From contig CAJYAD010000001.1 of NCBI GenBank assembly GCA_913064775.1, positions 1 through 64,000 on the forward strand: a stretch of DNA of 64,000 nt, given 5' to 3'. Source of the stretch: an uncultured Albidovulum sp. Lineage in GTDB: Bacteria; Pseudomonadota; Alphaproteobacteria; Rhodobacterales; Rhodobacteraceae. The first letter of the stretch is position 1. The number at the start of each line of letters is the position of its first letter. This document shows positions 1 through 64,000 of the stretch, piece after piece. The position numbers and the translations under genes are program-made. The notes under the pieces are model-generated. The model made no database searches and had not been told where the DNA came from. It saw nothing but the letters and a program-made list of their open reading frames with translations.

Positions 1-326
1 ACTCGCTACAAGAGCCTTGCCGACATCGAGCGCGGCTTCCGCGTCCTGAAATCCGACATCGAGATCGCGCCGGTCCATCACCGTCTGCCGGATCGCATCC
101 GGGCCCATGCTCTGATCTGCTTCCTTGTCCTCGTGCTCTACCGCGTCATGCGCATGCGGCTAAAGGCGAAGGGCAATGCCGCCAGTCCCGCACCGCGCTC
201 GACCTGCTGGCGCGGATCCAGAAGCATACCGCCCATGCCGGGAACCGATCCTTGCATGGCATCAGCAAAACCACTCCGGAGCAACTCGATCTCTTTGACG
301 CAATGAACCTGCCAAAGCCCGCCTGA
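1..326 (+). pseudogene. IS1634-like transposase, C-terminal remnant, frameshifted
   Basis: The left edge opens inside a reading frame encoding SLADIERGFRVLKSDIEI, then HHRLPDRIRAHALICF and a YRVMRMRL motif, which I recognise as the C-terminal end of DDE transposases of the IS1634 type (IS4 superfamily). The frame breaks near base 187, where one base seems lost. The natural continuation (RTALDLLARIQKH, then TPEQLDLFDAMNLPKPA) is read in another frame to the TGA at 324-326. The 5' part lies outside the window. As it stands the gene cannot make an intact transposase. The family name is from memory of its conserved motifs; the frameshift is seen directly. Confidence 0.7.
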
Positions 327-385
327 CGGGCGCCGTTGTCACATTTTTGGCCATCCGGCCATAACAATATCAATCACTTGCGCGA

Positions 386-655
386 TTAACTGATGAACTT
401 GGGGTTCCCGATCGGTCCAAGCAGCCGACGGTTGTTGAACCCGTCGACCGATTCGAGTGTTGCCATTTCGACCGCCCCCAGATTGCGACACCGACCGCGG
501 CGACGAATGACCTCGGCCTTGTAGAGGCCATTGATCGTCCCGGCCAAGGCGTTGTCATAGCTATCACCGACACTGCCGACTGAAGGCTCGATGCCTGCCT
601 CGGCCAGGCGTTCGGTGTAACGGGCTGAGGCGTATTGGGCGGTCTCAACCGGTCG
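386..655 (-). pseudogene. IS3-family transposase (orfB) internal fragment
   Basis: The minus strand encodes RYTERLAEAGIEPSVGSVGD, SYDNALAGTINGLYKAEVI and a WVDWFNNRRLL-like segment, the hallmark of the C-terminal integrase core of IS3-family OrfB. The fragment lacks everything before the GSQY region. It also stops early: after PIGN it runs into a non-homologous NPKFIS tail and a TAA at 386-388. It sits between two other transposase remnants on the opposite strand, so it is probably left from nested insertions or deletions. It is not functional. The 655 boundary is where recognisable similarity ends and is approximate. Confidence 0.7.
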
Positions 656-669
656 TCGCAACAGCCTAT

Positions 670-1336
670 TGAGGGAGGTTGCCGGAGGTGCCACGCTCGA
701 ATACCCGCTGGTCGCCCGACTTTCTGGCGGCCAGCTTCGGCGCCTCGCGCAAGTTCCGCATTCTGGCGGTGATCGACGATTGCTGCCGGGAGAACCTGTG
801 CCTGACCGCCGACACCAGCATCTCGTGCGTCCGTGTGGCCCGCGCGCTGGACGCGCTGGTGCGGATCTACGGAAAGCCTGCATGCATCGTCAGCGAGTTG
901 CCATTGGAGCGCCATTGGTCCGAGCGACAATGGCAAAGGCACCGAGTTCACCAGCCGGGCCATCCTGAAGTGGGCCGATAAGAACGCGGTCCCCTGGCTT
1001 TACATCGACCCGGGCAAACTGCAGCAGAACGCCTTCATTTTACGTCGGGGGAAGCGCCCCACCGGGGCCTTTCCTGATCCCTCCTCACTTTACAACGGCG
1101 GCCTGCGCGACGAGCTATTGACCGAGGAGATCTTCCGCACCCTAGATGATGCCCGCCGCAAGCTGGCGCTCTGGCGCTACGATCACAACGCTGTCAGGCT
1201 GCATTCCTCGCTCGGGAACCAGACGCCGCTCGAAGCGCGCCGGGCGCCTGAGCAATTTGAGGACTCCGCGCCCGGCGCGCTTGCCCGGCCCGACCGGCCT
1301 GACTGCCAATCTCAAACCCGCAGACTCTCGTTATGA
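670..1336 (+). pseudogene. IS3-family (IS407-type) transposase orfB, decayed
   Basis: Two frames together give most of the catalytic core of an IS407-type OrfB: NTRWSPDF, KFRILAVIDDCCREN, DTSISCVRVARALDALV and YGKPACIVS in one frame, then DNGKGTEFTSRAILKW, NGGLRDELLTEEIF and VRLHSSLGNQTPLEARR in the next. The frame shift lies around 890-935. A second fault is an insertion of about 45 bases near 1035-1085, where the family reads QNAFIESFNG. The coding remnant ends in the TRRLSL tail at 1334-1336. The following GC-rich stretch to about 1364 resembles the right end of such elements. Its N-terminal part and orfA are missing. Confidence 0.75.
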
Positions 1337-1364
1337 ACGAGGGATCCAAGGGGGGGCAGGTCAG

Positions 1365-1527
1365 CAGGGTTGCGACAGGAATTGCCGAAATATCCGTGAA
1401 AGATTCTGGCGAGCAGCCCGGTGCGATGGCATCGCGGCGGGGCCGCCGGCAGGCGCCAATTCGCGGATCATAAGGCCCGGGCCGAAAGGAATTGGGGTGG
1501 CGGGGTCTGATGGAACCTTCGCGCCGC
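1365..1527. other. Intergenic stretch after IS remnants
   Basis: I see no gene, hairpin terminator or promoter of note here. It separates the decayed transposases from the 3' end of the TetR gene on the opposite strand. Confidence 0.4.
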
Positions 1528-2124
1528 TTAGCGGTGGCGCGGTGCCAGCCCGTCGACGAAGATGTCCAGCACCCTTGTCACCGCCTCTCGCCAATCCGGC
1601 CTCGGCCGGGTCGAGGACATGCCGACGAAGGCATGCAGCAAGTCCTCGGGCGTGACGTCATCGCGCACCGCGCCTGCCGCGACCGCCCGCTCCAGCAGCC
1701 CGCGCGCCGCGTCATGCATCCGCCCCGAGGTATAGGCATAAAGCTCCTGCCGCCCCTCGGTCGCCACCGTCAGCGCCGCCAGCATCCCCTTCTTCGTCGC
1801 CACCACGTCGACCGCGCGGTGCATCCACAGCCGCAGCGCCTCACCCGGGGGCTCAGTGGTCGAAAGGACCTCGGCCAGGTCGGCCAACTGGTCCACGTCG
1901 CGGCGGTACACCGCCTCGAAAAGCGCGTCGCGGGTGGGGAAATGACGGTAGAGCGTGCCGATGCCCACCTCGGCCCGGCGCGCCACCGCCTCAAGGCTGG
2001 CCTCGGGGCCGCCGGCGCGAAACACCTCTGTCGCCGCCGCCAGCAGCCGTTCGCGGTTGCGCAGGGAATCGGCCCGCGGCTTGCGGCTTGCCTTGGCGTC
2101 CTCTTGCCCCATGTCCTTCGTCAT
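1528..2124 (-). CDS. TetR/AcrR family transcriptional repressor
   Basis: This encodes 198 residues, a normal TetR length. The N-terminal helix-turn-helix is plain: RERLLAAATEVFRAGG, then VARRAEVGIGTLYRHFPTRDALF at about residues 40-65. The C-terminal ligand-binding half is helical and not conserved enough to name a ligand. The ATG at 2124 was chosen because a GGAAAGG ribosome site lies just upstream; a second ATG at 2112 is possible. The gene is divergent from the molybdenum hydroxylase operon that starts at 2344. A palindrome overlapping that operon's promoter (2173-2189) is the likely operator, so the protein probably represses the oxidoreductase genes, and perhaps itself, until an aldehyde- or heterocycle-like inducer binds. 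The inducer is inference. Confidence 0.88.
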   Translation of the reverse strand: MTKDMGQEDAKASRKPRADSLRNRERLLAAATEVFRAGGPEASLEAVARRAEVGIGTLYRHFPTRDALFEAVYRRDVDQLADLAEVLSTTEPPGEALRLWMHRAVDVVATKKGMLAALTVATEGRQELYAYTSGRMHDAARGLLERAVAAGAVRDDVTPEDLLHAFVGMSSTRPRPDWREAVTRVLDIFVDGLAPRHR

Positions 2125-2165
2125 CGCCTTTCCAGATCCCGCGAAACAAGGCCCGCCATGCCCAC

Positions 2166-2194
2166 TTGCAAAACGGAGGCGCCCTCCGTATAAC
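2166..2194 (+). promoter_or_regulatory. Sigma-70-like promoter with embedded TetR-type operator
   Basis: A -35 box TTGCAA (2166-2171) and a -10 box TATAAC (2189-2194) are separated by exactly 17 bases. The spacer holds a palindrome, ACGGAGG-CGC-CCTCCGT (2173-2189), with perfect 7-base arms. An operator in this position would block RNA polymerase directly. It lies between the divergent TetR gene and the oxidoreductase operon, whose first ATG is about 150 bases downstream. Boxes and palindrome are seen; the regulatory role is inferred. Confidence 0.65.
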
Positions 2195-2343
2195 AGAAGC
2201 CACGCGAAACCGCAAAGACCGCGACATCCACCCCCCAGTCCGGCGCCGCCTGGCGCCGCCCGAGATCCCGTTCGGCCCTTCGCCGCCGCCCTTCGGCGCC
2301 GCGAGCGGGTCTTCCCCGACATCCCGAGCGTCTGGAGCCCGAC

Positions 2344-2835
2344 ATGTCCCATACACTGAACCTGACGATAAATGGAACCGCGCAGGAAGTCACACTCGAC
2401 GATCCGCGTGTCACGCTGCTGGATCTGCTGCGCGAGCGGCTGCATCTGACCGGCACCAAGAAGGGCTGCGACCGCGGCCAATGCGGCGCCTGCACGGTGC
2501 TGGTGAACGGGCGGCGGATGAATGCCTGCCTGGCGCTGGCGCTCAGCCACGACGGGGCCGAGATCACCACGATCGAAGGCCTGGCGCAGGGCGGCGAGTT
2601 GCACCCGGTGCAGGCCGCCTTCATCGAACATGACGGCATGCAATGCGGCTATTGCACCCCGGGGCAGATCATGTCCGCCGTCGGGCTGATCGCCGAGGCC
2701 CAGGCCGGTGCCGACCCCGAGCGCATCCGCGAAGGCATGAGCGGCAACATCTGCCGCTGTGCCGCCTATGCGGGGATCACCGCGGCGGTTTTGCAGGCCA
2801 CCGAAACCCTGACCGAAGAGGCCGAGCGCGCATGA
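2344..2835 (+). CDS. Xanthine dehydrogenase family (2Fe-2S) subunit, PaoA/YagT-like
   Basis: Small iron-sulfur subunit (163 residues) of a three-part molybdenum hydroxylase. It passes electrons from the Mo site to the FAD subunit. The plant-ferredoxin cluster is bound by Cys42, 47, 50 and 62 (CDRGQCGAC, then NAC). The second cluster is bound by Cys101, 104, 137 and 139 (CGYCTPG and CRC). E. coli PaoA carries a long Tat signal; none is present here, so the enzyme is predicted to be cytoplasmic. The gene overlaps the next by four bases (ATGA) and is first in the operon behind the TetR-controlled promoter. Confidence 0.93.
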   Translation: MSHTLNLTINGTAQEVTLDDPRVTLLDLLRERLHLTGTKKGCDRGQCGACTVLVNGRRMNACLALALSHDGAEITTIEGLAQGGELHPVQAAFIEHDGMQCGYCTPGQIMSAVGLIAEAQAGADPERIREGMSGNICRCAAYAGITAAVLQATETLTEEAERA

Positions 2836-3872
2836 AACCCTTCGACTACATCCGCCCCGAACGCCTCGGCCAGGCCCTGTCCGAGGGCGCCAAGCCCGGC
2901 AGTGCCTATCTGGCGGGGGGCACCAACCTGCTGGATCTGATGAAGACCGGTGCCGCCCGGCCCGAGCGGCTGGTTGACATCACCCGTCTGCCCGGGCTGG
3001 ATCGTTGGGAATGGGGCAAGGACGGCGGGCTGCGCATCGGCGCGATGGTGCGCAATTCCGACGCCGCCCATGACCCCGACATCGCCGCCGCTTTCCCAGC
3101 GATGGCCGAGGCGCTGCTGTCGGGCGCCTCGGGCCAGTTGCGCAACGCCGCCACGATGGGCGGCAACGTGATGCAGCAGACCCGTTGCCATTTCTTCGCC
3201 GACCCGTTCAGCCCCTGCAACCGGCGCGCGCCGGGCGCGGGCTGCGCGGCGCAGGGCAGCGACCGTCGCGGCTTTGCCGTTCTCGGCGGCTCTGACGCCT
3301 GCATCGCCACCCATCCGTCGGATCTCTGCGTGGCGCTGGCCGCGCTTGACGCCGTGGTCGAGATCGCAGGCCCCGAGGGTCTGCGCGAGACGCCGCTGAC
3401 CGACTTCCACCTGCTGCCCGGCACTGGCCCCGAGGGCCACACCCGGCTGGCGCCGGGCGAATTGATCATCGCACTTCGCCTGCCGGCCGCGGCGGCCGGC
3501 TTCCGCCACCACGCCCGCTATCTGAAGCTGCGTGACCGGACGTCTTTCGCCTTCGCGCTGGTCTCTGCCACGGCGCTGCTGCGCATCGAGGATGGCGTGA
3601 TCGCCGAGGCCCGGCTGGCGCTGGGCGGCGTCGCTCCCAAACCCTGGCGCGCGACGGCTGCCGAGGCCCTGCTGCAAGGTGCGCGCCCCGACGCCGACAG
3701 TTTCGCGCGCGCCGCCGAGGCCGCGCTGCAGGGCGCCGCCGGCCATGACGCCAAGATCACGCTGGCCAAGCGCCTTGCCGCCCGCGCCCTGACCCAGGCC
3801 GCCCGGGGCACGCCCGCGCGCGTGCCCGCCTTGCCCGGCTCTGTCCATTCGGGAGAAACCGCCCATGTCTGA
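2832..3872 (+). CDS. Xanthine dehydrogenase family FAD-binding subunit, PaoB/YagS-like
   Basis: FAD subunit of 346 residues that accepts electrons from the iron-sulfur subunit. The N-terminal FAD site includes AGGTNLLDLMK (about 28-38) and RNAATMGGNVMQ (104-115). A cysteine-rich loop follows, Cys119, 129, 138 and 157 (TRCHFF, SPCNRRAPGAGC, SDACIATHPSDL). This loop is the [4Fe-4S] insertion that marks PaoB and 4-hydroxybenzoyl-CoA reductase-type FAD subunits and is absent from ordinary xanthine dehydrogenases. The ATG at 2832 overlaps the upstream stop, and the end overlaps the large subunit by eight bases, so the three proteins are probably made together. Confidence 0.92.
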   Translation: MKPFDYIRPERLGQALSEGAKPGSAYLAGGTNLLDLMKTGAARPERLVDITRLPGLDRWEWGKDGGLRIGAMVRNSDAAHDPDIAAAFPAMAEALLSGASGQLRNAATMGGNVMQQTRCHFFADPFSPCNRRAPGAGCAAQGSDRRGFAVLGGSDACIATHPSDLCVALAALDAVVEIAGPEGLRETPLTDFHLLPGTGPEGHTRLAPGELIIALRLPAAAAGFRHHARYLKLRDRTSFAFALVSATALLRIEDGVIAEARLALGGVAPKPWRATAAEALLQGARPDADSFARAAEAALQGAAGHDAKITLAKRLAARALTQAARGTPARVPALPGSVHSGETAHV

Positions 3873-6126
3873 TGCAACCCCCATTGCCACCGCCCTGCCG
3901 CAGCGCATGGGCTCAAACGCCGGCCAGCGCACGACGCGGCGCGACGGCGTGCTGAAGGTCACCGGCACGGCCACCTATGCCGCCGACAACCACCCGCAGG
4001 GCCTGCTGCACGCGGTCTTTGCCTGCGCCACCATCGCCCGTGGCCGGGTCACCGATCTGGACGTGGCCGCCGCCAAGGCCCATCCCGGCGTGGTCGAGGT
4101 GATGACCCCCGCGAACCGCCCACCGCTGTCCGCCGATCCCGACAGCAAGCCGATGCCCTTCTGGTTCCGCACCCAGGTGTTCCAGGACGACCGGGTCCTC
4201 TATGCCGGCCAGCCCATCGCGCTGGTCCTGGCCGAAACGCTCGAGGCCGCGACCGAGGGCGCCGCGCGTCTGTCCCCTCGCTACGCGGCCGAGGCCCCCC
4301 GCATCGGTCTGGATGAGCCGCCCTATGCGCCCAAGGCCGTCGGCATCGGCGCGCCCGCGAAGGTCAGCAAGGGCGATATTGAGGCAGGCCTTGCCGCCGC
4401 CGCCCAGCGGCTGGAGGTGACGATCGAGACCCCCGCCCAATATCACAACGCGATGGAGCCCCATGCCGTGGTCGCCGAATGGCAGGGTGACCGGCTGATC
4501 ATCGACACGCCCAATCAGGCCCCGGTGATGGCGGCTGCCGCCTTCGCCGCCTGGTTCGGCATCGCGCCGCAGAACGTGCTGCTGCGCACGCCCTTCCTGG
4601 GCGGCGGCTTCGGGTCGAAAGCGATCCTGTCGGCGCCGCAGATCCTGGCGGCGCTGGCCGCGCGGATGGTCGGGCGGCCGGTGAAGATGGTGCTGACCCG
4701 CGCCCAGATGTTCGGCCCCGTCAGCCACCGCGGCGCGACCCGGCAGAGCCTGCGGATGGGCCTTGATAGCGCGGGCCATTTCACCGCGCTGGCCCATCAC
4801 ACCATCGCCGAAACCGCCAGCTTCGACGAATTCATCGAGGCCGCCTCGACCCCCTCGCGGCTGCTTTATGCCAGCCCCGCGATATCCACCACGCATGAGG
4901 CGGTGGTCAACGACATCGGCCTGCCCGGACCGATGCGCGCCCCGGGCGAGGCCTCGGGCACCGCAGCACTGGAGGTGGCGATCGACATCGCCGCCGAAGC
5001 GCAGGGGATGGATCCGATCGACTTCCGGCTGGCCAATTACGCCGAAACCGATCCGATGACCGGCAATCCCTATTCCTCAAAGGCGCTGCGCGAATGCTTT
5101 GCCGAGGGCGCGAAGGCCTTCGGCTGGGCTGGCCGGCCGCTGGCGCCGCGCCAGATGACCGACGACCGGGGGATGCGGGTCGGCTGGGGCATGGGCACGG
5201 CCAATTTCCCCTGCCCGATGTTCGACGCCGAGGCACGCGCCACCCTGCGCGCCGATGGCACCGCGCTGGTGGAAACCAGCCTGATCGACATGGGGCAGGG
5301 CGCCTGGACCGCGCTGGCGCAGATCGCGGCGGATGCGCTGGGCCTCGACCTCGATCAGGTCGAGATGCGTGGCGGCGCCTCGGACCTGCCGAACGCGGGT
5401 GTTGCGGGCGGCTCGGGCCACACCGCGAGTGCGGGGCTGGCGATCGAGGTCGCGGGCAGCGACACGCTGCGCCAACTGGCCGAGATCGCCGCCGCCGATC
5501 CGGCCTCGCCGCTGCATGGTACCGGCAATGCGGGCGTGGTGGCGCGCAGCGGGCGGCTGCATGCCGCCGGGGATGAAGGCCGCGGCGAAACCTATGCCGA
5601 GATCCTGGCGCGGGCCGGCAAGTCCGCGCTGACCGGCAGCGGCAAGGGCGCGCGCGACCCGAAGGCTGCGAGCGCCTATGCGATGCAATCGCATGGCGCC
5701 GTCTTCGCCGAGGTGAAGGTGGACCCCGAGCTGGGCCAGATCCGCGTCTCGCGTCTGGTCGGTGCCTTCGCGGCGGGCCGGATCATCAATCCGCGTCTGG
5801 CCGAAAGCCAGCTGAACGGCGGCATGATCTGGGGGCTGTCCTTCGCGCTGCTGGAGAAGGCCGAGATGGATCCCCGCAGCGGCCGCATCCTGAATGCCGA
5901 TCTGGGCGAATATCATGTGCCGGTGAATGCCGATGTGCCCTCGGTCCAGACGCTGCTGGTGCATGAGGACGACCCGCATGTGAACCCGCTGGGCATCAAG
6001 GGCGTGGGCGAGATCGGCACCACCGGCACCGCCGCCGCCATCGCCAACGCCGTGTGGCACGCGACCGGGGTGCGGGTGACGCGCTTTCCGATCCGGCTGG
6101 ATGATCTGATGGAAGGGCTGGCGTAG
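3865..6126 (+). CDS. Xanthine dehydrogenase family molybdopterin subunit, PaoC/YagR-like
   Basis: Catalytic subunit, 753 residues, holding the molybdenum cofactor. Visible family marks are GVLKVTGTATYAAD near the N-terminus, EPHAVVAEW, the cofactor loop LGGGFGSK, the substrate-binding MRAPGEASG, and the catalytic glutamate in GIKGVGEIGTTG (Glu716). The order and sequence resemble E. coli PaoC, an aldehyde oxidoreductase, more than XdhB. The substrate cannot be read from sequence; aromatic aldehydes or N-heterocycles are plausible. The XdhC/PaoD-type cofactor chaperone that usually follows is not here: the next gene is convergent poxB, after a 122-bp repeat. Confidence 0.93.
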   Translation: MSDATPIATALPQRMGSNAGQRTTRRDGVLKVTGTATYAADNHPQGLLHAVFACATIARGRVTDLDVAAAKAHPGVVEVMTPANRPPLSADPDSKPMPFWFRTQVFQDDRVLYAGQPIALVLAETLEAATEGAARLSPRYAAEAPRIGLDEPPYAPKAVGIGAPAKVSKGDIEAGLAAAAQRLEVTIETPAQYHNAMEPHAVVAEWQGDRLIIDTPNQAPVMAAAAFAAWFGIAPQNVLLRTPFLGGGFGSKAILSAPQILAALAARMVGRPVKMVLTRAQMFGPVSHRGATRQSLRMGLDSAGHFTALAHHTIAETASFDEFIEAASTPSRLLYASPAISTTHEAVVNDIGLPGPMRAPGEASGTAALEVAIDIAAEAQGMDPIDFRLANYAETDPMTGNPYSSKALRECFAEGAKAFGWAGRPLAPRQMTDDRGMRVGWGMGTANFPCPMFDAEARATLRADGTALVETSLIDMGQGAWTALAQIAADALGLDLDQVEMRGGASDLPNAGVAGGSGHTASAGLAIEVAGSDTLRQLAEIAAADPASPLHGTGNAGVVARSGRLHAAGDEGRGETYAEILARAGKSALTGSGKGARDPKAASAYAMQSHGAVFAEVKVDPELGQIRVSRLVGAFAAGRIINPRLAESQLNGGMIWGLSFALLEKAEMDPRSGRILNADLGEYHVPVNADVPSVQTLLVHEDDPHVNPLGIKGVGEIGTTGTAAAIANAVWHATGVRVTRFPIRLDDLMEGLA

Positions 6127-6197
6127 GGCAGGGGCCCCGGGCGGGGGGGGGCAGCCAGGCCCTCTTGCCGCCCGGTACGCGGCTAGGCGCAGGGCGC

Positions 6198-6319
6198 GCG
6201 CCTGCCCGTCCCCTCGGGCTGGCGCTTTGCAACGCCCGATCACGGATCAGCCAAAGGAGAGGCTGCGCCATAAATGGCGACGCTTCGCCGTCATGGCGCG
6301 CCCCCCCACGGGCAGGCGC
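6198..6319 (-). repeat. 122-bp repeat with 12-bp terminal inverted repeats, copy A
   Basis: The ends are a perfect inverted pair, GCGCCTGCCCGT at 6198-6209 and ACGGGCAGGCGC at 6308-6319. The same ends and the same total length of 122 bp occur in opposite orientation at 61191-61312. Hand alignment needs no gaps and gives roughly three quarters identity, with a strongly conserved core GAAGCGTCGCCATT (read on the minus strand here). It fills the gap between the convergent molybdopterin subunit and poxB genes. It could be a MITE-like or REP-like element or a bidirectional terminator. Confidence 0.7.
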
Positions 6320-6348
6320 GTGCCCCGCTCGCCCGGCAATCCGCCCCC

Positions 6349-8064
6349 TCAGCGAAGGAAGTTGTTGCGCAGCAGGTCCACCACCTCGCCCGAGCGGCCG
6401 CCCAGCACCGCGCGCAACCCGAACATCGCGGTGCCCATCACCTGCGCGGCCTCGATCTTGGGCGGCATCACCAGCTCCATCCGGTTCACCTTCACGTCCA
6501 GCAGTGCCGGCCCCTCGGCCGCCAGCCAGTCGCGCATCGCGCCCTCCAGATCGCCGGCCGCCTCGACCCGCGTGCCCTCGATCCCGATGGTGCGGGCAAG
6601 CGCGGCGAAATCAGGGTTCTTGAGGCTGGTATAGCTGTCGAGCATGCCCTCGACCCGCTGCTCCATCTCGACGAAGCCGAGCGAGGAATTGTTGTAGATC
6701 AACAGCTTCACCGGGATCTCTTCTTGCACTAACGTCAGAAGGTCGCCCATCAGCATGGTCATGCCGCCGTCACCGCAGAGCGCGATCACCGGGCGTTCGG
6801 GCATGGCCAGCTTGATCCCCAGCGCCTGCGGATAGGCATTCGCCATCGTCCCGTGCAGCAGCGAGGTCAGGAACCGCCGATCGCCGCGCGCGGTCAGGTG
6901 GCGCAGCAGCCAGACCATAGGAGAGCCGCCATCGGCGGTGAAGATCGCGTCGTCCGCCGCCAGCCGGTCAAGCGTCTGGGTCACGAATTGGGGATGGATC
7001 AGCGTCGGATCCGGCTCTGCCCCCTCATCGTGATAGCCGTGCCTGTCCTTGGCCCATTGCGCCTGCGCCTTGGTCAGATGCGGCCCCGCGGGACGCGCGG
7101 CGAGCCGCGGCAAAAGCGCCTCGATGGTGGCGCCGACATCGCCCACCAGGCCCAGATGCACCGGCGCGCGGCGGCCCAGATGGGTGGGATCGGTGTCGAT
7201 CTGGGCGATTTTCGCGGCCTCGGGGTAGAATTGCGTATAGGCGAAATTGGTGCCCAGACACAGCAGCAGGTCGCAATGCGCCACCGCCTCCATCCCCGCG
7301 CGGTTGCCGAGGATGCCGGTCATGCCGACGTTGAAGGGATTGTCCGGCTCGATGAATTCCTTCGACCGCGAGGTGTGGGCGATGGGCGCGCCCAGCCGCT
7401 CGGCCAGGGCCTTGACCTGATCCGCCGCGCCGCGCGCGCCGATGCCGGCGTAGATCGTCGGGCGCTTGGCCCTGGCGATCATCGCGGCCAGTTCGTCAAG
7501 CTCTGCCTCCGAGGGGCGCACCACCGGATGGGCGCGGTGCACGCCCCAGGGCTGCGCGTCGGCGGAGGTTTCCTTGAACATGTCGCCGTTCACGATCACC
7601 ACCGCCACGCCGCCCCGCGCCAGCGCCGCCTGCACCGCCATGGCGGTAATCCGGCGGGCCTGATCGGGGTGGCTGATCGCCTCGCAGAACACGGACGCCT
7701 GCTCATATATCTTGCGCTGGTCGACCTCCTGGGGAAAGCCGAGGCCCAGCTCGGCCCGGTCGATGTTCGAGGCGATCAGCACCACGGGCGCGCCGTTGCG
7801 GTGACTTTCAAAAATACCGTTGACGAAATGCAGACTGCCCGGCCCGGCGGTGCCGGCACAGACGCTGATCTCGCCGCTCATGTAGCTTTCGCCGCCGGCT
7901 GCCAGGGCGCCGACCTCCTCATGCCGGACATGGACCCAGCGCAGGGGCGAGCGCCGCACCGCGTCGGTGAAATGGTTGATCGTGTCGCCGACGATCCCGT
8001 AGACGCGCTGCGCCCCGGCCTGAACCAGCGTGTCGGTGACGATTTCGGATACGGTCTGTGCCAT
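6349..8064 (-). CDS. poxB: Pyruvate dehydrogenase (quinone) / pyruvate oxidase
   Basis: Thiamine-diphosphate and FAD-dependent peripheral membrane enzyme that oxidises pyruvate to acetate and CO2 and passes electrons to quinone. The 571 residues match E. coli PoxB (572) end to end: RHEEVGALAAGGE at the TPP glutamate, CAGTAGPGSLHFVNGIFE, the ThDP/Mg motif CGDGGMTMLMGD followed by YNNSSLGFVEME, and the C-terminal tail RAVLGGRSGEVVDLL ending in LR, which in E. coli is the lipid-binding peptide. A GGAGG site precedes the ATG at 8064. It lies three bases after the glutamate-synthase-like gene and is surely co-transcribed with it. Close relatives are acetolactate synthases, but the C-terminus favours PoxB. 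Confidence 0.92.
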   Translation of the reverse strand: MAQTVSEIVTDTLVQAGAQRVYGIVGDTINHFTDAVRRSPLRWVHVRHEEVGALAAGGESYMSGEISVCAGTAGPGSLHFVNGIFESHRNGAPVVLIASNIDRAELGLGFPQEVDQRKIYEQASVFCEAISHPDQARRITAMAVQAALARGGVAVVIVNGDMFKETSADAQPWGVHRAHPVVRPSEAELDELAAMIARAKRPTIYAGIGARGAADQVKALAERLGAPIAHTSRSKEFIEPDNPFNVGMTGILGNRAGMEAVAHCDLLLCLGTNFAYTQFYPEAAKIAQIDTDPTHLGRRAPVHLGLVGDVGATIEALLPRLAARPAGPHLTKAQAQWAKDRHGYHDEGAEPDPTLIHPQFVTQTLDRLAADDAIFTADGGSPMVWLLRHLTARGDRRFLTSLLHGTMANAYPQALGIKLAMPERPVIALCGDGGMTMLMGDLLTLVQEEIPVKLLIYNNSSLGFVEMEQRVEGMLDSYTSLKNPDFAALARTIGIEGTRVEAAGDLEGAMRDWLAAEGPALLDVKVNRMELVMPPKIEAAQVMGTAMFGLRAVLGGRSGEVVDLLRNNFLR

Positions 8065-8067
8065 GGG

Positions 8068-9708
8068 TCAGGCCTCCATTTCGCGTGCGCGGGTGGATTC
8101 GCGCGCCCGCTCTAGCGGGAAGCGCGGGGCGAAGCTGTCGGGGTCGGCGGCGTTCCACCAATCGGCGTATTCGGTGCCGTCGGGATCATCGAGCAGGATC
8201 CCCTCGGGCAGGAAGGGGTAGACGGTGTCGATGGTGCGCGCCTGGGTCACGCCGATGCGGTGGACGATATGATGCGGTTGCAGATCGGTGGGGTGGGTCA
8301 GGCCCGCGGCGGCGACGATATCGGCCAGCGCATCCAGCGTCTTGCCATGGAAGCGCGCGGCGCGTTCGCCCTGCACCTCGGGGATCAGGCCGCGCTGGCG
8401 GCTGGGGTCCTGCGCGGTCACGCCGGTCGGGCAGGTACCCAGGTGGCAGCGCTGCGCCTGGATGCAGCCGATCGAGAACATGAAGGCGCGCGCCGCGTTG
8501 CACCAATCGGCGCCGATCGCCATGCTATGCGCCAGACCGAAGCCCGAATAGACCTTGCCCGAGGCCGCCAGCTTCACCTTGTCACGCACGCCGCTGCCGA
8601 CCAGCGCGTTGCGCATCAGCACCAGCCCGTCGATCAGCGGCATCCCCAGACTGTCGGACAATTCCAGCGGCGCCGCGCCGGTGCCGCCCTCGCCGCCGTC
8701 GACAACGATGAAATCGGGGTAGATGCCGGTCTTGCGCATCGCCTTGACCAGCGCGAAGACCTCATGCGGCTGGCCCACGCACAGCTTCAGCCCCACCGGC
8801 TTGCCGCCCGAGAGGTCGCGCATCCGGGCCGCGAATTCCATCATCTCGACCGGCGTCTTGAAGGCCTTGTGGCTGCGCGGGCTCAGGCAATCCTGATGCG
8901 CGGGCACCTTGCGGACGCGGGCGATTTCCTCGGTCACCTTGGCGGCGGGCAGAAGTCCGCCGTGGCCGGGCTTGGCGCCCTGGCTCAGCTTGATCTCGGT
9001 CATCTTGACGGCGTCGTTCTGGGCCTGGTCGCGAAACAGCTCGGGCTCGAAATTGCCGTGATCGTCGCGGGCGCCGAAATAGCCCGAGCCCAGTTCCCAC
9101 ACGATGTCGCCGCCATTCTTCAGGTGATAGGGCGACAGGCCGCCTTCGCCGGTGTCGTGGTAGAATTCGCCCAGCTTCGCGCCAAGGTTCAGCGCCTCGA
9201 CCGCCCGGCCCGAGAGCGCGCCGAAGCTCATCGCCGAGATGTTGAAGACCGAGGCCGAATAGGGTTTCGAACATTGTTCGTTGCCCACCGTCACCCGGGG
9301 CCGCATCTCGGGGGCGTCGGCGGGGGCCATGGAATGGTTGAGCCAGAGGTATTCCTCGGCCTCGGTGTCGCGCTCGGTGCCGAAGGGATGGGTGTCATTC
9401 TCGCCGCGGGCGCGGGCGTGGACGAGGTTGCGCGTCTCGTAGGAGAAGGGTTTACCCTCTAGATTGCCCTCGACGATATAGGCGCGCAGGAAGGGGCGCA
9501 GATCGTAGAACAGCCAGCGGAGGCGGGCGGCGACCGGGTAGTTGCGGGTGATGGTCCAGCGGGTCTGGGTATAGTCGTAGATCCCGAGGGCGATCGTGGG
9601 CAGGGTGACGACCCAGATCAGCAACCACCAGGGGTTCCAAAGGGCCGGGATCAGGGCCAGGACGGTCAGGATTGCGGCGGCGATCGGCAAGATGGCGCGC
9701 TTGAGCAT
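8068..9708 (-). CDS. FMN-binding glutamate synthase family protein, membrane-anchored
   Basis: Protein of 546 residues related to the FMN domain of glutamate synthase (GltB), without the glutaminase and GXGXG domains. The first 50 residues hold two hydrophobic segments (AILPIAAAILTVLALIPAL and LLIWVVTLPTIALGIY), so it is anchored in the inner membrane. FMN-site features are NISAMSFGALSG, GEGGLSPYHLK, GHGGLLPAAKV, VDGGEGGTGAAP and the 3Fe-4S cysteines in CIQAQRCHLGTCPTG. The exact reaction of these stand-alone proteins is not established, and no glutaminase partner lies nearby. A GAGGAGG site precedes the ATG at 9708. It is the first gene of a pair with poxB. Confidence 0.9.
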   Translation of the reverse strand: MLKRAILPIAAAILTVLALIPALWNPWWLLIWVVTLPTIALGIYDYTQTRWTITRNYPVAARLRWLFYDLRPFLRAYIVEGNLEGKPFSYETRNLVHARARGENDTHPFGTERDTEAEEYLWLNHSMAPADAPEMRPRVTVGNEQCSKPYSASVFNISAMSFGALSGRAVEALNLGAKLGEFYHDTGEGGLSPYHLKNGGDIVWELGSGYFGARDDHGNFEPELFRDQAQNDAVKMTEIKLSQGAKPGHGGLLPAAKVTEEIARVRKVPAHQDCLSPRSHKAFKTPVEMMEFAARMRDLSGGKPVGLKLCVGQPHEVFALVKAMRKTGIYPDFIVVDGGEGGTGAAPLELSDSLGMPLIDGLVLMRNALVGSGVRDKVKLAASGKVYSGFGLAHSMAIGADWCNAARAFMFSIGCIQAQRCHLGTCPTGVTAQDPSRQRGLIPEVQGERAARFHGKTLDALADIVAAAGLTHPTDLQPHHIVHRIGVTQARTIDTVYPFLPEGILLDDPDGTEYADWWNAADPDSFAPRFPLERARESTRAREMEA

Positions 9709-9968
9709 GGGGCCTCCTCTGAATTGGTGGCGGCCCGGGGCGTCGATACGAAAGAAGGGCGCACCTTTTAGCAGTAACCTTCCGGGCGGCGTTCGGTTTC
9801 ATGACAAGTCAACACAGTTGCGCGACACGCCTGCGCCCGGCGGCGGTGGCGCCGTTCACCGAGTGAGGGGGATGAAGAGGCCCGGGATCAACCGTTTAGC
9901 GTGGCGCTGCGCAGCCGGAGCAGGGTTTTCCAGATCGGACACGTCGGCCGGGAATAGGCCCGGGAAAC
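9709..9968. other. Intergenic region upstream of the glutamate synthase-like gene
   Basis: No convincing gene. It must hold the promoter for the 9708-6349 operon on the minus strand. A TTGACT lies on that strand near 9816, but I find no good -10 at the right spacing, so I do not call a promoter. Confidence 0.4.
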
Positions 9969-9998
9969 AAAAAACCTGCCGGCTTGAAAGCCGGCAGG
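9969..9998 (-). terminator. Rho-independent terminator of acnA
   Basis: The arms CCTGCCGGCTT (9975-9985) and AAGCCGGCAGG (9988-9998) form a strong hairpin. On the minus strand it is followed directly by six T residues (9974-9969). It sits about 70 bases after the aconitase stop codon on the same strand. Confidence 0.9.
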
Positions 9999-10071
9999 TC
10001 GGGAAGGTCTGGTCCCACGGCGCGGAATGCCTTTGCGGCGCGCCGGGGTGTTTGCCTGTCAGTTCAGCCGA

Positions 10072-12822
<2,751 letters not shown>

Positions 12823-13014
12823 CGCGACCTCCTTAGATTTATCCGAGGGCTGTCCTTGCTGCACTCCATGCCCCAGCCGGGCAGGGCGCGCAAGGTGCTC
12901 GCCGGGTATGTATGCAATTGTATGCCGAAAATCCAGAGGCAATTTCCGGGGTCTGCGGGGCGGATCGCCGGTTCCGGCGGGGGCTGGCTGTTACAGTCGC
13001 TCGCGCAACGGTGA

Positions 13015-13043
13015 TTGGTCGGGTGCGGGCGTGACGTCTTATA
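13015..13043 (+). promoter_or_regulatory. Candidate promoter of the DUF1223 gene
   Basis: TTGGTC (13015-13020) and CTTATA (13038-13043) are separated by 17 bases, just before the DUF1223 gene in the region divergent from acnA. On the other strand TACAAT (12922-12917) may be the -10 of acnA, but its -35 is unclear. Confidence 0.35.
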
Positions 13044-13079
13044 CGAAAGTGTAGGGGAGTGACCGGTCGGGACAAGATC

Positions 13080-13835
13080 ATGTACAGACTTTCAAGCGCC
13101 GCTTTGGCATTGGCACTGGTCCTCGCAGGGGGCGTGGGCGCCGCCATTGCCGCCGGGACGGGGGCGGTGACGGGCGTCGATGAGGCTGCGGCCGTGGTGT
13201 CTGACCAGCCGGTGGTGGTCGAGCTCTTCACCTCTCAAGGCTGTTCGTCCTGCCCGCCGGCGGATGAGCTGCTGGGCAGGCTGGCCACCCACCGCGGGGT
13301 GATCGCGCTGGGCTTCCACGTCGACTATTGGGATTACATCGGCTGGAAGGATGCCTATGGCTCGCCGGCCTTCACCGCCCGGCAGAAGGATTATGCCCGC
13401 GCGGCGGGCGACCGCACTATCTATACGCCGCAGATGATCCTTCAGGGCACCGACCGGGTGGTGGGCTTCAAGCCCAACGAGGTGGCCGGGTTGATCCGCG
13501 AGTATCAGGCCACCCCGCCGGCGGCACGGGTGACGATGGCGCGTTCGGGCGATACGCTGACCATCAAGGCGACCGCCGATCGGCGTTTCAACGCCCCCGC
13601 GCAGATCGAACTGGTCCGCTACCTCCCGGTCCGCCGCGTCAAGATCACCCGGGGCGAGAACGCGGGCCGGACGATGGATTACCACAACATCGTCAGCCAA
13701 CTGACCAGGATCGGCACCTGGGACGGCGCGGGCACCTATCAGGCCAAGGTCAAGATCGACGGCGATGCCCCTGCCGTTCTTCTGATCCAGGCCCCGGGCC
13801 CCGGCCGGATCTACGGCGCCGCCCAGGTCGACTAG
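13080..13835 (+). CDS. DUF1223 domain protein, exported, thioredoxin-like CxxC
   Basis: A 251-residue protein of the DUF1223 family, which has a thioredoxin-like fold. It starts with a clear signal peptide (MYRLSSAALALALVLAGG, then AAIAAG), so it is predicted to be periplasmic. The conserved core ELFTSQGCSSCPPADELL carries the CxxC pair, followed by GFHVDYWDYIGWKD and RTIYTPQMILQG, both typical of the family. Function is not established; a redox role is only suggested by the fold. A GTG at 13059 in the same frame would add seven residues before the signal; the only nearby purine-rich site overlaps that GTG, so the start remains open. It is probably a single-gene unit. Confidence 0.88.
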   Translation: MYRLSSAALALALVLAGGVGAAIAAGTGAVTGVDEAAAVVSDQPVVVELFTSQGCSSCPPADELLGRLATHRGVIALGFHVDYWDYIGWKDAYGSPAFTARQKDYARAAGDRTIYTPQMILQGTDRVVGFKPNEVAGLIREYQATPPAARVTMARSGDTLTIKATADRRFNAPAQIELVRYLPVRRVKITRGENAGRTMDYHNIVSQLTRIGTWDGAGTYQAKVKIDGDAPAVLLIQAPGPGRIYGAAQVD

Positions 13836-13870
13836 CCCTCCGCAGCCCCCCCTCCCACTTCCCTGTGCCC

Positions 13871-13920
13871 TTTCTTTCTGGTGGAAATATCCCGGGGGCG
13901 CAGGGGGCAGAGCCCCCGCC
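13871..13920 (+). repeat. Dispersed hairpin repeat, copy 1
   Basis: TTTCTTTCTGGTGGAAATAT is followed by CCCGGGGG and a hairpin GGGGGC-AGA-GCCCCC. The same arrangement recurs at 21850-21899, 25011-25059, 42758-42810 and 53748-53800, with looser copies at 37031-37098 and 45071-45116. It lies after the DUF1223 gene and before the rplU promoter, so it may end the upstream transcript. Confidence 0.75.
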
Positions 13921-13940
13921 CGGGGCCTGTCCTGCAAGGC

Positions 13941-13969
13941 TTGACTTTCACCCCGCGATTCCCGATAAG
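13941..13969 (+). promoter_or_regulatory. Promoter of rplU-rpmA
   Basis: TTGACT (13941-13946) and GATAAG (13964-13969) are spaced by 17 bases, a good sigma-70 promoter. It would give a leader of about 140 bases before the rplU ATG. The leader contains GC-rich hairpins, for example around 14019-14036, whose role is unknown. Confidence 0.6.
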
Positions 13970-14116
13970 CCGCCATCCCGGATGGTGTCATGCACTTTCC
14001 GGGGTTTTTGCAATACGGCCCCCGCTGCGGGGCGCGCTGTCCGAAGGCGCCGGGAAACCGGCCCGAACGCCCCGCAAGGGGGGCCGCAGGACGCGGGGAA
14101 CGAAAAGGAAAGACCC

Positions 14117-14830
14117 ATGTTTGCGGTCCTCAAGACCGGTGGCAAGCAATACAAGGTGCAGGCGGGTGACGTTCTGCGCGTGGAAAAGCTTGCGGCCAAT
14201 GCTGGCGATAAGATCCAGTTCAACGAGATTCTGATGATCGGCGGCGACAAGCCCGCCGTCGGTGCGCCGCTTGTCGAAGGCGCCGCCGTGCAGGCCGAAG
14301 TGATCGAACAGATCAAGGCCGACAAGGTCATCCACTACGTCAAGCGCCGCCGCAAGCACAGCTCGCAGCGCACCAAGGGTCACCGCCAGCAGCTGACGCT
14401 GCTGCGCGTCACCGACATCCTCGCCTCGGGCGCGGACAAGTCGGGCGTCAGCGCCGCGCTGGGCACCGCCGCCGCGCGCATCGCCGCGCATGAGACCGGC
14501 ACCACGGCTCCGGCCAAGAAGGCCGAGGCCCCGAAAGCCGCAACCTCGAAAGCCGCGGCCCCAAAGGCCGAGAAGGCCGCCGCCCCGAAGGCTGCCCCCA
14601 AGGCCGAGAAGACGGCCGAGGCCGCGACCGCCGCTGCGGACGATCTCAAGAAGCTGTCGGGCGTTGGCCCGGCGCTTGAGAAGAAGCTGCACGAGGCCGG
14701 TGTGACCAGCTTCGCCCAGATCGCTGCCTGGACCGACGCCGACGTCGCCGAGATGGACGAGAAGCTGTCGTTCAAGGGCCGGATCGAGCGTGAAGGCTGG
14801 GTCGGCCAGGCCAAAGACCTCGCGAAGTAA
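14117..14830 (+). CDS. rplU: 50S ribosomal protein L21 with C-terminal HhH extension
   Basis: Large-subunit ribosomal protein. Residues 1-103 are ordinary bL21 (MFAVLKTGGKQYKVQAGDVL, VKRRRKHSSQRTKGHRQQLT). The protein runs on to 237 residues, more than twice the usual length. An Ala/Lys/Pro-rich linker (about 125-175: PAKKAEAPKAATSKAAAPK) leads to a helix-hairpin-helix-like domain (DLKKLSGVGPALEKKLHEAG, then FKGRIEREGWVGQAKDLAK). Such extended L21 proteins are known in Rhodobacteraceae; the role of the tail is not known to me. An AAGGAAAG site precedes the ATG. rpmA follows after 12 bases. Confidence 0.96.
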   Translation: MFAVLKTGGKQYKVQAGDVLRVEKLAANAGDKIQFNEILMIGGDKPAVGAPLVEGAAVQAEVIEQIKADKVIHYVKRRRKHSSQRTKGHRQQLTLLRVTDILASGADKSGVSAALGTAAARIAAHETGTTAPAKKAEAPKAATSKAAAPKAEKAAAPKAAPKAEKTAEAATAAADDLKKLSGVGPALEKKLHEAGVTSFAQIAAWTDADVAEMDEKLSFKGRIEREGWVGQAKDLAK

Positions 14831-14842
14831 GGAGATCAGACC

Positions 14843-15112
14843 ATGGCACATAAAAAAGCAGGCGGTTCCTCTCGCAACGGCCGCGACTCCGCGGGTCGCC
14901 GCCTTGGCGTGAAGCTCTATGGTGGCCAGTCCGCCATTCCGGGCAACATCATCGTGCGTCAGCGCGGCACCACCTGGTGGCCGGGCGAAGGCGTCGGCAT
15001 GGGCAAGGATCACACGATCTTTGCTACCGTTGATGGCCACGTGACCTTTAAAAAGGGCCTCAAGGGGCGCACCTTTATTTCGGTCCTCCCGGTAGCGGAG
15101 GCCGCCGAGTAA
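14843..15112 (+). CDS. rpmA: 50S ribosomal protein L27
   Basis: Large-subunit protein of 89 residues, full length, whose N-terminus reaches the peptidyl-transferase centre. It begins [20 protein letters not shown], the standard Gram-negative form without the cleaved extension found in Firmicutes, and has [10 protein letters not shown] and [12 protein letters not shown]. An AAGGAG site is placed correctly before the ATG. It is co-transcribed with rplU and followed by a strong terminator at 15140-15169, so the pair forms a closed operon. Confidence 0.98.
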
Positions 15113-15139
15113 GCCGACCTTAACTCTTTGCACAGTATA

Positions 15140-15169
15140 GGGATCGGCGGAACAGCCGGTCCCTTTTTT
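15140..15169 (+). terminator. Rho-independent terminator of rplU-rpmA
   Basis: GGGATCGGC (15140-15148) pairs with GCCGGTCCC (15155-15163), with one G-U pair and a GGAACA loop, and is followed by six T residues (15164-15169). Confidence 0.93.
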
Positions 15170-15360
15170 CGTTCGAGGGCGCGATGGGTGGAGCAGTGGA
15201 TTTGCATGTGGCGGCACGCCGGCTGGGGGCTCAGCTCCTGGCTGAGGGGCGTTCTTCTGCGCGGTCGACCGCTGGCCGCTACCGAGACGACCTTGCACAG
15301 GCCGGCGCCGCCGATGATGATCGGCGGCTGGCACTTCGTGCGCTTCAGAGGAGGGAAGCC

Positions 15361-15900
15361 ATGAAACTCGAAACGATCCACCCCCAGCGGGAGATTGCGG
15401 CCGAGCGTTTCGTGCTGCGGCCGGTGCGGCGCTCGGACGCCGGGCTGATCGCCATGTATACCGCCGACCGGCGGGTGGCCGAGGCGACCCGCTCGATCCC
15501 GCATCCCCTGCCGCCCGGCGCGACCGAGGCCTTCATCGAACGGGTGATGGCCGAGAAACGGGCCGAAGACGTGTGGGTTCTGGACGGATCGGCCAACGGC
15601 CTGGCCGAGGTGCTGGGCACCGTCGGCCTGCGCAAGATGGAGCGCGACCAATCCGAGATCGCCTATTGGGTGGCGCCGGCCTTCTGGAACACCGGCTTCG
15701 CCTCGGAGGCGGTGAAGGCGCTGGTCGATGCGAACCCCCAGGGCGCGCGCACGATCTTTGCCGAGGTGTTTCAGGATAATTCCGTCTCGGCCCGGGTGCT
15801 GACCAATTGCGGCTTTGAATACCTCGGCGACGCCGAAACCTATTGCATCGCCCGCGACGCCCGCGTGCCGACCTGGACCTATATCAAGCGCATCGCCTGA
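15361..15900 (+). CDS. GNAT family N-acetyltransferase, RimJ/RimL-like
   Basis: Acetyl-CoA-dependent N-acetyltransferase of 179 residues. The opening ERFVLRPVRRSDAGLIAMY is typical of the RimJ/RimL branch; GFASEAVKALVD is in the acetyl-CoA-binding region and NSVSARVLTNCGFEYLG is motif B. The substrate (protein N-terminus or small amine) cannot be told. The ATG at 15361 follows a good GAGGAGGG site. The same frame is open upstream to 15184, but that stretch has no family similarity. It is separate from rpmA, which has its own terminator, and convergent with alkD. Confidence 0.85.
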   Translation: MKLETIHPQREIAAERFVLRPVRRSDAGLIAMYTADRRVAEATRSIPHPLPPGATEAFIERVMAEKRAEDVWVLDGSANGLAEVLGTVGLRKMERDQSEIAYWVAPAFWNTGFASEAVKALVDANPQGARTIFAEVFQDNSVSARVLTNCGFEYLGDAETYCIARDARVPTWTYIKRIA

Positions 15901-15969
15901 GGCGCCCGGGGGCGGGCGTTCCCGTCAACGCCCCCCCCAATCAAGGCGCCCCAATCTGGGCGGCCCGGG

Positions 15970-16691
15970 TCACAGGTATTGCGCCGCCTCCTTGCGGGCG
16001 AAGGCCTTCAGCGTGTCGCCGTGCTGTGCCAGGAAGGCCCGTGCGCGCGGCGCGTCATGGCGCGACAGGTCGCGGATCCACCAGGCCACGGCTTTCTGTT
16101 CAAACCAGTCGCGCCCCTCGGCCAGACGTGCGGCCCAGCCGAGGATCCGGTCGCGCCGCGCCAGATCCTCGGGCTTGGGGTCGCGGATCTTGGTCCAGGG
16201 CAGGGTGAAGACCAGCGCGGCCCGGCGCTGCCACAGGTTGGGCGCCTCCAGCCAGCCCTCGACCTGATCGAGGCGTGTGGGATCGGCCACCAGCCGCCGC
16301 TCGCCCGCCTTGGCGACATGATCGGCGATCGCCCAGGCATCGAACTGCGGCACCCACGAAGCCACCAGATCCCAGGCTGCTCCGTCGTCGGGACGGATGC
16401 GCGCCTGGGTCAGCAGCCGCGCGGCGGCGATGCGGGCCTCGTGAATATCGCTTTGCCACAGGGCATCGGCCAGGGTCAGGCGCGCCTCGATCCCCAGCGC
16501 GTGACGCCACGGCGTGACCAGCGCGTCGATCTGTGGCACCGGCACGCCCAGATAGCGCCGCTTCGCCTTGTGATAGGCCGCCGCTCCCGCCGCGCGCTCG
16601 GGGTCGCCCAGTGCCTCCAGCGCCGCCACAGCCTCCAGCGTGGTTTCGGGGGCGGTTTCGGGCCCGGTTTCGGGGGGCAGGTCGGCGGAGG

Positions 16692-16695
<4 letters not shown>
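15970..16695 (-). CDS. DNA alkylation repair protein, AlkD-like
   Basis: A 241-residue protein resembling the AlkC/AlkD family of HEAT-like-repeat DNA glycosylases, which remove positively charged alkylated bases such as 3-methyladenine. Family segments are YHKAKRRYLGVPVPQIDALV, WQSDIHEARIAAARLL, VASWVPQFDAWAIADHVAK, WQRRAALVFTLPW and WFEQKAVAWWIRDLS. The proposed start is GTG at 16695, overlapping the glmS stop as GTGA. An upstream continuation of the frame would lie wholly inside glmS. Its place at the end of the glmU-glmS unit is odd; translational coupling rather than shared function probably explains it. Confidence 0.82.
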
Positions 16696-18511
<1,816 letters not shown>

Positions 18512-18512
<1 letters not shown>

Positions 18513-19864
18513 CAGGTGGTTTCCTTCCGTTCAGCCTTGCGCGCCCGCAGGCGCTGAAAGAAGCGAGTGGCGAAGCCGGGCTTCACCTCTTGGCGGGCGC
18601 GGGCGACGGCCAGCGCGCCGGCCGGCACGTCGCTGGTGATCACCGATCCGGTCGCCGTCATCGCACCATCGCCGATCCGGACCGGCGCCACCAGCATGGT
18701 GTCGGATCCGATGAAGGTATCCGCGCCGATTTCCGTGCGGTGCTTGAAGACGCCGTCGTAATTGCAGGTGATGGTGCCGGCGCCGATATTGCTGCGCGCG
18801 CCGACATGGGTGTCGCCCAGATAGGTCAGGTGGCCGACCTTCACGCCTTCGTCGAGGATGGCGTTCTTGATCTCGACGAAATTGCCGACATGGGTGTCCT
18901 CGGCCAGCTCGGCCCCCGGACGCAGCCGGGCAAAGGGGCCGACACTGGCGCCGCGGCTGACATGGCAGCCCTCGAGATGGCAGAAGGCGCGGATCTCGGC
19001 CCCCGATTCCACCGTGACGCCGGGGCCGAAGATCACGTTCGGCCCGATCACCGCGTCGCGGCCCACGACCGTGTCGAGGGCGAAGAAGACGGTTTCCGGC
19101 GCGGTCAGGGTGACGCCCATTTCCAGCGCCTCGGCGCGGGCGCGGGCCTGAAAGGCGGCCTCGGCGGCGGCCAGCTCGGTGCGGGTGTTCACGCCCATGG
19201 TCTCGGCCTCGGGGCAGATCACCACGCCGGCAGAAAGGCCGCGCGCGCGCGCCAGTTCAACCACATCGGTCAGGTAATATTCGCCCGCGGCATTGTCGCA
19301 GCCCACCGCCGTGACCAGATCGGCCAGCACCGCGGCCTCGGCGCAGAGAACCCCGCTGTTGCACAGGGTGATGGCGCGCTCTTGCTCGGTTGCGTCCTTG
19401 AATTCGACGATCCGTTGCAGACTTTCGCCTTCGGTCACCAGGCGTCCATAGCGGCCCGGGGTGGCGGCCTCGAACCCCAGCACGACGACGGCGTGGCGGG
19501 CGCGGGCCTCGGCCATGGCCTCCAGCGTCTCGGCGCGGATCAGCGGGGTGTCGCCGTAAAGCACCAGCGCATCGCCCGTGGCCCCCTGCAGCGCAGGCAG
19601 CGTCTGGGCCACCGCATGGGCAGTGCCCAGCTGCTCGGCCTGTTCGACGACGACGGCCTCGGGATCGGCGTCAAGCGCCGCGCGGCCCACGGCCTCGCCG
19701 CCATGGCCGGTGACGACGATCACGCGCTCGGGCGCCAATGCGGCGCCTGCGGCCATCGCATGGGCCAGAAGCGGCGCGCCGCCCACCCGGTGCAACACCT
19801 TCGGCGTGTCCGAGTTCATCCGGGTCCCTTGCCCCGCGGCAAGGATGATGAGGGTGGTTGGCAT
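18512..19864 (-). CDS. glmU: Bifunctional GlcNAc-1-P uridyltransferase / GlcN-1-P acetyltransferase
   Basis: Makes UDP-GlcNAc from glucosamine-1-phosphate by acetylation and then uridylation. The 450 residues match the family. The N-terminal pyrophosphorylase half opens LIILAAGQGTRMNSDTPKVL with LGTAHAVAQTLP and YGDTPLI. The C-terminal half is a left-handed beta helix of hexapeptide repeats (VIGPNVIFGPGVTVESGAEI, HVGNFVEIKN, LGDTHVGARSNIGAGTITCN). It leads the glmU-glmS-alkD operon and is divergent from a HAD phosphatase gene, with only 100 bases between the two starts for both promoters. Confidence 0.97.
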
Positions 19865-19964
19865 GTCTGGTCTTTCCTTCCGGTCCCGCCCGTTTTACCC
19901 AGAGGCGTCGGGGCCGCAAGTGGCGCGGCTTCAAAACTCCTTACCGGATGTTTCAGGGGGATGC

Positions 19965-20636
19965 ATGCGTACGCTGGTCTTCGATCTTGATGGAACGCTG
20001 GCCGACACCTCTGGCGATCTGATCGCCGCCGCGAACCAGTGCTTTCGCAGCCTCGGTCATGGCGACCTGCTGGATCCCGGGGCCGATGCGCTGACTGCCT
20101 TCCACGGCGGGCGCGCGATGCTGCGGCTGGGGTTCTCGCGCCTTGATGGCCGCTGGTCCGAAACCGATGTCGACGCCCAATATCCGCGCCTGCTGGAGGC
20201 TTACGCCGCCGATATCGACCGCCACACCCGGCTTTATCCCGGGGCCGAGCGGGCGGTGGAGACGCTGCATACCATGGGCATCGCCACCGCGATCTGCACC
20301 AACAAGCCCGAGGCGCTGGCTGAGGAATTGCTGCGCCGGCTGGGCGTGCGGGCGTTGTTTGCCTCGCTCGTCGGGGCCGACACGATGTCTACCCGCAAGC
20401 CTGACCCCGCCCCCTATCTGGCCGCCGTCGCCCGCGCCGGTGGTACGCCCGGGCGCTCGGCGCTGCTGGGCGATACCGAGACCGACGCCAAGACCGCCCG
20501 CATCTGCGGCGTGCCGCTGGCGCTGGTCACCTTCGGCCCCGAGGGGCGCGGGGTGGAACGCTTTGCCCCCGATGCGCTGCTTGATCATTTCGACGCACTG
20601 CCCGATCTGGCGCTGCGGCTGCTGCCGGAGGGTTGA
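19965..20636 (+). CDS. gph: HAD family phosphatase, phosphoglycolate phosphatase-like
   Basis: A 223-residue HAD hydrolase with motif I DLDGTLADTSGDLI (nucleophile Asp and acid Asp), motif II in CTNKPEALAEELL, motif III KPDPAPYL and motif IV GDTETDAKTA. The cap and the GDTETD motif fit phosphoglycolate phosphatase (Gph), which clears 2-phosphoglycolate, but sugar-phosphate phosphatases look alike. The ATG at 19965 has an AGGGGG site; the nearby ATG at 19961 is out of frame. Its stop touches the start of the aminotransferase gene (TGA then ATG with no gap), so the two are translationally coupled, which hints at an amino-sugar-related role instead. Confidence 0.8.
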   Translation: MRTLVFDLDGTLADTSGDLIAAANQCFRSLGHGDLLDPGADALTAFHGGRAMLRLGFSRLDGRWSETDVDAQYPRLLEAYAADIDRHTRLYPGAERAVETLHTMGIATAICTNKPEALAEELLRRLGVRALFASLVGADTMSTRKPDPAPYLAAVARAGGTPGRSALLGDTETDAKTARICGVPLALVTFGPEGRGVERFAPDALLDHFDALPDLALRLLPEG

Positions 20637-21833
20637 ATGGAACGTTTCACCGGCAGTTTCACCCAGCAAGAGCCGATCCCCGAAGACGCGATCGAGGCCG
20701 CCATCGCGGTGATGCGTCACGGCAGGCTGCACCGCTACAACACCGCGCCCGGCGAGGTGCCCGAGGTCGCGCTGCTTGAGCAGGAATTCGCCGAGGCGAT
20801 GGGCGCGCGCTATGCGCTGGCGGTGGCCTCGGGGGGCTATGCGCTGGGCTGCGCGCTGCGCGCCGTGCAGGTGGCGCCGGGCGAGGCGGTGCTGACCAAT
20901 GCCTTCACCCTGGCCCCGGTGCCGGGCGCGATCGCCAGCCTTGGCGCGCGGCCGGTGTTTGTGGAAACCCTGGCCGACCTGACGATCGACATGGATCATC
21001 TGGCGGTGCAGGCGCGGGCGAGTGGCGCGCGGGTGCTGATGCTCAGCCACATGCGCGGCCATATCTGCGACATGGACCGTCTGGTCGCGCTATGCGCCGA
21101 TCTGGGGCTGACGCTGATTGAGGATTGCGCCCATACGATGGGCGCGCGCTGGCGTGGCACGCAATCGGGGCAGCATGGGGCGGTGGCCTGCTATTCGACC
21201 CAGACCTACAAGCATCTGAACTCGGGCGAGGGCGGGTTCCTGACCACCGACGACGCCGATCTGATGGCGCGGGCGGTGATGCTGTCGGGCAGTTACATGC
21301 TGTATGCGCGCCACCGCGCCGCGCCGCCGCCCGAGGCCTTCGAGGGGCTGCGCTGGACCACGCCCAACATCTCGGGGCGGATGGACAATCTGCGCGCGGC
21401 GATCCTGCGCCCGCAACTGAAGCGGCTGGACGCGCAATGCGCCGCCTGGACCGCGCGCTACCGGGGGGTCGAGGCGGGGCTGAAGGGCACGCCGGGCGTT
21501 TCGCTGATCGACCGTCCCGAGGCCGAGGACTTCGTCGGCTCTTCGTTCCAGTTCCGGCTGGACGGCTGGTCCGAGGCCAAGATCCGCAGCTATCTGGACC
21601 GCTGCGGCGCCCGGGGGGTAGAGCTGAAATGGTTCGGCGCGGCCGAGCCGTCGGGCTTCACCTCGCGCTACGACAGCTGGCATTATGCGCAGCCGGCGCC
21701 CCTGCCGGCCACCGACCGGGTGCTTGCGGGGCTGATCGACATGCGCCTGCCGCTGACTTTCAGCCTAGAGGATTGCGCCCAGATCGCGGGCATCCTGCGG
21801 GCCGAGGCCGGGGCGCTTTATCAGGCGCCCTGA
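20637..21833 (+). CDS. DegT/DnrJ/EryC1/StrS family aminotransferase
   Basis: PLP-dependent fold-type I protein of 398 residues resembling sugar aminotransferases. The PLP lysine is in TQTYKHLNSGEGGFLTT and the cofactor aspartate in LIEDCAHTMGARWRG. The substrate-side substitution pattern (VASGGYALGCALRAV, VLTNAFTLAPVPGAI) fits the family but does not name a sugar. There are no nucleotide-sugar synthesis genes nearby other than divergent glmU/glmS. It begins exactly after the HAD phosphatase stop and is followed by a hairpin repeat and convergent nlpD-like gene. It may transaminate a keto-sugar or a small keto acid; function not assigned. Confidence 0.85.
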   Translation: MERFTGSFTQQEPIPEDAIEAAIAVMRHGRLHRYNTAPGEVPEVALLEQEFAEAMGARYALAVASGGYALGCALRAVQVAPGEAVLTNAFTLAPVPGAIASLGARPVFVETLADLTIDMDHLAVQARASGARVLMLSHMRGHICDMDRLVALCADLGLTLIEDCAHTMGARWRGTQSGQHGAVACYSTQTYKHLNSGEGGFLTTDDADLMARAVMLSGSYMLYARHRAAPPPEAFEGLRWTTPNISGRMDNLRAAILRPQLKRLDAQCAAWTARYRGVEAGLKGTPGVSLIDRPEAEDFVGSSFQFRLDGWSEAKIRSYLDRCGARGVELKWFGAAEPSGFTSRYDSWHYAQPAPLPATDRVLAGLIDMRLPLTFSLEDCAQIAGILRAEAGALYQAP

Positions 21834-21849
21834 CTGGCTGGCAGACGGC

Positions 21850-21899
21850 GGCGGGGGCTCTGCCCCCTGCACCCCCGGGATATTTACACCAGAAAGAAA
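21850..21899 (-). repeat. Dispersed hairpin repeat, copy 2
   Basis: GCGGGGGCTCTGCCCCC, then TGCACCCCCGGGATATTT and ACACCAGAAAGAAA: the reverse complement of copy 1 with few changes. It lies between two convergent genes, where its hairpin could stop transcription from both sides. Confidence 0.8.
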
Positions 21900-21960
21900 C
21901 GCAATTGCGCGTGTTCCCGTCGTGCCGGGGGCTCTCCGGCTTTCGTTCGGTCCGGTCGCG

Positions 21961-23208
21961 CTATTGCAGATAGGGCATCGGGTCGACGCTGTTGAAGCCC
22001 TTGCGCACTTCGAAATGCACGAAGGAGGGGCTGCCCTTGCGCACCACCGCGATGGTCTGGCCGCGCTTGATCTTCTCGCCCTTCTTCACCTTGATATGGT
22101 CGATATTGGCATAGACCGTCAGCAGGTTGTTGGCATGACGCACAACCATCACCGGCACCCGGTCGACATCCTTGGTGATCGCCGCGACGGTGCCGCTGTC
22201 GGCGGCATGCACCGCGGTGCCCGCAGGGGCCGAGATGTCGATGCCGTCGGATTTGCCCTTCACATAGCCGCGGATGATCTTGCCTTGCACCGGCATGTCG
22301 AATTGCGCCGAAGAGGCCTTGGTGCGGTCCTTGCCCAGATCGGGCGAGGGCGGAACCTTGGGGCCGGGCCCGGCGGCGGCCGGCGGGCTGCTGGCGGGCA
22401 GCGGTCTTGAGGCCGAGGGCGGCAGCGGCACCGGCGTCAGATGCCCCGGGGGCGAGACGGCGGTGGTCGCGATCGCACCCCCTGCGGCGGCGCGGGTGCC
22501 GGCGGTGTTGGCGGCGCGCTTGGGCACCGGGATCAGCAGGATCTGGCCGACCCGCACATCGAGGTTGGAATCGAGCCCGTTCCAGTCGGCCAGCGACTTG
22601 ACCGGCACGTTGTAGAGCCGCGCGATGGAATAGGCGGTCTCGCCCGGCTGCACCTTGTGGCGCAGCGGCTGCTGGCCGGATTGGATCACCGGCTGGGTGT
22701 TGGCCGAGGACGGCGGATTTTCGCCTTGCGAGCGGTCGATCGCGTTGTTGGCAAGCGCGGTGATGTTGATCTGGCCGCTGCCGCCCACCTGATTGCCGAC
22801 CTGCGGGCCAGTGCCACCCGCCGCACCGGTGCCGGCAAAGGCGCCGGTCGCGGCCGAAGGCTCGGTCACCCGGATCGGCAGGGCAAGCACCTCGCCGTCG
22901 CGCAGCGCCACGTTCGGCGCGACGCCGTTGTAGCGCGCCAGCTCGCCCGGATTGATGCCGACGCGGTTTGCGATGCTCATCACCGTGTCGCCCTCGCGGG
23001 CCACGGCGACCTGGTAGCCGGGGTAGGAGATGATGCCGCGACTGTCGGGCTGGGGCCGCTTGGCCATCGCCTCACGTACCGCGCCCGATGTGTCGAACCC
23101 GTTGCCGTGGCTGCGCAAATCCCAGTCAAAGCCATCGGTGCAGCCGCTCAGGCCAGCGACGGCCAGGCACAGCACCAGCGGGCGGGTCAGCGAAAATCGC
23201 TTGGTCAT
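21961..23208 (-). CDS. nlpD: NlpD-like lipoprotein: two LysM domains and degenerate M23/LytM domain
   Basis: A 415-residue outer-membrane-type lipoprotein. The signal peptide ends in the lipobox LSGC (MTKRFSLTRPLVLCLAVAGL precedes it). Two LysM peptidoglycan-binding domains lie around residues 50-100 (YQVAVAREGDTVMSIANRVG) and 185-235 (HKVQPGETAYSIARLYNVP). A proline- and alanine-rich linker leads to a C-terminal M23 domain (GIDISAPAGTAVHAADSGTV, PSFVHFEVRKGFNSVDP). The zinc ligands look incomplete: SDGID replaces HxGxD, and FVHFE replaces HLHFE. It is therefore likely an amidase activator, as E. coli NlpD is, rather than an endopeptidase. It is last in the surE-pcm-nlpD order. The ATG at 23208 was preferred over an earlier one because the signal starts there. 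Confidence 0.88.
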   Translation of the reverse strand: MTKRFSLTRPLVLCLAVAGLSGCTDGFDWDLRSHGNGFDTSGAVREAMAKRPQPDSRGIISYPGYQVAVAREGDTVMSIANRVGINPGELARYNGVAPNVALRDGEVLALPIRVTEPSAATGAFAGTGAAGGTGPQVGNQVGGSGQINITALANNAIDRSQGENPPSSANTQPVIQSGQQPLRHKVQPGETAYSIARLYNVPVKSLADWNGLDSNLDVRVGQILLIPVPKRAANTAGTRAAAGGAIATTAVSPPGHLTPVPLPPSASRPLPASSPPAAAGPGPKVPPSPDLGKDRTKASSAQFDMPVQGKIIRGYVKGKSDGIDISAPAGTAVHAADSGTVAAITKDVDRVPVMVVRHANNLLTVYANIDHIKVKKGEKIKRGQTIAVVRKGSPSFVHFEVRKGFNSVDPMPYLQ

Positions 23209-23276
23209 CAATCTGCCTCTTGCCAAGGCCCGGACACTGCCGGGCCGCCTCCTTCAACACCGCCCCGCGGGCCGGC

Positions 23277-23951
23277 CTAGTCCTGTCCAAGCCCCTCGAT
23301 CAGCGGCACGAAGCGCACTGGGCGAAGCTCGTCATATTCCAGCCCGTCCTCGGTTCGGGTGACGCGGATCAGGCTTTGCACCGCGTCGGACTGCCCGACC
23401 GGCAATACCATGATACCGCCCACACGCAACTGGGCCAAGAGGGGGCCCGGGGGGTCCTCGGCCGCCGCGGTCACGAGGATGCGATCGAAGGGCGCCTGAT
23501 CGGGCAGCCCGAAGCTGCCGTCGGCGGTCATGGCGGTGATGTTGGTCAGGCCGAGCGCGTCGAAGACCTCTTGCGCTTCCTGCACCAGCCGGCGGTGACG
23601 GTCCACGGTGTAGATCCGGCGGCACAGAAGGCTGAGGACCGCGGCCTGATAGCCCGATCCGGTGCCGACCTCAAGGATCTTGTCGCGCGGGCCGACCTGC
23701 AGCGCCTGGGTCATCAGCCCGACCACCGAGGGCTGGCTGATGGTCTGGCCGCAGGCGATCGGCAGTGGCATGTCCTCATAGGCGCGGTTGGCGAAAAGGC
23801 CGCGGACAAAGGCGGCGCGGTCGATCTTTTCCATGGCCGACAGCGTGCGCGCGTCGGTCACCCCTTTTGAGCGCAGGGCATAGACGAAGCGCATCTGACG
23901 CTCTGCCAGGCTTTCGGCGCGGTCTTCGGGAAGATCGTCCTCGGCGCTCAT
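23277..23951 (-). CDS. pcm: Protein-L-isoaspartate O-methyltransferase
   Basis: Cytoplasmic SAM-dependent repair enzyme of 224 residues that methylates isoaspartyl residues in aged proteins. Family marks are [19 protein letters not shown], the SAM loop [25 protein letters not shown] and [13 protein letters not shown] with GGIMVLPVG. Its ATG overlaps the surE stop as ATGA. The pairing surE-pcm-nlpD is conserved across many proteobacteria, often with rpoS after it; here a 68-base gap and then the nlpD-like gene follow. Confidence 0.95.
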
Positions 23952-24745
23952 CCAGGCAACTCCGCCTCCAGCCGGGCGCGCAGATCGCCAATCAGGTCAT
24001 GCGCCGTGAGGTCCGCGCGCATCGGCGTGACCGAGATATAGCCGGCCAGGTTCGCCTCGGCATCGGTGCCGGGCGCGGTGGGCATGTGCTGCGGCCCGCC
24101 CTTGACCCACAGAAAGCGGCGGCCGGCGGGGGAATGCTGCGGCTCGACCGAAAAATGCGTGTCCTCGCGAAAGCCTTGCTGGACCACGCGGGTGCCACGC
24201 ACCCCCGCCGCGCTCACGGGCGGGAAATTCACGTTGAAGAAGGTCCGGTAGGGGCCGGCGCGCCAATCGGCGTGATCCAGCAGTGCCTGCACCACCCCGG
24301 CGCCATGCACGGCGGCGGCCTCGAACGGGTTGTCGCTGTGGTAATTGTCGGGGCCCAGGAATTGCGACAGCGCGATCGCCGGCACGCCCTGCAACGCGGC
24401 TTCCATCGCGCCGCCGATGGTGCCGGAATAAAGCGTGTTCTCGGCCGCGTTGTTGCCCCGGTTCACGCCCGACAGCACCAGATCGGGCAACTTGCCGTCC
24501 AGCACGTCATGCAATCCCGCCAGCACGCAATCGGCAGGGGAGCCTTCGGCGGCGAAGCGGCGCGGACCCAGCTCGGCGATCATCATCGGCTTGGTGTAGC
24601 TGATGCAATGGCCGACGCCGGATTGTTCAAAGGCGGGGGCGACGGTCCAGACCTCGCCGTCGCCGGCAATCCGGGTTGCGATGTCATGCAACACCATCAG
24701 CCCCGGGGCGTTGATCCCGTCGTCATTGGTGATGAGAATACGCAT
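23948..24745 (-). CDS. surE: 5'/3'-nucleotidase SurE
   Basis: Survival protein E, a metal-dependent nucleoside monophosphatase of 265 residues. The N-terminal [19 protein letters not shown] carries the metal-binding Asp pair, and [20 protein letters not shown] gives the Asn and loop ligands; [20 protein letters not shown] is also typical. It leads the stress-survival operon with pcm. The region upstream (24746-25089) holds one hairpin repeat and the end of the sRNA array, so its promoter must lie within about 260 bases of the start. Confidence 0.96.
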
Positions 24746-25010
24746 GCTTCGCCCCGGTCGTTGCCTGCCCTGATTAGTTCAGGCCGACGCAGGCGTAAAC
24801 CCGTGCGCCGCAGCCGGCGCATATTTGCTTTCCATTGCGGTGTAAGGGCCGCTCTCGTGGCCTGCGGTGCACCGGGGGGCAAACCCGTCGCCATCGTCGC
24901 TCCAAGGCGCCGATGGCCGGGTCCCTGGTCCGGGCCCTATGGCGACGGCGCGCCAACGGCGATTCCGATGAGTATTTCAACCAAGATGAAGCGCAAAGAG
25001 AGGCCCTTGC
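24746..25010. other. Intergenic region upstream of surE
   Basis: No gene supported. It should contain the surE promoter on the minus strand. AGTATTTCAACCAAGATGAA (24971-24990) resembles the AT core seen in the looser hairpin repeats (compare 42789-42808 and 37078-37098), so part of this gap may be a decayed copy. Confidence 0.4.
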
Positions 25011-25059
25011 TTCTTTCTGGAGGAAATATCCTGGGGGTGCAGGGGGCAAAGCCCCCGCT
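25011..25059 (+). repeat. Dispersed hairpin repeat, copy 3
   Basis: TTCTTTCTGGAGGAAATATC, CTGGGGGTGCAGGGGGC-AAA-GCCCCCGC. It has the same layout as copy 1. It lies between the end of the sRNA array and surE. Confidence 0.8.
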
Positions 25060-25087
25060 ACCGAGCCGCAACAGCCCTGCCATGAAA

Positions 25088-25175
25088 ATGAAAAAGCGGC
25101 GGTGCCAGGGAGGAGGAGAGGCACCGCCGCGAGATACGATCGACCCAGGGAGGAGGAGAGGGTCTTTCGTAATCG
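25088..25175 (-). ncRNA. CcsR-like small RNA, unit 4 (last transcribed)
   Basis: Two hairpins share the same loop, read on the plus strand as AGGGAGGAGGAGA, so the RNA loop is UCUCCUCCUCCCU, an anti-Shine-Dalgarno-type sequence. Hairpin 25136-25170 has a GACCC/GGGTC stem extended by ACGA/TCGT. Hairpin 25096-25130 has an 11-base stem GCGGCGGTGCC/GGCACCGCCGC and is followed on the minus strand by TTTTT, which ends the array. CcsR RNAs of R. sphaeroides have this two-hairpin CCUCCUCCC design and are processed from a ccaF1 co-transcript; the ends given are approximate. Confidence 0.85.
25090..25130 (-). terminator. Terminator of the ccaF1-CcsR transcript
   Basis: The second hairpin of CcsR unit 4 (25096-25130) is followed on the minus strand by TTTTT (25095-25091), then CATTTTC. 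The hairpin thus doubles as a Rho-independent terminator for the whole array. Confidence 0.8.
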
Positions 25176-25199
25176 TTCAGGACCCGATGGATCCCGTAT

Positions 25200-25285
25200 G
25201 AGGGTGCGGCGATGCCAGGGAGGAGGAGAGGCATCGCCGCGAGATACGATCGGCCCAGGGAGGAGGAGAGGGCCTTTCGTAAACC
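25200..25285 (-). ncRNA. CcsR-like small RNA, unit 3
   Basis: It has the same two-hairpin design. Hairpin 25246-25280 pairs GGCCC with GGGCC, where units 2 and 4 have GACCC/GGGTC. Hairpin 25206-25240 pairs GCGGCGATGCC with GGCATCGCCGC, where units 2 and 4 have GGTGCC/GGCACC. Both sides change together while the AGGGAGGAGGAGA loop stays fixed, which is strong evidence for conserved RNA structure. Ends are approximate. Confidence 0.85.
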
Positions 25286-25309
25286 GTTCAGGATCCGAAG
25301 ATCCCGTAT

Positions 25310-25395
25310 GAAGGTGCGGCGGTGCCAGGGAGGAGGAGAGGCACCGCCGCGAGATACGATCGACCCAGGGAGGAGGAGAGGGTCTTTCGTAACTG
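25310..25395 (-). ncRNA. CcsR-like small RNA, unit 2
   Basis: Hairpin 25356-25390 (ACGA-GACCC/GGGTC-TCGT) and hairpin 25316-25350 (GCGGCGGTGCC/GGCACCGCCGC) both present the fixed CCUCCUCCC loop. It is nearly identical to unit 4, suggesting recent tandem duplication. GGATC-CGAA-GATCC (25290-25304) lies between this unit and unit 3 and may be a processing spacer. Ends are approximate. Confidence 0.85.
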
Positions 25396-25431
25396 ACAGG
25401 GCGGGCGCTTTCGGGCGCGGGCCCCGGGAAG

Positions 25432-25515
25432 AAAGATGCGGCGGCATCAGGGAGGAGGAGAGATGCCGCCGCGAGATCTGGAAGGCTCAGGGAGGAGGAG
25501 AGAGCCTTCCAAGGA
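25432..25515 (-). ncRNA. CcsR-like small RNA, unit 1 (first transcribed)
   Basis: Hairpin 25480-25510 (GGAAGGCTC/GAGCCTTCC) and hairpin 25438-25472 (GCGGCGGCATC/GATGCCGCCGC) both carry the AGGGAGGAGGAGA loop. Its stem sequences differ most from the other units while the structure is kept. It starts only a few bases after the DUF1127 stop codon (25522), so it would be cut from the same transcript. Ends are approximate. Confidence 0.85.
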
Positions 25516-25521
25516 ACCTCA

Positions 25522-25740
25522 TTAAACTTTGTTTGCTGCCTCCAGCGCGATCCGCTTGATCATCGAACGGTGCAGGCCCAGGTCCGCGAGGTCGCGGTCG
25601 CTCAGCGCACGCAGTTCGGTCAGCGTGGTGCGGTAGATCCGGCGGCGCTCCAGCGCGGCGCCGAGTTGGGATTTCAGAAGGCCCAGCCGCCCGTTACGGG
25701 CGTTGCCGGCCACATGGGTCATGCTCAGACTTGCCATCAT
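25522..25740 (-). CDS. ccaF1: DUF1127 small arginine-rich protein, CcaF1-like
   Basis: A 72-residue basic protein. The N-terminal 30 residues are unremarkable; the C-terminal DUF1127 domain reads RRIYRTTLTELRALSDRDLA and continues LGLHRSMIKRIALEAA. In R. sphaeroides the equivalent protein (CcaF1) lies directly upstream of four CcsR sRNAs, is an RNA-binding protein and is made under RpoHI/RpoHII control. The same layout is seen here. The ATG at 25740 is followed at once by a second ATG at 25737; either could be used. It is transcribed from the promoter at 25776-25803. Confidence 0.88.
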   Translation of the reverse strand: MMASLSMTHVAGNARNGRLGLLKSQLGAALERRRIYRTTLTELRALSDRDLADLGLHRSMIKRIALEAANKV

Positions 25741-25775
25741 TTCGTCTTTCGATTTGTGTTCGCGTCGTTGGGTTC

Positions 25776-25803
25776 AAAATAGGGGCTCGCTGCGGATGCA
25801 CAA
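25776..25803 (-). promoter_or_regulatory. Candidate RpoH-type promoter of ccaF1-CcsR
   Basis: On the minus strand TTGTGC (25803-25798) is followed after 16 bases by TATTTT (25781-25776), preceded by CCCC. The CCCCTATTTT form resembles heat-shock-sigma -10 elements of Rhodobacter. It lies about 35 bases before the start codon. Promoter class is inferred from the known regulation of the R. sphaeroides locus. Confidence 0.55.
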
Positions 25804-25977
25804 TCCCGCCGTTGCGAAATGCTGCCATGCAGCAAGTGCATAACTGTTGCTGACCTATTTGGCGCCAACTTTTCTGCGCTCTTGCGTATTTTCGCGCCAC
25901 TTTGGGGATGCGACCCTTGCCCTCGCGGCAAAACAAGACATGGTATGCGCTGCTTGGAATGTGAAAGGAAGCCAGTC

Positions 25978-27096
25978 ATGGCGGTCACCCGCGAAGCCGT
26001 GCTCGAAGCACTCAAGGCCTTGTCTTTTCCGGATGGCAGCAATCCGGTGTCGCGCGATCTGGTGCGTGCGTTGACAGTGGACGGGGCCAATGTCCGATTC
26101 GTTTTTGAGGCCCCCAGCGCCGAGGCGGCACGCGCGATGGAATCGCTGCGCGAAATCGCCGAGAAGCAGGTCGCGCAACTGCCCGGGGTGGAAAAGGTCA
26201 CCGTCGCCCTGACCGCGCCCACGGCGCCGGCCGGGCAATCGGCCGCCGGTGGTGCGGGCGGTGGCACGGCCGGTGGCGCGGGCGCGCCGCCCACCTTGCG
26301 GGTCGGCGGTCACCCCACCCCGCAAGAGGGCGGTCCGAAGGCGGTGCCCGGGGTCGACCGCATCCTGGTGATCGCTTCGGGCAAGGGCGGGGTCGGCAAA
26401 TCCACGGTCTCGGCCAATCTGGCGGTCGCGCTGGCGCGGCAGGGGCGGCGCGTGGGCCTGCTCGATGCCGATATCTACGGCCCCTCGCAGCCGCGCATGA
26501 TGGGGGTCAGCGCGCGCCCGGAATCGCCTGATGGCGAGACCATCGTGCCGTTGACGGCCCATGGCGTGACGATGATGTCGATCGGGCTGATGGTGGCGCC
26601 GGAAACCGCGCTGGTCTGGCGCGGGCCGATGCTGATGGGGGCGTTGCAGCAGCTGCTGAACAAGGTGCAATGGGGCGAGCTGGACGTGATGATCATCGAT
26701 CTTCCGCCCGGCACCGGCGACGTGCAGCTGACGCTGGGCCAGCGCACCATCATGACCGGGGCGATCGTCGTGTCGACCCCGCAGGATGTGGCGCTTCTGG
26801 ATGCGCGCAAGGCGATCGACATGTTCGACAAGCTGAAGACCCCGATTCTGGGCCTGATCGAGAACATGTCCACCTATGTCTGCCCCAACTGCGGCCATGA
26901 AGAGCACCTCTTTGGTCATGGCGGCGTCGCGGCCGAGGCGAAGAAGATGGGCGTGCCGCTTCTGGCGGAACTGCCGCTTAGCCTCGATGTGCGCGTCGCG
27001 GGCGATGCCGGCGCGCCGGTGGCGACGGGCGAGGGGCCGGCGGCCGACGCCTATATGGCGCTGGCGAAGCGGCTGATCGACGAAGGCAAGGCCTGA
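25978..27096 (+). CDS. mrp: Mrp/ApbC family P-loop ATPase, iron-sulfur cluster carrier
   Basis: A 372-residue cytoplasmic ATPase that carries and transfers Fe-S clusters. An N-terminal MIP18/DUF59 domain (VLEALKALSFPDGSNPVSRD) is joined by a Gly/Ala linker (about 85-105) to a MinD-like ATPase: deviant Walker A ASGKGGVGKSTVSANLAVAL, LLDADIYGPSQPRMMG, IDLPPGTGDVQLTL, and the cluster-binding pair in YVCPNCGHEEHLFG. It is divergent from ccaF1 and followed by a strong terminator at 27140-27176, so it seems monocistronic. Confidence 0.95.
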   Translation: MAVTREAVLEALKALSFPDGSNPVSRDLVRALTVDGANVRFVFEAPSAEAARAMESLREIAEKQVAQLPGVEKVTVALTAPTAPAGQSAAGGAGGGTAGGAGAPPTLRVGGHPTPQEGGPKAVPGVDRILVIASGKGGVGKSTVSANLAVALARQGRRVGLLDADIYGPSQPRMMGVSARPESPDGETIVPLTAHGVTMMSIGLMVAPETALVWRGPMLMGALQQLLNKVQWGELDVMIIDLPPGTGDVQLTLGQRTIMTGAIVVSTPQDVALLDARKAIDMFDKLKTPILGLIENMSTYVCPNCGHEEHLFGHGGVAAEAKKMGVPLLAELPLSLDVRVAGDAGAPVATGEGPAADAYMALAKRLIDEGKA

Positions 27097-27139
27097 CCGA
27101 AGCCGCAGCAGCGGCCGTGCCGGTGCGAATGATGTTCCG

Positions 27140-27176
27140 AAAGACCCCCGGCGGGCCATCGCCGGGGGTCTTTCCA
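27140..27176 (+). terminator. Rho-independent terminator of mrp
   Basis: AAAGACCCCCGGCG (27140-27153) and CGCCGGGGGTCTTT (27160-27173) are perfect 14-base complements around a GGCCAT loop. The symmetric A/T flanks would allow function in both directions. Confidence 0.9.
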
Positions 27177-27561
27177 TCTTCGGCGGGGCGCGGGAAATCA
27201 TGGGAGCGGCCGGTTTCTGGCCGCGCTTTCGGGTCTGATGTCCGAATCAATGCGCCGTGATGGCCTGTGTTTTCTGGACATTCACCTGTGAATACCAAAA
27301 ATGAGATCATAGGAATTTTTGCTCAGCCTGTGGCAAATTGGCAATAATCCGAAATCTGCTGGGAATTTATGGAACTTGCGGGGGTGGGCCTGATTTTCCC
27401 ACATGTTGTGGGTATATTTTTCAGGTACACCATTGGTGCGCCATAATTTTCACTTTCTGGTGATGCCTGGGCCTGGGTGCGAGGGCGCACCTGCTTGTCA
27501 CGGGCTTGTTTGGGGTAGAAAACCATTGCGTACCATGAAGTCCCATGGCATCCCTAATGAC
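27177..27561. other. AT-rich region upstream of the dcw cluster
   Basis: This stretch is clearly less GC-rich than its surroundings and has no convincing gene. It contains GTGGG (27384-27388), CCCAC (27398-27402) and GTGGG (27408-27412). MraZ binds spaced GTGGG repeats in other bacteria, so these are candidate autoregulatory sites, although one is inverted and the spacing (14 and 10) is not the classical uniform 10. Possible promoters are TTTTCA with CATAAT at about 27419 and 27443 (18-base spacer) or TTGTTT with TACCAT at 27506 and 27531 (19-base spacer); I cannot choose. Confidence 0.4.
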
Positions 27562-27768
27562 ACGATGAGACGGCCAATAGATGGGGCGCTCTAGACCCCG
27601 AAAAAAGGCAACCAAGCAGGTTTCATACAGGCAGCCGCTTTCATCGAACTGAAGAGATCCGGCGCGCAAGCGAGCAGACATCCCCCCAGGTGGCGTGCGC
27701 AGCCGGACAACCCAGAGATGGGACGAGGGCGGCGGATCGGGCGGTGGCAGCGGCCCGACCGCCGTTTT
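27562..27768 (+). ncRNA. UpsM-like sRNA from the mraZ 5' leader
   Basis: In R. sphaeroides an abundant sRNA of about 200 nt, UpsM, arises from the 5' leader of mraZ by termination before the first gene. The same position here ends in a clear terminator (27731-27768), 47 bases before mraZ. The 3' end is supported by that hairpin. The 5' end is not: I placed it to give a length near that of UpsM, consistent with a weak CCTAAT -10 at 27553-27558. Sequence identity to UpsM could not be checked. Confidence 0.5.
27731..27768 (+). terminator. Leader terminator (attenuator) before mraZ
   Basis: GGCGGATCGGGC (27731-27742) pairs with GCCCGACCGCC (27753-27763), with one bulged A, and is followed by GTTTTCC. 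It lies inside the transcript leading to the whole dcw cluster, so only read-through polymerases reach mraZ. Confidence 0.8.
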
Positions 27769-27815
27769 CCGTTCTGCGGGGACCGGGTCGGCATAATTTG
27801 AAGGGGCGCGAGCAG

Positions 27816-28322
27816 GTGGCGCGCAAGTTCGTAGGCAGATTCGAGCAGAAGGTGGACGGCAAGGGCCGTGTTTCCATCCCGGCCTCGTTTCGCCGTGTGG
27901 TCGAGACCTCCGACCCCGCCTGGGTGCCCGGCGCCCGCCCCACGCTCAACATCGCATATGGTGAGGACGGCCGCCCCTATCTGGAAGGGTATTCGGTCGA
28001 GGGCCTGTCCGAGATGCACGACCAGATCGACCAGCTCCCCCCCGGATCCGACGCGCGCGAGGTCATGGAAGACCTCTATTATTCCTGCGTGCAGGAATTC
28101 GCGGTCGACGACGACGGGCGCATCGTGCTGTCGAAGGATCTGCGCGACCGCATCGGCATCGACGGCGAGGCGCTGTTCCTGGCCAAGGGCAACCGCTTCG
28201 AGATCTGGGCACCCGAGGTGCACAAGACCCGACGCGCCAGCCGCACCCGCGAATTCCTGGCCAGTCAGGGCGAGGATTTCAACCCGCACGCCCTGCTGGC
28301 CGCCGCGAAAGGGCAGGGATGA
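27816..28322 (+). CDS. mraZ: Division/cell wall cluster transcriptional regulator MraZ
   Basis: A 168-residue DNA-binding protein, slightly longer than E. coli MraZ (152), with two SpoVT-AbrB beta domains: [20 protein letters not shown] near the start and [20 protein letters not shown] around residue 90. It usually represses its own cluster. The start is taken as GTG at 27816, because the family begins just before KFVGRFEQK and the upstream frame (to 27690) crosses the leader terminator. GAAGGGG lies about 12 bases upstream. The stop overlaps the rsmH start. Confidence 0.93.
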
Positions 28323-29335
28323 TGGAGGCCCGGTCCTCCGCCCCGCATGTCCCCGTTCTTCTGCGTCCCCTGCTTGCGGCCGTGGCCCCGGTTTCGGGCG
28401 CCTGGATCGACGGCACCTTCGGCGCGGGCGGCTATGCGCGCGGCCTGCTGGAGGCCGGCGCCGATCTGGTGATCGGCATCGACCGCGATCCCCTGGCGCT
28501 GGAGATGGCACAAGCCTGGGCCGGCGACTACGGCGACCGGCTGCGGCTGGAGCGCGGCACATTCTCGCAGATGGACGAACTGGCGGGCGCGCAGGTCGAG
28601 GGCGTGGTGCTCGACCTTGGCGTGTCGTCGATGCAGCTTGACCGGGCCGAGCGCGGCTTTTCCTTCATGCGCGACGGCCCGCTCGACATGCGGATGAGCC
28701 AGGAAGGCCCCTCGGCCGCGGATCTGGTCGCGACCGCCGATGAGGCCGAGCTGGCCGATATCCTTTACCATTTCGGCGAAGAGCGTGCTTCGCGTCGGAT
28801 CGCCCGGGCGATCGTCGCGGCCCGTGCCGAGGTCGAGATCAAGACCACGCTGCAACTGGCCGGTATCGTTGAGAAATGCCTGCCCAGGCCGAAGCCGGGG
28901 CAAAGCCATCCCGCGACCCGGTCGTTCCAGGCGATCCGGATCGCGGTGAATGCCGAATTCGACGAGCTGGTCGATGGGCTGGAGGCCGCCGAGCGCGCGC
29001 TGAAGCCCGGCGGGCGGTTGGCGGTGGTGACCTTCCATTCGCTTGAGGACCGGGTCGTCAAGCGCTTCTTGCAATTGCGCGCGGGTCAGGCGGGCAATGC
29101 CAACCGCTATGCGCCGCAGCCCGAAGAGGACGCGCCGCGTTTCACCCTGATGACGCGCCGCGCGGTGGCCCCGGATGACGGCGAGATGGCCGAAAACCCT
29201 CGCGCGCGTTCGGCCAAGCTGCGGATCGCTTCGCGCACCGAGGCGCCGGCCGGGCCGGTCGACCGCAGCCGCCTGGGCCTGCCGGGGCTGACACGTACCG
29301 ACGCGCGCCAGAGCGGCAGAAAGGGGCGGGGCTGA
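28319..29335 (+). CDS. rsmH: 16S rRNA (cytosine(1402)-N(4))-methyltransferase
   Basis: SAM-dependent methyltransferase (formerly MraW) that modifies C1402 of 16S rRNA. The 338 residues show [13 protein letters not shown], the SAM loop [48 protein letters not shown] and the C-terminal [15 protein letters not shown]. It overlaps mraZ by four bases (ATGA); a second ATG follows immediately. The final codon overlaps ftsL by one base. All marks of an intact enzyme are present. Confidence 0.96.
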
Positions 29336-29757
29336 TGCGTAACCTTCTGTATGCCCTCACCGCGCTGGCCGTGATGGGCCTGGTGTTCTGGGCCTACCGC
29401 GAGAATTACGGAACGCAAAAGGCGCTGAAGCAGGTCACCAAGCTGCAGACCGAGATCGCCGGGCTGAAGGAAAACCTTGGCATGCAGCGCGCGGAATGGG
29501 CCTTCCTCAACCGCCCCTCGCGGCTGCGCGAACTGGCGCTTTTGAACTTCGACAAGCTGAAGCTGGTGCCGATGAGCCCCAATCAGTTCGGCGATGTCAG
29601 CCAGATCCCCTTTGCCCCGCCGCCCTCGTCCGATCCCGCCGGCGGCCCCGGCGCCGGCCCTGTGGCCAACACGGGCTCTAATACGGGCGCTGCCGATGCC
29701 GGTGGCGCGCGCGCGGTGCTCAACTCTCCCTCCGCGAAGCTAGGCCAGAAACCATGA
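29335..29757 (+). CDS. ftsL: Cell division protein FtsL
   Basis: Small bitopic inner-membrane division protein, 140 residues, that acts with FtsB and FtsQ to activate septal peptidoglycan synthesis. A short cytoplasmic start leads to one membrane helix (LLYALTALAVMGLVFWAY, residues 4-21) and a coiled-coil periplasmic segment (KQVTKLQTEIAGLKENLG). The tail from about residue 95 is Pro/Gly/Ala-rich and likely disordered, longer than in E. coli. Identity rests on topology and on its place between rsmH and ftsI, because FtsL sequence is poorly conserved. Confidence 0.9.
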   Translation: MRNLLYALTALAVMGLVFWAYRENYGTQKALKQVTKLQTEIAGLKENLGMQRAEWAFLNRPSRLRELALLNFDKLKLVPMSPNQFGDVSQIPFAPPPSSDPAGGPGAGPVANTGSNTGAADAGGARAVLNSPSAKLGQKP

Positions 29758-31553
29758 CCCGCACCCCCCTCCGCCCGCTGGCACGCGTTCTTTCGGCCCG
29801 GGCCCGGGGCGAGAACCCCGACGTGATCGAGCGCGAGAATATCCACGCCCGGCACGAGCAGATGCGCGACAAGCAGCGCCTGCGCGCGGAAGGGCGCCTT
29901 CTGGTGATGTGCGCCTTCTTCTTCATGGCCTTCATGGCGGTCGCCCTGCAGATGGAGGTGGTCTCGTCTTCCGACCCGACCGAGCCGCGCGCGGCGGGCG
30001 CGGGCAGCGGTGCGGCGGTGGCGGATGCGCGCATCCTCAACCAGCGCGCCGATATCGTCGATCGCAATGGCAATATTCTGGCCACCAACATGGCCACCTA
30101 TTCGCTTTACGCCCAGCCGCAGCAGATGATCGACCCGGTGCGCGTGGCCAAGGATCTGAAGACTGTCTTCCCCGAGTTGGACGAGGCGCGCTTGGTGCGT
30201 CAGTTCACCGGCAACCGCACCTTCGTATGGATCCGCAAGCAGCTGTCGCCCGAGCAGATGCAGAAGGTGCATGACATCGGCTCTCCGGGTCTGTTGTTCG
30301 GCCCGCGCGAGATGCGGCTTTATCCCAACGGGCATCTGGCCTCGCATATCCTGGGCGGCGTGCGCTACGGACGCGAGGGGGTGGATTCGGCCGAACTGGT
30401 GGGCGTCGGCGGGATCGAGAAGGTCTATGACAAATGGCTGCGCGACCCGGCCAATGGCGGCAAGCAGCTGGTGCTGTCGCTGGATCTGACGGCCGAGGCG
30501 ACGGTGCGCGAAGTGCTGAAGACCGGCATGAAGATGATGAATGCCAAGGGCGCCGCCGCGATCTTGATGAACGCCAACACCGGCGAGATCGTGGCGATGA
30601 CCTCGCTGCCCGATTTCAATCCCAACCGCCGCCCGGCGGCGGTGCCCAGCGTGCATCCGGGCGATTCGCCATTGTTCAACCGCGCGGTGCAGGGGCTTTA
30701 TGAGCTGGGTTCGACCTTCAAGCTGTTCGCCCTGGCGCAGGCGCTGCAGCTGGGCCTTGTCACCCCCCAAACGGTGATCGACACCAAGCCGTTCCGCATC
30801 GGTGGCTTCCTGATCCACGATTTCCACGATTACGGCAGCAAGCTGAGCGTCACCAAGATCATGGTGGAAAGCTCCAACATCGGGGCGGCGCGGATCGCCC
30901 AGATGATCGGCCCGGCGCGCCAGGAAGCCTTCCTCAGGACGCTGGGCCTGCTGTCGCCCACCGGGGTGCAGTTGATCGAGGCCGAGGGCGCCAGGCCCCT
31001 GGCGCCGGCGAAATGGACCGAAGTGGCCTCGACCACGATCGCCTATGGGCACGGGCTGGCGGTCAGCCCGCTGAACCTGGCCGTGGCCTATGCCTCGATC
31101 CTGAATGGCGGGCACCGGGTCTATCCCTCGCTGATCCAGACCGATCATCCGAAGATCGGGCCGCAGATCATCTCGCCGCAGGTGTCTGCCACCGCCCGTG
31201 CCATCCTGCGCAAGGTGGTGACCGAAGGCACCGCCACGATGGCCGACGTCAAGGGCTATGACGTGGCCGGCAAGACCGGCACCGCCGACAAGCCCGACCC
31301 TCAGGGCGGCTATTATCACGACAAGGTGGTGTCCACCTTCGCCGGCGCCTTCCCGGCGAATGATCCGAAATATGTGCTGGTGGTGATGCTGGATGAGCCC
31401 TCGGACAACATCGGCAGCCATCCCAAGCGCACCGCCGGCTGGACCGCGGTGCCCGTGGCGGCCGAGATCATCCGCCGCGTCGCGCCGCTGCTGGGGATGC
31501 GGCCACAAGTTGAAACCACCTCGCTGAATGGCTTAAAGATCGCCCAGAATTAA
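29754..31553 (+). CDS. ftsI: Septal peptidoglycan transpeptidase FtsI (PBP3)
   Basis: Class B penicillin-binding protein of 599 residues that cross-links septal peptidoglycan. The N-terminus is cytoplasmic, with a membrane helix near 50-68 (LLVMCAFFFMAFMAVALQ). The dimerisation/pedestal part opens LNQRADIVDRNGNILATN. Transpeptidase motifs are complete: SxxK with Ser320 (GSTFKLF), SSN at 373-375, and KTGTA at 507-511. Its ATG overlaps ftsL by four bases. The start MTRTPLRPLARVL is basic, as in other alphaproteobacteria. The partner FtsW is encoded further down the cluster. Confidence 0.96.
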   Translation: MTRTPLRPLARVLSARARGENPDVIERENIHARHEQMRDKQRLRAEGRLLVMCAFFFMAFMAVALQMEVVSSSDPTEPRAAGAGSGAAVADARILNQRADIVDRNGNILATNMATYSLYAQPQQMIDPVRVAKDLKTVFPELDEARLVRQFTGNRTFVWIRKQLSPEQMQKVHDIGSPGLLFGPREMRLYPNGHLASHILGGVRYGREGVDSAELVGVGGIEKVYDKWLRDPANGGKQLVLSLDLTAEATVREVLKTGMKMMNAKGAAAILMNANTGEIVAMTSLPDFNPNRRPAAVPSVHPGDSPLFNRAVQGLYELGSTFKLFALAQALQLGLVTPQTVIDTKPFRIGGFLIHDFHDYGSKLSVTKIMVESSNIGAARIAQMIGPARQEAFLRTLGLLSPTGVQLIEAEGARPLAPAKWTEVASTTIAYGHGLAVSPLNLAVAYASILNGGHRVYPSLIQTDHPKIGPQIISPQVSATARAILRKVVTEGTATMADVKGYDVAGKTGTADKPDPQGGYYHDKVVSTFAGAFPANDPKYVLVVMLDEPSDNIGSHPKRTAGWTAVPVAAEIIRRVAPLLGMRPQVETTSLNGLKIAQN

Positions 31554-31576
31554 GCGCATCCGGAAGGGGCCTTGCG

Positions 31577-33067
31577 ATGGCGGCACAAGATCCGACGAAA
31601 AGCCTGGCCCAGCTGGGTCTGACCGCGCGCGGCGGGCGCGAGGCGGCGATCAGCGGCCTTGCCGTCGACAGCCGCGGGGTCGAGCCCGGCAATCTCTTTG
31701 CGGCGCTGCCCGGCAGCCGCGCGCACGGGATCTCGTTTCTGGACAAGGCGCTGAGCCTCGGCGCGGGCGCGGTGCTGACCGACCCGCAGGGCGCCCGGCA
31801 GGCGGCCGTGGCGCTGGCGGCGGCGGACATCCCCGTCGTCGTGGCCGAGGATCCGCGTCAGGCGCTGGCGATGGCGGCGGCGCTGTGGTTCGGCGCCCAG
31901 CCGCAGGTGATGGTCGCGGTGACCGGCACCAACGGCAAGACCTCGGTCGCCACCTTCACCCGCCAGATTTGGAATGAGCTGGGGCTGATGGCGATCAACC
32001 TTGGCACGACCGGCATCGAGGGCAGCTGGACCGCCCCCCTGCACCACACCACGCCCGAGCCGATCACCCTGCACCGCGCGCTGGCGCAGGCGGCGGCGGC
32101 GGGCATCACCCATGCGGCGATGGAGGCCTCGTCCCACGGGCTGGATCAGCGGCGGCTGGACGGGGTGGATCTGGCGGCGGCGGGGTTCACCAATTTCACC
32201 CAGGATCACCTGGATTATCACGCCACCTTTGACGCCTATTTCGCGGCCAAGGCCGGTCTTTTCGACCGGGTGCTGCCCCAGGAAGGGCGCGCGGTGATCA
32301 ATGTCGACGACATTCGCGGCGTCGAGATGCGTCAGGTCGCCAAGCTGCGCGGCCAGACGGTGCTGAACGTGGGCCGGTCCGCGGGCTGCGAATTGCGCAT
32401 CCTGAACCAGCGATTCGATGCCACCGGGCAGGATCTGCGCTTTGCCTGGGACGGGACGGCGCATCAGGTGCGGCTGGGGCTGATCGGCGGCTTTCAGGCC
32501 GAGAATGTGATGCTGGCAGCCGGTCTGGCGATCGCCAGCGGCGAACCGGCCGAGGCCGTCTTTGATGTGCTGCCGCGCCTGACCACGGTGCGCGGGCGGA
32601 TGCAGCATGTGGCGACGCGGGCCAATGGCGCGCCGGTCTTCGTCGATTACGCCCATACGCCGGATGCGGTGGAAACCGCGCTGAAGGCGCTGCGCCCGCA
32701 TGTGATGGGCCGGCTGGTGGTGGTGATGGGGGCAGGCGGCGACCGCGACCGAACCAAACGCCCGCTGATGGGCCGCGCCGCCGCCGAGAACGCCGATCTG
32801 GTGATCGTGACCGACGACAACCCGCGCTCGGAAGATCCCGAGACGATCCGCGCGGCGATCCTGGCGGCCTGCCCCGGCGCGCGCGAGGTCGGCGACCGGG
32901 CCGAGGCGATCCTGCGCGGCGCCGATGCGCTGGGCCCGGGCGATGCGCTCTTGATCGCTGGCAAGGGCCATGAAAGCGGCCAGATCGTGGGCGACATGGT
33001 CTATCCGTTCGACGATGCCGAACAGGCCAGCGTCGCCGTCGCCGCGCTGGAAGGGAAGCTGGCATGA
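31577..33067 (+). CDS. murE: UDP-MurNAc-L-Ala-D-Glu--meso-DAP ligase
   Basis: Mur ligase that adds the third residue of the peptide stem in the cytoplasm. The 496 residues include the ATP loop VTGTNGKTSVATFTRQ, GTTGIEGSW, NFTQDHLDYHATFDAYFAAK and the C-terminal DYAHTPDAVETALKAL. The DNPR motif in VTDDNPRSEDPETI marks meso-diaminopimelate rather than lysine specificity, as expected for Gram-negatives. The gene starts 23 bases after ftsI and overlaps murF by four. Confidence 0.97.
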   Translation: MAAQDPTKSLAQLGLTARGGREAAISGLAVDSRGVEPGNLFAALPGSRAHGISFLDKALSLGAGAVLTDPQGARQAAVALAAADIPVVVAEDPRQALAMAAALWFGAQPQVMVAVTGTNGKTSVATFTRQIWNELGLMAINLGTTGIEGSWTAPLHHTTPEPITLHRALAQAAAAGITHAAMEASSHGLDQRRLDGVDLAAAGFTNFTQDHLDYHATFDAYFAAKAGLFDRVLPQEGRAVINVDDIRGVEMRQVAKLRGQTVLNVGRSAGCELRILNQRFDATGQDLRFAWDGTAHQVRLGLIGGFQAENVMLAAGLAIASGEPAEAVFDVLPRLTTVRGRMQHVATRANGAPVFVDYAHTPDAVETALKALRPHVMGRLVVVMGAGGDRDRTKRPLMGRAAAENADLVIVTDDNPRSEDPETIRAAILAACPGAREVGDRAEAILRGADALGPGDALLIAGKGHESGQIVGDMVYPFDDAEQASVAVAALEGKLA

Positions 33068-34512
33068 GTGCGCTCTGGACTGCGGCCGAGGCCGCCGCTG
33101 CCACTCAGGGCCGTGCGACATGCGATTTCACCGCCAGCGGCGTGTCGATCGACACCCGCACGCTGGCGCCGGGCGATCTGTTCGTGGCGCTCACGGATCT
33201 TCGCGACGGCCATGATTTCGTGGCCCAGGCCTTGCAAAAGGGCGCCGCCGCCGCGCTGGTCAGCCGCATCCCCGAGGGCGTGGCCGAGGACGCGCCGCTG
33301 CTGGTCGTCGATGACGTGCTGGCGGCGCTGGAAAAGCTGGGCGCGGCGGGGCGGGCGCGGACGCGGGCGCAGGTTGTGGCGGTCACCGGCTCGGTTGGCA
33401 AGACCTCGACCAAGGAGATGCTGCGCGCGGTACTGGCCGGGCAGGGGCGCGTGCATGCCGCCGAGGCCAGCTACAACAACCATTGGGGCGTGCCGCTGAC
33501 GCTGGCGCGGATGCCGGAGGAGAGCGATTTCGCGGTGATCGAGATCGGCATGAACCACCCCGGAGAGATCGCGCCGCTGGCCCGGCTTGCCCGGCCGCAT
33601 GTGGCGATGATCACCACCGTCGCGGCGGCGCATCTGGAAGCTTTTGAAAGCATCGAGGCGATCGCGCGTGAAAAGGCCGCGATCGTTCAGGGGTTGGAGC
33701 CGGGCGGTGCGGCGGTGCTGCCCGCCGATCTGGCGGTGACGCCGATCCTGACCGGGGCCGCCACGGGCGCGGGCGCGAGGATCATCCTGTTCGGCGCTGA
33801 AAAGACAGCCGATTTCCGTTTGGATGAGGTCCGCCTTTGCCGCGATGCCACGGTCGTGCAGGCCCGGGCGCGGGGCGCTTCGCTGCTGTACAAGGTGCGC
33901 TCCGCCGGGCGCCATTTCGCGGTGAACGCGCTGGGCGCGCTGGCGGTGGCCGAGGCGCTGGGTCTTGATCTGGCGGTCGCGGCGCTGGACATCGGCCAAT
34001 GGCGGCCCCCCGCGGGGCGCGGCAAGCGCGAGCGGATCGTGATGGATGTGGTCCAGGACCAGATGGCCTTCGATCTGATCGACGACGCCTTCAACGCCAA
34101 TCCCGCCTCGATGGCGGCGGCGCTGGACGTGCTGATCGCCGCCGAACCCGAGCACGGCATCGGCCGCGTGGCCGAAGGCCGCCGCATCGCGATCCTCGGC
34201 GACATGCTGGAACTGGGCCCGGAAGAGGACCTGATGCACCTTGCCATCGCACGCCACCCGGGGCTGGAGGCGATCCACACGATCCATTGCGTCGGCCCCA
34301 GGATGCGGGGCCTCTGGGCCTCGTTGCCGCGGGGCCAGCGCGGCGAATGGCACGATACGGCCGCCGAACTTGCCGCCCGGGCGCATCATCTGGTCGACGC
34401 CGGCGATGTTGTGCTGATCAAGGGCTCGAAAGGCTCGAAGGTCAGCCTTGTGGTTGACGCGCTGCGCAAATTACGCCAAGCGGACGCCACCCCAAGCCAA
34501 GGACCCCTCTGA
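33064..34512 (+). CDS. murF: UDP-MurNAc-tripeptide--D-Ala-D-Ala ligase
   Basis: Last cytoplasmic Mur ligase, adding D-Ala-D-Ala to the UDP-MurNAc-tripeptide. The 482 residues have GVSIDTRTLAPGDLFVAL at the uridine-binding N-domain, the P-loop VTGSVGKTSTKEMLRAVL, ASYNNHWGVPLTLARM, VIEIGMNHPGEIAPLA and IDDAFNANPASMAAAL with ILGDMLELG. It overlaps murE by four bases (ATGA), and its stop abuts the mraY start directly. Confidence 0.97.
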   Translation: MSALWTAAEAAAATQGRATCDFTASGVSIDTRTLAPGDLFVALTDLRDGHDFVAQALQKGAAAALVSRIPEGVAEDAPLLVVDDVLAALEKLGAAGRARTRAQVVAVTGSVGKTSTKEMLRAVLAGQGRVHAAEASYNNHWGVPLTLARMPEESDFAVIEIGMNHPGEIAPLARLARPHVAMITTVAAAHLEAFESIEAIAREKAAIVQGLEPGGAAVLPADLAVTPILTGAATGAGARIILFGAEKTADFRLDEVRLCRDATVVQARARGASLLYKVRSAGRHFAVNALGALAVAEALGLDLAVAALDIGQWRPPAGRGKRERIVMDVVQDQMAFDLIDDAFNANPASMAAALDVLIAAEPEHGIGRVAEGRRIAILGDMLELGPEEDLMHLAIARHPGLEAIHTIHCVGPRMRGLWASLPRGQRGEWHDTAAELAARAHHLVDAGDVVLIKGSKGSKVSLVVDALRKLRQADATPSQGPL

Positions 34513-35595
34513 ATGCTCTACTGGCTGAGCGCCCTCTCGCACGGCGGCGACATCTTCAACCTGTTCCGCTACATCACCTTCCGGGCGGGCGGGGCATTCT
34601 TCACCGCGCTGATCTTCGGCTTCCTGTTCGGGCGGCCGCTGATCAATTTCCTGCGCCTGCGCCAGAAGAAGGGTCAGCCGATCCGCGACGACGGCCCGCA
34701 GACCCATTTCTCCAAGGCCGGCACGCCCACCATGGGCGGCGTGCTGATCCTGGGGGCGGTGGTGGTTTCCACCCTGCTCTGGGCGCGGCTCGACGTGACC
34801 TATGTCTGGCTGGTGATGGGCGTGACGCTGAGCTTCGGCCTGATCGGTTTCGCCGACGACTGGCAGAAGGTGACCAAGAACACCACCAAGGGCGTCTCCA
34901 GCCGGGTGCGATTCCTTCTGGGGCTGGCCATCGCGGGGGTGGCGACGGCGGTGGTGATGTGGGTGCAACCCGCTGATTTGTCCGGCGATCTTGCCGTGCC
35001 TGTGTTCAAGCGGGTGCTGATCCATCTGGGCTATTTCTACATCCCCTTCGGCATGATCGTGATCGTCGGCTCGGCCAATGCGGTGAACCTGACCGACGGG
35101 CTGGACGGCCTGGCGGTGATGCCGGTGATGATCGCCGCGGGCACGCTGGGGGTGATCGCCTATGTCGTGGGCAACGCGAATTTCGCCAATTACCTGGATC
35201 TGCATTTCGTGCCCGGCACTGGCGAACTGCTGGTCTTCGTCGCCGGTCTGATCGGCGGGGGGCTGGGCTTTCTGTGGTACAACGCGCCGCCCGCGGCGGT
35301 GTTCATGGGCGATACCGGCAGCCTCGCGCTGGGCGGCGCGCTGGGCGCCATCGCCGTCGCCACCAAGCATGAGATCGTGCTGGCCATCGTCGGTGGCCTC
35401 TTCGTGGTCGAGGCACTGAGCGTCATCATCCAGGTGCTCTACTTCAAGCGCACCGGCAAGCGGGTGTTCCTGATGGCGCCGATCCACCACCATTTCGAGA
35501 AGTTGGGCTGGGCCGAGCCGCAGATCGTCATCCGCTTCTGGATCATCAGCCTGATCCTGGCGCTGATCGGTCTGGCGACGCTGAAGCTGCGCTGA
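34513..35595 (+). CDS. mraY: Phospho-N-acetylmuramoyl-pentapeptide-transferase
   Basis: Polytopic inner-membrane enzyme, 360 residues and about ten helices, that makes lipid I on undecaprenyl phosphate. Conserved loops are [20 protein letters not shown] with [39 protein letters not shown] with the catalytic aspartates, [15 protein letters not shown] and [20 protein letters not shown]. The ATG follows the murF stop without a gap. After it the dense packing breaks: a 279-base gap and a histidine kinase gene come before murD. Confidence 0.97.
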
Positions 35596-35874
35596 CAGCC
35601 TTTCACCGGGCCGTTCCCGTTCTGGCCTGGGCGGGACCGGGATCATGGCGGGTGCGGCGTGCTCTCCTGACTGCGGCGGGATTGTGGCCGTTGCGCAACG
35701 AATAGGCACATTCGAGGAACTGCATACACTTATTGCTGAGAAAGCGATGCGTAGCTGCGACACTCGGCGCTTTCGTGCCGTTTGGCATTGGCCTTTCGGG
35801 CATGTGGCGCAACAGTGCGCCCGTGTCTATTTAAGTGACCTTCTGTAACCATTCTTCATTCGAAAGGTTTCGAT
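35596..35874. other. Gap between mraY and the histidine kinase gene
   Basis: No gene is supported. The gap probably holds the kinase promoter. TTGCGCAACGAATAGGCA (about 35692) and the AT-rich stretch TATTTAAGTGACCTTCTGTAA (35828-35848) are notable but give no clear -35/-10 pair. Confidence 0.35.
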
Positions 35875-37020
35875 GTGCAAAGTGATCCGGAAGTCGGGGA
35901 CGACCGGCTAGCCCACGCGAGGGCGGCGGTGGCAGCATCTGAATTCAATCAGGCGGTGCTTGATACCGTTGCCGACGGCATCATCACGATCAGCAATGAC
36001 GGCCGTATCCGTTCGTTCAACAAGGCCTCCGAGAAGATTTTTGGCTACCGCTCATCCGAGATCGTGGGAAAGAACGTCGCGCTTCTGATGCCGCAATCCT
36101 TCGCGATGCGGCACGACCGATACCTTTCGGCCTATGCCGCCAGCGGCCAAAGCAAGGTGATCAACGAACGCCCCGAACTGGAGGGCAAGCGCAAGTCGGG
36201 CGATCTGTTCCCGATCGAGATCAGCGTGACCGAGGTCACCCATGCGGGCGAGCCGATCTTCGTCGGCGTGATCCGCGATATCACCGACCGCAAGCGCATG
36301 GACCGGATGAAGGCGGAATTCATCTCGACCGTCAGCCATGAGCTGCGTACGCCGCTGACCTCGATTTCGGGGGCGCTGTCGCTGATGCGCAGCAACGCCC
36401 TTGGCGGGTTGCCGCCGAAGATCGAGCATCTGGTCGAGATCGCCTTGCGCAATTGCACGCGGCTGTCGTCGCTGGTCAACGACCTGCTGGACATCGAGAA
36501 ACTGTCGAGCGGCAAGGTCACCTATCAGATGGAATTCTGGCGCATCGAGAAGCTGGTCTCGGATGCGGTCGACGACAACCTCGGCTTTGGCGAGACCTTC
36601 GGCGTGAAGATCCTGGCCGAGCTGGAAGGCTGCGAGCACGAGGTCTACGTCGACCGGCAGCGGTTCCTGCAGATCCTGGGCAATTTCATCTCGAACGCGG
36701 TGAAGTTCTCGCCCAAGGGCAATTCGGTGCAGCTCAAGGTCAATTGCTCGAATTCGGCGGTGCGGATTCTGGTGATCGACCAGGGCAGCGGCATCGCCAA
36801 GGAAAAGCACGACCGCCTGTTCAAGCGCTTCTCGCAGGTGGATTCGTCCGATATCCGCAAGGCCGGCGGTACCGGCCTGGGGCTGGCGATCACCAAGGAG
36901 CTGGCCGAACAGATGGGCGGCAAGACCGGGTTCGATTCCGACCTGGGCAAGGGCTCGACCTTCTGGGTCGAATTCCCGCTGGTCTCGCGCAGCAAGGTCG
37001 CGGTGCTGAAACCGCGCTAA
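35875..37020 (+). CDS. PAS domain sensor histidine kinase, inserted in the dcw cluster
   Basis: Soluble sensor kinase of 381 residues with no membrane helix. An N-terminal PAS domain (about 25-140: AVLDTVADGIITISNDGRI, FNKASEKIFGYRSSEIVG, VGVIRDITDRKRMD) leads to a HisKA domain with phospho-acceptor His155 in STVSHELRTPLTSISGALSL. The HATPase domain has FLQILGNFISNAVKFSPKG, IDQGSGIAKEKHDRLFKRFSQ and KAGGTGLGLAITKELAEQMG, so all catalytic boxes are present. The start is GTG at 35875 with AAAGG upstream; the ATG two bases earlier is out of frame. No response regulator lies nearby, so it is an orphan. Its position between mraY and murD is not part of the standard dcw order. The signal is unknown. 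Confidence 0.92.
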   Translation: MQSDPEVGDDRLAHARAAVAASEFNQAVLDTVADGIITISNDGRIRSFNKASEKIFGYRSSEIVGKNVALLMPQSFAMRHDRYLSAYAASGQSKVINERPELEGKRKSGDLFPIEISVTEVTHAGEPIFVGVIRDITDRKRMDRMKAEFISTVSHELRTPLTSISGALSLMRSNALGGLPPKIEHLVEIALRNCTRLSSLVNDLLDIEKLSSGKVTYQMEFWRIEKLVSDAVDDNLGFGETFGVKILAELEGCEHEVYVDRQRFLQILGNFISNAVKFSPKGNSVQLKVNCSNSAVRILVIDQGSGIAKEKHDRLFKRFSQVDSSDIRKAGGTGLGLAITKELAEQMGGKTGFDSDLGKGSTFWVEFPLVSRSKVAVLKPR

Positions 37021-37030
37021 GGCACGGCGC

Positions 37031-37098
37031 CGGGGGCTCAGCCCCCAGCCGCCACTACCGGGTCGCGCCGCGCCCTTCATCTTGGTCAAAATACTCCA
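37031..37098 (+). repeat. Dispersed hairpin repeat, divergent copy
   Basis: GGGGGCTCAGCCCCC (hairpin, 37032-37046) is followed some 30 bases later by CTTCATCTTGGTCAAAATAC-TCC, the AT core found in the other copies. Here the two parts are further apart. It lies between the histidine kinase and murD. Confidence 0.55.
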
Positions 37099-37230
37099 CG
37101 GCGTCGCAATCGGAGCGCGATCGGTCCGCGCGACCTTGGATGCGGCGTGTGAAACCCCCGTTGCCCGGTGTGGCCCTTGCGCTCGGGGGCGGCTCCGGGG
37201 CAAGGTCCGGGCCGAACTTTGGGGGCGCGC

Positions 37231-38634
37231 ATGATTCCGGTCAGGGGATACGAGGGACAGAAGATCGCCGTGCTGGGGCTGGGGCGCTCGGGCCTGGCCA
37301 CCGCGCGGGCGCTGGCCGCCGGCGGCGCCGAGCCGCTGGTCTGGGACGACAGCCCCGAAGCCCGCGCCAAGGCCGAGGCCGAGGGCTTCGCCCCCCACGA
37401 TCTGACGCGCGCGCGCGCTTTCGAGGGCGTCGCCGCGTTGATCCTGAGCCCGGGCATCCCGCATCTTTACCCGGCGCCGAACCCGATCGTCGACCGCGCC
37501 CTGACCGAGGGGATCCCGGTCGACAATGACATCGGGCTGTTCTTTCGCTCTTTCGCGACGCCCGAATGGGACCGTCTGGAAACGCCGCCCAAGGTGGTCG
37601 CGGTGACCGGCTCGAACGGCAAATCCACCACCACGGCGCTGATCCACCATATCCTGCAGGTCGCGGGCCGTCCGGTGCAGATGGCCGGCAACATCGGCCG
37701 TGGCGTGCTGGATATCGATCCCGCCGGCGACGGCGCGGTGGTGGTGCTGGAGCTTAGCTCCTACCAGACCGATCTGGCGCGGGCGCTGACCCCCGACATC
37801 GCCGTCTTCACCAATCTCTCGCCCGATCATCTGGACCGGCACGGCGGCCCGGGCGGCTATTTCGCCGCCAAGCGCCGGCTGTTCGCCGAGGGCGGGCCGG
37901 ACCGCGCGGTGATCGGCGTGGATGAGGTCGAGGGTCGCTTTCTGGCCAATCAGCTGTCCGAGGGGCCGGGCGATGACCGGGTGATCCGCATTTCTTCAGG
38001 GACCAAGCTGGAGGGCGCGGGCTGGTCGGTCTTCGCGCGCAAGGGGTTCTTGTCGGAATGGCGCAGGGGGCGGCAGGTGGCCTCGATCGACCTGCGCGGG
38101 ATTGCCGGTCTGCCCGGGGCGCACAACCATCAGAACGCCTGCGCGGCCTATGCGGCGGTGCGCCCGCTGGGGCTGGCGCCGAAGCTGATCGAAGCGGCCC
38201 TGCACAGTTTCGCGGGCCTGCCGCACCGCAGCCAGCTGGTGGCCGAACGCGCCGGGGTGCGCTTCGTGAACGACTCGAAGGCCACCAATGTGGACAGCGC
38301 CGCCAAGGCGCTGCAGGCCTTTCCCCGCATCCGCTGGATCGCCGGGGGTCTGGGCAAGGAGGGCGGCATCGCTTCGCTTGCGCCGCATCTGGACCATGTG
38401 GTGAAGGCCTATCTCATCGGCCATTCGGCGCGCGATTTCGCGCTGCAGCTTGGCGACACCGCGCATGAGATCTGCGAGACGATGGACGTGGCCGTCGCCC
38501 GCGCCGCCGCCGAGGCCGAGCCGGGCGACACCGTCCTCTTGGCCCCCGCCGCCGCGAGTTTCGACCAATATCCGAATTTCGAGAAACGCGGCGAGGATTT
38601 CACCGCCCGGGTGCAGGCGCTGGACGCGGGGTAG
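37231..38634 (+). CDS. murD: UDP-MurNAc-L-alanine--D-glutamate ligase
   Basis: Second Mur ligase of the stem peptide, 467 residues. The N-terminal Rossmann domain has [20 protein letters not shown], the ATP loop is [20 protein letters not shown], followed by [30 protein letters not shown] and the C-terminal [15 protein letters not shown] with GGLGKEGG. The frame is open upstream to 37168, but the family begins at the ATG at 37231. The gene is set off from mraY by the inserted kinase and a repeat, so it may have its own promoter. Confidence 0.96.
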
Positions 38635-38762
38635 GCCCCCCGGCCTTGGGCGTAAAGCCGCGTGGTTGCGGCCTTTCTTCTAGCCAGCAAGGCGCCTATC
38701 GGTTAAACTTGGCGTCAGACCCGGCAAACGGGCGTTCTTGAGGCAGCAAGCGGTTTTCTCCG

Positions 38763-39926
38763 ATGACAGAAATGGTCTATGGCGCCTTGCCGGCACAGGC
38801 AGGCGAGCCGGTTCTTCCCCGCTGGTGGCGGACGGTCGACAAATGGTCGATGTTGGCGGTGTTCGTGCTTTACGGCATGGGGCTGCTTCTGGGCCTTGCG
38901 GCCTCGGTCCCGCTGGCCACCCGCAACGGGCTGCCGCCGTTCCATTATGTCGACCGGCAGGCGGTGTTCGGCGCAGTGTCGATGGTGGTGATGCTGCTGA
39001 CCTCGACGCTGTCGCCCGACCGGGTGCGGCGGCTGGGGGTGGTGGGGTTCCTGTTCGCCTTCATCGCGCTGTCGCTGCTGCCGATCTTCGGGTCGGACTT
39101 CGGCAAGGGCGCCACGCGCTGGTTCTCGCTCGGCTTTCTCACCGTGCAGCCGTCGGAATTCGTCAAGCCGTTCTTCGTGATCCTCTGCGGCTGGCTGATG
39201 TCCGCCAGCCAGGAAATCAACGGCCCGCCGGGCAAGTCGATCTCCTTCGCGGTGGCGATCGTCGTTGTCGCCTTCCTTGCGGCCGAGCCCGATTTCGGCC
39301 AATCGGCGCTGATCCTGTTCGCCTGGGGCACGATCTATTTCGTCGCCGGCGCGCCGATCACCCTGCTGGCGACGGTGGGCGGCATGGTCGCGGGCGGTGG
39401 CATGCTGGCCTATCAATATTCCGACCACTTCGCGAAACGGATCAACGGCTATCTCGCCGCCGATGTCGATCCGCGCACCCAGATCGGCTTTGCCACCAAC
39501 GCGATCCAGGAGGGCGGCTTCTTCGGCGTCGGCGTCGGCAATGGTCAGGTGAAATGGTCGCTGCCCGATGCCCACACCGATTTCATCATCGCCGTCGCGG
39601 CCGAGGAATACGGCATGATCCTGGTCTTCGTGATCATCGCGCTCTATGCCGTCATCGTGATCCGTTCGCTGGCCCGCCTGATGCGCGAGCGCGACCCCTT
39701 CACCCGGCTGGCCGGGACCGGGCTGGCCTGCATCTTCGGGGTGCAGGCGATCGTGAACATGGGCGTGGCCTGCCGGCTGCTGCCGGCCAAGGGGATGACA
39801 CTGCCCTTCATCAGCTACGGCGGCTCGTCGATCCTCGCGGCGGGGATCACCATGGGCATGCTGCTGGCCCTTACACGCAGCCGGCCGCAGGGGCAGATCG
39901 GCGATATCCTCGGCCGGGGGCGCTGA
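38763..39926 (+). CDS. ftsW: Septal peptidoglycan glycosyltransferase FtsW
   Basis: SEDS-family polymerase of 387 residues with about ten membrane helices, partner of FtsI. Marks are [20 protein letters not shown], the catalytic region [20 protein letters not shown] and [32 protein letters not shown], and the large loop [20 protein letters not shown] with [10 protein letters not shown] and the C-terminal [10 protein letters not shown]. The ATG is 128 bases after murD, the widest gap in this half of the cluster; a small hairpin (GCCGC/GCGGC, about 38659) lies in it. The stop overlaps murG. Confidence 0.95.
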
Positions 39927-41053
39927 TGGCGGCCAAAGCCCCGCTACTTCTGATCGCGGCGGGCGGGACGGGCGGACACATGTTCCCCGCTCAGGCGCTG
40001 GCCGAGGCGATGGTGCGCAAGGGCTGGCGGGTGCGCCTGTCCACCGACGCGCGCGGCGCGCGCTACACCGGCGGTTTTCCCCATGTGGTCGAAGTGCGCC
40101 AGATGCCGTCGGCCACCTTCGCACGGGGCGGGGCGCTGGCCCGCGCAGGTGTGCCTTTCCGCATCGCTGGTGGTATCCTGAAGGCGGTGTTCGCGATGCT
40201 GGCCGACCGGCCGCGCGTGGTGGTGGGTTTTGGCGGCTATCCGACGATCCCGGCGCTGTCGGCGGCCTGGCTGCTGCGCGTGCCACGGATGATCCATGAA
40301 CAAAACGGCGTGCTGGGCCGGGTGAACCAGATCTTCGCCCGTCGGGTCGATGCGGTGGCCTGCGGCACCTGGCCCACCGCCCTGCCGCGGGGGGTGAGCG
40401 GCGTGCACACCGGCAACCCGGTGCGCCGCGCGGTGCTGGACCGTGCGGGCGCGGCCTATATCCCGCCCGGCGACTATCCGATGAGCCTGGTGGTGATCGG
40501 CGGCTCTCAGGGCGCGCGGATCCTGTCGGATGTGGTGCCGGCCGCCGTGGCCGCGCTGCCCGAGGCGCTGCGCGCCAATATCCGCGTCGCCCATCAGGCC
40601 CGCGACGAGGATCTGGCGCGCGTGACCGACGCCTATGACGCCGCCGGCATCCGGGCCGAGGTGCAGCCCTTCCTTCAGGACATCCCGCGCCGGTTTTCCG
40701 AGGCGCAGCTGATCATCTCGCGCTCGGGCGCCTCGTCGGTGGCGGATATCGCGATCATCGGCCGGCCCTCGATCCTGATCCCCTTTGCGGCGGCGACCGG
40801 AGATCACCAGACGGCGAATGCCCGTGGGCTGGTGGAGGCCCAGGCCGCGATCCTGATCCCCGAACGCGCCCTTGACGCGCGGGCGCTGGCAGGGCAGATC
40901 GCCATGATCCTGACCCAGCCCGAGGCGGCCGAGATGATGGCGCGCGGAGCCGGGGGGCATGCCCGGCCCGACGCCTGCGAGCGGCTGGCCGAGATGGTCG
41001 AGGGGCTGGCGCTCGGCGCGGGCGGGCGGCTGAACAAAGAGGCTCAAGAATGA
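39926..41053 (+). CDS. murG: Lipid II synthase MurG
   Basis: Membrane-associated GT28 glycosyltransferase, 375 residues, that adds GlcNAc to lipid I to give lipid II. The acceptor-side loop is [20 protein letters not shown], followed by [19 protein letters not shown] and [15 protein letters not shown]. The donor half has [35 protein letters not shown] and [17 protein letters not shown]. The ATG shares one base with the ftsW stop, and the end overlaps murC by four bases. Confidence 0.97.
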
Positions 41054-42453
41054 ATGCGGCGACCAAACTTCCCGGAGAGCTGGGGGCGATCCATTTCGTC
41101 GGCATCGGCGGCATCGGCATGTCCGGCATCGCCGAGGTGCTGCTGAACCTGGGCTACCGGGTGCAGGGGTCGGATCTGAAGGCGACCAAGATCACCGACC
41201 GGCTGGAAAAGCTGGGCGCGACGATCTTCGTCGGCCAGAAGGCCGGGAACGTGGCCGAGGCCGAGGTGGTGGTGATTTCCTCGGCGATCAAGCCCGGCAA
41301 TCCCGAGCTGGAAGAAGCCCGCCGCCGCCAGCTGCCGGTGGTGCGCCGCGCCGAGATGCTGGCCGAGCTGATGCGCCTGCGCTCGAACATCGCGGTGGCC
41401 GGGACGCATGGCAAGACCACGACGACGACCATGGTGGCGACGCTTCTGGACAAGGGCGGCTTCGATCCCACGGTGATCAACGGCGGTATCATCCACGCCT
41501 ATGGCTCGAACGCGCGGGCTGGCGAGGGCGAGTGGATGGTGGTCGAGGCCGACGAGTCGGACGGCTCTTTCAACCGGCTGCCGGCGACCATCGCGATCGT
41601 CACTAATATCGACCCCGAGCATATGGAACATTGGGGCAGTTTCGACAGCCTGCGTCAGGGCTTCACCGATTTTGTATCGAACATCCCGTTCTACGGGCTG
41701 GCGGTCTGCTGCACCGATCATGCCGAGGTGCAGGCGCTGGTGGGGCGGCTGACCGACCGGCGCGTGGTGACCTTCGGCTTCAACGCTCAGGCCGATGTGC
41801 GCGCGGTCAACCTGACCTATGAGAACGGCGTGGCGCATTTCGACATCGCCCTGAACGGCGAGGGCGAGGGCAGCAAAATCGAGGGCTGCACCCTGCCGAT
41901 GCCGGGCGACCACAACGTGTCGAACAGCCTGGCGGCGGTGGCGGTGGCGCGGCATCTGGGCATGAAGAAGGACGAGATCCGCGAGGCGCTGGCCAATTTC
42001 GGTGGCGTCAACCGGCGCTTCACCAAGGTGGGCGAGGTCGATGGCGTCACTATCATCGACGATTACGGCCACCATCCGGTCGAGATCGCCGCCGTGTTGA
42101 AGGCCGCGCGTCAGGCCACCAAGGGCCGGGTGATCGCGGTGCATCAGCCGCACCGCTATTCGCGCCTGCATTCGCTGTTCGACGATTTCTGCACCTGCTT
42201 CAACGAGGCCGATGTGGTCGCCATCGCCGAGGTCTATGCCGCCGGCGAAGACCCGATCCCCGGCGCCACCCGCGACGATCTGGTCGCCGGGCTGATCGCC
42301 CATGGCCACCGCCACGCCCGTGCCATCCTGAACGAGGACGATCTGGTACGGCTGGTGCGCGAGCAGGCCGGCCCCGGCGACATGGTGGTCTGCCTTGGCG
42401 CCGGCACGATCTCGGCCTGGGCCAATGCGCTGCCGGAACGGCTGAAGGGCTAG
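41050..42453 (+). CDS. murC: UDP-N-acetylmuramate--L-alanine ligase
   Basis: First Mur ligase, 467 residues, adding L-Ala to UDP-MurNAc. It shows [20 protein letters not shown], the P-loop [48 protein letters not shown] and [18 protein letters not shown] with HQPHRYSRL. In this family murC is normally followed by murB; here only the small DUF2484 gene follows before the gene order changes. Confidence 0.97.
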
Positions 42454-42456
42454 GGG

Positions 42457-42702
42457 ATGGCGGCGCCGTTGGTCTGGGGGATGCTCTGGGTGGTGGCTGC
42501 CGCCTGCATCGCCGCCCTGCCGCGCCGGTTCCACCTTTGGGGCGCGATCCCGCTGCTGATCACCGCGGTGCCGCTGGTGGTGCTGATCTTCCGCAGCTCG
42601 GGGGCGCTTTTTGGGTTGGTCGCGGTGGCGGTGCTGATCTCGGTCCTGCGCTATCCGCTGCTCTACCTTGGCCGCAGGCTCTGGACCCGGCTGGCGGGGT
42701 AG
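42457..42702 (+). CDS. DUF2484 family small membrane protein
   Basis: An 81-residue protein with two or three hydrophobic segments (MAAPLVWGMLWVVAAACIA, HLWGAIPLLITAVPLVVLIF, LFGLVAVAVLISVLRYPLLY) and a basic end. It matches the DUF2484 family, which in Rhodobacteraceae sits between murC and murB. The ATG is three bases after the murC stop, with AGGGG upstream, so it belongs to the dcw transcript. Function is unknown; its conserved place suggests a link to cell wall synthesis. Confidence 0.82.
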   Translation: MAAPLVWGMLWVVAAACIAALPRRFHLWGAIPLLITAVPLVVLIFRSSGALFGLVAVAVLISVLRYPLLYLGRRLWTRLAG

Positions 42703-42757
42703 GGGGCTTCGCGCGCTCCGGGCAGGGGGGAAGCGGCAATTCGGTTTGCCACGGCGG

Positions 42758-42810
42758 CGGCGGGGGCTCTGCCCCCTGCACCCCCGGAGTATTTCTACCA
42801 AAGTGAAAGC
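42758..42810 (-). repeat. Dispersed hairpin repeat, copy 4
   Basis: GGGGGCTCTGCCCCC, TGCACCCCCGGAGTATTTC, TACCAAAGTGAAAG: same layout as copy 2. It marks the spot where the dcw gene order is broken, between DUF2484 and the oxidoreductase gene. Confidence 0.8.
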
Positions 42811-42882
42811 CAGGAGCGGTCTTTGCTTGCACTTCTGTCCCATTGTGGCTGGGGTGCGGCCGACGAAATCGGAGGTCTGACG

Positions 42883-43851
42883 ATGACGACGCAACTCAAC
42901 TGGGGCATCCTGAGCGCGGCCAAGATCGCCCGTGAATTCGTGGCCCCCGCGATCCATGCCTCCGCCCGGGGTCGTATCGCCGCCGTCGCCAGCCGCACCC
43001 CAGGCAAGGCCGAGGCGCTTGCTGCCCCCTACGGCCCGGTCACGATCCACCACGATTACGACGCGCTGCTGGCCGATCCCGGGGTCGACGCCGTCTATAT
43101 CGGCCTGCCCAATGCCGCCCATGTCGAATGGACCGAAAAGGCCCTGCGCGCCGGCAAGCATGTGCTCTGCGAGAAGCCCCTGTCGATGCAGGCCGATCAG
43201 ATCCAGTCGCTGATCCGCACCCGGGACGAGACCGGCTGCTTCGCCGCCGAGGCCTTCATGGTCACCCATCATCCGCAATGGCTGCGGGTGCGAGAGTTGG
43301 TCGCGGCGGGCGAGATCGGCACCCTGATCGGCGTTCAGGGCGGGTTTTCCTTCTTCAACGACGATCCGGGCAACATCCGCAACGATGCGGCCCAAGGCGG
43401 CGGCGCGCTGCGCGACATCGGCGTCTACCCCTCGGTCGTGACCCGCTTCGTCACCGGCGAGGAGCCGCAGGACATCTGTGCCCGCCTGACCTGGGAGAAC
43501 GGCATCGATGCCTCGGCCCGGGTCTGGGCCGATTTCCCCTCTTTCACGCTGGAGTTCTTCGTCTCGATGCGCCGTGCGCTTTGGCAGCAGATGCTGTTTC
43601 ATGGCGACAAGGGCTGGATCCGGGTCAACGCGCCGTTCAACGCCGAGGTGTATGGCGATCCGGTGATCGAGATCTTCACCGGCGTCGGCGGCCGCCGGAC
43701 CGAGCGCTTTACCCGGGTCGACCAATACGTGGCCCAATCCGATGCCTTCGCCGCCAGCGTTCTGGATGGCGCGCCCTATGCCTGCCCGCTGGAATTCTCG
43801 CTCGGCAACCAGAGCATGATCGACGCGATCTACAGGGCCGAAAGCGCCTGA
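42883..43851 (+). CDS. Gfo/Idh/MocA family NAD(P)-dependent oxidoreductase
   Basis: A 322-residue sugar- or polyol-dehydrogenase-like protein. The N-terminal Rossmann fold opens LNWGILSAAKIAREFVAPAI; DAVYIGLPNAAHVEWTEKAL and GKHVLCEKPLSMQA hold the conserved EKP motif. The C-terminal beta-sheet domain has GGGALRDIGVYPSVVTRFVTG, where the family has its GG-L-D-G motif. It resembles the dimeric dihydrodiol/D-xylose dehydrogenase branch, but the substrate is not assignable. A GGAGGT site fixes the ATG at 42883. No pathway partners lie beside it. Confidence 0.88.
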   Translation: MTTQLNWGILSAAKIAREFVAPAIHASARGRIAAVASRTPGKAEALAAPYGPVTIHHDYDALLADPGVDAVYIGLPNAAHVEWTEKALRAGKHVLCEKPLSMQADQIQSLIRTRDETGCFAAEAFMVTHHPQWLRVRELVAAGEIGTLIGVQGGFSFFNDDPGNIRNDAAQGGGALRDIGVYPSVVTRFVTGEEPQDICARLTWENGIDASARVWADFPSFTLEFFVSMRRALWQQMLFHGDKGWIRVNAPFNAEVYGDPVIEIFTGVGGRRTERFTRVDQYVAQSDAFAASVLDGAPYACPLEFSLGNQSMIDAIYRAESA

Positions 43852-43870
43852 GGCCCCCGGGCGGGCGCCG

Positions 43871-45040
43871 TCACACCTCGGGCAGCATCCGTTCCAGCAG
43901 GCGCACCATGTTGCCGCCCATCACCTTTGCGATCACCCGCTCTTCCAGCCCGGCCGCCATCAGCGCTGCCGTGACCTGCGCCAGACCCGAGGTATCGAAG
44001 GGCTGCGCCACCGCGCCGTCGAAATCCGACCCGAGCGAGACGTGATCTTCCCCCAGCAGCCCGACCGCCGCGACCACCGCCCCGGCGATGCCCCGGGGTG
44101 AGGGGTCACCGATCACCTCGGCCCAATAGCCGATCCCGGCGACGCCGCCGCGCGCCATGATCTCGGCCATCAGCGGATCGGGAAAGTTGCGCGGGCTTTG
44201 GCAATGCGAACAGATGCCGGTGTGGCTGACCACCAGCGGCACATCGGTCATCGCCATCACGTCGCGCGCGGTCTGTTCCGAGGAATGGGTGAGGTCGATG
44301 ATGAACCCCATCTCGACCATCCGCGCCACCACGCGGCGGCCATAGTCCGTCAGCCCCGCCCCCGAGGCGCCATGCAGCGAGCCGCCCATCTCGGTGTCGA
44401 GGAAATGATGCAGCCCGATCAGCCGGAAGCCCGCCTGCCACAGCCGGTCGAGGTTCTCGATCCGCCCGTCCAGCACATGCGCGCCCTCGGCCCCCAGCAC
44501 GGCGCCGACGGTCTGCGCCCCGCCCGCCCGCGCTGCCAGCAAATCGCGCAGATCGGCCCGGGTGCGCAGCAGTTTCACCGCCTCGGGGGCGCGCAGGGCA
44601 AAGCGCTGCAGGCGAGACGCCTGATAAAGCCCACGCTCGCACAGGCTGCGCCAGGTGCGCGCCGGCCAAAGCTGCGCCATCGCCAGTAGGGTGATGCGGT
44701 CGGCGCCGGGCTCATTCTGGATCACGTTCATTCCGGCGGGCACGCAGGTGACGGTGGTGAAGACCTGCAGCGCGACATTGCCCTCGCGCAGGCGCGGGAA
44801 ATCGACATGCCCGCGCCGCCCGCGCCGCAACAGGTTGCGCTTCCACAGCAGTGAATCGCAATGCCAGTCGCCCACCACCAGCCGCGCATGCAGCGCCCGC
44901 GCGGCCTCGGGCACCGGCGCCAGCCGCCCGGGCAGCACCGCGTTCATGCCGCGCTCAACGATCGCCGGCCCGAAGATCAGGACGCCCGCAAGCCCCAGCC
45001 CCAGCAATGCCAGCACGCCCAGCCCGATCTCCAGCATCAT
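43871..45040 (-). CDS. Membrane dipeptidase, peptidase family M19
   Basis: Zinc-dependent renal-dipeptidase-type hydrolase, 389 residues. An N-terminal hydrophobic segment (LEIGLGVLALLGLGLAGVLI) anchors or exports it. The metal and catalytic motifs are visible: VVGDWHCDSLLW (DxHxD type), GAEGAHVLDG, DLTHSSEQTARD, VVSHTGICSHC and SLGSDFDGAV. It lacks the early HEAT-like extensions of some relatives. The start at 45040 (MMLEIG) is supported by GGGAGGAGG just upstream; an in-frame earlier ATG would put charged residues before the membrane segment. Substrate: dipeptides, possibly with a D-residue, as in this family. Confidence 0.9.
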   Translation of the reverse strand: MMLEIGLGVLALLGLGLAGVLIFGPAIVERGMNAVLPGRLAPVPEAARALHARLVVGDWHCDSLLWKRNLLRRGRRGHVDFPRLREGNVALQVFTTVTCVPAGMNVIQNEPGADRITLLAMAQLWPARTWRSLCERGLYQASRLQRFALRAPEAVKLLRTRADLRDLLAARAGGAQTVGAVLGAEGAHVLDGRIENLDRLWQAGFRLIGLHHFLDTEMGGSLHGASGAGLTDYGRRVVARMVEMGFIIDLTHSSEQTARDVMAMTDVPLVVSHTGICSHCQSPRNFPDPLMAEIMARGGVAGIGYWAEVIGDPSPRGIAGAVVAAVGLLGEDHVSLGSDFDGAVAQPFDTSGLAQVTAALMAAGLEERVIAKVMGGNMVRLLERMLPEV

Positions 45041-45070
45041 TGCCGCCTCCTCCCGCGCCGCGCGCTCTTC

Positions 45071-45116
45071 ATGGTTCCCCAAATACGCCGGGGGTCCGGG
45101 GGCTGGCCCCCGGCGC
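45071..45116 (+). repeat. Dispersed hairpin repeat, short form
   Basis: ATGGTTCCCCAAATACGCC, GGGGGTCCGGGGGCTGGCCCCCGG. It has the same plan (AT core, GGGGG, GC hairpin) with a different AT core. A fragment of this short form, CATGGTTCCTCAAATACGCC, recurs at 46638-46657. Confidence 0.6.
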
Positions 45117-45121
45117 CTGCC

Positions 45122-45658
45122 TCACAATCCTTCGAATTCGCACAGGTAATGCACGTCCATCCCCAGCCCTTCCAGCCGCGCGCGCCCGCCCAGACCCGGC
45201 AGGTCGACGATAAAGGCGCAGCCCATGACCTCGGCCCCCAACCGCTCGATCAGCTTGATCCCGGCCTCGGCGGTGCCGCCGGTGGCCAGCAGGTCGTCGA
45301 CCAGCAGCACCCGCTCGCCCGCCGCCAGCGCATCGTCATGGATCTCGACCACCGCCTCGCCGTATTCCAGCTTGTACTCCTGCGCGATCGTGGCGCCGGG
45401 CAGCTTGCCCTTCTTGCGCACCGGCACGAAGCCCACCGACAACTGATGCGCGATCGCGCCGCCCAGGATGAAGCCCCGCGCCTCCAGCCCCACGACCTTG
45501 TCGATCGGTTGGCCGGCATAGGGGTGCAGCATCTGGTCGATCGCCATGCGGAAACCGCGGGCATCGGCGAACAATGTGGTCACGTCGCGAAACAGGATCC
45601 CCTCATGCGGGAAATCGACAATCGTGCGAATGTAATCCTTCACGGTCTTCTTTTGCAT
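45122..45658 (-). CDS. apt: Adenine phosphoribosyltransferase
   Basis: Cytoplasmic purine-salvage enzyme, 178 residues, making AMP from adenine and PRPP. It shows [47 protein letters not shown] and the PRPP-binding loop [19 protein letters not shown]. The start is the ATG at 45658, one base after the mtnP stop. Coupling with mtnP makes sense: the phosphorylase releases adenine from methylthioadenosine, and Apt recovers it as AMP. Confidence 0.97.
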
Positions 45659-45659
45659 C

Positions 45660-46532
45660 TCAGCCCCCCAGAACCCGGCCTGCCACAGCATCAAGCTTCG
45701 CCAGCAGCGCCGCGTCGCGCTTGGCCGGCGCGGTCATCAGCGCATGGTCCAGCGCATGATCGCACCCCCCGGGGCAGGGGCGGCGCTCGGCCCCCAAAAG
45801 CGGCGCAAGCCCGCCGACCAGCGCCTGCGCGCGACCCGCGTTGCCGGTGAGCGTGGCGATCACCGCGGCGACATCCACCGCCTCATGCCCGTCATGCCAG
45901 GCGTCGTAATCGGTGACCATCGCGACCGAGGCATAGCAAAGTTCGGCCTCACGGGCGAGCTTGGCCTCGGGCATCGCCGTCATCCCGATCAGATCCGCCC
46001 CCCAGGCGCGATGCATCTCGCTTTCGGCCCGGGTCGAGAATTGCGGCCCCTCCATCGCCACATAGGTGCCGCCGTCATGCACGGTGATGCCCGCGTCCAG
46101 CGCCGCTGTCAGGCAGGCGGCCGACAGCGTCGGGCAGGTGGGGTTGGCAAAGGCCACATGGGCCACGCAACCGGCGCCGAAGAAGCTTTTCTCGCGCAGG
46201 ACGGTGCGGTCGATGAACTGGTCGACGATGACGAAATCGCCCGGCGCCATTTCCTCGCGGAACGACCCGCAGGCAGACACCGCGACCAGATCGGTCACCC
46301 CAAGCCGCTTCATCGCGTCGATATTGGCGCGGTAGGGCACCGAGGTGGGGCTGTGCACATGCCCGCGCCCGTGACGCGGCAGGAAAGCCATCTTCACACC
46401 ACCGATCCGGCCCGTCAGGATCTGGTCCGACGGCGCCCCCCAGGGCGTGTCCACCGCCTGCCAGCGCGCCTCTTCCAGACCGTCGATCTCGTAGACGCCC
46501 GAGCCGCCGATCACCCCGATTACCCGTTCCAT
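45660..46532 (-). CDS. mtnP: S-methyl-5'-thioadenosine phosphorylase
   Basis: Purine nucleoside phosphorylase-fold enzyme, 290 residues, that splits 5'-methylthioadenosine from polyamine synthesis into adenine and methylthioribose-1-phosphate. Family marks are [72 protein letters not shown] and [19 protein letters not shown]. The frame is open upstream, but the family begins at the ATG at 46532. It is followed by apt in the same operon and is divergent from the MFS gene. Confidence 0.96.
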
Positions 46533-46851
46533 GCCTGCCTCCGGCTGTTCTTGCGCGCGCAGACTAAGGGGAATGCAGACGCAGCGAAAGGGGGGCGCGC
46601 GGTCCGCATGTTGGGCCATTCCGGCAAAGCCCCTTTCATGGTTCCTCAAATACGCCCGCGGCGCGCGCCAACCTGCGCCAACCTGCGCCACACCCGGGCC
46701 CGCGCGGCGCCGTGCCGTGCCGATCGCCTCGGATCTCGCATCATAGTGAGCTGTCGTGCAATCATGTTGCATGCGCAACGAAGCCGCGCTCGCTAGCCTC
46801 CCTGGCCGAGAAGGCCGCCGTGGCGGCCTGACCACGCAAGAGGGGGAGATC
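46533..46851. other. Divergent control region between mtnP and the MFS gene
   Basis: No gene is supported. It contains a short-form repeat fragment (46638-46657), a direct repeat of CGCCAACCTG (about 46667-46690), and a small palindrome GTTGC-ATGC-GCAAC (46766-46779) upstream of the MFS start that could be a regulator site. Promoters for both directions must lie here, but I could not fix them. Confidence 0.4.
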
Positions 46852-48291
46852 ATGCGTGACAACACCGACGGCGCCGCGACGGCGCAGCATTTGCGGGCGC
46901 GGCTCGACCGGATCCATGTCTGGTCGATGGCGCCTTCGTTCCTGGCGATCATCGGGCTGGGATTTCTGTTCACCTTCTACGACATCTTCGACATCAACGT
47001 GTCCTTCATCCAGACCTGCAGCCAGCTGGTGAAGGGCTGCACCCCGGAAAGCACAGTCAACTGGATCGGCCTGCCGGTGCTGCTGAACCTGCTGGGCTAT
47101 GTCGTGGGCACGCTGGTGCTTAGCCCGCTGGCCGACCGGATCGGGCGGCGCAACATGCTGATGATCACCATGCTGATCACCGGGCTGGGGTCACTCTACA
47201 CCGCGCTGGCGCCGACCTATGCGCATTTCGTGGCCTCGCGCGTGGTCACCGGCATCGGCATCGGCGCCGATCTGGCGATCGTGAACACCTATGTGAACGA
47301 GGTCGCCCCGCGCCGCGCCCGCGCCCGCTTTGCCACCGTGATCTTCATCATGTCGGCGCTGGGCGCCGTCTTCGGGATCTGGCTGGGGCTGTTGCTGACC
47401 ACGCCGGCCGCGCCCTGGCCGATGGGCCTGCCCTTCGCCATCGCCGGCGCGGGCTTCACCCAGGGCTGGCGCTGGATGTACGGCATCGGCGCGGTGCTGG
47501 CGGGGCTTGCCATCGTGATGCGCGTCAAGCTGCCGGAATCGGCGCAATGGCTGATCCAGGCCGGCCGCATGACCGAGGCCGAGGCCGTCGTCGTCGGCAT
47601 GGAGGCCCATGCCAGCGCCAAGGGTCCGCTGGCCGAACCCGATTTCGCCGCGATGCCGGACAGCATCCCCGAAATGTCGGCCACGCCGTTTCGCGATCTG
47701 TTCACCAACCCGCTCTACCTGCGCCGCGTGATCCTGCTGCTGGCGATCTGGTTCGTGGGCTACATCACCGTCTACGGGTTCGCGGCGGGGTTCACCTCGG
47801 TGCTGACCTCGCTGCACTACGCCCCGCCCGAGGCCGGGGTGATCGCGGCCGTGGGCACGCTGGGGTTCGTAGCGGAAGCCGTGGTGATGTCGTGGATCGT
47901 GGAATCGCTTGAGCGGCGCTACTGGCTGCCGGTCGGCGCGGTGGTGACGATCGCGGGGGCGGCGCTGATCGCCTGGGCGGGGGTGCATATCGGCATGGCC
48001 TTTGTCGGCTCGATGCTGGTCTTCGCGGGGTTCAACCTGTGGGTCTCTCCGACCTATGCGCTGACCGCCGAGATGTTTCCGACCCGCGCCCGCTCGACCG
48101 GTTTCGCGCTGGTCGACGGGGTCGGCCATCTGGGCGGCGGCGTCGGTATCATGGTGATCGCGCCGATGTTGCCGCATCTGAGCGTGTTCGAGGCACTTTT
48201 GCTGGTTTCGGGCTTTCTGGTGGTCGCGGCGGTGCTGGTGCAATTCACCCTGCACACCCGCAACCGGCATCTGCACGAAGTCTCGCCCTGA
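46852..48291 (+). CDS. MFS transporter, sugar/metabolite:H+ symporter type
   Basis: A 479-residue inner-membrane carrier with about twelve helices. Typical MFS loops are LADRIGRRNMLMITM between helices 2 and 3, and RVVTGIGIGADLAIVNTYVNEVAPRRAR read in part as GADLAIVNTYVNEVAP. The long central loop begins LPESAQWLIQAGRMTEAEAV, and the second half has SPTYALTAEMFPTRARSTGF, which recalls the sugar-porter and aromatic-acid (AAHS) branches. The substrate is not identifiable. AGGGGGAG lies before the ATG at 46852. A strong terminator follows at 48320. Confidence 0.88.
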   Translation: MRDNTDGAATAQHLRARLDRIHVWSMAPSFLAIIGLGFLFTFYDIFDINVSFIQTCSQLVKGCTPESTVNWIGLPVLLNLLGYVVGTLVLSPLADRIGRRNMLMITMLITGLGSLYTALAPTYAHFVASRVVTGIGIGADLAIVNTYVNEVAPRRARARFATVIFIMSALGAVFGIWLGLLLTTPAAPWPMGLPFAIAGAGFTQGWRWMYGIGAVLAGLAIVMRVKLPESAQWLIQAGRMTEAEAVVVGMEAHASAKGPLAEPDFAAMPDSIPEMSATPFRDLFTNPLYLRRVILLLAIWFVGYITVYGFAAGFTSVLTSLHYAPPEAGVIAAVGTLGFVAEAVVMSWIVESLERRYWLPVGAVVTIAGAALIAWAGVHIGMAFVGSMLVFAGFNLWVSPTYALTAEMFPTRARSTGFALVDGVGHLGGGVGIMVIAPMLPHLSVFEALLLVSGFLVVAAVLVQFTLHTRNRHLHEVSP

Positions 48292-48319
48292 GGCGCTGCC
48301 CGAACCCGCTGGAAAACCG

Positions 48320-48355
48320 AAGGCCCGCGCCCCGTGCGCGGGCCTTCGCGTTTTT
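48320..48355 (+). terminator. Rho-independent terminator of the MFS gene
   Basis: AAGGCCCGCG (48320-48329) pairs with CGCGGGCCTT (48337-48346); CGCGTTTTT follows, with five T residues at 48351-48355. Confidence 0.85.
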
Positions 48356-48447
48356 GCCCGCGCCCGCGCCGATCGCGGCGTGTCACATTCTCGTTAGTCG
48401 CGTCGGCACGGATTGAATGCAACCGCAGTTGCAAATATCCCGTGCGG

Positions 48448-48990
48448 ATGGAAAACGGAAACTGGCTTTTGCTGACCTACCGCGTGCCGGCCGAGCCCAG
48501 CTCTCGCCGCGTCGGGCTGTGGCGGCGGCTGAAGGGGCTGGGGGCGATCTATCTGCAAAGCGGTGTCTGCCTGCTGCCGCAGACCGACGATCACCTGCGG
48601 CGACTGAAGATCCTCGAGAACGAGATCGCGGGGATGGAGGGCGATTGCGTCCTGATGCAGGCGGTGGGCCTTGACCCCGCGCAAGAGCAAAAGCTGATCG
48701 CCCGCTTTCAGGCGGACCGCGACGACCAGTACCGCGAATTTTTGGGCAAGTGCGATGCTTTCGAGGCCGAGATCGACAAGGAGATCCGGATCGAGAAATT
48801 CACCTATGCCGAGCTGGAGGAAGAGGATGCCGAGTTTCGCAAGCTGGAACGCTGGCTGGAAAAGATCCGCAAGCTGGATTTCCACGTAGCCCCCCTGGCC
48901 AAAGCCGCACAAGAGCGGTTGGCGGCCTGCAAGGTGCGGCTGGATGATTACGCCAAGAAGGTGTTCGATGCCCATGACGAAAATCGCTAG
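48448..48990 (+). CDS. ChrB N-terminal domain-like protein
   Basis: A 180-residue protein that resembles the N-terminal domain of ChrB, the chromate-responsive regulator: NWLLLTYRVPAEPSSRRVGL, WRRLKGLGAIYLQSGVCLLP and a helical, highly charged second half (EIDKEIRIEKFTYAELEEED). The C-terminal ChrB domain is absent, and there is no chrA chromate carrier beside it. The ATG at 48448 has no good ribosome site; a GTG at 48442 is in frame. It overlaps the adaptor gene by about 20 bases, so it is part of the efflux operon and perhaps its regulator. Whether the signal is chromate is inference. Confidence 0.72.
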   Translation: MENGNWLLLTYRVPAEPSSRRVGLWRRLKGLGAIYLQSGVCLLPQTDDHLRRLKILENEIAGMEGDCVLMQAVGLDPAQEQKLIARFQADRDDQYREFLGKCDAFEAEIDKEIRIEKFTYAELEEEDAEFRKLERWLEKIRKLDFHVAPLAKAAQERLAACKVRLDDYAKKVFDAHDENR

Positions 48991-50035
48991 GGCCGGGGCC
49001 CTTCTGTTCTCGGTCGCCGCACTGGCGGCGGCGGCGACGCTGGGCGGGGTATGGCTGACCACCGGCTTCGGCACGGTGGCGCTGCCCTCCGCGCCCGCCG
49101 GGCAGGATACCCGCAAGGTGCCGGGCCCGCCGGTGCTGACGCTGGATGTGGGTGCGCTGGGCGCGGGGGGCATCACGCTTGCCCCGCTGCAGGCCGTGCC
49201 CTTCCGCCCGGTTGCGCGCCGCTATGCGCATGTGCTCGACCCCGCGCCCCTGTTCGCACAGGAAAGCCGGATCGCCGCGGCCCAGGCGGCGCTGGTGGCG
49301 GCACGGGCTCAGGCCCGGCTGTCGCGCCAGGAATATGCGCGCGATCAGTCGCTGTTCGCGCATCACCAATCGGTGTCGCAACAGGTGCTGATGGCGGCGC
49401 AGGCCGCCGAGGAAACCGATGCCCAGCGGCTGGTGCAGGCGCAGGCACAGCTGGGCGATCTGCGCGCCGGGCTGCGGGCGCAATTCGGCCCGGCGTTCCT
49501 GGATGCCGCGTCGGCGCAGGCGATGATTGCGAAGTTGCGCGGCGGGGCGGCGGCTCTGGTCGCGGTCTCGCTGCCCGCGGGGACGGATACGCCCGCCGCC
49601 CGGATCCAGCTGGAAACGGACAGCGGCGCCCCGGTCGGCGCGGATTACCTCTCGGCCGCGCCTCTCAGCAACGCGAAGGCGACCGGTGCCGCGGCCTATT
49701 ATCTGGCCGACCGGGGGCTGGAGATCGGCAGCCAACCGATGGCGCTTATCCCGCTTGGCCCCGCGCGGGCGGGCGTCTTCCTGCCGGAGAGCGCGGTGAT
49801 CTGGTTTGGCGGGCAGCGTTGGGTCTATGTGGCGCGCGCAAGCGGCGGCTTTACCCGGCATGCGCTGCCCGATGCGGCGGATCTGCTGCCTGCCAAGGGC
49901 GGCTCCGTCGCGGCGAAAGGGTTCACCGCCGGCCAGCGCATCGTGACCCACGGCGCGCAATTGCTGCTGTCGCAAGAGATCCGCCCCAAGGACATCAAGA
50001 CCGAATGCCCCGACCCGCCGGAGTGCGACGGATGA
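48968..50035 (+). CDS. RND efflux periplasmic adaptor-like protein
   Basis: A 355-residue exported protein, short for a membrane-fusion protein. The N-terminal hydrophobic segment (ALLFSVAALAAAATLGGVWL) acts as signal or anchor. A coiled-coil hairpin is visible at about 95-165 (RIAAAQAALVAARAQARLSR, AAEETDAQRLVQAQAQLGDL), followed by beta-rich parts and VFLPESAVIWFGGQRWVYV, a typical adaptor end segment. It lacks a clear heavy-metal-binding His/Met tail. AAGAAGGTG lies seven bases before the ATG at 48968; an ATG at 48974 is also possible. Its place before the RND pump gene supports the role. Confidence 0.8.
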   Translation: MPMTKIARAGALLFSVAALAAAATLGGVWLTTGFGTVALPSAPAGQDTRKVPGPPVLTLDVGALGAGGITLAPLQAVPFRPVARRYAHVLDPAPLFAQESRIAAAQAALVAARAQARLSRQEYARDQSLFAHHQSVSQQVLMAAQAAEETDAQRLVQAQAQLGDLRAGLRAQFGPAFLDAASAQAMIAKLRGGAAALVAVSLPAGTDTPAARIQLETDSGAPVGADYLSAAPLSNAKATGAAAYYLADRGLEIGSQPMALIPLGPARAGVFLPESAVIWFGGQRWVYVARASGGFTRHALPDAADLLPAKGGSVAAKGFTAGQRIVTHGAQLLLSQEIRPKDIKTECPDPPECDG

Positions 50036-50085
50036 GCGCCCCCTACCAGATCCGCGCCCTGCCCGGGCCGAGGCCGACATGCTGA
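50032..50085 (+). CDS. Possible 17-codon coupling minigene
   Basis: An ATG at 50032 overlaps the adaptor stop as ATGA and opens a frame MSAPYQIRALPGPRPTC. Its TGA at 50083-50085 overlaps the start of the pump gene (ATG at 50079). It bridges exactly the 43-base gap between the two genes, so ribosomes could pass from adaptor to pump through it. It has no ribosome site of its own and may be chance. Confidence 0.25.
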   Translation: MSAPYQIRALPGPRPTC

Positions 50086-53000
50086 GGCGCCTTCTGCGTT
50101 TCAGCCTGCGCCAGCGCGGTCTTGTGCTGGCACTGGCGGTGCTCTTGCTGATCGTCGGTGCGATCGGGGCGTCGCGTGAGAAGCTGGACGTGTTTCCCGA
50201 ATTCGCGCCGCCCATGGCCGTCGTGCAAACCCTGGCGCCCGGCTATTCCAGCGCCCAGGTCGAGGCGCTGGTCACCCATCCGATCGAGACCGCCCTGGGC
50301 GGCGCGGCGGGTGTGCGCGACATGCGCTCGCGCTCGCTGGCGGGGATTTCGCTGGTCACGGTGGTCTTCGGCGGCGGGGCCGATGTGTTCCGCGCCCGGC
50401 AGCTTATTTCCGAACAACTTGCAGGCGTTAAGGGCCAGTTGCCCAGCGGCGTCGCGCGACCGCGGCTGTTGCCGCTGACCACCTCGACCAGCGTGATCCT
50501 GACCATCGGGCTGACCTCGAAGACCCGTTCCCTGATGGATCTGCACGCGATCGCCCGCTGGGTGGTGAAGCCGCAATTGCAGGCGGTGCGCGGCGTTGCC
50601 GACGCGATCGTCTTTGGCGGGCTGAAGCGCCAGCTACAGATCCAGCCCGATCCCGAAAAGCTGCAACGCTACGGCCTGTCGCTGGCCGATGTGACCGCGG
50701 CGGTGGCGCAGGCGACCGGGGCGCGCGCCGCCGGTGCCATCGACACGCCGAACCAGCATCTGACGATCGAGGCGCAGGGCCAGATCACCACCCCGGCCCA
50801 GCTGGCCGCGCTGCCTTTGGGCGGCGCGGCGGGCGGCATGCCGGTGCGCCTGGGCGATGTGGCGAAGGTGGCCTTTGCGCCGCAAACCCCGGTGGGGGCG
50901 GCGTCGGTCATGGGGCATCCTGCGGTGATGCTGATCGTCGAGGGCCAATACGGCGCGAACACCCTGGCGGTGACGCAAAGGCTGACCCGGCGGCTTGACG
51001 CGCTGAAGCCGGTGCTGGCGGCGCAGGGGGTGACCTTGGTGCCCAACGTCTTCCGGCCGGCGGATTTCATCACCCGGGCCACCAGCCATCTGCGCGATGT
51101 GCTGCTTCTGGGCGCGGTGCTGGTGGTCGCGGTGCTGATGCTGTTCTTGATGAACCTGCGGGCGGCGGCGATTTCGGCCATGGCGATCCCCTTGTCGATG
51201 CTGGCCGCGCTGATGGTGCTGAACCTGTTCGGCATCTCGATGAACACCATGACGCTGGGCGGGCTGGCGATCGCGCTGGGCGAGATCGTCGACGACGCGA
51301 TCATCGATGTCGAGAACATCCTGCGCCGCCTGCGTGAAAATGCCATCCTGACCGCGCCGCGCGCCGCCTTCCGCGTGGTGCTGGACGCCTCGACCGAGGT
51401 GCGCAGTTCGGTCATCTTCGCGACCTTCGCGGTCACATTGGTCTTTCTGCCGGTGCTGATGCTGGGGGGCGTGGCGGGGAAGCTGTTCGCGCCGCTGGGG
51501 CTGGCCTATATCGCGGCGGTGCTGGCCTCGTTGGCCGTGGCGCTGACGGTCACACCGGCGATGTCGCTGTGGCTGCTGGCCAAGCGCCCGCCGCAAGACG
51601 ACCGCCCGCGCGCTGTCGCCGAGCGGCTGGGGCGGGGCTACCGCAGGATCCTGACGGCCACGCTGCGCCACACCCGGGCGCTGATCGCGGGGGCCGCGGT
51701 GCTGGTCGTCGCGTCGCTTGCCGTGCTGCCCTTCGTTCAGGGCAGCTTCATCCCCGACCTGCGCGAGGGGCATTACATCGTCCATATGGGCGTGGCACCG
51801 GGCAGTTCGCTGGCGGAATCGATGCGGGTGGGCGACCGGGTCTCGAAGGCGCTGGCGGCGATCCCGGGGGTGTCGATGGTGGCGCAGCGGGCCGGGCGCG
51901 CCGACAATGTGGTCGACCCCGCGGGCGAGCATCTGAGCGAGTTCGATCTGGATCTTGCCCCGCAATCCGCCGCCGGACAGGATGCGGTGCTGGCGCGGGT
52001 GCGCGCCACGCTGGCCGGTTTCCCGGGGCTGACGACGGCGGTGAACACCTTCCTGGTCGAGCGCATCGACGAGACGATCTCCGGTGCGACGGCGCCGGTC
52101 GTGGTGAAGGTCTTCGGCAATAATCTGGACCGGATCGACCAGACCGCGGCCCAGATCGCCCAGATCGCGGCCAAGATCCCCGGTGCGGCCAGCGTGCGGC
52201 TGAACACGCCCGCCCGAATGCCGCGCCTGTCGGTGCGGCTGCGCCAGGCGGCGCTGGTGCGCTACGGTCTGCGCCCGGTGCAGGTGCTGGATACGCTGCG
52301 CACCGCCTATCAGGGCCAGGTGACCGGCAAGATCACCCATGGCACGCGCACCACCGAGGTGGCCGTGATCCTGCCGCCAGCGCTGCGGGCACGGGTCACG
52401 GATCTGGGCGCGCTGACGATCCGCACGCCTGCGGGACGCTATGTGCCGCTTCGCGATCTGGCGCGGATTTCGCAGGTGTCGGGGCGCTATCAGATCGCCC
52501 ATGAAAACGGCCAGCGCCTGCAATCGGTGTTGATCAATCTGGGCAGCGTCTCACCCACGCGCTTCGTGGAGATCCTGAAGCAGCGGGTGGCCGCCGGCAT
52601 GGTGATGCCGAACGGGGTCTATGCGCTTTATGAGGGTCAGGGTGCCGCGCTCGGCCGGTCGGAGGCGACGCTTTTCGGCTATGGCCTGTTGTCGCTTGCC
52701 ATGGTGGTCTTGTTGCTCAGCCTTGCGCTGCGGCGCGCGCGGCTGGTGGCGCTGGTGATGGCGAACCTGCCCTTCGCGTTGGTCGGCGGGGTGGCCAGCA
52801 CACTGCTGGCGGGCGGCAATCTGCCGTTGGGCGGGATGGTGGGGTTCATCACGCTGTTCGGCATCTCCCTGCGCAATGCGATCATGCTGATCAGCCATTT
52901 CGACCATCTGGTGCGGGTCGAGGGCCAGCCGTGGACGGCCGAGACGATGCTGCGCGGCGCCTCGGAACGTCTGGTGCCGATCCTGATGACGGCGCTGGTC

Positions 53001-53177
53001 ACCGGGCTGGGCCTGTTGCCCCTGGCGCTGACCAGCGGCGCGCCGGGGAATGAGATCGAGGGGCCGATGGCGCTGGTGATCCTGGGCGGGCTGGTGACCT
53101 CGACCCTGCTCAACCTGCTGGTGCTGCCCGCGCTGGCGCTCCGCTACGGCGATTTCGGGCGACGGGCGGAAGCGTAG
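50079..53177 (+). CDS. RND family efflux permease, CusA/CzcA-like
   Basis: Inner-membrane proton-driven pump of 1032 residues with the usual repeat of twelve helices and two large periplasmic loops. The N-terminus reads LRFSLRQRGLVLALAVLLLI and EKLDVFPEFAPPMAVVQTLA; YSSAQVEALVTHPIETAL is typical of the CusA/CzcA branch. The TM4 charged motif is GEIVDDAIIDVENILRRL, a variant of the heavy-metal pump signature. ASERLVPILMTALVTGLGLL is the C-terminal half signature. No outer-membrane channel gene is present, so it must borrow one. Substrate is unproven; metal export fits the ChrB-like neighbour. Confidence 0.9.
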   Translation: MLRRLLRFSLRQRGLVLALAVLLLIVGAIGASREKLDVFPEFAPPMAVVQTLAPGYSSAQVEALVTHPIETALGGAAGVRDMRSRSLAGISLVTVVFGGGADVFRARQLISEQLAGVKGQLPSGVARPRLLPLTTSTSVILTIGLTSKTRSLMDLHAIARWVVKPQLQAVRGVADAIVFGGLKRQLQIQPDPEKLQRYGLSLADVTAAVAQATGARAAGAIDTPNQHLTIEAQGQITTPAQLAALPLGGAAGGMPVRLGDVAKVAFAPQTPVGAASVMGHPAVMLIVEGQYGANTLAVTQRLTRRLDALKPVLAAQGVTLVPNVFRPADFITRATSHLRDVLLLGAVLVVAVLMLFLMNLRAAAISAMAIPLSMLAALMVLNLFGISMNTMTLGGLAIALGEIVDDAIIDVENILRRLRENAILTAPRAAFRVVLDASTEVRSSVIFATFAVTLVFLPVLMLGGVAGKLFAPLGLAYIAAVLASLAVALTVTPAMSLWLLAKRPPQDDRPRAVAERLGRGYRRILTATLRHTRALIAGAAVLVVASLAVLPFVQGSFIPDLREGHYIVHMGVAPGSSLAESMRVGDRVSKALAAIPGVSMVAQRAGRADNVVDPAGEHLSEFDLDLAPQSAAGQDAVLARVRATLAGFPGLTTAVNTFLVERIDETISGATAPVVVKVFGNNLDRIDQTAAQIAQIAAKIPGAASVRLNTPARMPRLSVRLRQAALVRYGLRPVQVLDTLRTAYQGQVTGKITHGTRTTEVAVILPPALRARVTDLGALTIRTPAGRYVPLRDLARISQVSGRYQIAHENGQRLQSVLINLGSVSPTRFVEILKQRVAAGMVMPNGVYALYEGQGAALGRSEATLFGYGLLSLAMVVLLLSLALRRARLVALVMANLPFALVGGVASTLLAGGNLPLGGMVGFITLFGISLRNAIMLISHFDHLVRVEGQPWTAETMLRGASERLVPILMTALVTGLGLLPLALTSGAPGNEIEGPMALVILGGLVTSTLLNLLVLPALALRYGDFGRRAEA

Positions 53178-53258
53178 CCGGGGGCGCCCGGGCTTTTCCC
53201 GGCGGGCATTTTCTGGCAGGCTCCGCAGCGCATGGCCGACAGAACAGGAGCGAAGCCT

Positions 53259-53702
53259 ATGAAACTCAACGTCTATCTCGCGGGCGAGATCCACTCCGAC
53301 TGGCGCGATGCGATCATCTCGGCCTGCGACGGGCTGGAGATTGACTGGTTCGGCCCGGTCACCGACCATGCCGCCTCGGACGATTGCGGGGTCGAGATCT
53401 TCGGGGCCGAGGACGACAAATTCTGGCACGACCGCAAGGGGGCGCTCTTGAACGCGGTACGCATCCGGACCGGTATTGCGCGCAGCGACGTGCTGGTGGT
53501 GTGCTTTGGCGAGAAATACAAGCAATGGAACGCGGCGTTTGATGCGGGCTATGCCGTGGCGCTGGGCAAGCCGATCATCGTGCTGCATCCGCCCGAACAC
53601 GACCATGCGCTGAAAGAGGTCGATGCCGCTGCCAATGCCGTCGCCCGCACCCCGCAAGAGGTGGCGCGCGCGCTGCGCTACGTTACCACCGCTACGCTCT
53701 AG
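53259..53702 (+). CDS. YtoQ family protein
   Basis: A 147-residue cytoplasmic protein that matches the YtoQ family: MKLNVYLAGEIHSDWRDAII, FGPVTDHAASDDCGVEI, then RIRTGIARSDVLVVCFGEKY with KQWNAAFDAGYAVALGKPII. The fold looks like a nucleoside 2-deoxyribosyltransferase-related Rossmann domain, but function is not established. AGGAGCG precedes the ATG at 53259; an in-frame ATG at 53232 would add nine residues outside the family. It lies 81 bases after the RND gene and may share its transcript. Confidence 0.88.
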   Translation: MKLNVYLAGEIHSDWRDAIISACDGLEIDWFGPVTDHAASDDCGVEIFGAEDDKFWHDRKGALLNAVRIRTGIARSDVLVVCFGEKYKQWNAAFDAGYAVALGKPIIVLHPPEHDHALKEVDAAANAVARTPQEVARALRYVTTATL

Positions 53703-53747
53703 GGGGCGGCGCGACTGGCTTGCTGGATCAGCGGCTGGGGCTCTTTA

Positions 53748-53800
53748 TTTTCACTTTGGTAGAAATATCCCACAGGGGTCCGGGGGTGTGAAACCCCCGG
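53748..53800 (+). repeat. Dispersed hairpin repeat, copy 5
   Basis: ATTTTCACTTTGGTAGAAAT, ATCCCACAGGGG, then CCGGGGGT-GTGA-ACCCCCGG-type hairpin (53780-53800). It lies between the convergent ytoQ and livF genes. The CACTTTGGTAGAAATA core matches copy 4 in reverse (TATTTCTACCAAAGTG). Confidence 0.8.
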
Positions 53801-53825
53801 CTTCAGCCCCACAATTGCCCCCCGC

Positions 53826-54533
53826 CTAGACCTCCAGCCATTCGGCGCGGATGTCGTCGCGGGTACGGAAATCCTCGGGCGTGCCGGAATAGACGATCTC
53901 GCCGTGGCCCATCACATAGACGCGGTGGGCGATGCGCAGCGCGATCGACAGCTTCTGCTCGATCAGCAGGATCGCCACGCCCGTCCTGGCGATATCGGCG
54001 ATCATGTCGCCGATCCGGTGCACGATCTTGGGGGCAAGGCCCTCGGTCGGTTCGTCGATGATGATCAGATCCGGGTCGCCCATCAGCGTCCGGCACATCG
54101 TCAGCATCTGCTTCTCGCCGCCCGACAGCACCCCGGCCGGGTTGTCGGCCCGTTCGCGCAGGTTGGGGAACATGTCCAGCATCTGATCGATGCTGTGCTT
54201 GCCGGGCTTGCGCATGTTCTTGACCCCGAGGATCAGGTTCTGGCGCACCGTCATCGTCGGGAAGATGTCGCGCGCCTCGGGGACATAGCCCAGCCCCAGC
54301 CGCGCGATCTTGTGGCTTTCCAGCCCCGCGATCGGCTGGCCCTTGAACAGGATCTCGCCCTTCGGGGCGACCTCTCCCATGATCGCCTTGGCGGTGGTCG
54401 AGCGCCCCACCCCGTTGCGGCCCAGAAGCGCGATCACCTCGCCGGGCATGATTTCCAGGTTCACGCCGCGCAGCACATGCGACTTGCCGTAGAAGGCGTG
54501 CAGATCGGTGACCTTCAGCATCGGCTCGGTCAT
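53826..54533 (-). CDS. Branched-chain-type ABC transporter ATP-binding protein LivF-like
   Basis: Second ATPase of a HAAT-family importer, 235 residues. Marks are YGKSHVLRGVNLEIMPGEVI, the signature LSGGEKQMLTMCRTLMGDP, Walker B DLIIIDEPTEGLAPKIV and IEQKLSIALRIAHRVYVM. The Walker A loop reads GRNGVGRSTT, with Arg44 where the nucleotide-binding lysine normally stands. I recall the same variant in some LivF-type proteins, so it may be natural to this branch, but it is worth testing. It is the last gene of the transporter operon, overlapping the LivG-like gene by four bases. Confidence 0.93.
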   Translation of the reverse strand: MTEPMLKVTDLHAFYGKSHVLRGVNLEIMPGEVIALLGRNGVGRSTTAKAIMGEVAPKGEILFKGQPIAGLESHKIARLGLGYVPEARDIFPTMTVRQNLILGVKNMRKPGKHSIDQMLDMFPNLRERADNPAGVLSGGEKQMLTMCRTLMGDPDLIIIDEPTEGLAPKIVHRIGDMIADIARTGVAILLIEQKLSIALRIAHRVYVMGHGEIVYSGTPEDFRTRDDIRAEWLEV

Positions 54534-55300
54534 GCCAGCTCCTCCGGCAGGGCCTCGTCGCCCAGATAGGCCTCACGCACCTCGGCATTGCCGCGGATCT
54601 CTTGCGGAGTGCCGGTGGCCAGGATCTCGCCGTAGACCAGGACCGAGATCCGGTCGGCGAGGTTGAAGATCACGCCCATGTCGTGCTCGACGATCAGCAG
54701 GGTCTTGCCCTCGGTCGCCTTGGCGATCAGATCGACGGCGCGGGCGGTCTCGGACTGGCTCATCCCGGCGGTGGGTTCGTCCAGCAAGATCACGTCGGGG
54801 TCGCCCGCGATGGTGATCGCGATCTCCAGCGAGCGTTGATCGGCATAGGGTAGCAACGAGGCCGGCACATTGGCCTTGTCCGACAGCCCGCAGCGTTCGA
54901 GGATCTCGAAGGTCTTGGCATGCGCGGTCTTGTTGGCGCCGATGTTGGACCAGAAGCTGTAGCCCAGCCCCATCGTGTTCAGCACCCCGCAGCGGACGTT
55001 TTCGCGCACCGTCATGTTGGTGAAGATGTTTGACACCTGGAAAGAGCGCGACAGCCCCATGCGGTTGATCTGATGCGGCGGCAGCCCCGAGATGTTCTCT
55101 CCGTTCAGCGCCACCGACCCGGCGGTCGGGAAGTAGAGCCCCGAGATCAGGTTGAACAGCGTCGACTTGCCGGCGCCGTTCGGGCCGATGATCGCGTGGC
55201 GCTCGCCCGGGGCGATGTCGAGGGTGACGTCGGTGATGATCCGGGCGGGGCCGAAGGATTTGCTGAGGCCCCGGATCGACAGGGCGGGGGGGAGGGTCAT
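54530..55300 (-). CDS. Branched-chain-type ABC transporter ATP-binding protein LivG-like
   Basis: First ATPase of the importer, 256 residues: Walker A IIGPNGAGKSTLFNLISG is canonical, followed by GLSRSFQVSNIFTNMTVREN, typical of LivG. The ABC signature region is weakly conserved here (LPYADQRSLEIAITIAGDP), Walker B reads VILLDEPTAGMSQSE, and the switch is IVEHDMGVIFNLADRISVL. With a variant Walker A in its partner, this subunit may carry most of the ATP hydrolysis. It overlaps the permease genes on one side and the LivF-like gene on the other (ATGA). Confidence 0.93.
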   Translation of the reverse strand: MTLPPALSIRGLSKSFGPARIITDVTLDIAPGERHAIIGPNGAGKSTLFNLISGLYFPTAGSVALNGENISGLPPHQINRMGLSRSFQVSNIFTNMTVRENVRCGVLNTMGLGYSFWSNIGANKTAHAKTFEILERCGLSDKANVPASLLPYADQRSLEIAITIAGDPDVILLDEPTAGMSQSETARAVDLIAKATEGKTLLIVEHDMGVIFNLADRISVLVYGEILATGTPQEIRGNAEVREAYLGDEALPEELA

Positions 55301-56565
55301 GCCTGGGCCTCCCGCATCCTGGCCGCGCGGCGGGTGAGGGCGCCGCCGGCCAGCGCCGACAGCAGCACCAGCAGCCAGCTGAGCGGGTTGGACTGCGCCA
55401 GCGGCAGGCCGAAGGGGGCGAAGGCCTCGCCATAGCCGTTCGACCAGCGCACCGCGATCTCGACCAGCACGATCAGCCCGATGAGCATCAGCGCGATCCC
55501 GGCCAGATGGGTGAGCCAGGTGATCAGGAAGGCCCGCGGGCGCGGCCCCCGCAGGCCGGCGCCAAAGCCGAAGACGATCCCCGCCAGACCACGCGGAGCG
55601 AACATCACGATCGAGATGAACAGCACCCCGAGGTAAAGCAGCCAGGCATCGGTGAAATCCGACATCATCGATTGCATGTAGGTCAGCAGGATGGCGCCGA
55701 AGATCGGGCCGACGAAATAGGTGATGCCGCCGACATAGGCCATGATCAGGATGAAGCCTGAGGGCCCCAGCGAGAAGGCGTCGGGGGTGAAGATCTCATA
55801 GTTCACCGCCGACATCGCGCCGGCAAGTCCGGCGAAGCCGCCCGCGAAGATGAACACCATGTAGCGCACGCGTTGGGGGTTGTAGCCGATGAACTGCACG
55901 CGCTGGGGGTTGTCGCGGGTGGCCTCGGACAGCTTGCCCAGCGGGGTGCGGGTGAAGGCATACATGCCGGCCACGCCGACGATCGTCCAGAAGGCGATGA
56001 ACCAGTAGACCTGCGAGATCGGGCCCAGGGTCAGGCCGAACATCTGAGGCCCGTTCATCCTATCGCCCGAGATCCCCTGTTCGCCGCCGAAGAAGCCGTC
56101 GAACATGAAGGCGCCGCTGGCCACCAGTTCGGCGACGCCGAGCGAGATCATCGCGAAGGTGGTGCCCGCCCGGCGACACGACGGCCAGCCGATCACCGCA
56201 CCGGCCAGCGCCCCCGCGCCAAAGCCCAGCACCGGCAGCAGGAAGACCGGAAAACCGCCCCAGATGCCGCTGCCGTCGGCGATCCAGTTCATCACATGCA
56301 TGGCGAAATAGCCGCCAAAGCCGAAATAGACTGCATGGCCAAAGGACAGAAGCCCCGCGCGCCCCAGCAGCATGTTGTAGGACATCGCCAGCACGATGTT
56401 GATGCCCATCTGATGCATCAGCGTGTACATGGTGCGCGACGGGCCGGTCAGCGGGATCGCCACCAGGATCGCGGCGAAGATCAACAGCGGCAGGGTGCGC
56501 TGGCGGAATTTCTCGGCGTTTGAGGGGACATGCGCGGAGTAGTCGAAAGTGTCTTGGGTGCTCAC
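55297..56565 (-). CDS. Branched-chain-type ABC transporter permease LivM-like
   Basis: Inner-membrane permease of 422 residues with about ten helices. MGINIVLAMSYNMLLGRAGL, LSFGHAVYFGFGGYFAMHVM and FAGGFAGLAGAMSAVNYEIF are characteristic of LivM; IMAYVGGITYFVGPIFGAIL is the coupling-helix end. An extra C-terminal part with two more helices (LIGLIVLVEIAVRW, LLVLLSALAGGALTRRAA) makes it longer than usual. The start is GTG at 56565, overlapping the LivH-like stop (GTGA), then STQDTFDYSAHV. Confidence 0.93.
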   Translation of the reverse strand: MSTQDTFDYSAHVPSNAEKFRQRTLPLLIFAAILVAIPLTGPSRTMYTLMHQMGINIVLAMSYNMLLGRAGLLSFGHAVYFGFGGYFAMHVMNWIADGSGIWGGFPVFLLPVLGFGAGALAGAVIGWPSCRRAGTTFAMISLGVAELVASGAFMFDGFFGGEQGISGDRMNGPQMFGLTLGPISQVYWFIAFWTIVGVAGMYAFTRTPLGKLSEATRDNPQRVQFIGYNPQRVRYMVFIFAGGFAGLAGAMSAVNYEIFTPDAFSLGPSGFILIMAYVGGITYFVGPIFGAILLTYMQSMMSDFTDAWLLYLGVLFISIVMFAPRGLAGIVFGFGAGLRGPRPRAFLITWLTHLAGIALMLIGLIVLVEIAVRWSNGYGEAFAPFGLPLAQSNPLSWLLVLLSALAGGALTRRAARMREAQA

Positions 56566-57494
56566 AGCTCGCGCTCTCCCATCAGGCCCTGCGGGCGGAA
56601 AATCAGGATCAGCACCAGCAGCAGGAAGGGCAGCACCGGGCCCAGCGACGACACGGTGATAGAGCCGACCTCGCTGGCCGAGGTGAGGCCGAGGAAGCCG
56701 AAGATGTCGGCGAAGGAGGCGTTGATCCCCACGGCGAGGTTCTGCAACAGGCCGATCAGCAGCGAGGCGACGAAGGCGCCCTCAAGGCTGCCGATGCCGC
56801 CGACCACGACGACGACGAAGACGATCGGCCCCATCTGCACCGCCATCGAGGGATCGGTGACGAAGATGTTGCCGGCGATCACACCCGCCAGCCCGGCCAG
56901 CGCGCAGCCGATGCCGAAGACGGTCATGAAGATCAGCGGCACGTTATGGCCCAGATGGCCGACCATATGCGGATGGCTCAGCGCGGCCTGGATGATCAGC
57001 CCGGCGCGGGTGCGTCGCAGCAGCAGCCACAGCCCGATCAGCATGGCCATCGCCACGAACAGCATGAAGATCCGGTAGGCTGGCAGATCGGCGCCGTAGA
57101 TCTGCACCGCGGGAAAATCGAGGATCGACGGCACGCGGTAATTCACTGCCGTCTTGCCGTAGACGATCTTGACGATTTCCTCGATCAGATAGGCCAGCCC
57201 GAAGGTGAACAGAAGTTCCGCGACATGGCCGTTCACATGCACCCGTCGCAGCCCGTAGCGTTCCACCGCCGCGCCGATCAGCCCGACCAGGATCGGCGCG
57301 AAGATCAGCGCCAGCCAGAAGCTTGTCGCGCCCATGATCGTATAGGCGAAGAAGGCGCCCAGCATGTAAAAGCTGGCATGCGCGAAGTTCAGCACACCCA
57401 TCATAGAGAAGATGAGCGTCAGGCCCGATGACAACATGAAAAGCAAGAGGCCGTAGATCACGCCGTTCACAAGCGCGAAGACGATGGTTTCCAT
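56562..57494 (-). CDS. Branched-chain-type ABC transporter permease LivH-like
   Basis: Partner permease, 310 residues, about eight helices. The opening VFALVNGVIYGLLLFMLSSG and FSMMGVLNFAHASFYMLGAF are the LivH hallmark (family: MGV-NFAHG). FIVTD-type loop NIFVTDPSMAVQMGPIVFVV and VVGGIGSLEGAFVASLLIGL end the conserved part, and LIFRPQGLMGEREL is the standard tail. It lies 73 bases downstream of the binding-protein gene in the same operon. Confidence 0.94.
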   Translation of the reverse strand: METIVFALVNGVIYGLLLFMLSSGLTLIFSMMGVLNFAHASFYMLGAFFAYTIMGATSFWLALIFAPILVGLIGAAVERYGLRRVHVNGHVAELLFTFGLAYLIEEIVKIVYGKTAVNYRVPSILDFPAVQIYGADLPAYRIFMLFVAMAMLIGLWLLLRRTRAGLIIQAALSHPHMVGHLGHNVPLIFMTVFGIGCALAGLAGVIAGNIFVTDPSMAVQMGPIVFVVVVVGGIGSLEGAFVASLLIGLLQNLAVGINASFADIFGFLGLTSASEVGSITVSSLGPVLPFLLLVLILIFRPQGLMGEREL

Positions 57495-57567
57495 TCCGCC
57501 CCCGTTCGGCTGAAAGAAGGGGCGCCGCGCGATCCGCCCGGCGCCCAGGTTCCGCTGAGGGAACGGG

Positions 57568-58803
57568 TTAGGTTGGCCGCTTCATCTTGCAGGTCGTCGG
57601 CTGTTCGGCCGCTTCCAGCGAGATCGTGCCGCCCGGCACCAGTTTCCAGCCGTATTTGGTATCGTCGACGCCGTATTTCACGTCATCCGACACGACCGAG
57701 ATATACAGCGGCTGCTGCACCTGATGGTCCGAGGCCCGCATGATCGCCTTGCCATAGGCCTGATCGATCGACAGCCCTTCCAGCGCATGGGCAACCGGGA
57801 TCGGCTCAACCGAGCCGGCCTTTTCGGCCGCCGCCTTGAACATCGCCATCGTGTTGAAGGCGCGGTGGTAATAGTAGTCGTACTGCGGGAAGCGCTTCTT
57901 GTATTCCTCTATCAGGGCGTATTGCTCGGGCGAGGCCGGCAGGTTGGTGATCCCCTCGCTGACCTGATAGAGGCGGCCGACACCGGCCGCGCCCAGCGCC
58001 GCCACGGTGCCCTTGGAGCCGCCGTAGAACGTCAGGTACGGCACGCTCGATCCGCTTTCGGCCGCAGCTTTCATCAAAAGCTGCATGTCCGCGCCCCAGT
58101 TGCCGGTGATCACCGCATCGGCGCCCGAGCTGATGATCTTCTGGGTGTAGGGCGTGAAATCCTTGACCTTGCCCAGCGGATGCAGCTCGTTCCCGACGAT
58201 CTTGATGTCGGGGCGCTTCTTGGCCAGTTGCTCGACCGCCGCCTTGGCCACGGCCTGGCCAAAGACGTAATCCTGGCCGATGATATAGACCTTGTGGATA
58301 TCGGGGTTCTGCTTGATCCAGTCGGTGATGGCGGCCATCTTCATGTCGGCATGCGCGTCAAAGCGGAAATGCCAGAATGAGCACATCTCATTGGTGAAGG
58401 CCGGGGTCACGGCGGCGTAGTTGAAGAACAGCACCTCATGCCCGGGGTTGCGGGCGTTGTATTTGTTCACCGCCTTGATCAGCGCCGAGGCCACGGAAGA
58501 GCCGTTGCCCTGCACGATGTAGCGCGCCCCGTCGTCCAGCGCCTTTTGCAGCTGAACAAGGGATTCCTTGGGGTTCACCTTGTTGTCGTAGCCGGTGATT
58601 TCGACCTTGTCGCCGTTGACGCCGCCGGCTGCGTTGATGTGTTCGGCGGCAAGCTGGAAGCTGGTGTAGGCAGATTCGCCAGACGGGCCAAAGGGGCCGG
58701 AAAGCGGGTCGATGAATGCCATCTTGATGGTGTCGGCGGTGGCCGCGGTCAACGTGAACACGGACAAGGCGGCCGCCAGAATGGCCGTCTTCTTGATATT
58801 CAT
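57568..58803 (-). CDS. ABC transporter substrate-binding protein, LivJ-like
   Basis: Periplasmic type I binding protein, 411 residues, the first gene of the importer. The signal peptide is MNIKKTAILAAALSVFTLTA, cut before DTIKMAFIDPLSGPFGPSGE. The ligand-binding lobes show AAEHINAAGGVNGDKVEI, VIGQDYVFG-type YIIGQDYVFGQAVAKA, and SSGADAVITGNWGADMQLLM. The fold does not tell the ligand. With thiolase, FadJ-like and acyl-CoA synthetase genes around it, an aromatic or aliphatic carboxylate is more likely than an amino acid; this is inference. GGAGGAG lies upstream of the ATG at 58803. Confidence 0.92.
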   Translation of the reverse strand: MNIKKTAILAAALSVFTLTAATADTIKMAFIDPLSGPFGPSGESAYTSFQLAAEHINAAGGVNGDKVEITGYDNKVNPKESLVQLQKALDDGARYIVQGNGSSVASALIKAVNKYNARNPGHEVLFFNYAAVTPAFTNEMCSFWHFRFDAHADMKMAAITDWIKQNPDIHKVYIIGQDYVFGQAVAKAAVEQLAKKRPDIKIVGNELHPLGKVKDFTPYTQKIISSGADAVITGNWGADMQLLMKAAAESGSSVPYLTFYGGSKGTVAALGAAGVGRLYQVSEGITNLPASPEQYALIEEYKKRFPQYDYYYHRAFNTMAMFKAAAEKAGSVEPIPVAHALEGLSIDQAYGKAIMRASDHQVQQPLYISVVSDDVKYGVDDTKYGWKLVPGGTISLEAAEQPTTCKMKRPT

Positions 58804-58903
58804 TGTCTCCTCCCAGTCGCTGGGCTTTGCAATATACGGGTGCCCGGCTGGTCAAATTGTTGTTATCAGGCCGTGAGCTTGTCAAGGATTTTGTGAAACT
58901 GAA

Positions 58904-58921
58904 TTTTGCGTTGCAAAACGC
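58904..58921. promoter_or_regulatory. Candidate operator in the divergent transporter/thiolase region
   Basis: TTTTGC-GTT-GCAAAA (58904-58918) is a perfect inverted repeat, and it overlaps a second one, GCGTT-GCAA-AACGC (58908-58921). It lies between the divergent binding-protein and thiolase genes, about 100 bases from the former's start. The IclR-type regulator encoded after the thiolase is the obvious candidate to bind it. The rest of the 58804-59100 gap shows no gene. Confidence 0.4.
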
Positions 58922-59100
58922 GGTCACTTGCGGCTGGTATCGGAAAGGAAAGGGAGATTCGCCAACTCCCGATGGTTTTGGGCCGCGACAGGGCGTCTTC
59001 TTGTCGCGGTGCCGGGGCAAAACGGGCCCCGATCAAGGGCTGGCCGGGTCCGGTGCGTGGCCTGTGGCATGGGAAAAAGGTTCGAAGAGGGACAGAATTG

Positions 59101-60303
59101 ATGCGGGATGCAGTCATCGTTTCCACTGCGCGCACGCCGATCGGCAAGGCCTTTCGCGGCGCGTTCAACGACACCCAGGCCCAGGCGTTGATCGGCCATG
59201 CGGTAAAGCACGCCGTCGCCCGCGCCGGGTTGGAGGGGCATGAGATCGAGGACGTGATTGTCGGTGCCGCGCTGCAGCAGGGCTCGACCCAGGGCAATAT
59301 CGGGCGTCAGGCGGCGCTCAGGGCGGGCCTGCCGGTGAGTGTCTCGGGCATGTCGATGGACCGGCAATGCGCCAGCGGCATGATGGCGATCGCCACTGCG
59401 GCGAAGCAGGTGATCCTTGACGGGATGGACATCGCCGTGGGCGGCGGGGTCGAGTCGATCAGCCTGGTGCAGAACCAGAACATGCGCACCGACCGCGCCC
59501 GCGACCCCTGGCTGCGCGAACACCGCCCGGCGCTTTACATGTCGATGCTGGAAACCGCTGAAACCGTCGCCGCCCGCTACGGCATCAGCCGCGCGGCCCA
59601 GGACGATTATGCGCTGCAATCCCAGCAGCGCACCGCCGCGGCCCAGGCCGCCGGCAGGTTCGACGACGAGATCGTGCCGCTTCCGACCGTCATGAAGGTG
59701 ATGGACAAGGCGACGAAGGCGGTCTCGGACGTCGAAGTGACGCTGGAAAAGGATGAGGGCAACCGCCCCTCGACCACGCTGGAAGGGCTGGCCTCGCTGC
59801 AGCCGGTGCACAAGGACGGGCTGCGGATCGCCGAGGGACGCTTCATCACCGCGGGCAACGCCAGCCAGCTGTCCGACGGCGCCTCGGCCGCGGTGGTGAT
59901 GGAGGCGCGCGAAGCCGAGAAGCGCGGTCTGGCGCCGCTGGGCCGCTATGTCGGCATGGCCGTCGCGGGGGTGGAGCCCGAAGAGATGGGCATCGGCCCG
60001 GTCTTTGCGGTGCCGAAGCTTTTGGCGGCCAACGGCCTGACCATGGACGATATCGGGCTGTGGGAGCTGAACGAAGCTTTCGCGGTGCAGGTGCTTTACT
60101 GCCGCGACACGCTGGGCATTCCCGATGAGATCCTGAACGTCGACGGCGGGGCGATTTCGGTCGGGCATCCCTATGGCATGTCGGGGGCTCGGATGGTCGG
60201 CCACGCGTTGATCGAGGGCAAGCGCCGGGGCGCGAAATACGTCGTCTGCACCATGTGCGTCGGCGGCGGCATGGGCGCGGCCGGCCTGTTCGAGGTGCTC
60301 TGA
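59101..60303 (+). CDS. Thiolase family protein (acetyl-CoA acyl/acetyltransferase)
   Basis: Cytoplasmic thiolase of 400 residues that splits 3-ketoacyl-CoA to acetyl-CoA, or runs in reverse. All catalytic parts are present: nucleophile Cys90 in [47 protein letters not shown] (His) and the C-terminal [16 protein letters not shown]. The GHPYGMSG variant of the usual GHPLGASG is a small departure that may reflect substrate choice. The ATG at 59101 is divergent from the ABC operon. The IclR gene follows after 41 bases. Confidence 0.93.
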
Positions 60304-60344
60304 CGCGCCGCTTCCCGTATGACGGGCCTTTGAGGGGGATCGCC

Positions 60345-61166
60345 ATGCTAGGTGACGACCAGTTCGACGACGATATCGAGGGTGAGGATGGCGACCGCAA
60401 GTTCGTCACCGCGCTGGCGCGTGGCCTTGACGTGCTGCGCTGTTTCCGCCCGCGCGAGACCACGCTGACCAATCAGGAGATCGCCGCGCGCACCGGCCTG
60501 CCGAAACCCACGATCTCGCGGCTGACCCATACGCTGCGCAAACTTGACTATCTGGTCTATTCCGAACGCACCGGCACCTACCGGCTGGGGGCGGGGGTGC
60601 TGTCGCTGGGCTATGGCGTGCTGTCGGGGATGGAGATCGCCGAACGCGCGCAGGAAGAACTGCGGCGCCTGTGCACCGGCCCGAACCCCAATGTCACCGC
60701 TGCCTTGGCCGAGATGCACCGGCTGTCAGCAGTCTACATGGCGGTGCACCGGTCGCAGCAGGCGGTGGCGCTGACGATCAATGTCGGCGCACGGCTGCCG
60801 ATCCTGCGCTCGGCCATCGGGCGGGCGATCGTGGTGGGCATGAACGCGCGCGAGCGTGACCATGTGGTGCGGATGGCCAAGGAGGCCCGCCCCGAAGAGG
60901 CCGGTGAGATCGACCAGAGCGTCGCCGACGCGCTGGCCGATTTTGAGCGATTCGGGCTGTGCACCGGCTTCGGCAACTGGCGCAAGGAGGTGAACGGCAT
61001 CGCGGTGCCGGTGTTCTCGCTGAACGGCGACCGCATCTATGGCCTCAACGTCGGCGGACCGGCCTTTCTGGTCAGCCCCGAAGACCTGATGACGCATTAT
61101 GCGGAGCCGCTGAAACAGGCCGCACGCAACCTTTCGGCGCAGGCGCCGGACGGCTCCACTGCCTAG
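60345..61166 (+). CDS. IclR family transcriptional regulator
   Basis: A 273-residue regulator. The N-terminal winged helix reads FVTALARGLDVLRCFRPRET and NQEIAARTGLPKPTISRLTH, very like PcaR/PobR-type IclR proteins; the C-terminal effector domain has GVLSLGYGVLSGMEIAERAQ, ALTINVGARLPILRSAIGRA and NGIAVPVFSLNGDRIYGLNV. Such regulators often control breakdown of aromatic or organic acids. Start at the ATG at 60345 with GAGGGGGA upstream. It is probably the local regulator of the transporter and beta-oxidation genes. A 122-bp repeat follows. Confidence 0.93.
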   Translation: MLGDDQFDDDIEGEDGDRKFVTALARGLDVLRCFRPRETTLTNQEIAARTGLPKPTISRLTHTLRKLDYLVYSERTGTYRLGAGVLSLGYGVLSGMEIAERAQEELRRLCTGPNPNVTAALAEMHRLSAVYMAVHRSQQAVALTINVGARLPILRSAIGRAIVVGMNARERDHVVRMAKEARPEEAGEIDQSVADALADFERFGLCTGFGNWRKEVNGIAVPVFSLNGDRIYGLNVGGPAFLVSPEDLMTHYAEPLKQAARNLSAQAPDGSTA

Positions 61167-61190
61167 GACGACGCTGACGAAGCCGGGTGG

Positions 61191-61312
61191 GCGCCTGCCC
61201 GTGGGATGGCGCATCCCGATGGGGAAGCGTCGCCATTCATGGTTCAGCATCCCCCGCGCCGCCCGCGTGATCGCGCGCGCCAAAGCGCCAGCCCGCCCGG
61301 ACGGGCAGGCGC
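61191..61312 (+). repeat. 122-bp repeat with 12-bp terminal inverted repeats, copy B
   Basis: The ends are GCGCCTGCCCGT (61191-61202) and ACGGGCAGGCGC (61301-61312), identical to those of copy A at 6198-6319 and the same length. The interior shares GAAGCGTCGCCATT, GTGATCG, AAAGCGCCAGCCCG and other blocks. Like copy A it lies between convergent genes, here iclR and the fadJ-like gene. No target-site duplication is obvious. Confidence 0.7.
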
Positions 61313-61370
61313 TCGCGCTGCGCCTGCGGCGCGCTCCGGGCGAAAGTGAGGCTTGGCCCGAGCGGCGGCC

Positions 61371-63467
61371 TCAGTCCCCGGTGTTCAGCGCGGCGAAGCT
61401 GCCGCCGGTCTTGGCGAGCGTCGTCAGCAGCGGCGGCACCTGCCAGAAATGCGCGTCTTCCTTCGCATAGGCCTCGATCCGCGCGATCAGTTTGGCAGCA
61501 CCGATCTGGTCGGCATGGTGCAGCGGCCCGCCCCTGAAGCGCGGGAAGCCGTAGCCGAACAGGAACACCGCATCCACGTCGATCGGGCGCTGGGCGATGC
61601 CGTCCGCGACCACCCGGGCGCTTTCCGAAATCATCGCGGTCAGGAAGCGGTCGACGATTTCCTCGGGGGTGAACCTTCGCGGCGTGATCCCCGCCTTGGC
61701 GCGTTCTTCGTCGATGATCGCCTGGGCCTCCGGGTTGGGGCGGATCTCACCGCCGTCGTAAAGATACCAGCCCTGGCCGGTCTTGCGCCCGAACCAGCCC
61801 TGTTCGCAGATCCGGTCGGCGATCGGGATATAGCGTTCCTCGGCCGGGCGCAGCGGCGCACGGCGCTTGCGCTCGGCCCAGCCGATATCCAGCCCCGCCA
61901 GATCGCCCACCTTGAACGGACCCATCGCCAGCCCGAAGCCTTCCAGCGCCGCGTCAATCTCATCGGGGTTGGCGCCGTCCATCAGCATGTACATGATGAC
62001 CTTGCCGTAATGCGCAAGGATCCGGTTGCCAATGAATCCGTCGCAGACCCCGGCGCGCACCGCGATCTTGCGCAGCGCCTTGCCCAGCGCAAAGCCCGTC
62101 GCCACCACTTCGGGCGCGGTCTTGTCGGCCACCACGACCTCCAAGAGCCGCATGATATGGGCGGGCGAGAAGAAATGCAGGCCCAGCACGTCCTGCGGCC
62201 GCGAGGTGGCCGAGGCAATCTCGTTGATGTTCAGATAGGAGGTGTTCGAGGCCATCACCGCGCCCGGTTTGCAGATCGCGTCGAGCTTGGCGAAGATCTG
62301 CTTCTTCACCTCCATGTTCTCGAACACCGCCTCGATCACCAGATCGACATCCCGGAGCGTCTGCATATCGGTCGAGGGGGCAAGGCGGGCCAGCGCCGCG
62401 TCGCGCTTCGGCTCGCTGATCTTGCCGCGCTTCACCGCACCGTCGAGGTTCTTTTCGATCGTCGCGCGGCCGCGCTCCAAAACGTCTTCCGCGACTTCGA
62501 TCAGCCGCACCTCAAGGCCGCCCAGCAGCGCCGCGGTGGCGATGCCCGATCCCATCGTGCCGCCGCCGATCACGCCGATCTTGGCCACCGGGCGGGGCGT
62601 CGCGCCGGCCTCGGGGATCTTCGCCACCGCGCGTTCGGCGAAGAAGGCATGGATCATGCCCTTGCCCGAAGGCGTCTTGAGGGCCTCCATGAAGCTTTGG
62701 CGCTCAAACGTCATGCCGTCGGCCACCGGGCCGGTCGCGCGCGCCACCGCGTCGATGCAGAGCGGCGCCGAGGCGACGTTGGCCATCTTCTTCGCCACCA
62801 TCGCCCGGGCGGCCTTCAACGCCGCCTCATCGCGCGTCGCGGTCAGGTCGCCGGTGTGGCGGGTGGCCAGGGTGCCGGCCAGAACCTCGGCCGCTGCCGC
62901 CAGCGCCACGGCGCGCGGATCGCCGGTCTCGACGCGGTCGATCAGGCCCCAGGCCAGGGCCTCCTCGGCCTTCACCTGACGGCCCGACAGCGCCATGTCC
63001 AGCGTGTTCGCCATGCCGATCAGCCGCGGCGCGCGCTGGGTGCCGCCAGCCCCGGGCAAGAGGCCCAGAAGGATCTCGGGCAGGCCGACGCGCAGGCCGG
63101 TGATGCCGATCCGCGCATGGGTCGCAAGGCCCAGCTCCAGCCCGCCGCCCAGCGCGGTGCCGTGCAGGACCGAGATCACCGGCTTCGCCGAGGCCTCGAT
63201 CTGGTTGCAGACATCGGGCAGCGCGGGCGCTTTCGGCGGCTTGCCGAATTCGCGAATATCGGCGCCGGCGACAAAGGTGCGACCCGCGGCATAGATCGCG
63301 ATCACCTTCACGTCCGGGTCGGCATTGGCGGCCTCGACCGCCTCGACCAGCCCCTGACGCACTGCCTGACCCGAGGCGTTAACCGGCGGGTTGTCGATCC
63401 GGACAAGGGCGATCTGGCCCTGACGCTCAAGACTGATCTTGTCGTTGATCGGGGTGGTATCGGTCAT
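61371..63467 (-). CDS. fadJ: Enoyl-CoA hydratase / 3-hydroxyacyl-CoA dehydrogenase, FadB/FadJ-like
   Basis: Two-domain beta-oxidation enzyme of 698 residues. The N-terminal crotonase domain has VNASGQAVRQGLVEAVEA, RTFVAGADIREFG, GTALGGGLELGLATHARIG and GLLPGAGGTQRAPRLIG with both acid residues. The C-terminal dehydrogenase domain opens IGVIGGGTMGSGIATAALLG, then NTSYLNINEIASATSRPQDV, GLHFFSPAHIMRLLEVVV and GFIGNRILAHYG. The order and length also fit PimF/FadN-type enzymes, so the symbol is provisional. It overlaps the acyl-CoA synthetase gene (ATGA) and is convergent with iclR. Confidence 0.9.
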   Translation of the reverse strand: MTDTTPINDKISLERQGQIALVRIDNPPVNASGQAVRQGLVEAVEAANADPDVKVIAIYAAGRTFVAGADIREFGKPPKAPALPDVCNQIEASAKPVISVLHGTALGGGLELGLATHARIGITGLRVGLPEILLGLLPGAGGTQRAPRLIGMANTLDMALSGRQVKAEEALAWGLIDRVETGDPRAVALAAAAEVLAGTLATRHTGDLTATRDEAALKAARAMVAKKMANVASAPLCIDAVARATGPVADGMTFERQSFMEALKTPSGKGMIHAFFAERAVAKIPEAGATPRPVAKIGVIGGGTMGSGIATAALLGGLEVRLIEVAEDVLERGRATIEKNLDGAVKRGKISEPKRDAALARLAPSTDMQTLRDVDLVIEAVFENMEVKKQIFAKLDAICKPGAVMASNTSYLNINEIASATSRPQDVLGLHFFSPAHIMRLLEVVVADKTAPEVVATGFALGKALRKIAVRAGVCDGFIGNRILAHYGKVIMYMLMDGANPDEIDAALEGFGLAMGPFKVGDLAGLDIGWAERKRRAPLRPAEERYIPIADRICEQGWFGRKTGQGWYLYDGGEIRPNPEAQAIIDEERAKAGITPRRFTPEEIVDRFLTAMISESARVVADGIAQRPIDVDAVFLFGYGFPRFRGGPLHHADQIGAAKLIARIEAYAKEDAHFWQVPPLLTTLAKTGGSFAALNTGD

Positions 63468-64000
63468 GCGCTTGGCTCCGTCTCAAGGCCCCGGTCGCGC
63501 GCGTCCAGAAGATGCGCATAGGTCGGAAGCAGTTTGTGTTTGAGGATCTTCCCCGTCGGCGCGGTGGGGAATTCACCCACGATGAAGATATGTTGCGGGA
63601 TTTTGTAGCCGGTCAGATGGCCGTGAAGCCAGCCCTTCAGCCCGGCCTCGTCGACGCCCGGCGCGGCCAGCACGAAGGCCACGATCTCCTCGTTGCCGGG
63701 CACGGTGCGGCCGACCACTGCGGCCTGGCGCACGGCCGGGTGGCGGGTCAGCATCGCCTCGACTTCGGGCGGGAAGACGTTGAAGCCCGAGCGGATGATC
63801 AGCTCTTTCTTGCGGCCCCTGATCCAGAGCGTGCCGTCGGGGTCAATCTTCGCCAGATCGCCCGTGCGGAAGAAGCCGTCCTCGCGGATTGCCTCGCGGG
63901 TTCTGTCCGGGTCGCGGTAATAGCCCTTCATGATGTTGGGGCCGCGGATCAGCAATTCGCCCACGCCCTCGGCGTCGGGTGCATCGATGATGCATTCCAG
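63464..64000 (-). CDS. AMP-dependent acyl-CoA synthetase/ligase, C-terminal part (runs off window)
   Basis: The last 178 residues of an ANL-superfamily acyl-CoA synthetase; the frame is open to base 64000, so the N-terminus lies outside. Visible are GELLIRGPNIMKGYYRDPDR, the hinge/ATP motif FFRTGDLAKIDPDGTLWIRG and RKKELIIRSGFNVFPPEVEA, HPAVRQAAVVGRTVPGNEEI, and the catalytic lysine end PTAPTGKILKHKL. It activates a carboxylic acid with ATP and CoA. It is followed by the fadJ-like gene in the same operon. Chain length or aromatic preference cannot be read from this part. Confidence 0.93.
   Translation of the reverse strand: MECIIDAPDAEGVGELLIRGPNIMKGYYRDPDRTREAIREDGFFRTGDLAKIDPDGTLWIRGRKKELIIRSGFNVFPPEVEAMLTRHPAVRQAAVVGRTVPGNEEIVAFVLAAPGVDEAGLKGWLHGHLTGYKIPQHIFIVGEFPTAPTGKILKHKLLPTYAHLLDARDRGLETEPSA

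Follow-up and report, generated by a model that had tools for sequence, protein, structure and literature searches.

In Rhodobacter (Cereibacter) sphaeroides, the gene ccaF1 is cotranscribed with the small RNAs (sRNAs) CcsR1-4 from an RpoHI/RpoHII promoter, and its product, CcaF1, binds RNA and participates with RNase E in CcsR maturation (PMC10253847). The sRNAs are cut by RNase E and degraded by PNPase (PMC7866481), and the flhR mRNA is one of their targets (PMC8307010); accounts of the function, maturation, and promoter of this locus are given in PMC10253847, PMC8625941, PMC7866481, and PMC8307010. The association of DUF1127 genes with CcsR sRNAs has been named CIN1 (PMC10253847), and the "cuckoo" motif is described as 2 to 4 hairpins whose loop is conserved and whose helices are not (PMC4504443). 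In Sinorhizobium meliloti, the same CCUCCUCCC loops serve as redundant seeds with which the sRNA NfeR1 silences ntrB (PMC10746234).

A second group of studies concerns LysR-type regulators. In Sinorhizobium, LsrB has NfeR1 and AbcR1 among its targets, and the LsrB site of S. meliloti nfeR1, TGCA-N6-GCAT, is placed at about -72 (PMC10746234). In Brucella, DUF1127 genes are targets of VtlR, for which a motif is quoted (PMC12595884). LsrB was called unique to the Rhizobiales in a 2025 study whose tree included R. sphaeroides (PMC11975290), and VtlR has been called conserved in the class Alphaproteobacteria (PMC7486931).

The locus analyzed here lies in a 64,000-nucleotide stretch of DNA from an uncultured Albidovulum sp. 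(the window). Its sRNA array has an arrangement known in the Rhodobacteraceae, and the box upstream resembles a switch described in root-nodule and related bacteria.

RESULTS

Four CcsR units follow a ccaF1 homologue.

The whole array and the gene in front of it are on the minus strand. A DUF1127 gene is followed, after a gap of 4 nt, by four in-register repeats (25080-25514, from a repeat comparison within the window). In the predicted fold, each unit forms two hairpins, and all eight carry the loop UCUCCUCCUCCCU (exact 13 nt, minus strand; TCTCCTCCTCCCT). The features are as follows, in 5' to 3' order on the minus strand.

25522..25740, minus strand: ccaF1 homologue, 72 amino acids, DUF1127 (PF06568, E = 7.6e-12)
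25433..25517, minus strand: CcsR unit 1, divergent, two hairpins (RF02791, 67.2 bits, gathering cutoff 65.3; fold)
25311..25393, minus strand: CcsR unit 2 (RF02791, 53 bits, E = 6.4e-12, below gathering; fold)
25285..25310, minus strand: unit 2/3 spacer with a small hairpin (C-UUCG-G loop), perhaps a processing region (fold; candidate function)
25201..25284, minus strand: CcsR unit 3 (RF02791, 55.2 bits, E = 1.4e-12, below gathering; fold)
25175..25200, minus strand: unit 3/4 spacer with a small hairpin, perhaps a processing region (fold; candidate function)
25091..25174, minus strand: CcsR unit 4 (RF02791, 54.3 bits, E = 2.6e-12, below gathering; fold)
25091..25130, minus strand: likely intrinsic terminator, formed by the final unit 4 hairpin and the adjoining UUUUUCAUUUU (sequence reading)

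Judged by its sequence, this is a ccaF1-CcsR1-4 ("cuckoo RNA," CIN1) locus, carried, as its relatives indicate, by a member of the Rhodobacteraceae sensu lato. We assign it this identity because unit 1 matches the Rfam model RF02791 (CcsR1) above the gathering cutoff and units 2 to 4 match it at E values of about 1e-12, because the sRNAs immediately follow a short DUF1127 gene that has the same orientation, because all eight CCUCCUCCC hairpin loops are frozen between stems that vary yet pair, and because 154 of 198 Rhodobacteraceae genomes match RF02791 at E ≤ 1e-4, against 0 of 14 control genomes. The sub-gathering scores of units 2 to 4 count against the assignment. With R. sphaeroides, the locus shares a DUF1127 gene (72 amino acids here, 71 there) followed by four homologous sRNAs, as well as the RF02791 match (unit 1, with two CCUCCUCCC-loop hairpins) and the terminal hairpin. 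It differs in that units 2 to 4, which miss the Rfam cutoff, are closer to one another than to unit 1. Compared with the cuckoo RNA/CIN1 motif (Reinkensmeier and Giegerich 2015), for which 2 to 4 hairpins are quoted in the accessible text, there are eight hairpins in four units here and up to 14 in relatives. The ccaF1 homologue's product is 90% identical to a protein of Allgaiera indica, the nearest named relative found, in which six hairpins (three units) stand behind the gene.

In the alignment, unit 1 is the odd one out. With the units numbered along the transcript, units 2 and 4 are identical at 80 of 84 columns and units 2 and 3 at 78 of 84, and units 2 to 4 are recent duplicates. The initial annotation had been right to propose CcsR-like sRNAs behind a DUF1127 gene, with two same-loop hairpins per unit and near-identical units 2 and 4, and the stem sequences that it quoted agree with the DNA. 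With UUUUUCAUUUU immediately after its last hairpin, the array plausibly carries a terminator of its own at the end; a terminator scan, which is blind to loops longer than 8 nt, listed a weak site within unit 1 (25448-25435).

The best explanation of the locus, and in our view very probably the correct one, is that a single stress-induced transcript is cut into CcsR sRNAs with anti-Shine-Dalgarno (anti-SD) seed loops. We infer that this transcript would start about 28 nt before the DUF1127 gene, run through the four units, and end at the last hairpin. On the model of R. sphaeroides, RNase E, aided by CcaF1, would cut it into CcsR sRNAs that PNPase would degrade. The eight identical, single-stranded UCUCCUCCUCCCU loops would act as redundant seeds for purine-rich (G/A) SD sites, and under stress their pairing would lower translation of genes for metabolism and uptake.

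Stems covary around a frozen loop.

Each unit folds far more stably than its shuffled versions (z = -6.9, -7.3, -7.2, and -8.5, with 0 of 200 shuffles as good for each unit), as does the full array (z = -11.4, with 0 of 100 as good). We compared the arms of the hairpins across 68 DUF1127 loci, namely, the window locus and 67 relatives picked by protein alone. With the exact 13-nt loop as the sole criterion, 266 hairpins were found in 62 of the 68 loci, with 163 distinct arm pairs. Among these distinct pairs, arm positions 2 to 8 paired at frequencies of 0.83 to 0.99, against 0.43 to 0.59 for permuted arms, and position 1 was the exception (0.90 against 0.85); Ruegeria species account for many of the 67 relatives, and the rows behind these statistics are not independent. 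A fixed-register set of every CCTCCTCCC (456 places, any loop length) gave 0.59 to 0.75 against 0.41 to 0.52, with position 1 again the exception (0.75 against 0.71). Across relatives, then, the loop is frozen, and the stems carry little sequence information yet pair.

This covariation across relatives is decisive in indicating selection for the hairpin structure. The initial annotation had taken the eight hairpins as "direct evidence of selection for structure"; the selection stands, and it is the relatives that reveal it. The eight hairpins alone make that wording too strong, because units 2 to 4 are recent duplicates and covariation inside the array rests on few independent changes. The near-identity of units 2 and 4 could also mean that the array is a chance repeat, a functionless leftover of recent duplication. 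The conservation of the loop, the covarying stems across relatives, and the fold z-scores speak against such a leftover, which we regard as hardly credible.

The sRNA family is widespread in the Rhodobacteraceae.

The sRNA part of the locus is a further member of an already known family and is ordinary in kind, a clean addition to a family in which the anti-SD loop is sharply kept while the stems drift. Cuckoo-type hairpins were present in 67 of the 68 DUF1127 loci, with 2 to 14 per locus and 459 in all. The RF02791 gathering cutoff was reached in just 10 of the 198 Rhodobacteraceae genomes. A class-wide RF02791 scan, run with strict filters that probably miss distant cuckoo RNAs, matched 9 of 289 genomes, four of them Rhodobacteraceae. 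No further cuckoo copies were found in the window's own genome, where the next RF02791 matches after the four units had E values of at least 0.27, in a range (E ≤ 10) where 12 of the 14 control genomes matched as well.

One metagenome-assembled genome named Rhodovulum sp. (locus L050) has the DUF1127 gene and a VtlR-like site (3 mismatches) with zero cuckoo hairpins, its array having been lost or never gained. Plasmid-borne DUF1127 genes of Rhizobium, Agrobacterium, and Paracoccus (L490, L491, L492, L489, and L476) are followed by 3 to 5 CCTCCTCC places (in L476, by 13 overlapping ones). Two of these plasmids, those of L490 and L491, are classed as conjugative, which puts loci of this type on mobile replicons too.

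Some candidate target sites of the loop lie at start codons.

The eight array loops are the sole copies of the exact loop 13-mer in the 4.38-Mb assembly (105 contigs searched). A perfect 13-nt target site outside the array is likewise absent from the assembly, which counts against the seed-loop explanation, and one-mismatch sites number 3; long perfect duplexes are therefore not expected. With up to 2 mismatches, the 13-mer complement occurs 83 times, or 75 times once the loops are set aside. The reversed pattern occurs 42 times, two of them inside the array, and the surplus may reflect just SD usage. The 9-mer complement has no genome-wide excess (CCTCCTCCC, 35 places with the eight loops included, against 28 reversed).

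Of the 75 loop-complementary sites outside the array (≤2 mismatches), 25 lie 1 to 14 nt 5' of an ATG that opens a reading frame of at least 80 codons, and 7% of random positions pass the same ATG and open-frame test. The term "anti-Shine-Dalgarno loop" in the initial annotation fits these counts, but any SD-like motif would score so, and the start-codon bias is what such a motif would be expected to produce.

We compared the genes behind GGAGGAG sites with those behind AAGGAG sites. Transporter binding proteins made up 12 of 71 GGAGGAG-site genes and 3 of 79 AAGGAG-site controls (P = 0.0075, one-sided; P = 0.012, two-sided), a post hoc and weak contrast in that the hypothesis arose on an overlapping gene list before it was tested. 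The twelve solute-binding proteins were confirmed one by one; the three of the control are SBP_bac_5 (two) and SBP_bac_11 (one), counted from the top 25 families and so at least 3. Two E1 dehydrogenase subunits (L312 and L322) are also among the GGAGGAG-site genes. The GGAGGAG set came from 92 places after exclusion of open reading frames (ORFs) shorter than 60 amino acids, overlapping duplicates, the array's own match, and C51:187-202. The control was a nonrandom draw of 70 of 236 AAGGAG places (contigs C1 to C10) plus 22 TAAGGAG places, minus short ORFs, duplicates, and sites also holding GGAGGAG. The upstream frame was examined for a minority of the genes in these sets, so some starts are internal. 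Canonical TAAGGAGGTGATC was dropped as a control SD pattern, its matches being mostly coding-like. The binding-protein bias parallels the transporter-rich predicted regulon of NfeR1, as given in the accessible text of PMC10746234.

If SD sites had coadapted genome-wide to the arrays, the ratio of GGAGGAG to AAGGAG start sites should differ with array content. This prediction failed: the medians were 0.355 in 80 array-bearing genomes (the first in list order of the 154) and 0.319 in 44 array-less genomes (P = 0.30), where "array-less" means no RF02791 match at E ≤ 1e-4 under stricter filters and 24 of the 44 are inferred rather than named. The result weighs against the seed-loop explanation. 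It favors an alternative in which the loops serve as decoys of the 16S rRNA anti-SD end, affecting ribosomes in general and not pairing with chosen mRNAs. The CCUCC inside the loop and the 25 of 75 sites at start codons could likewise be read this way. We consider a decoy improbable, given that the loop is kept well beyond CCUCC and that, in the post hoc comparison above, GGAGGAG genes differ in kind from AAGGAG genes.

The initial annotation had suggested titration of an SD-containing mRNA or an RNA-binding protein, for which we found no support; the accessible R. sphaeroides and S. meliloti work describes flhR and ntrB mRNA targets (PMC8307010, PMC10746234). In its fullest form this idea holds that the loops chiefly soak up CcaF1, Hfq, or a single SD-containing mRNA, with mRNA pairing secondary. 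Such a sponge would suit the multiplicity of the hairpins (2 to 14 per locus in 67 of 68), the frozen loops with free stems, and an operon that itself encodes an RNA-binding protein (PMC10253847). It sits poorly with the targeting of flhR by CcsR1-4 and with NfeR1, which loses ntrB silencing when all three loops are mutated (PMC10746234), and an anti-SD sequence is not obviously required by a protein sponge. We judge it about as doubtful as the decoy.

A conserved LysR-type box precedes ccaF1.

The new element of the locus, and one less expected than the sRNA array, is a conserved LysR-type box before ccaF1. Box and core-promoter-like block span 25842-25776 (minus strand) and are near-invariant upstream of ccaF1. 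The features, again 5' to 3' on the minus strand, are as follows.

25816..25842, minus strand: LysR-type box TATGCACTTGCTGCATGGCAGCATTTC (sequence; alignment of relatives)
25840-25827, minus strand: LsrB-like TGCA-N6-GCAT (published LsrB pattern)
25831-25817, minus strand: VtlR-like TGCATGGCAGCATTT (2 mismatches to the VtlR motif)
25798..25803, minus strand: -35-like TTGTGC, 37 nt after the box start (36 to 37 nt in relatives)
25776..25781, minus strand: -10-like TATTTT, spacer 16 (relatives mostly TATYTT or CATNTT)

Aligned upstream regions of 63 loci have the conserved block YATGCA-nTTGC-TGCAT-RGC-R-GCATTG. TTGTGC starts 37 nt after the start of the first TGCA in 47 of the 63 loci and 36 nt after it in 15, and it is missing from L024. 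When the best-matching hexamer over spacers of 13 to 20 was taken, one resembling TATYTT or CATNTT stood 16 to 17 nt after TTGTGC in 59 of 62 loci. In the window, TGCA-N6-GCAT stands upstream of a core-promoter-like element. From the start of the box to the end of the -10-like hexamer is 65 nt, which would place the box at about -72 from the expected start.

The LsrB site occurs in 63 of the 68 loci; among 912 control windows (420 nt each) drawn from other parts of these loci, 2 contain it. The VtlR motif (≤3 mismatches) occurs in 61 of 68, against 1 of 912. Both are present in 57 of 68; the two motifs overlap, so these counts are not independent. Five of the 68 loci have no VtlR-like site even at ≤4 mismatches, and a strict box pattern, used before the published motifs, was found in 46. 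Among 29 loci found through the RNA model, which may overlap the 68 and of which L106 was read over 111 nt only, 21 have the LsrB site and 25 the VtlR motif, against 0.2 expected from shuffles. The Agrobacterium VtlR consensus GCAT-N3-TG-N3-T is missed by one mismatch, A for T (GCAT-GGC-AG-CAT-T here); across the 63 loci this central T position holds A in 57%, G in 30%, and T in 8%.

The -35/-10-like block is conserved in relatives. A sigma-70 scan of the locus listed no promoter, and a strict RpoH pattern (CTTG...CYATNT) had no match in 66 upstream regions, a few of which (e.g., L012) were poorly positioned; both results count against the reading of the locus as a stress transcript of the R. 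sphaeroides kind.

The box also occurs elsewhere. Within 0.83 Mb of own-genome sequence (overlaps included, pieces selected for other reasons), the only other full box precedes another DUF1127 gene (L248, contig C6, about 2390-2700, + strand of the locus), and no CCTCCTCC loops follow in the roughly 500 nt inspected behind that box. In 1.38 Mb of the same genome, scanned on both strands in overlapping pieces, the VtlR motif alone (≤3 mismatches) was found at 22 places, three of which are the array promoter itself, and the LsrB pattern alone at 33. The VtlR motif alone is unspecific, and only the full box is rare.

A tblastn search of plasmids with CcaF1 returned no match. The promoter DNA, searched against 7.3 billion bases of plasmids, gave one match spanning most of the query, in Paracoccus jeotgali (E = 9, weak alone); it is found 118 nt upstream of a DUF1127 gene that is itself followed by CCTCCTCC loops. 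Among 16 plasmid DUF1127 loci, hand-picked by protein to span genera from 30 listed of 186 records, the box scored above all 60 shuffles in 8 (four of the 8 from Rhizobiales), and it did so also in the P. jeotgali locus. In the other 8, including those of R. leguminosarum and A. vitis, both of which have loops behind the DUF1127 gene, it did not exceed all the shuffles.

An LsrB/VtlR-class regulator may read the box.

We infer that the most likely reader of the box is an LsrB/VtlR-class LysR activator acting alongside a stress sigma factor. By analogy with VtlR, which targets DUF1127 genes in Brucella, and with LsrB, which targets NfeR1 and AbcR1 in Sinorhizobium, the simplest reading is that a regulator of this class would also control ccaF1-CcsR here. 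With the LsrB-activated NfeR1 (alpha-r14), the locus shares the CCUCCUCCC loops and a TGCA-N6-GCAT box starting at about -72; NfeR1 differs in having three hairpins in one sRNA, a sigma-70 promoter, an NtrC site, and an identified regulator. With the VtlR regulon of Brucella and Agrobacterium (DUF1127 genes, AbcR2/AbcR1), it shares a DUF1127 gene behind a TGCATGGCTGCATTG-like box (2 mismatches here). It differs in the replacement of the central T by A or G in most of the 63 loci and in its cuckoo array, which goes unmentioned in the accessible portions of the VtlR literature.

Alternatively, the box might be read by another LysR-type protein or by a non-LysR factor and not by an LsrB/VtlR orthologue. 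This is a real, if somewhat less than even, possibility. The description of LsrB as unique to the Rhizobiales, from a tree that includes R. sphaeroides (PMC11975290), would accord with a different reader, as would the altered central T. The half-sites, their order, and their approximate distance from the expected start nonetheless match the nfeR1 LsrB site (PMC10746234), VtlR targets in Brucella include DUF1127 genes (PMC12595884), and VtlR is described as conserved in the class (PMC7486931).

Returning to the LsrB/VtlR-class activator, we see an even prospect that one LysR-type regulon extends across at least two orders of Alphaproteobacteria. In such a regulon, this activator would drive DUF1127 proteins and CCUCCUCCC-loop sRNAs, and in the Rhodobacteraceae it would read the 25-bp box upstream of ccaF1-CcsR and of at least one more DUF1127 gene, atop a stress-sigma promoter. 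If so, one anti-SD sRNA array would integrate redox or nutrient state with heat or oxidative stress, and either the Rhizobiales-only claim for LsrB would be wrong or a different LysR protein would have kept LsrB's box. In the literature searched, we found no link between CcsR and a LysR regulator, or between VtlR/LsrB and DUF1127 genes of Rhodobacter; a mention in Billenkamp 2015, Reinkensmeier and Giegerich 2015, or Gruetzner 2021 is possible. The box would join two literatures, that on CcsR/CcaF1 in Rhodobacter (RpoHI/RpoHII) and that on LsrB/VtlR with AbcR/NfeR1 and DUF1127 in the Rhizobiales, and it makes testable which factor reads it in bacteria said to be without LsrB.

A palindromic repeat recurs in the window.

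The palindrome GGGGGCTYTGCCCCC recurs at positions 13903, 21853, 25042, and 42762 of the window and, with one mismatch, at 37032 and 54030. On both strands, 11 matches are listed, against 1.04 expected from shuffles. One copy lies just downstream of the array, and the palindrome resembles an extragenic or terminator-like repeat.
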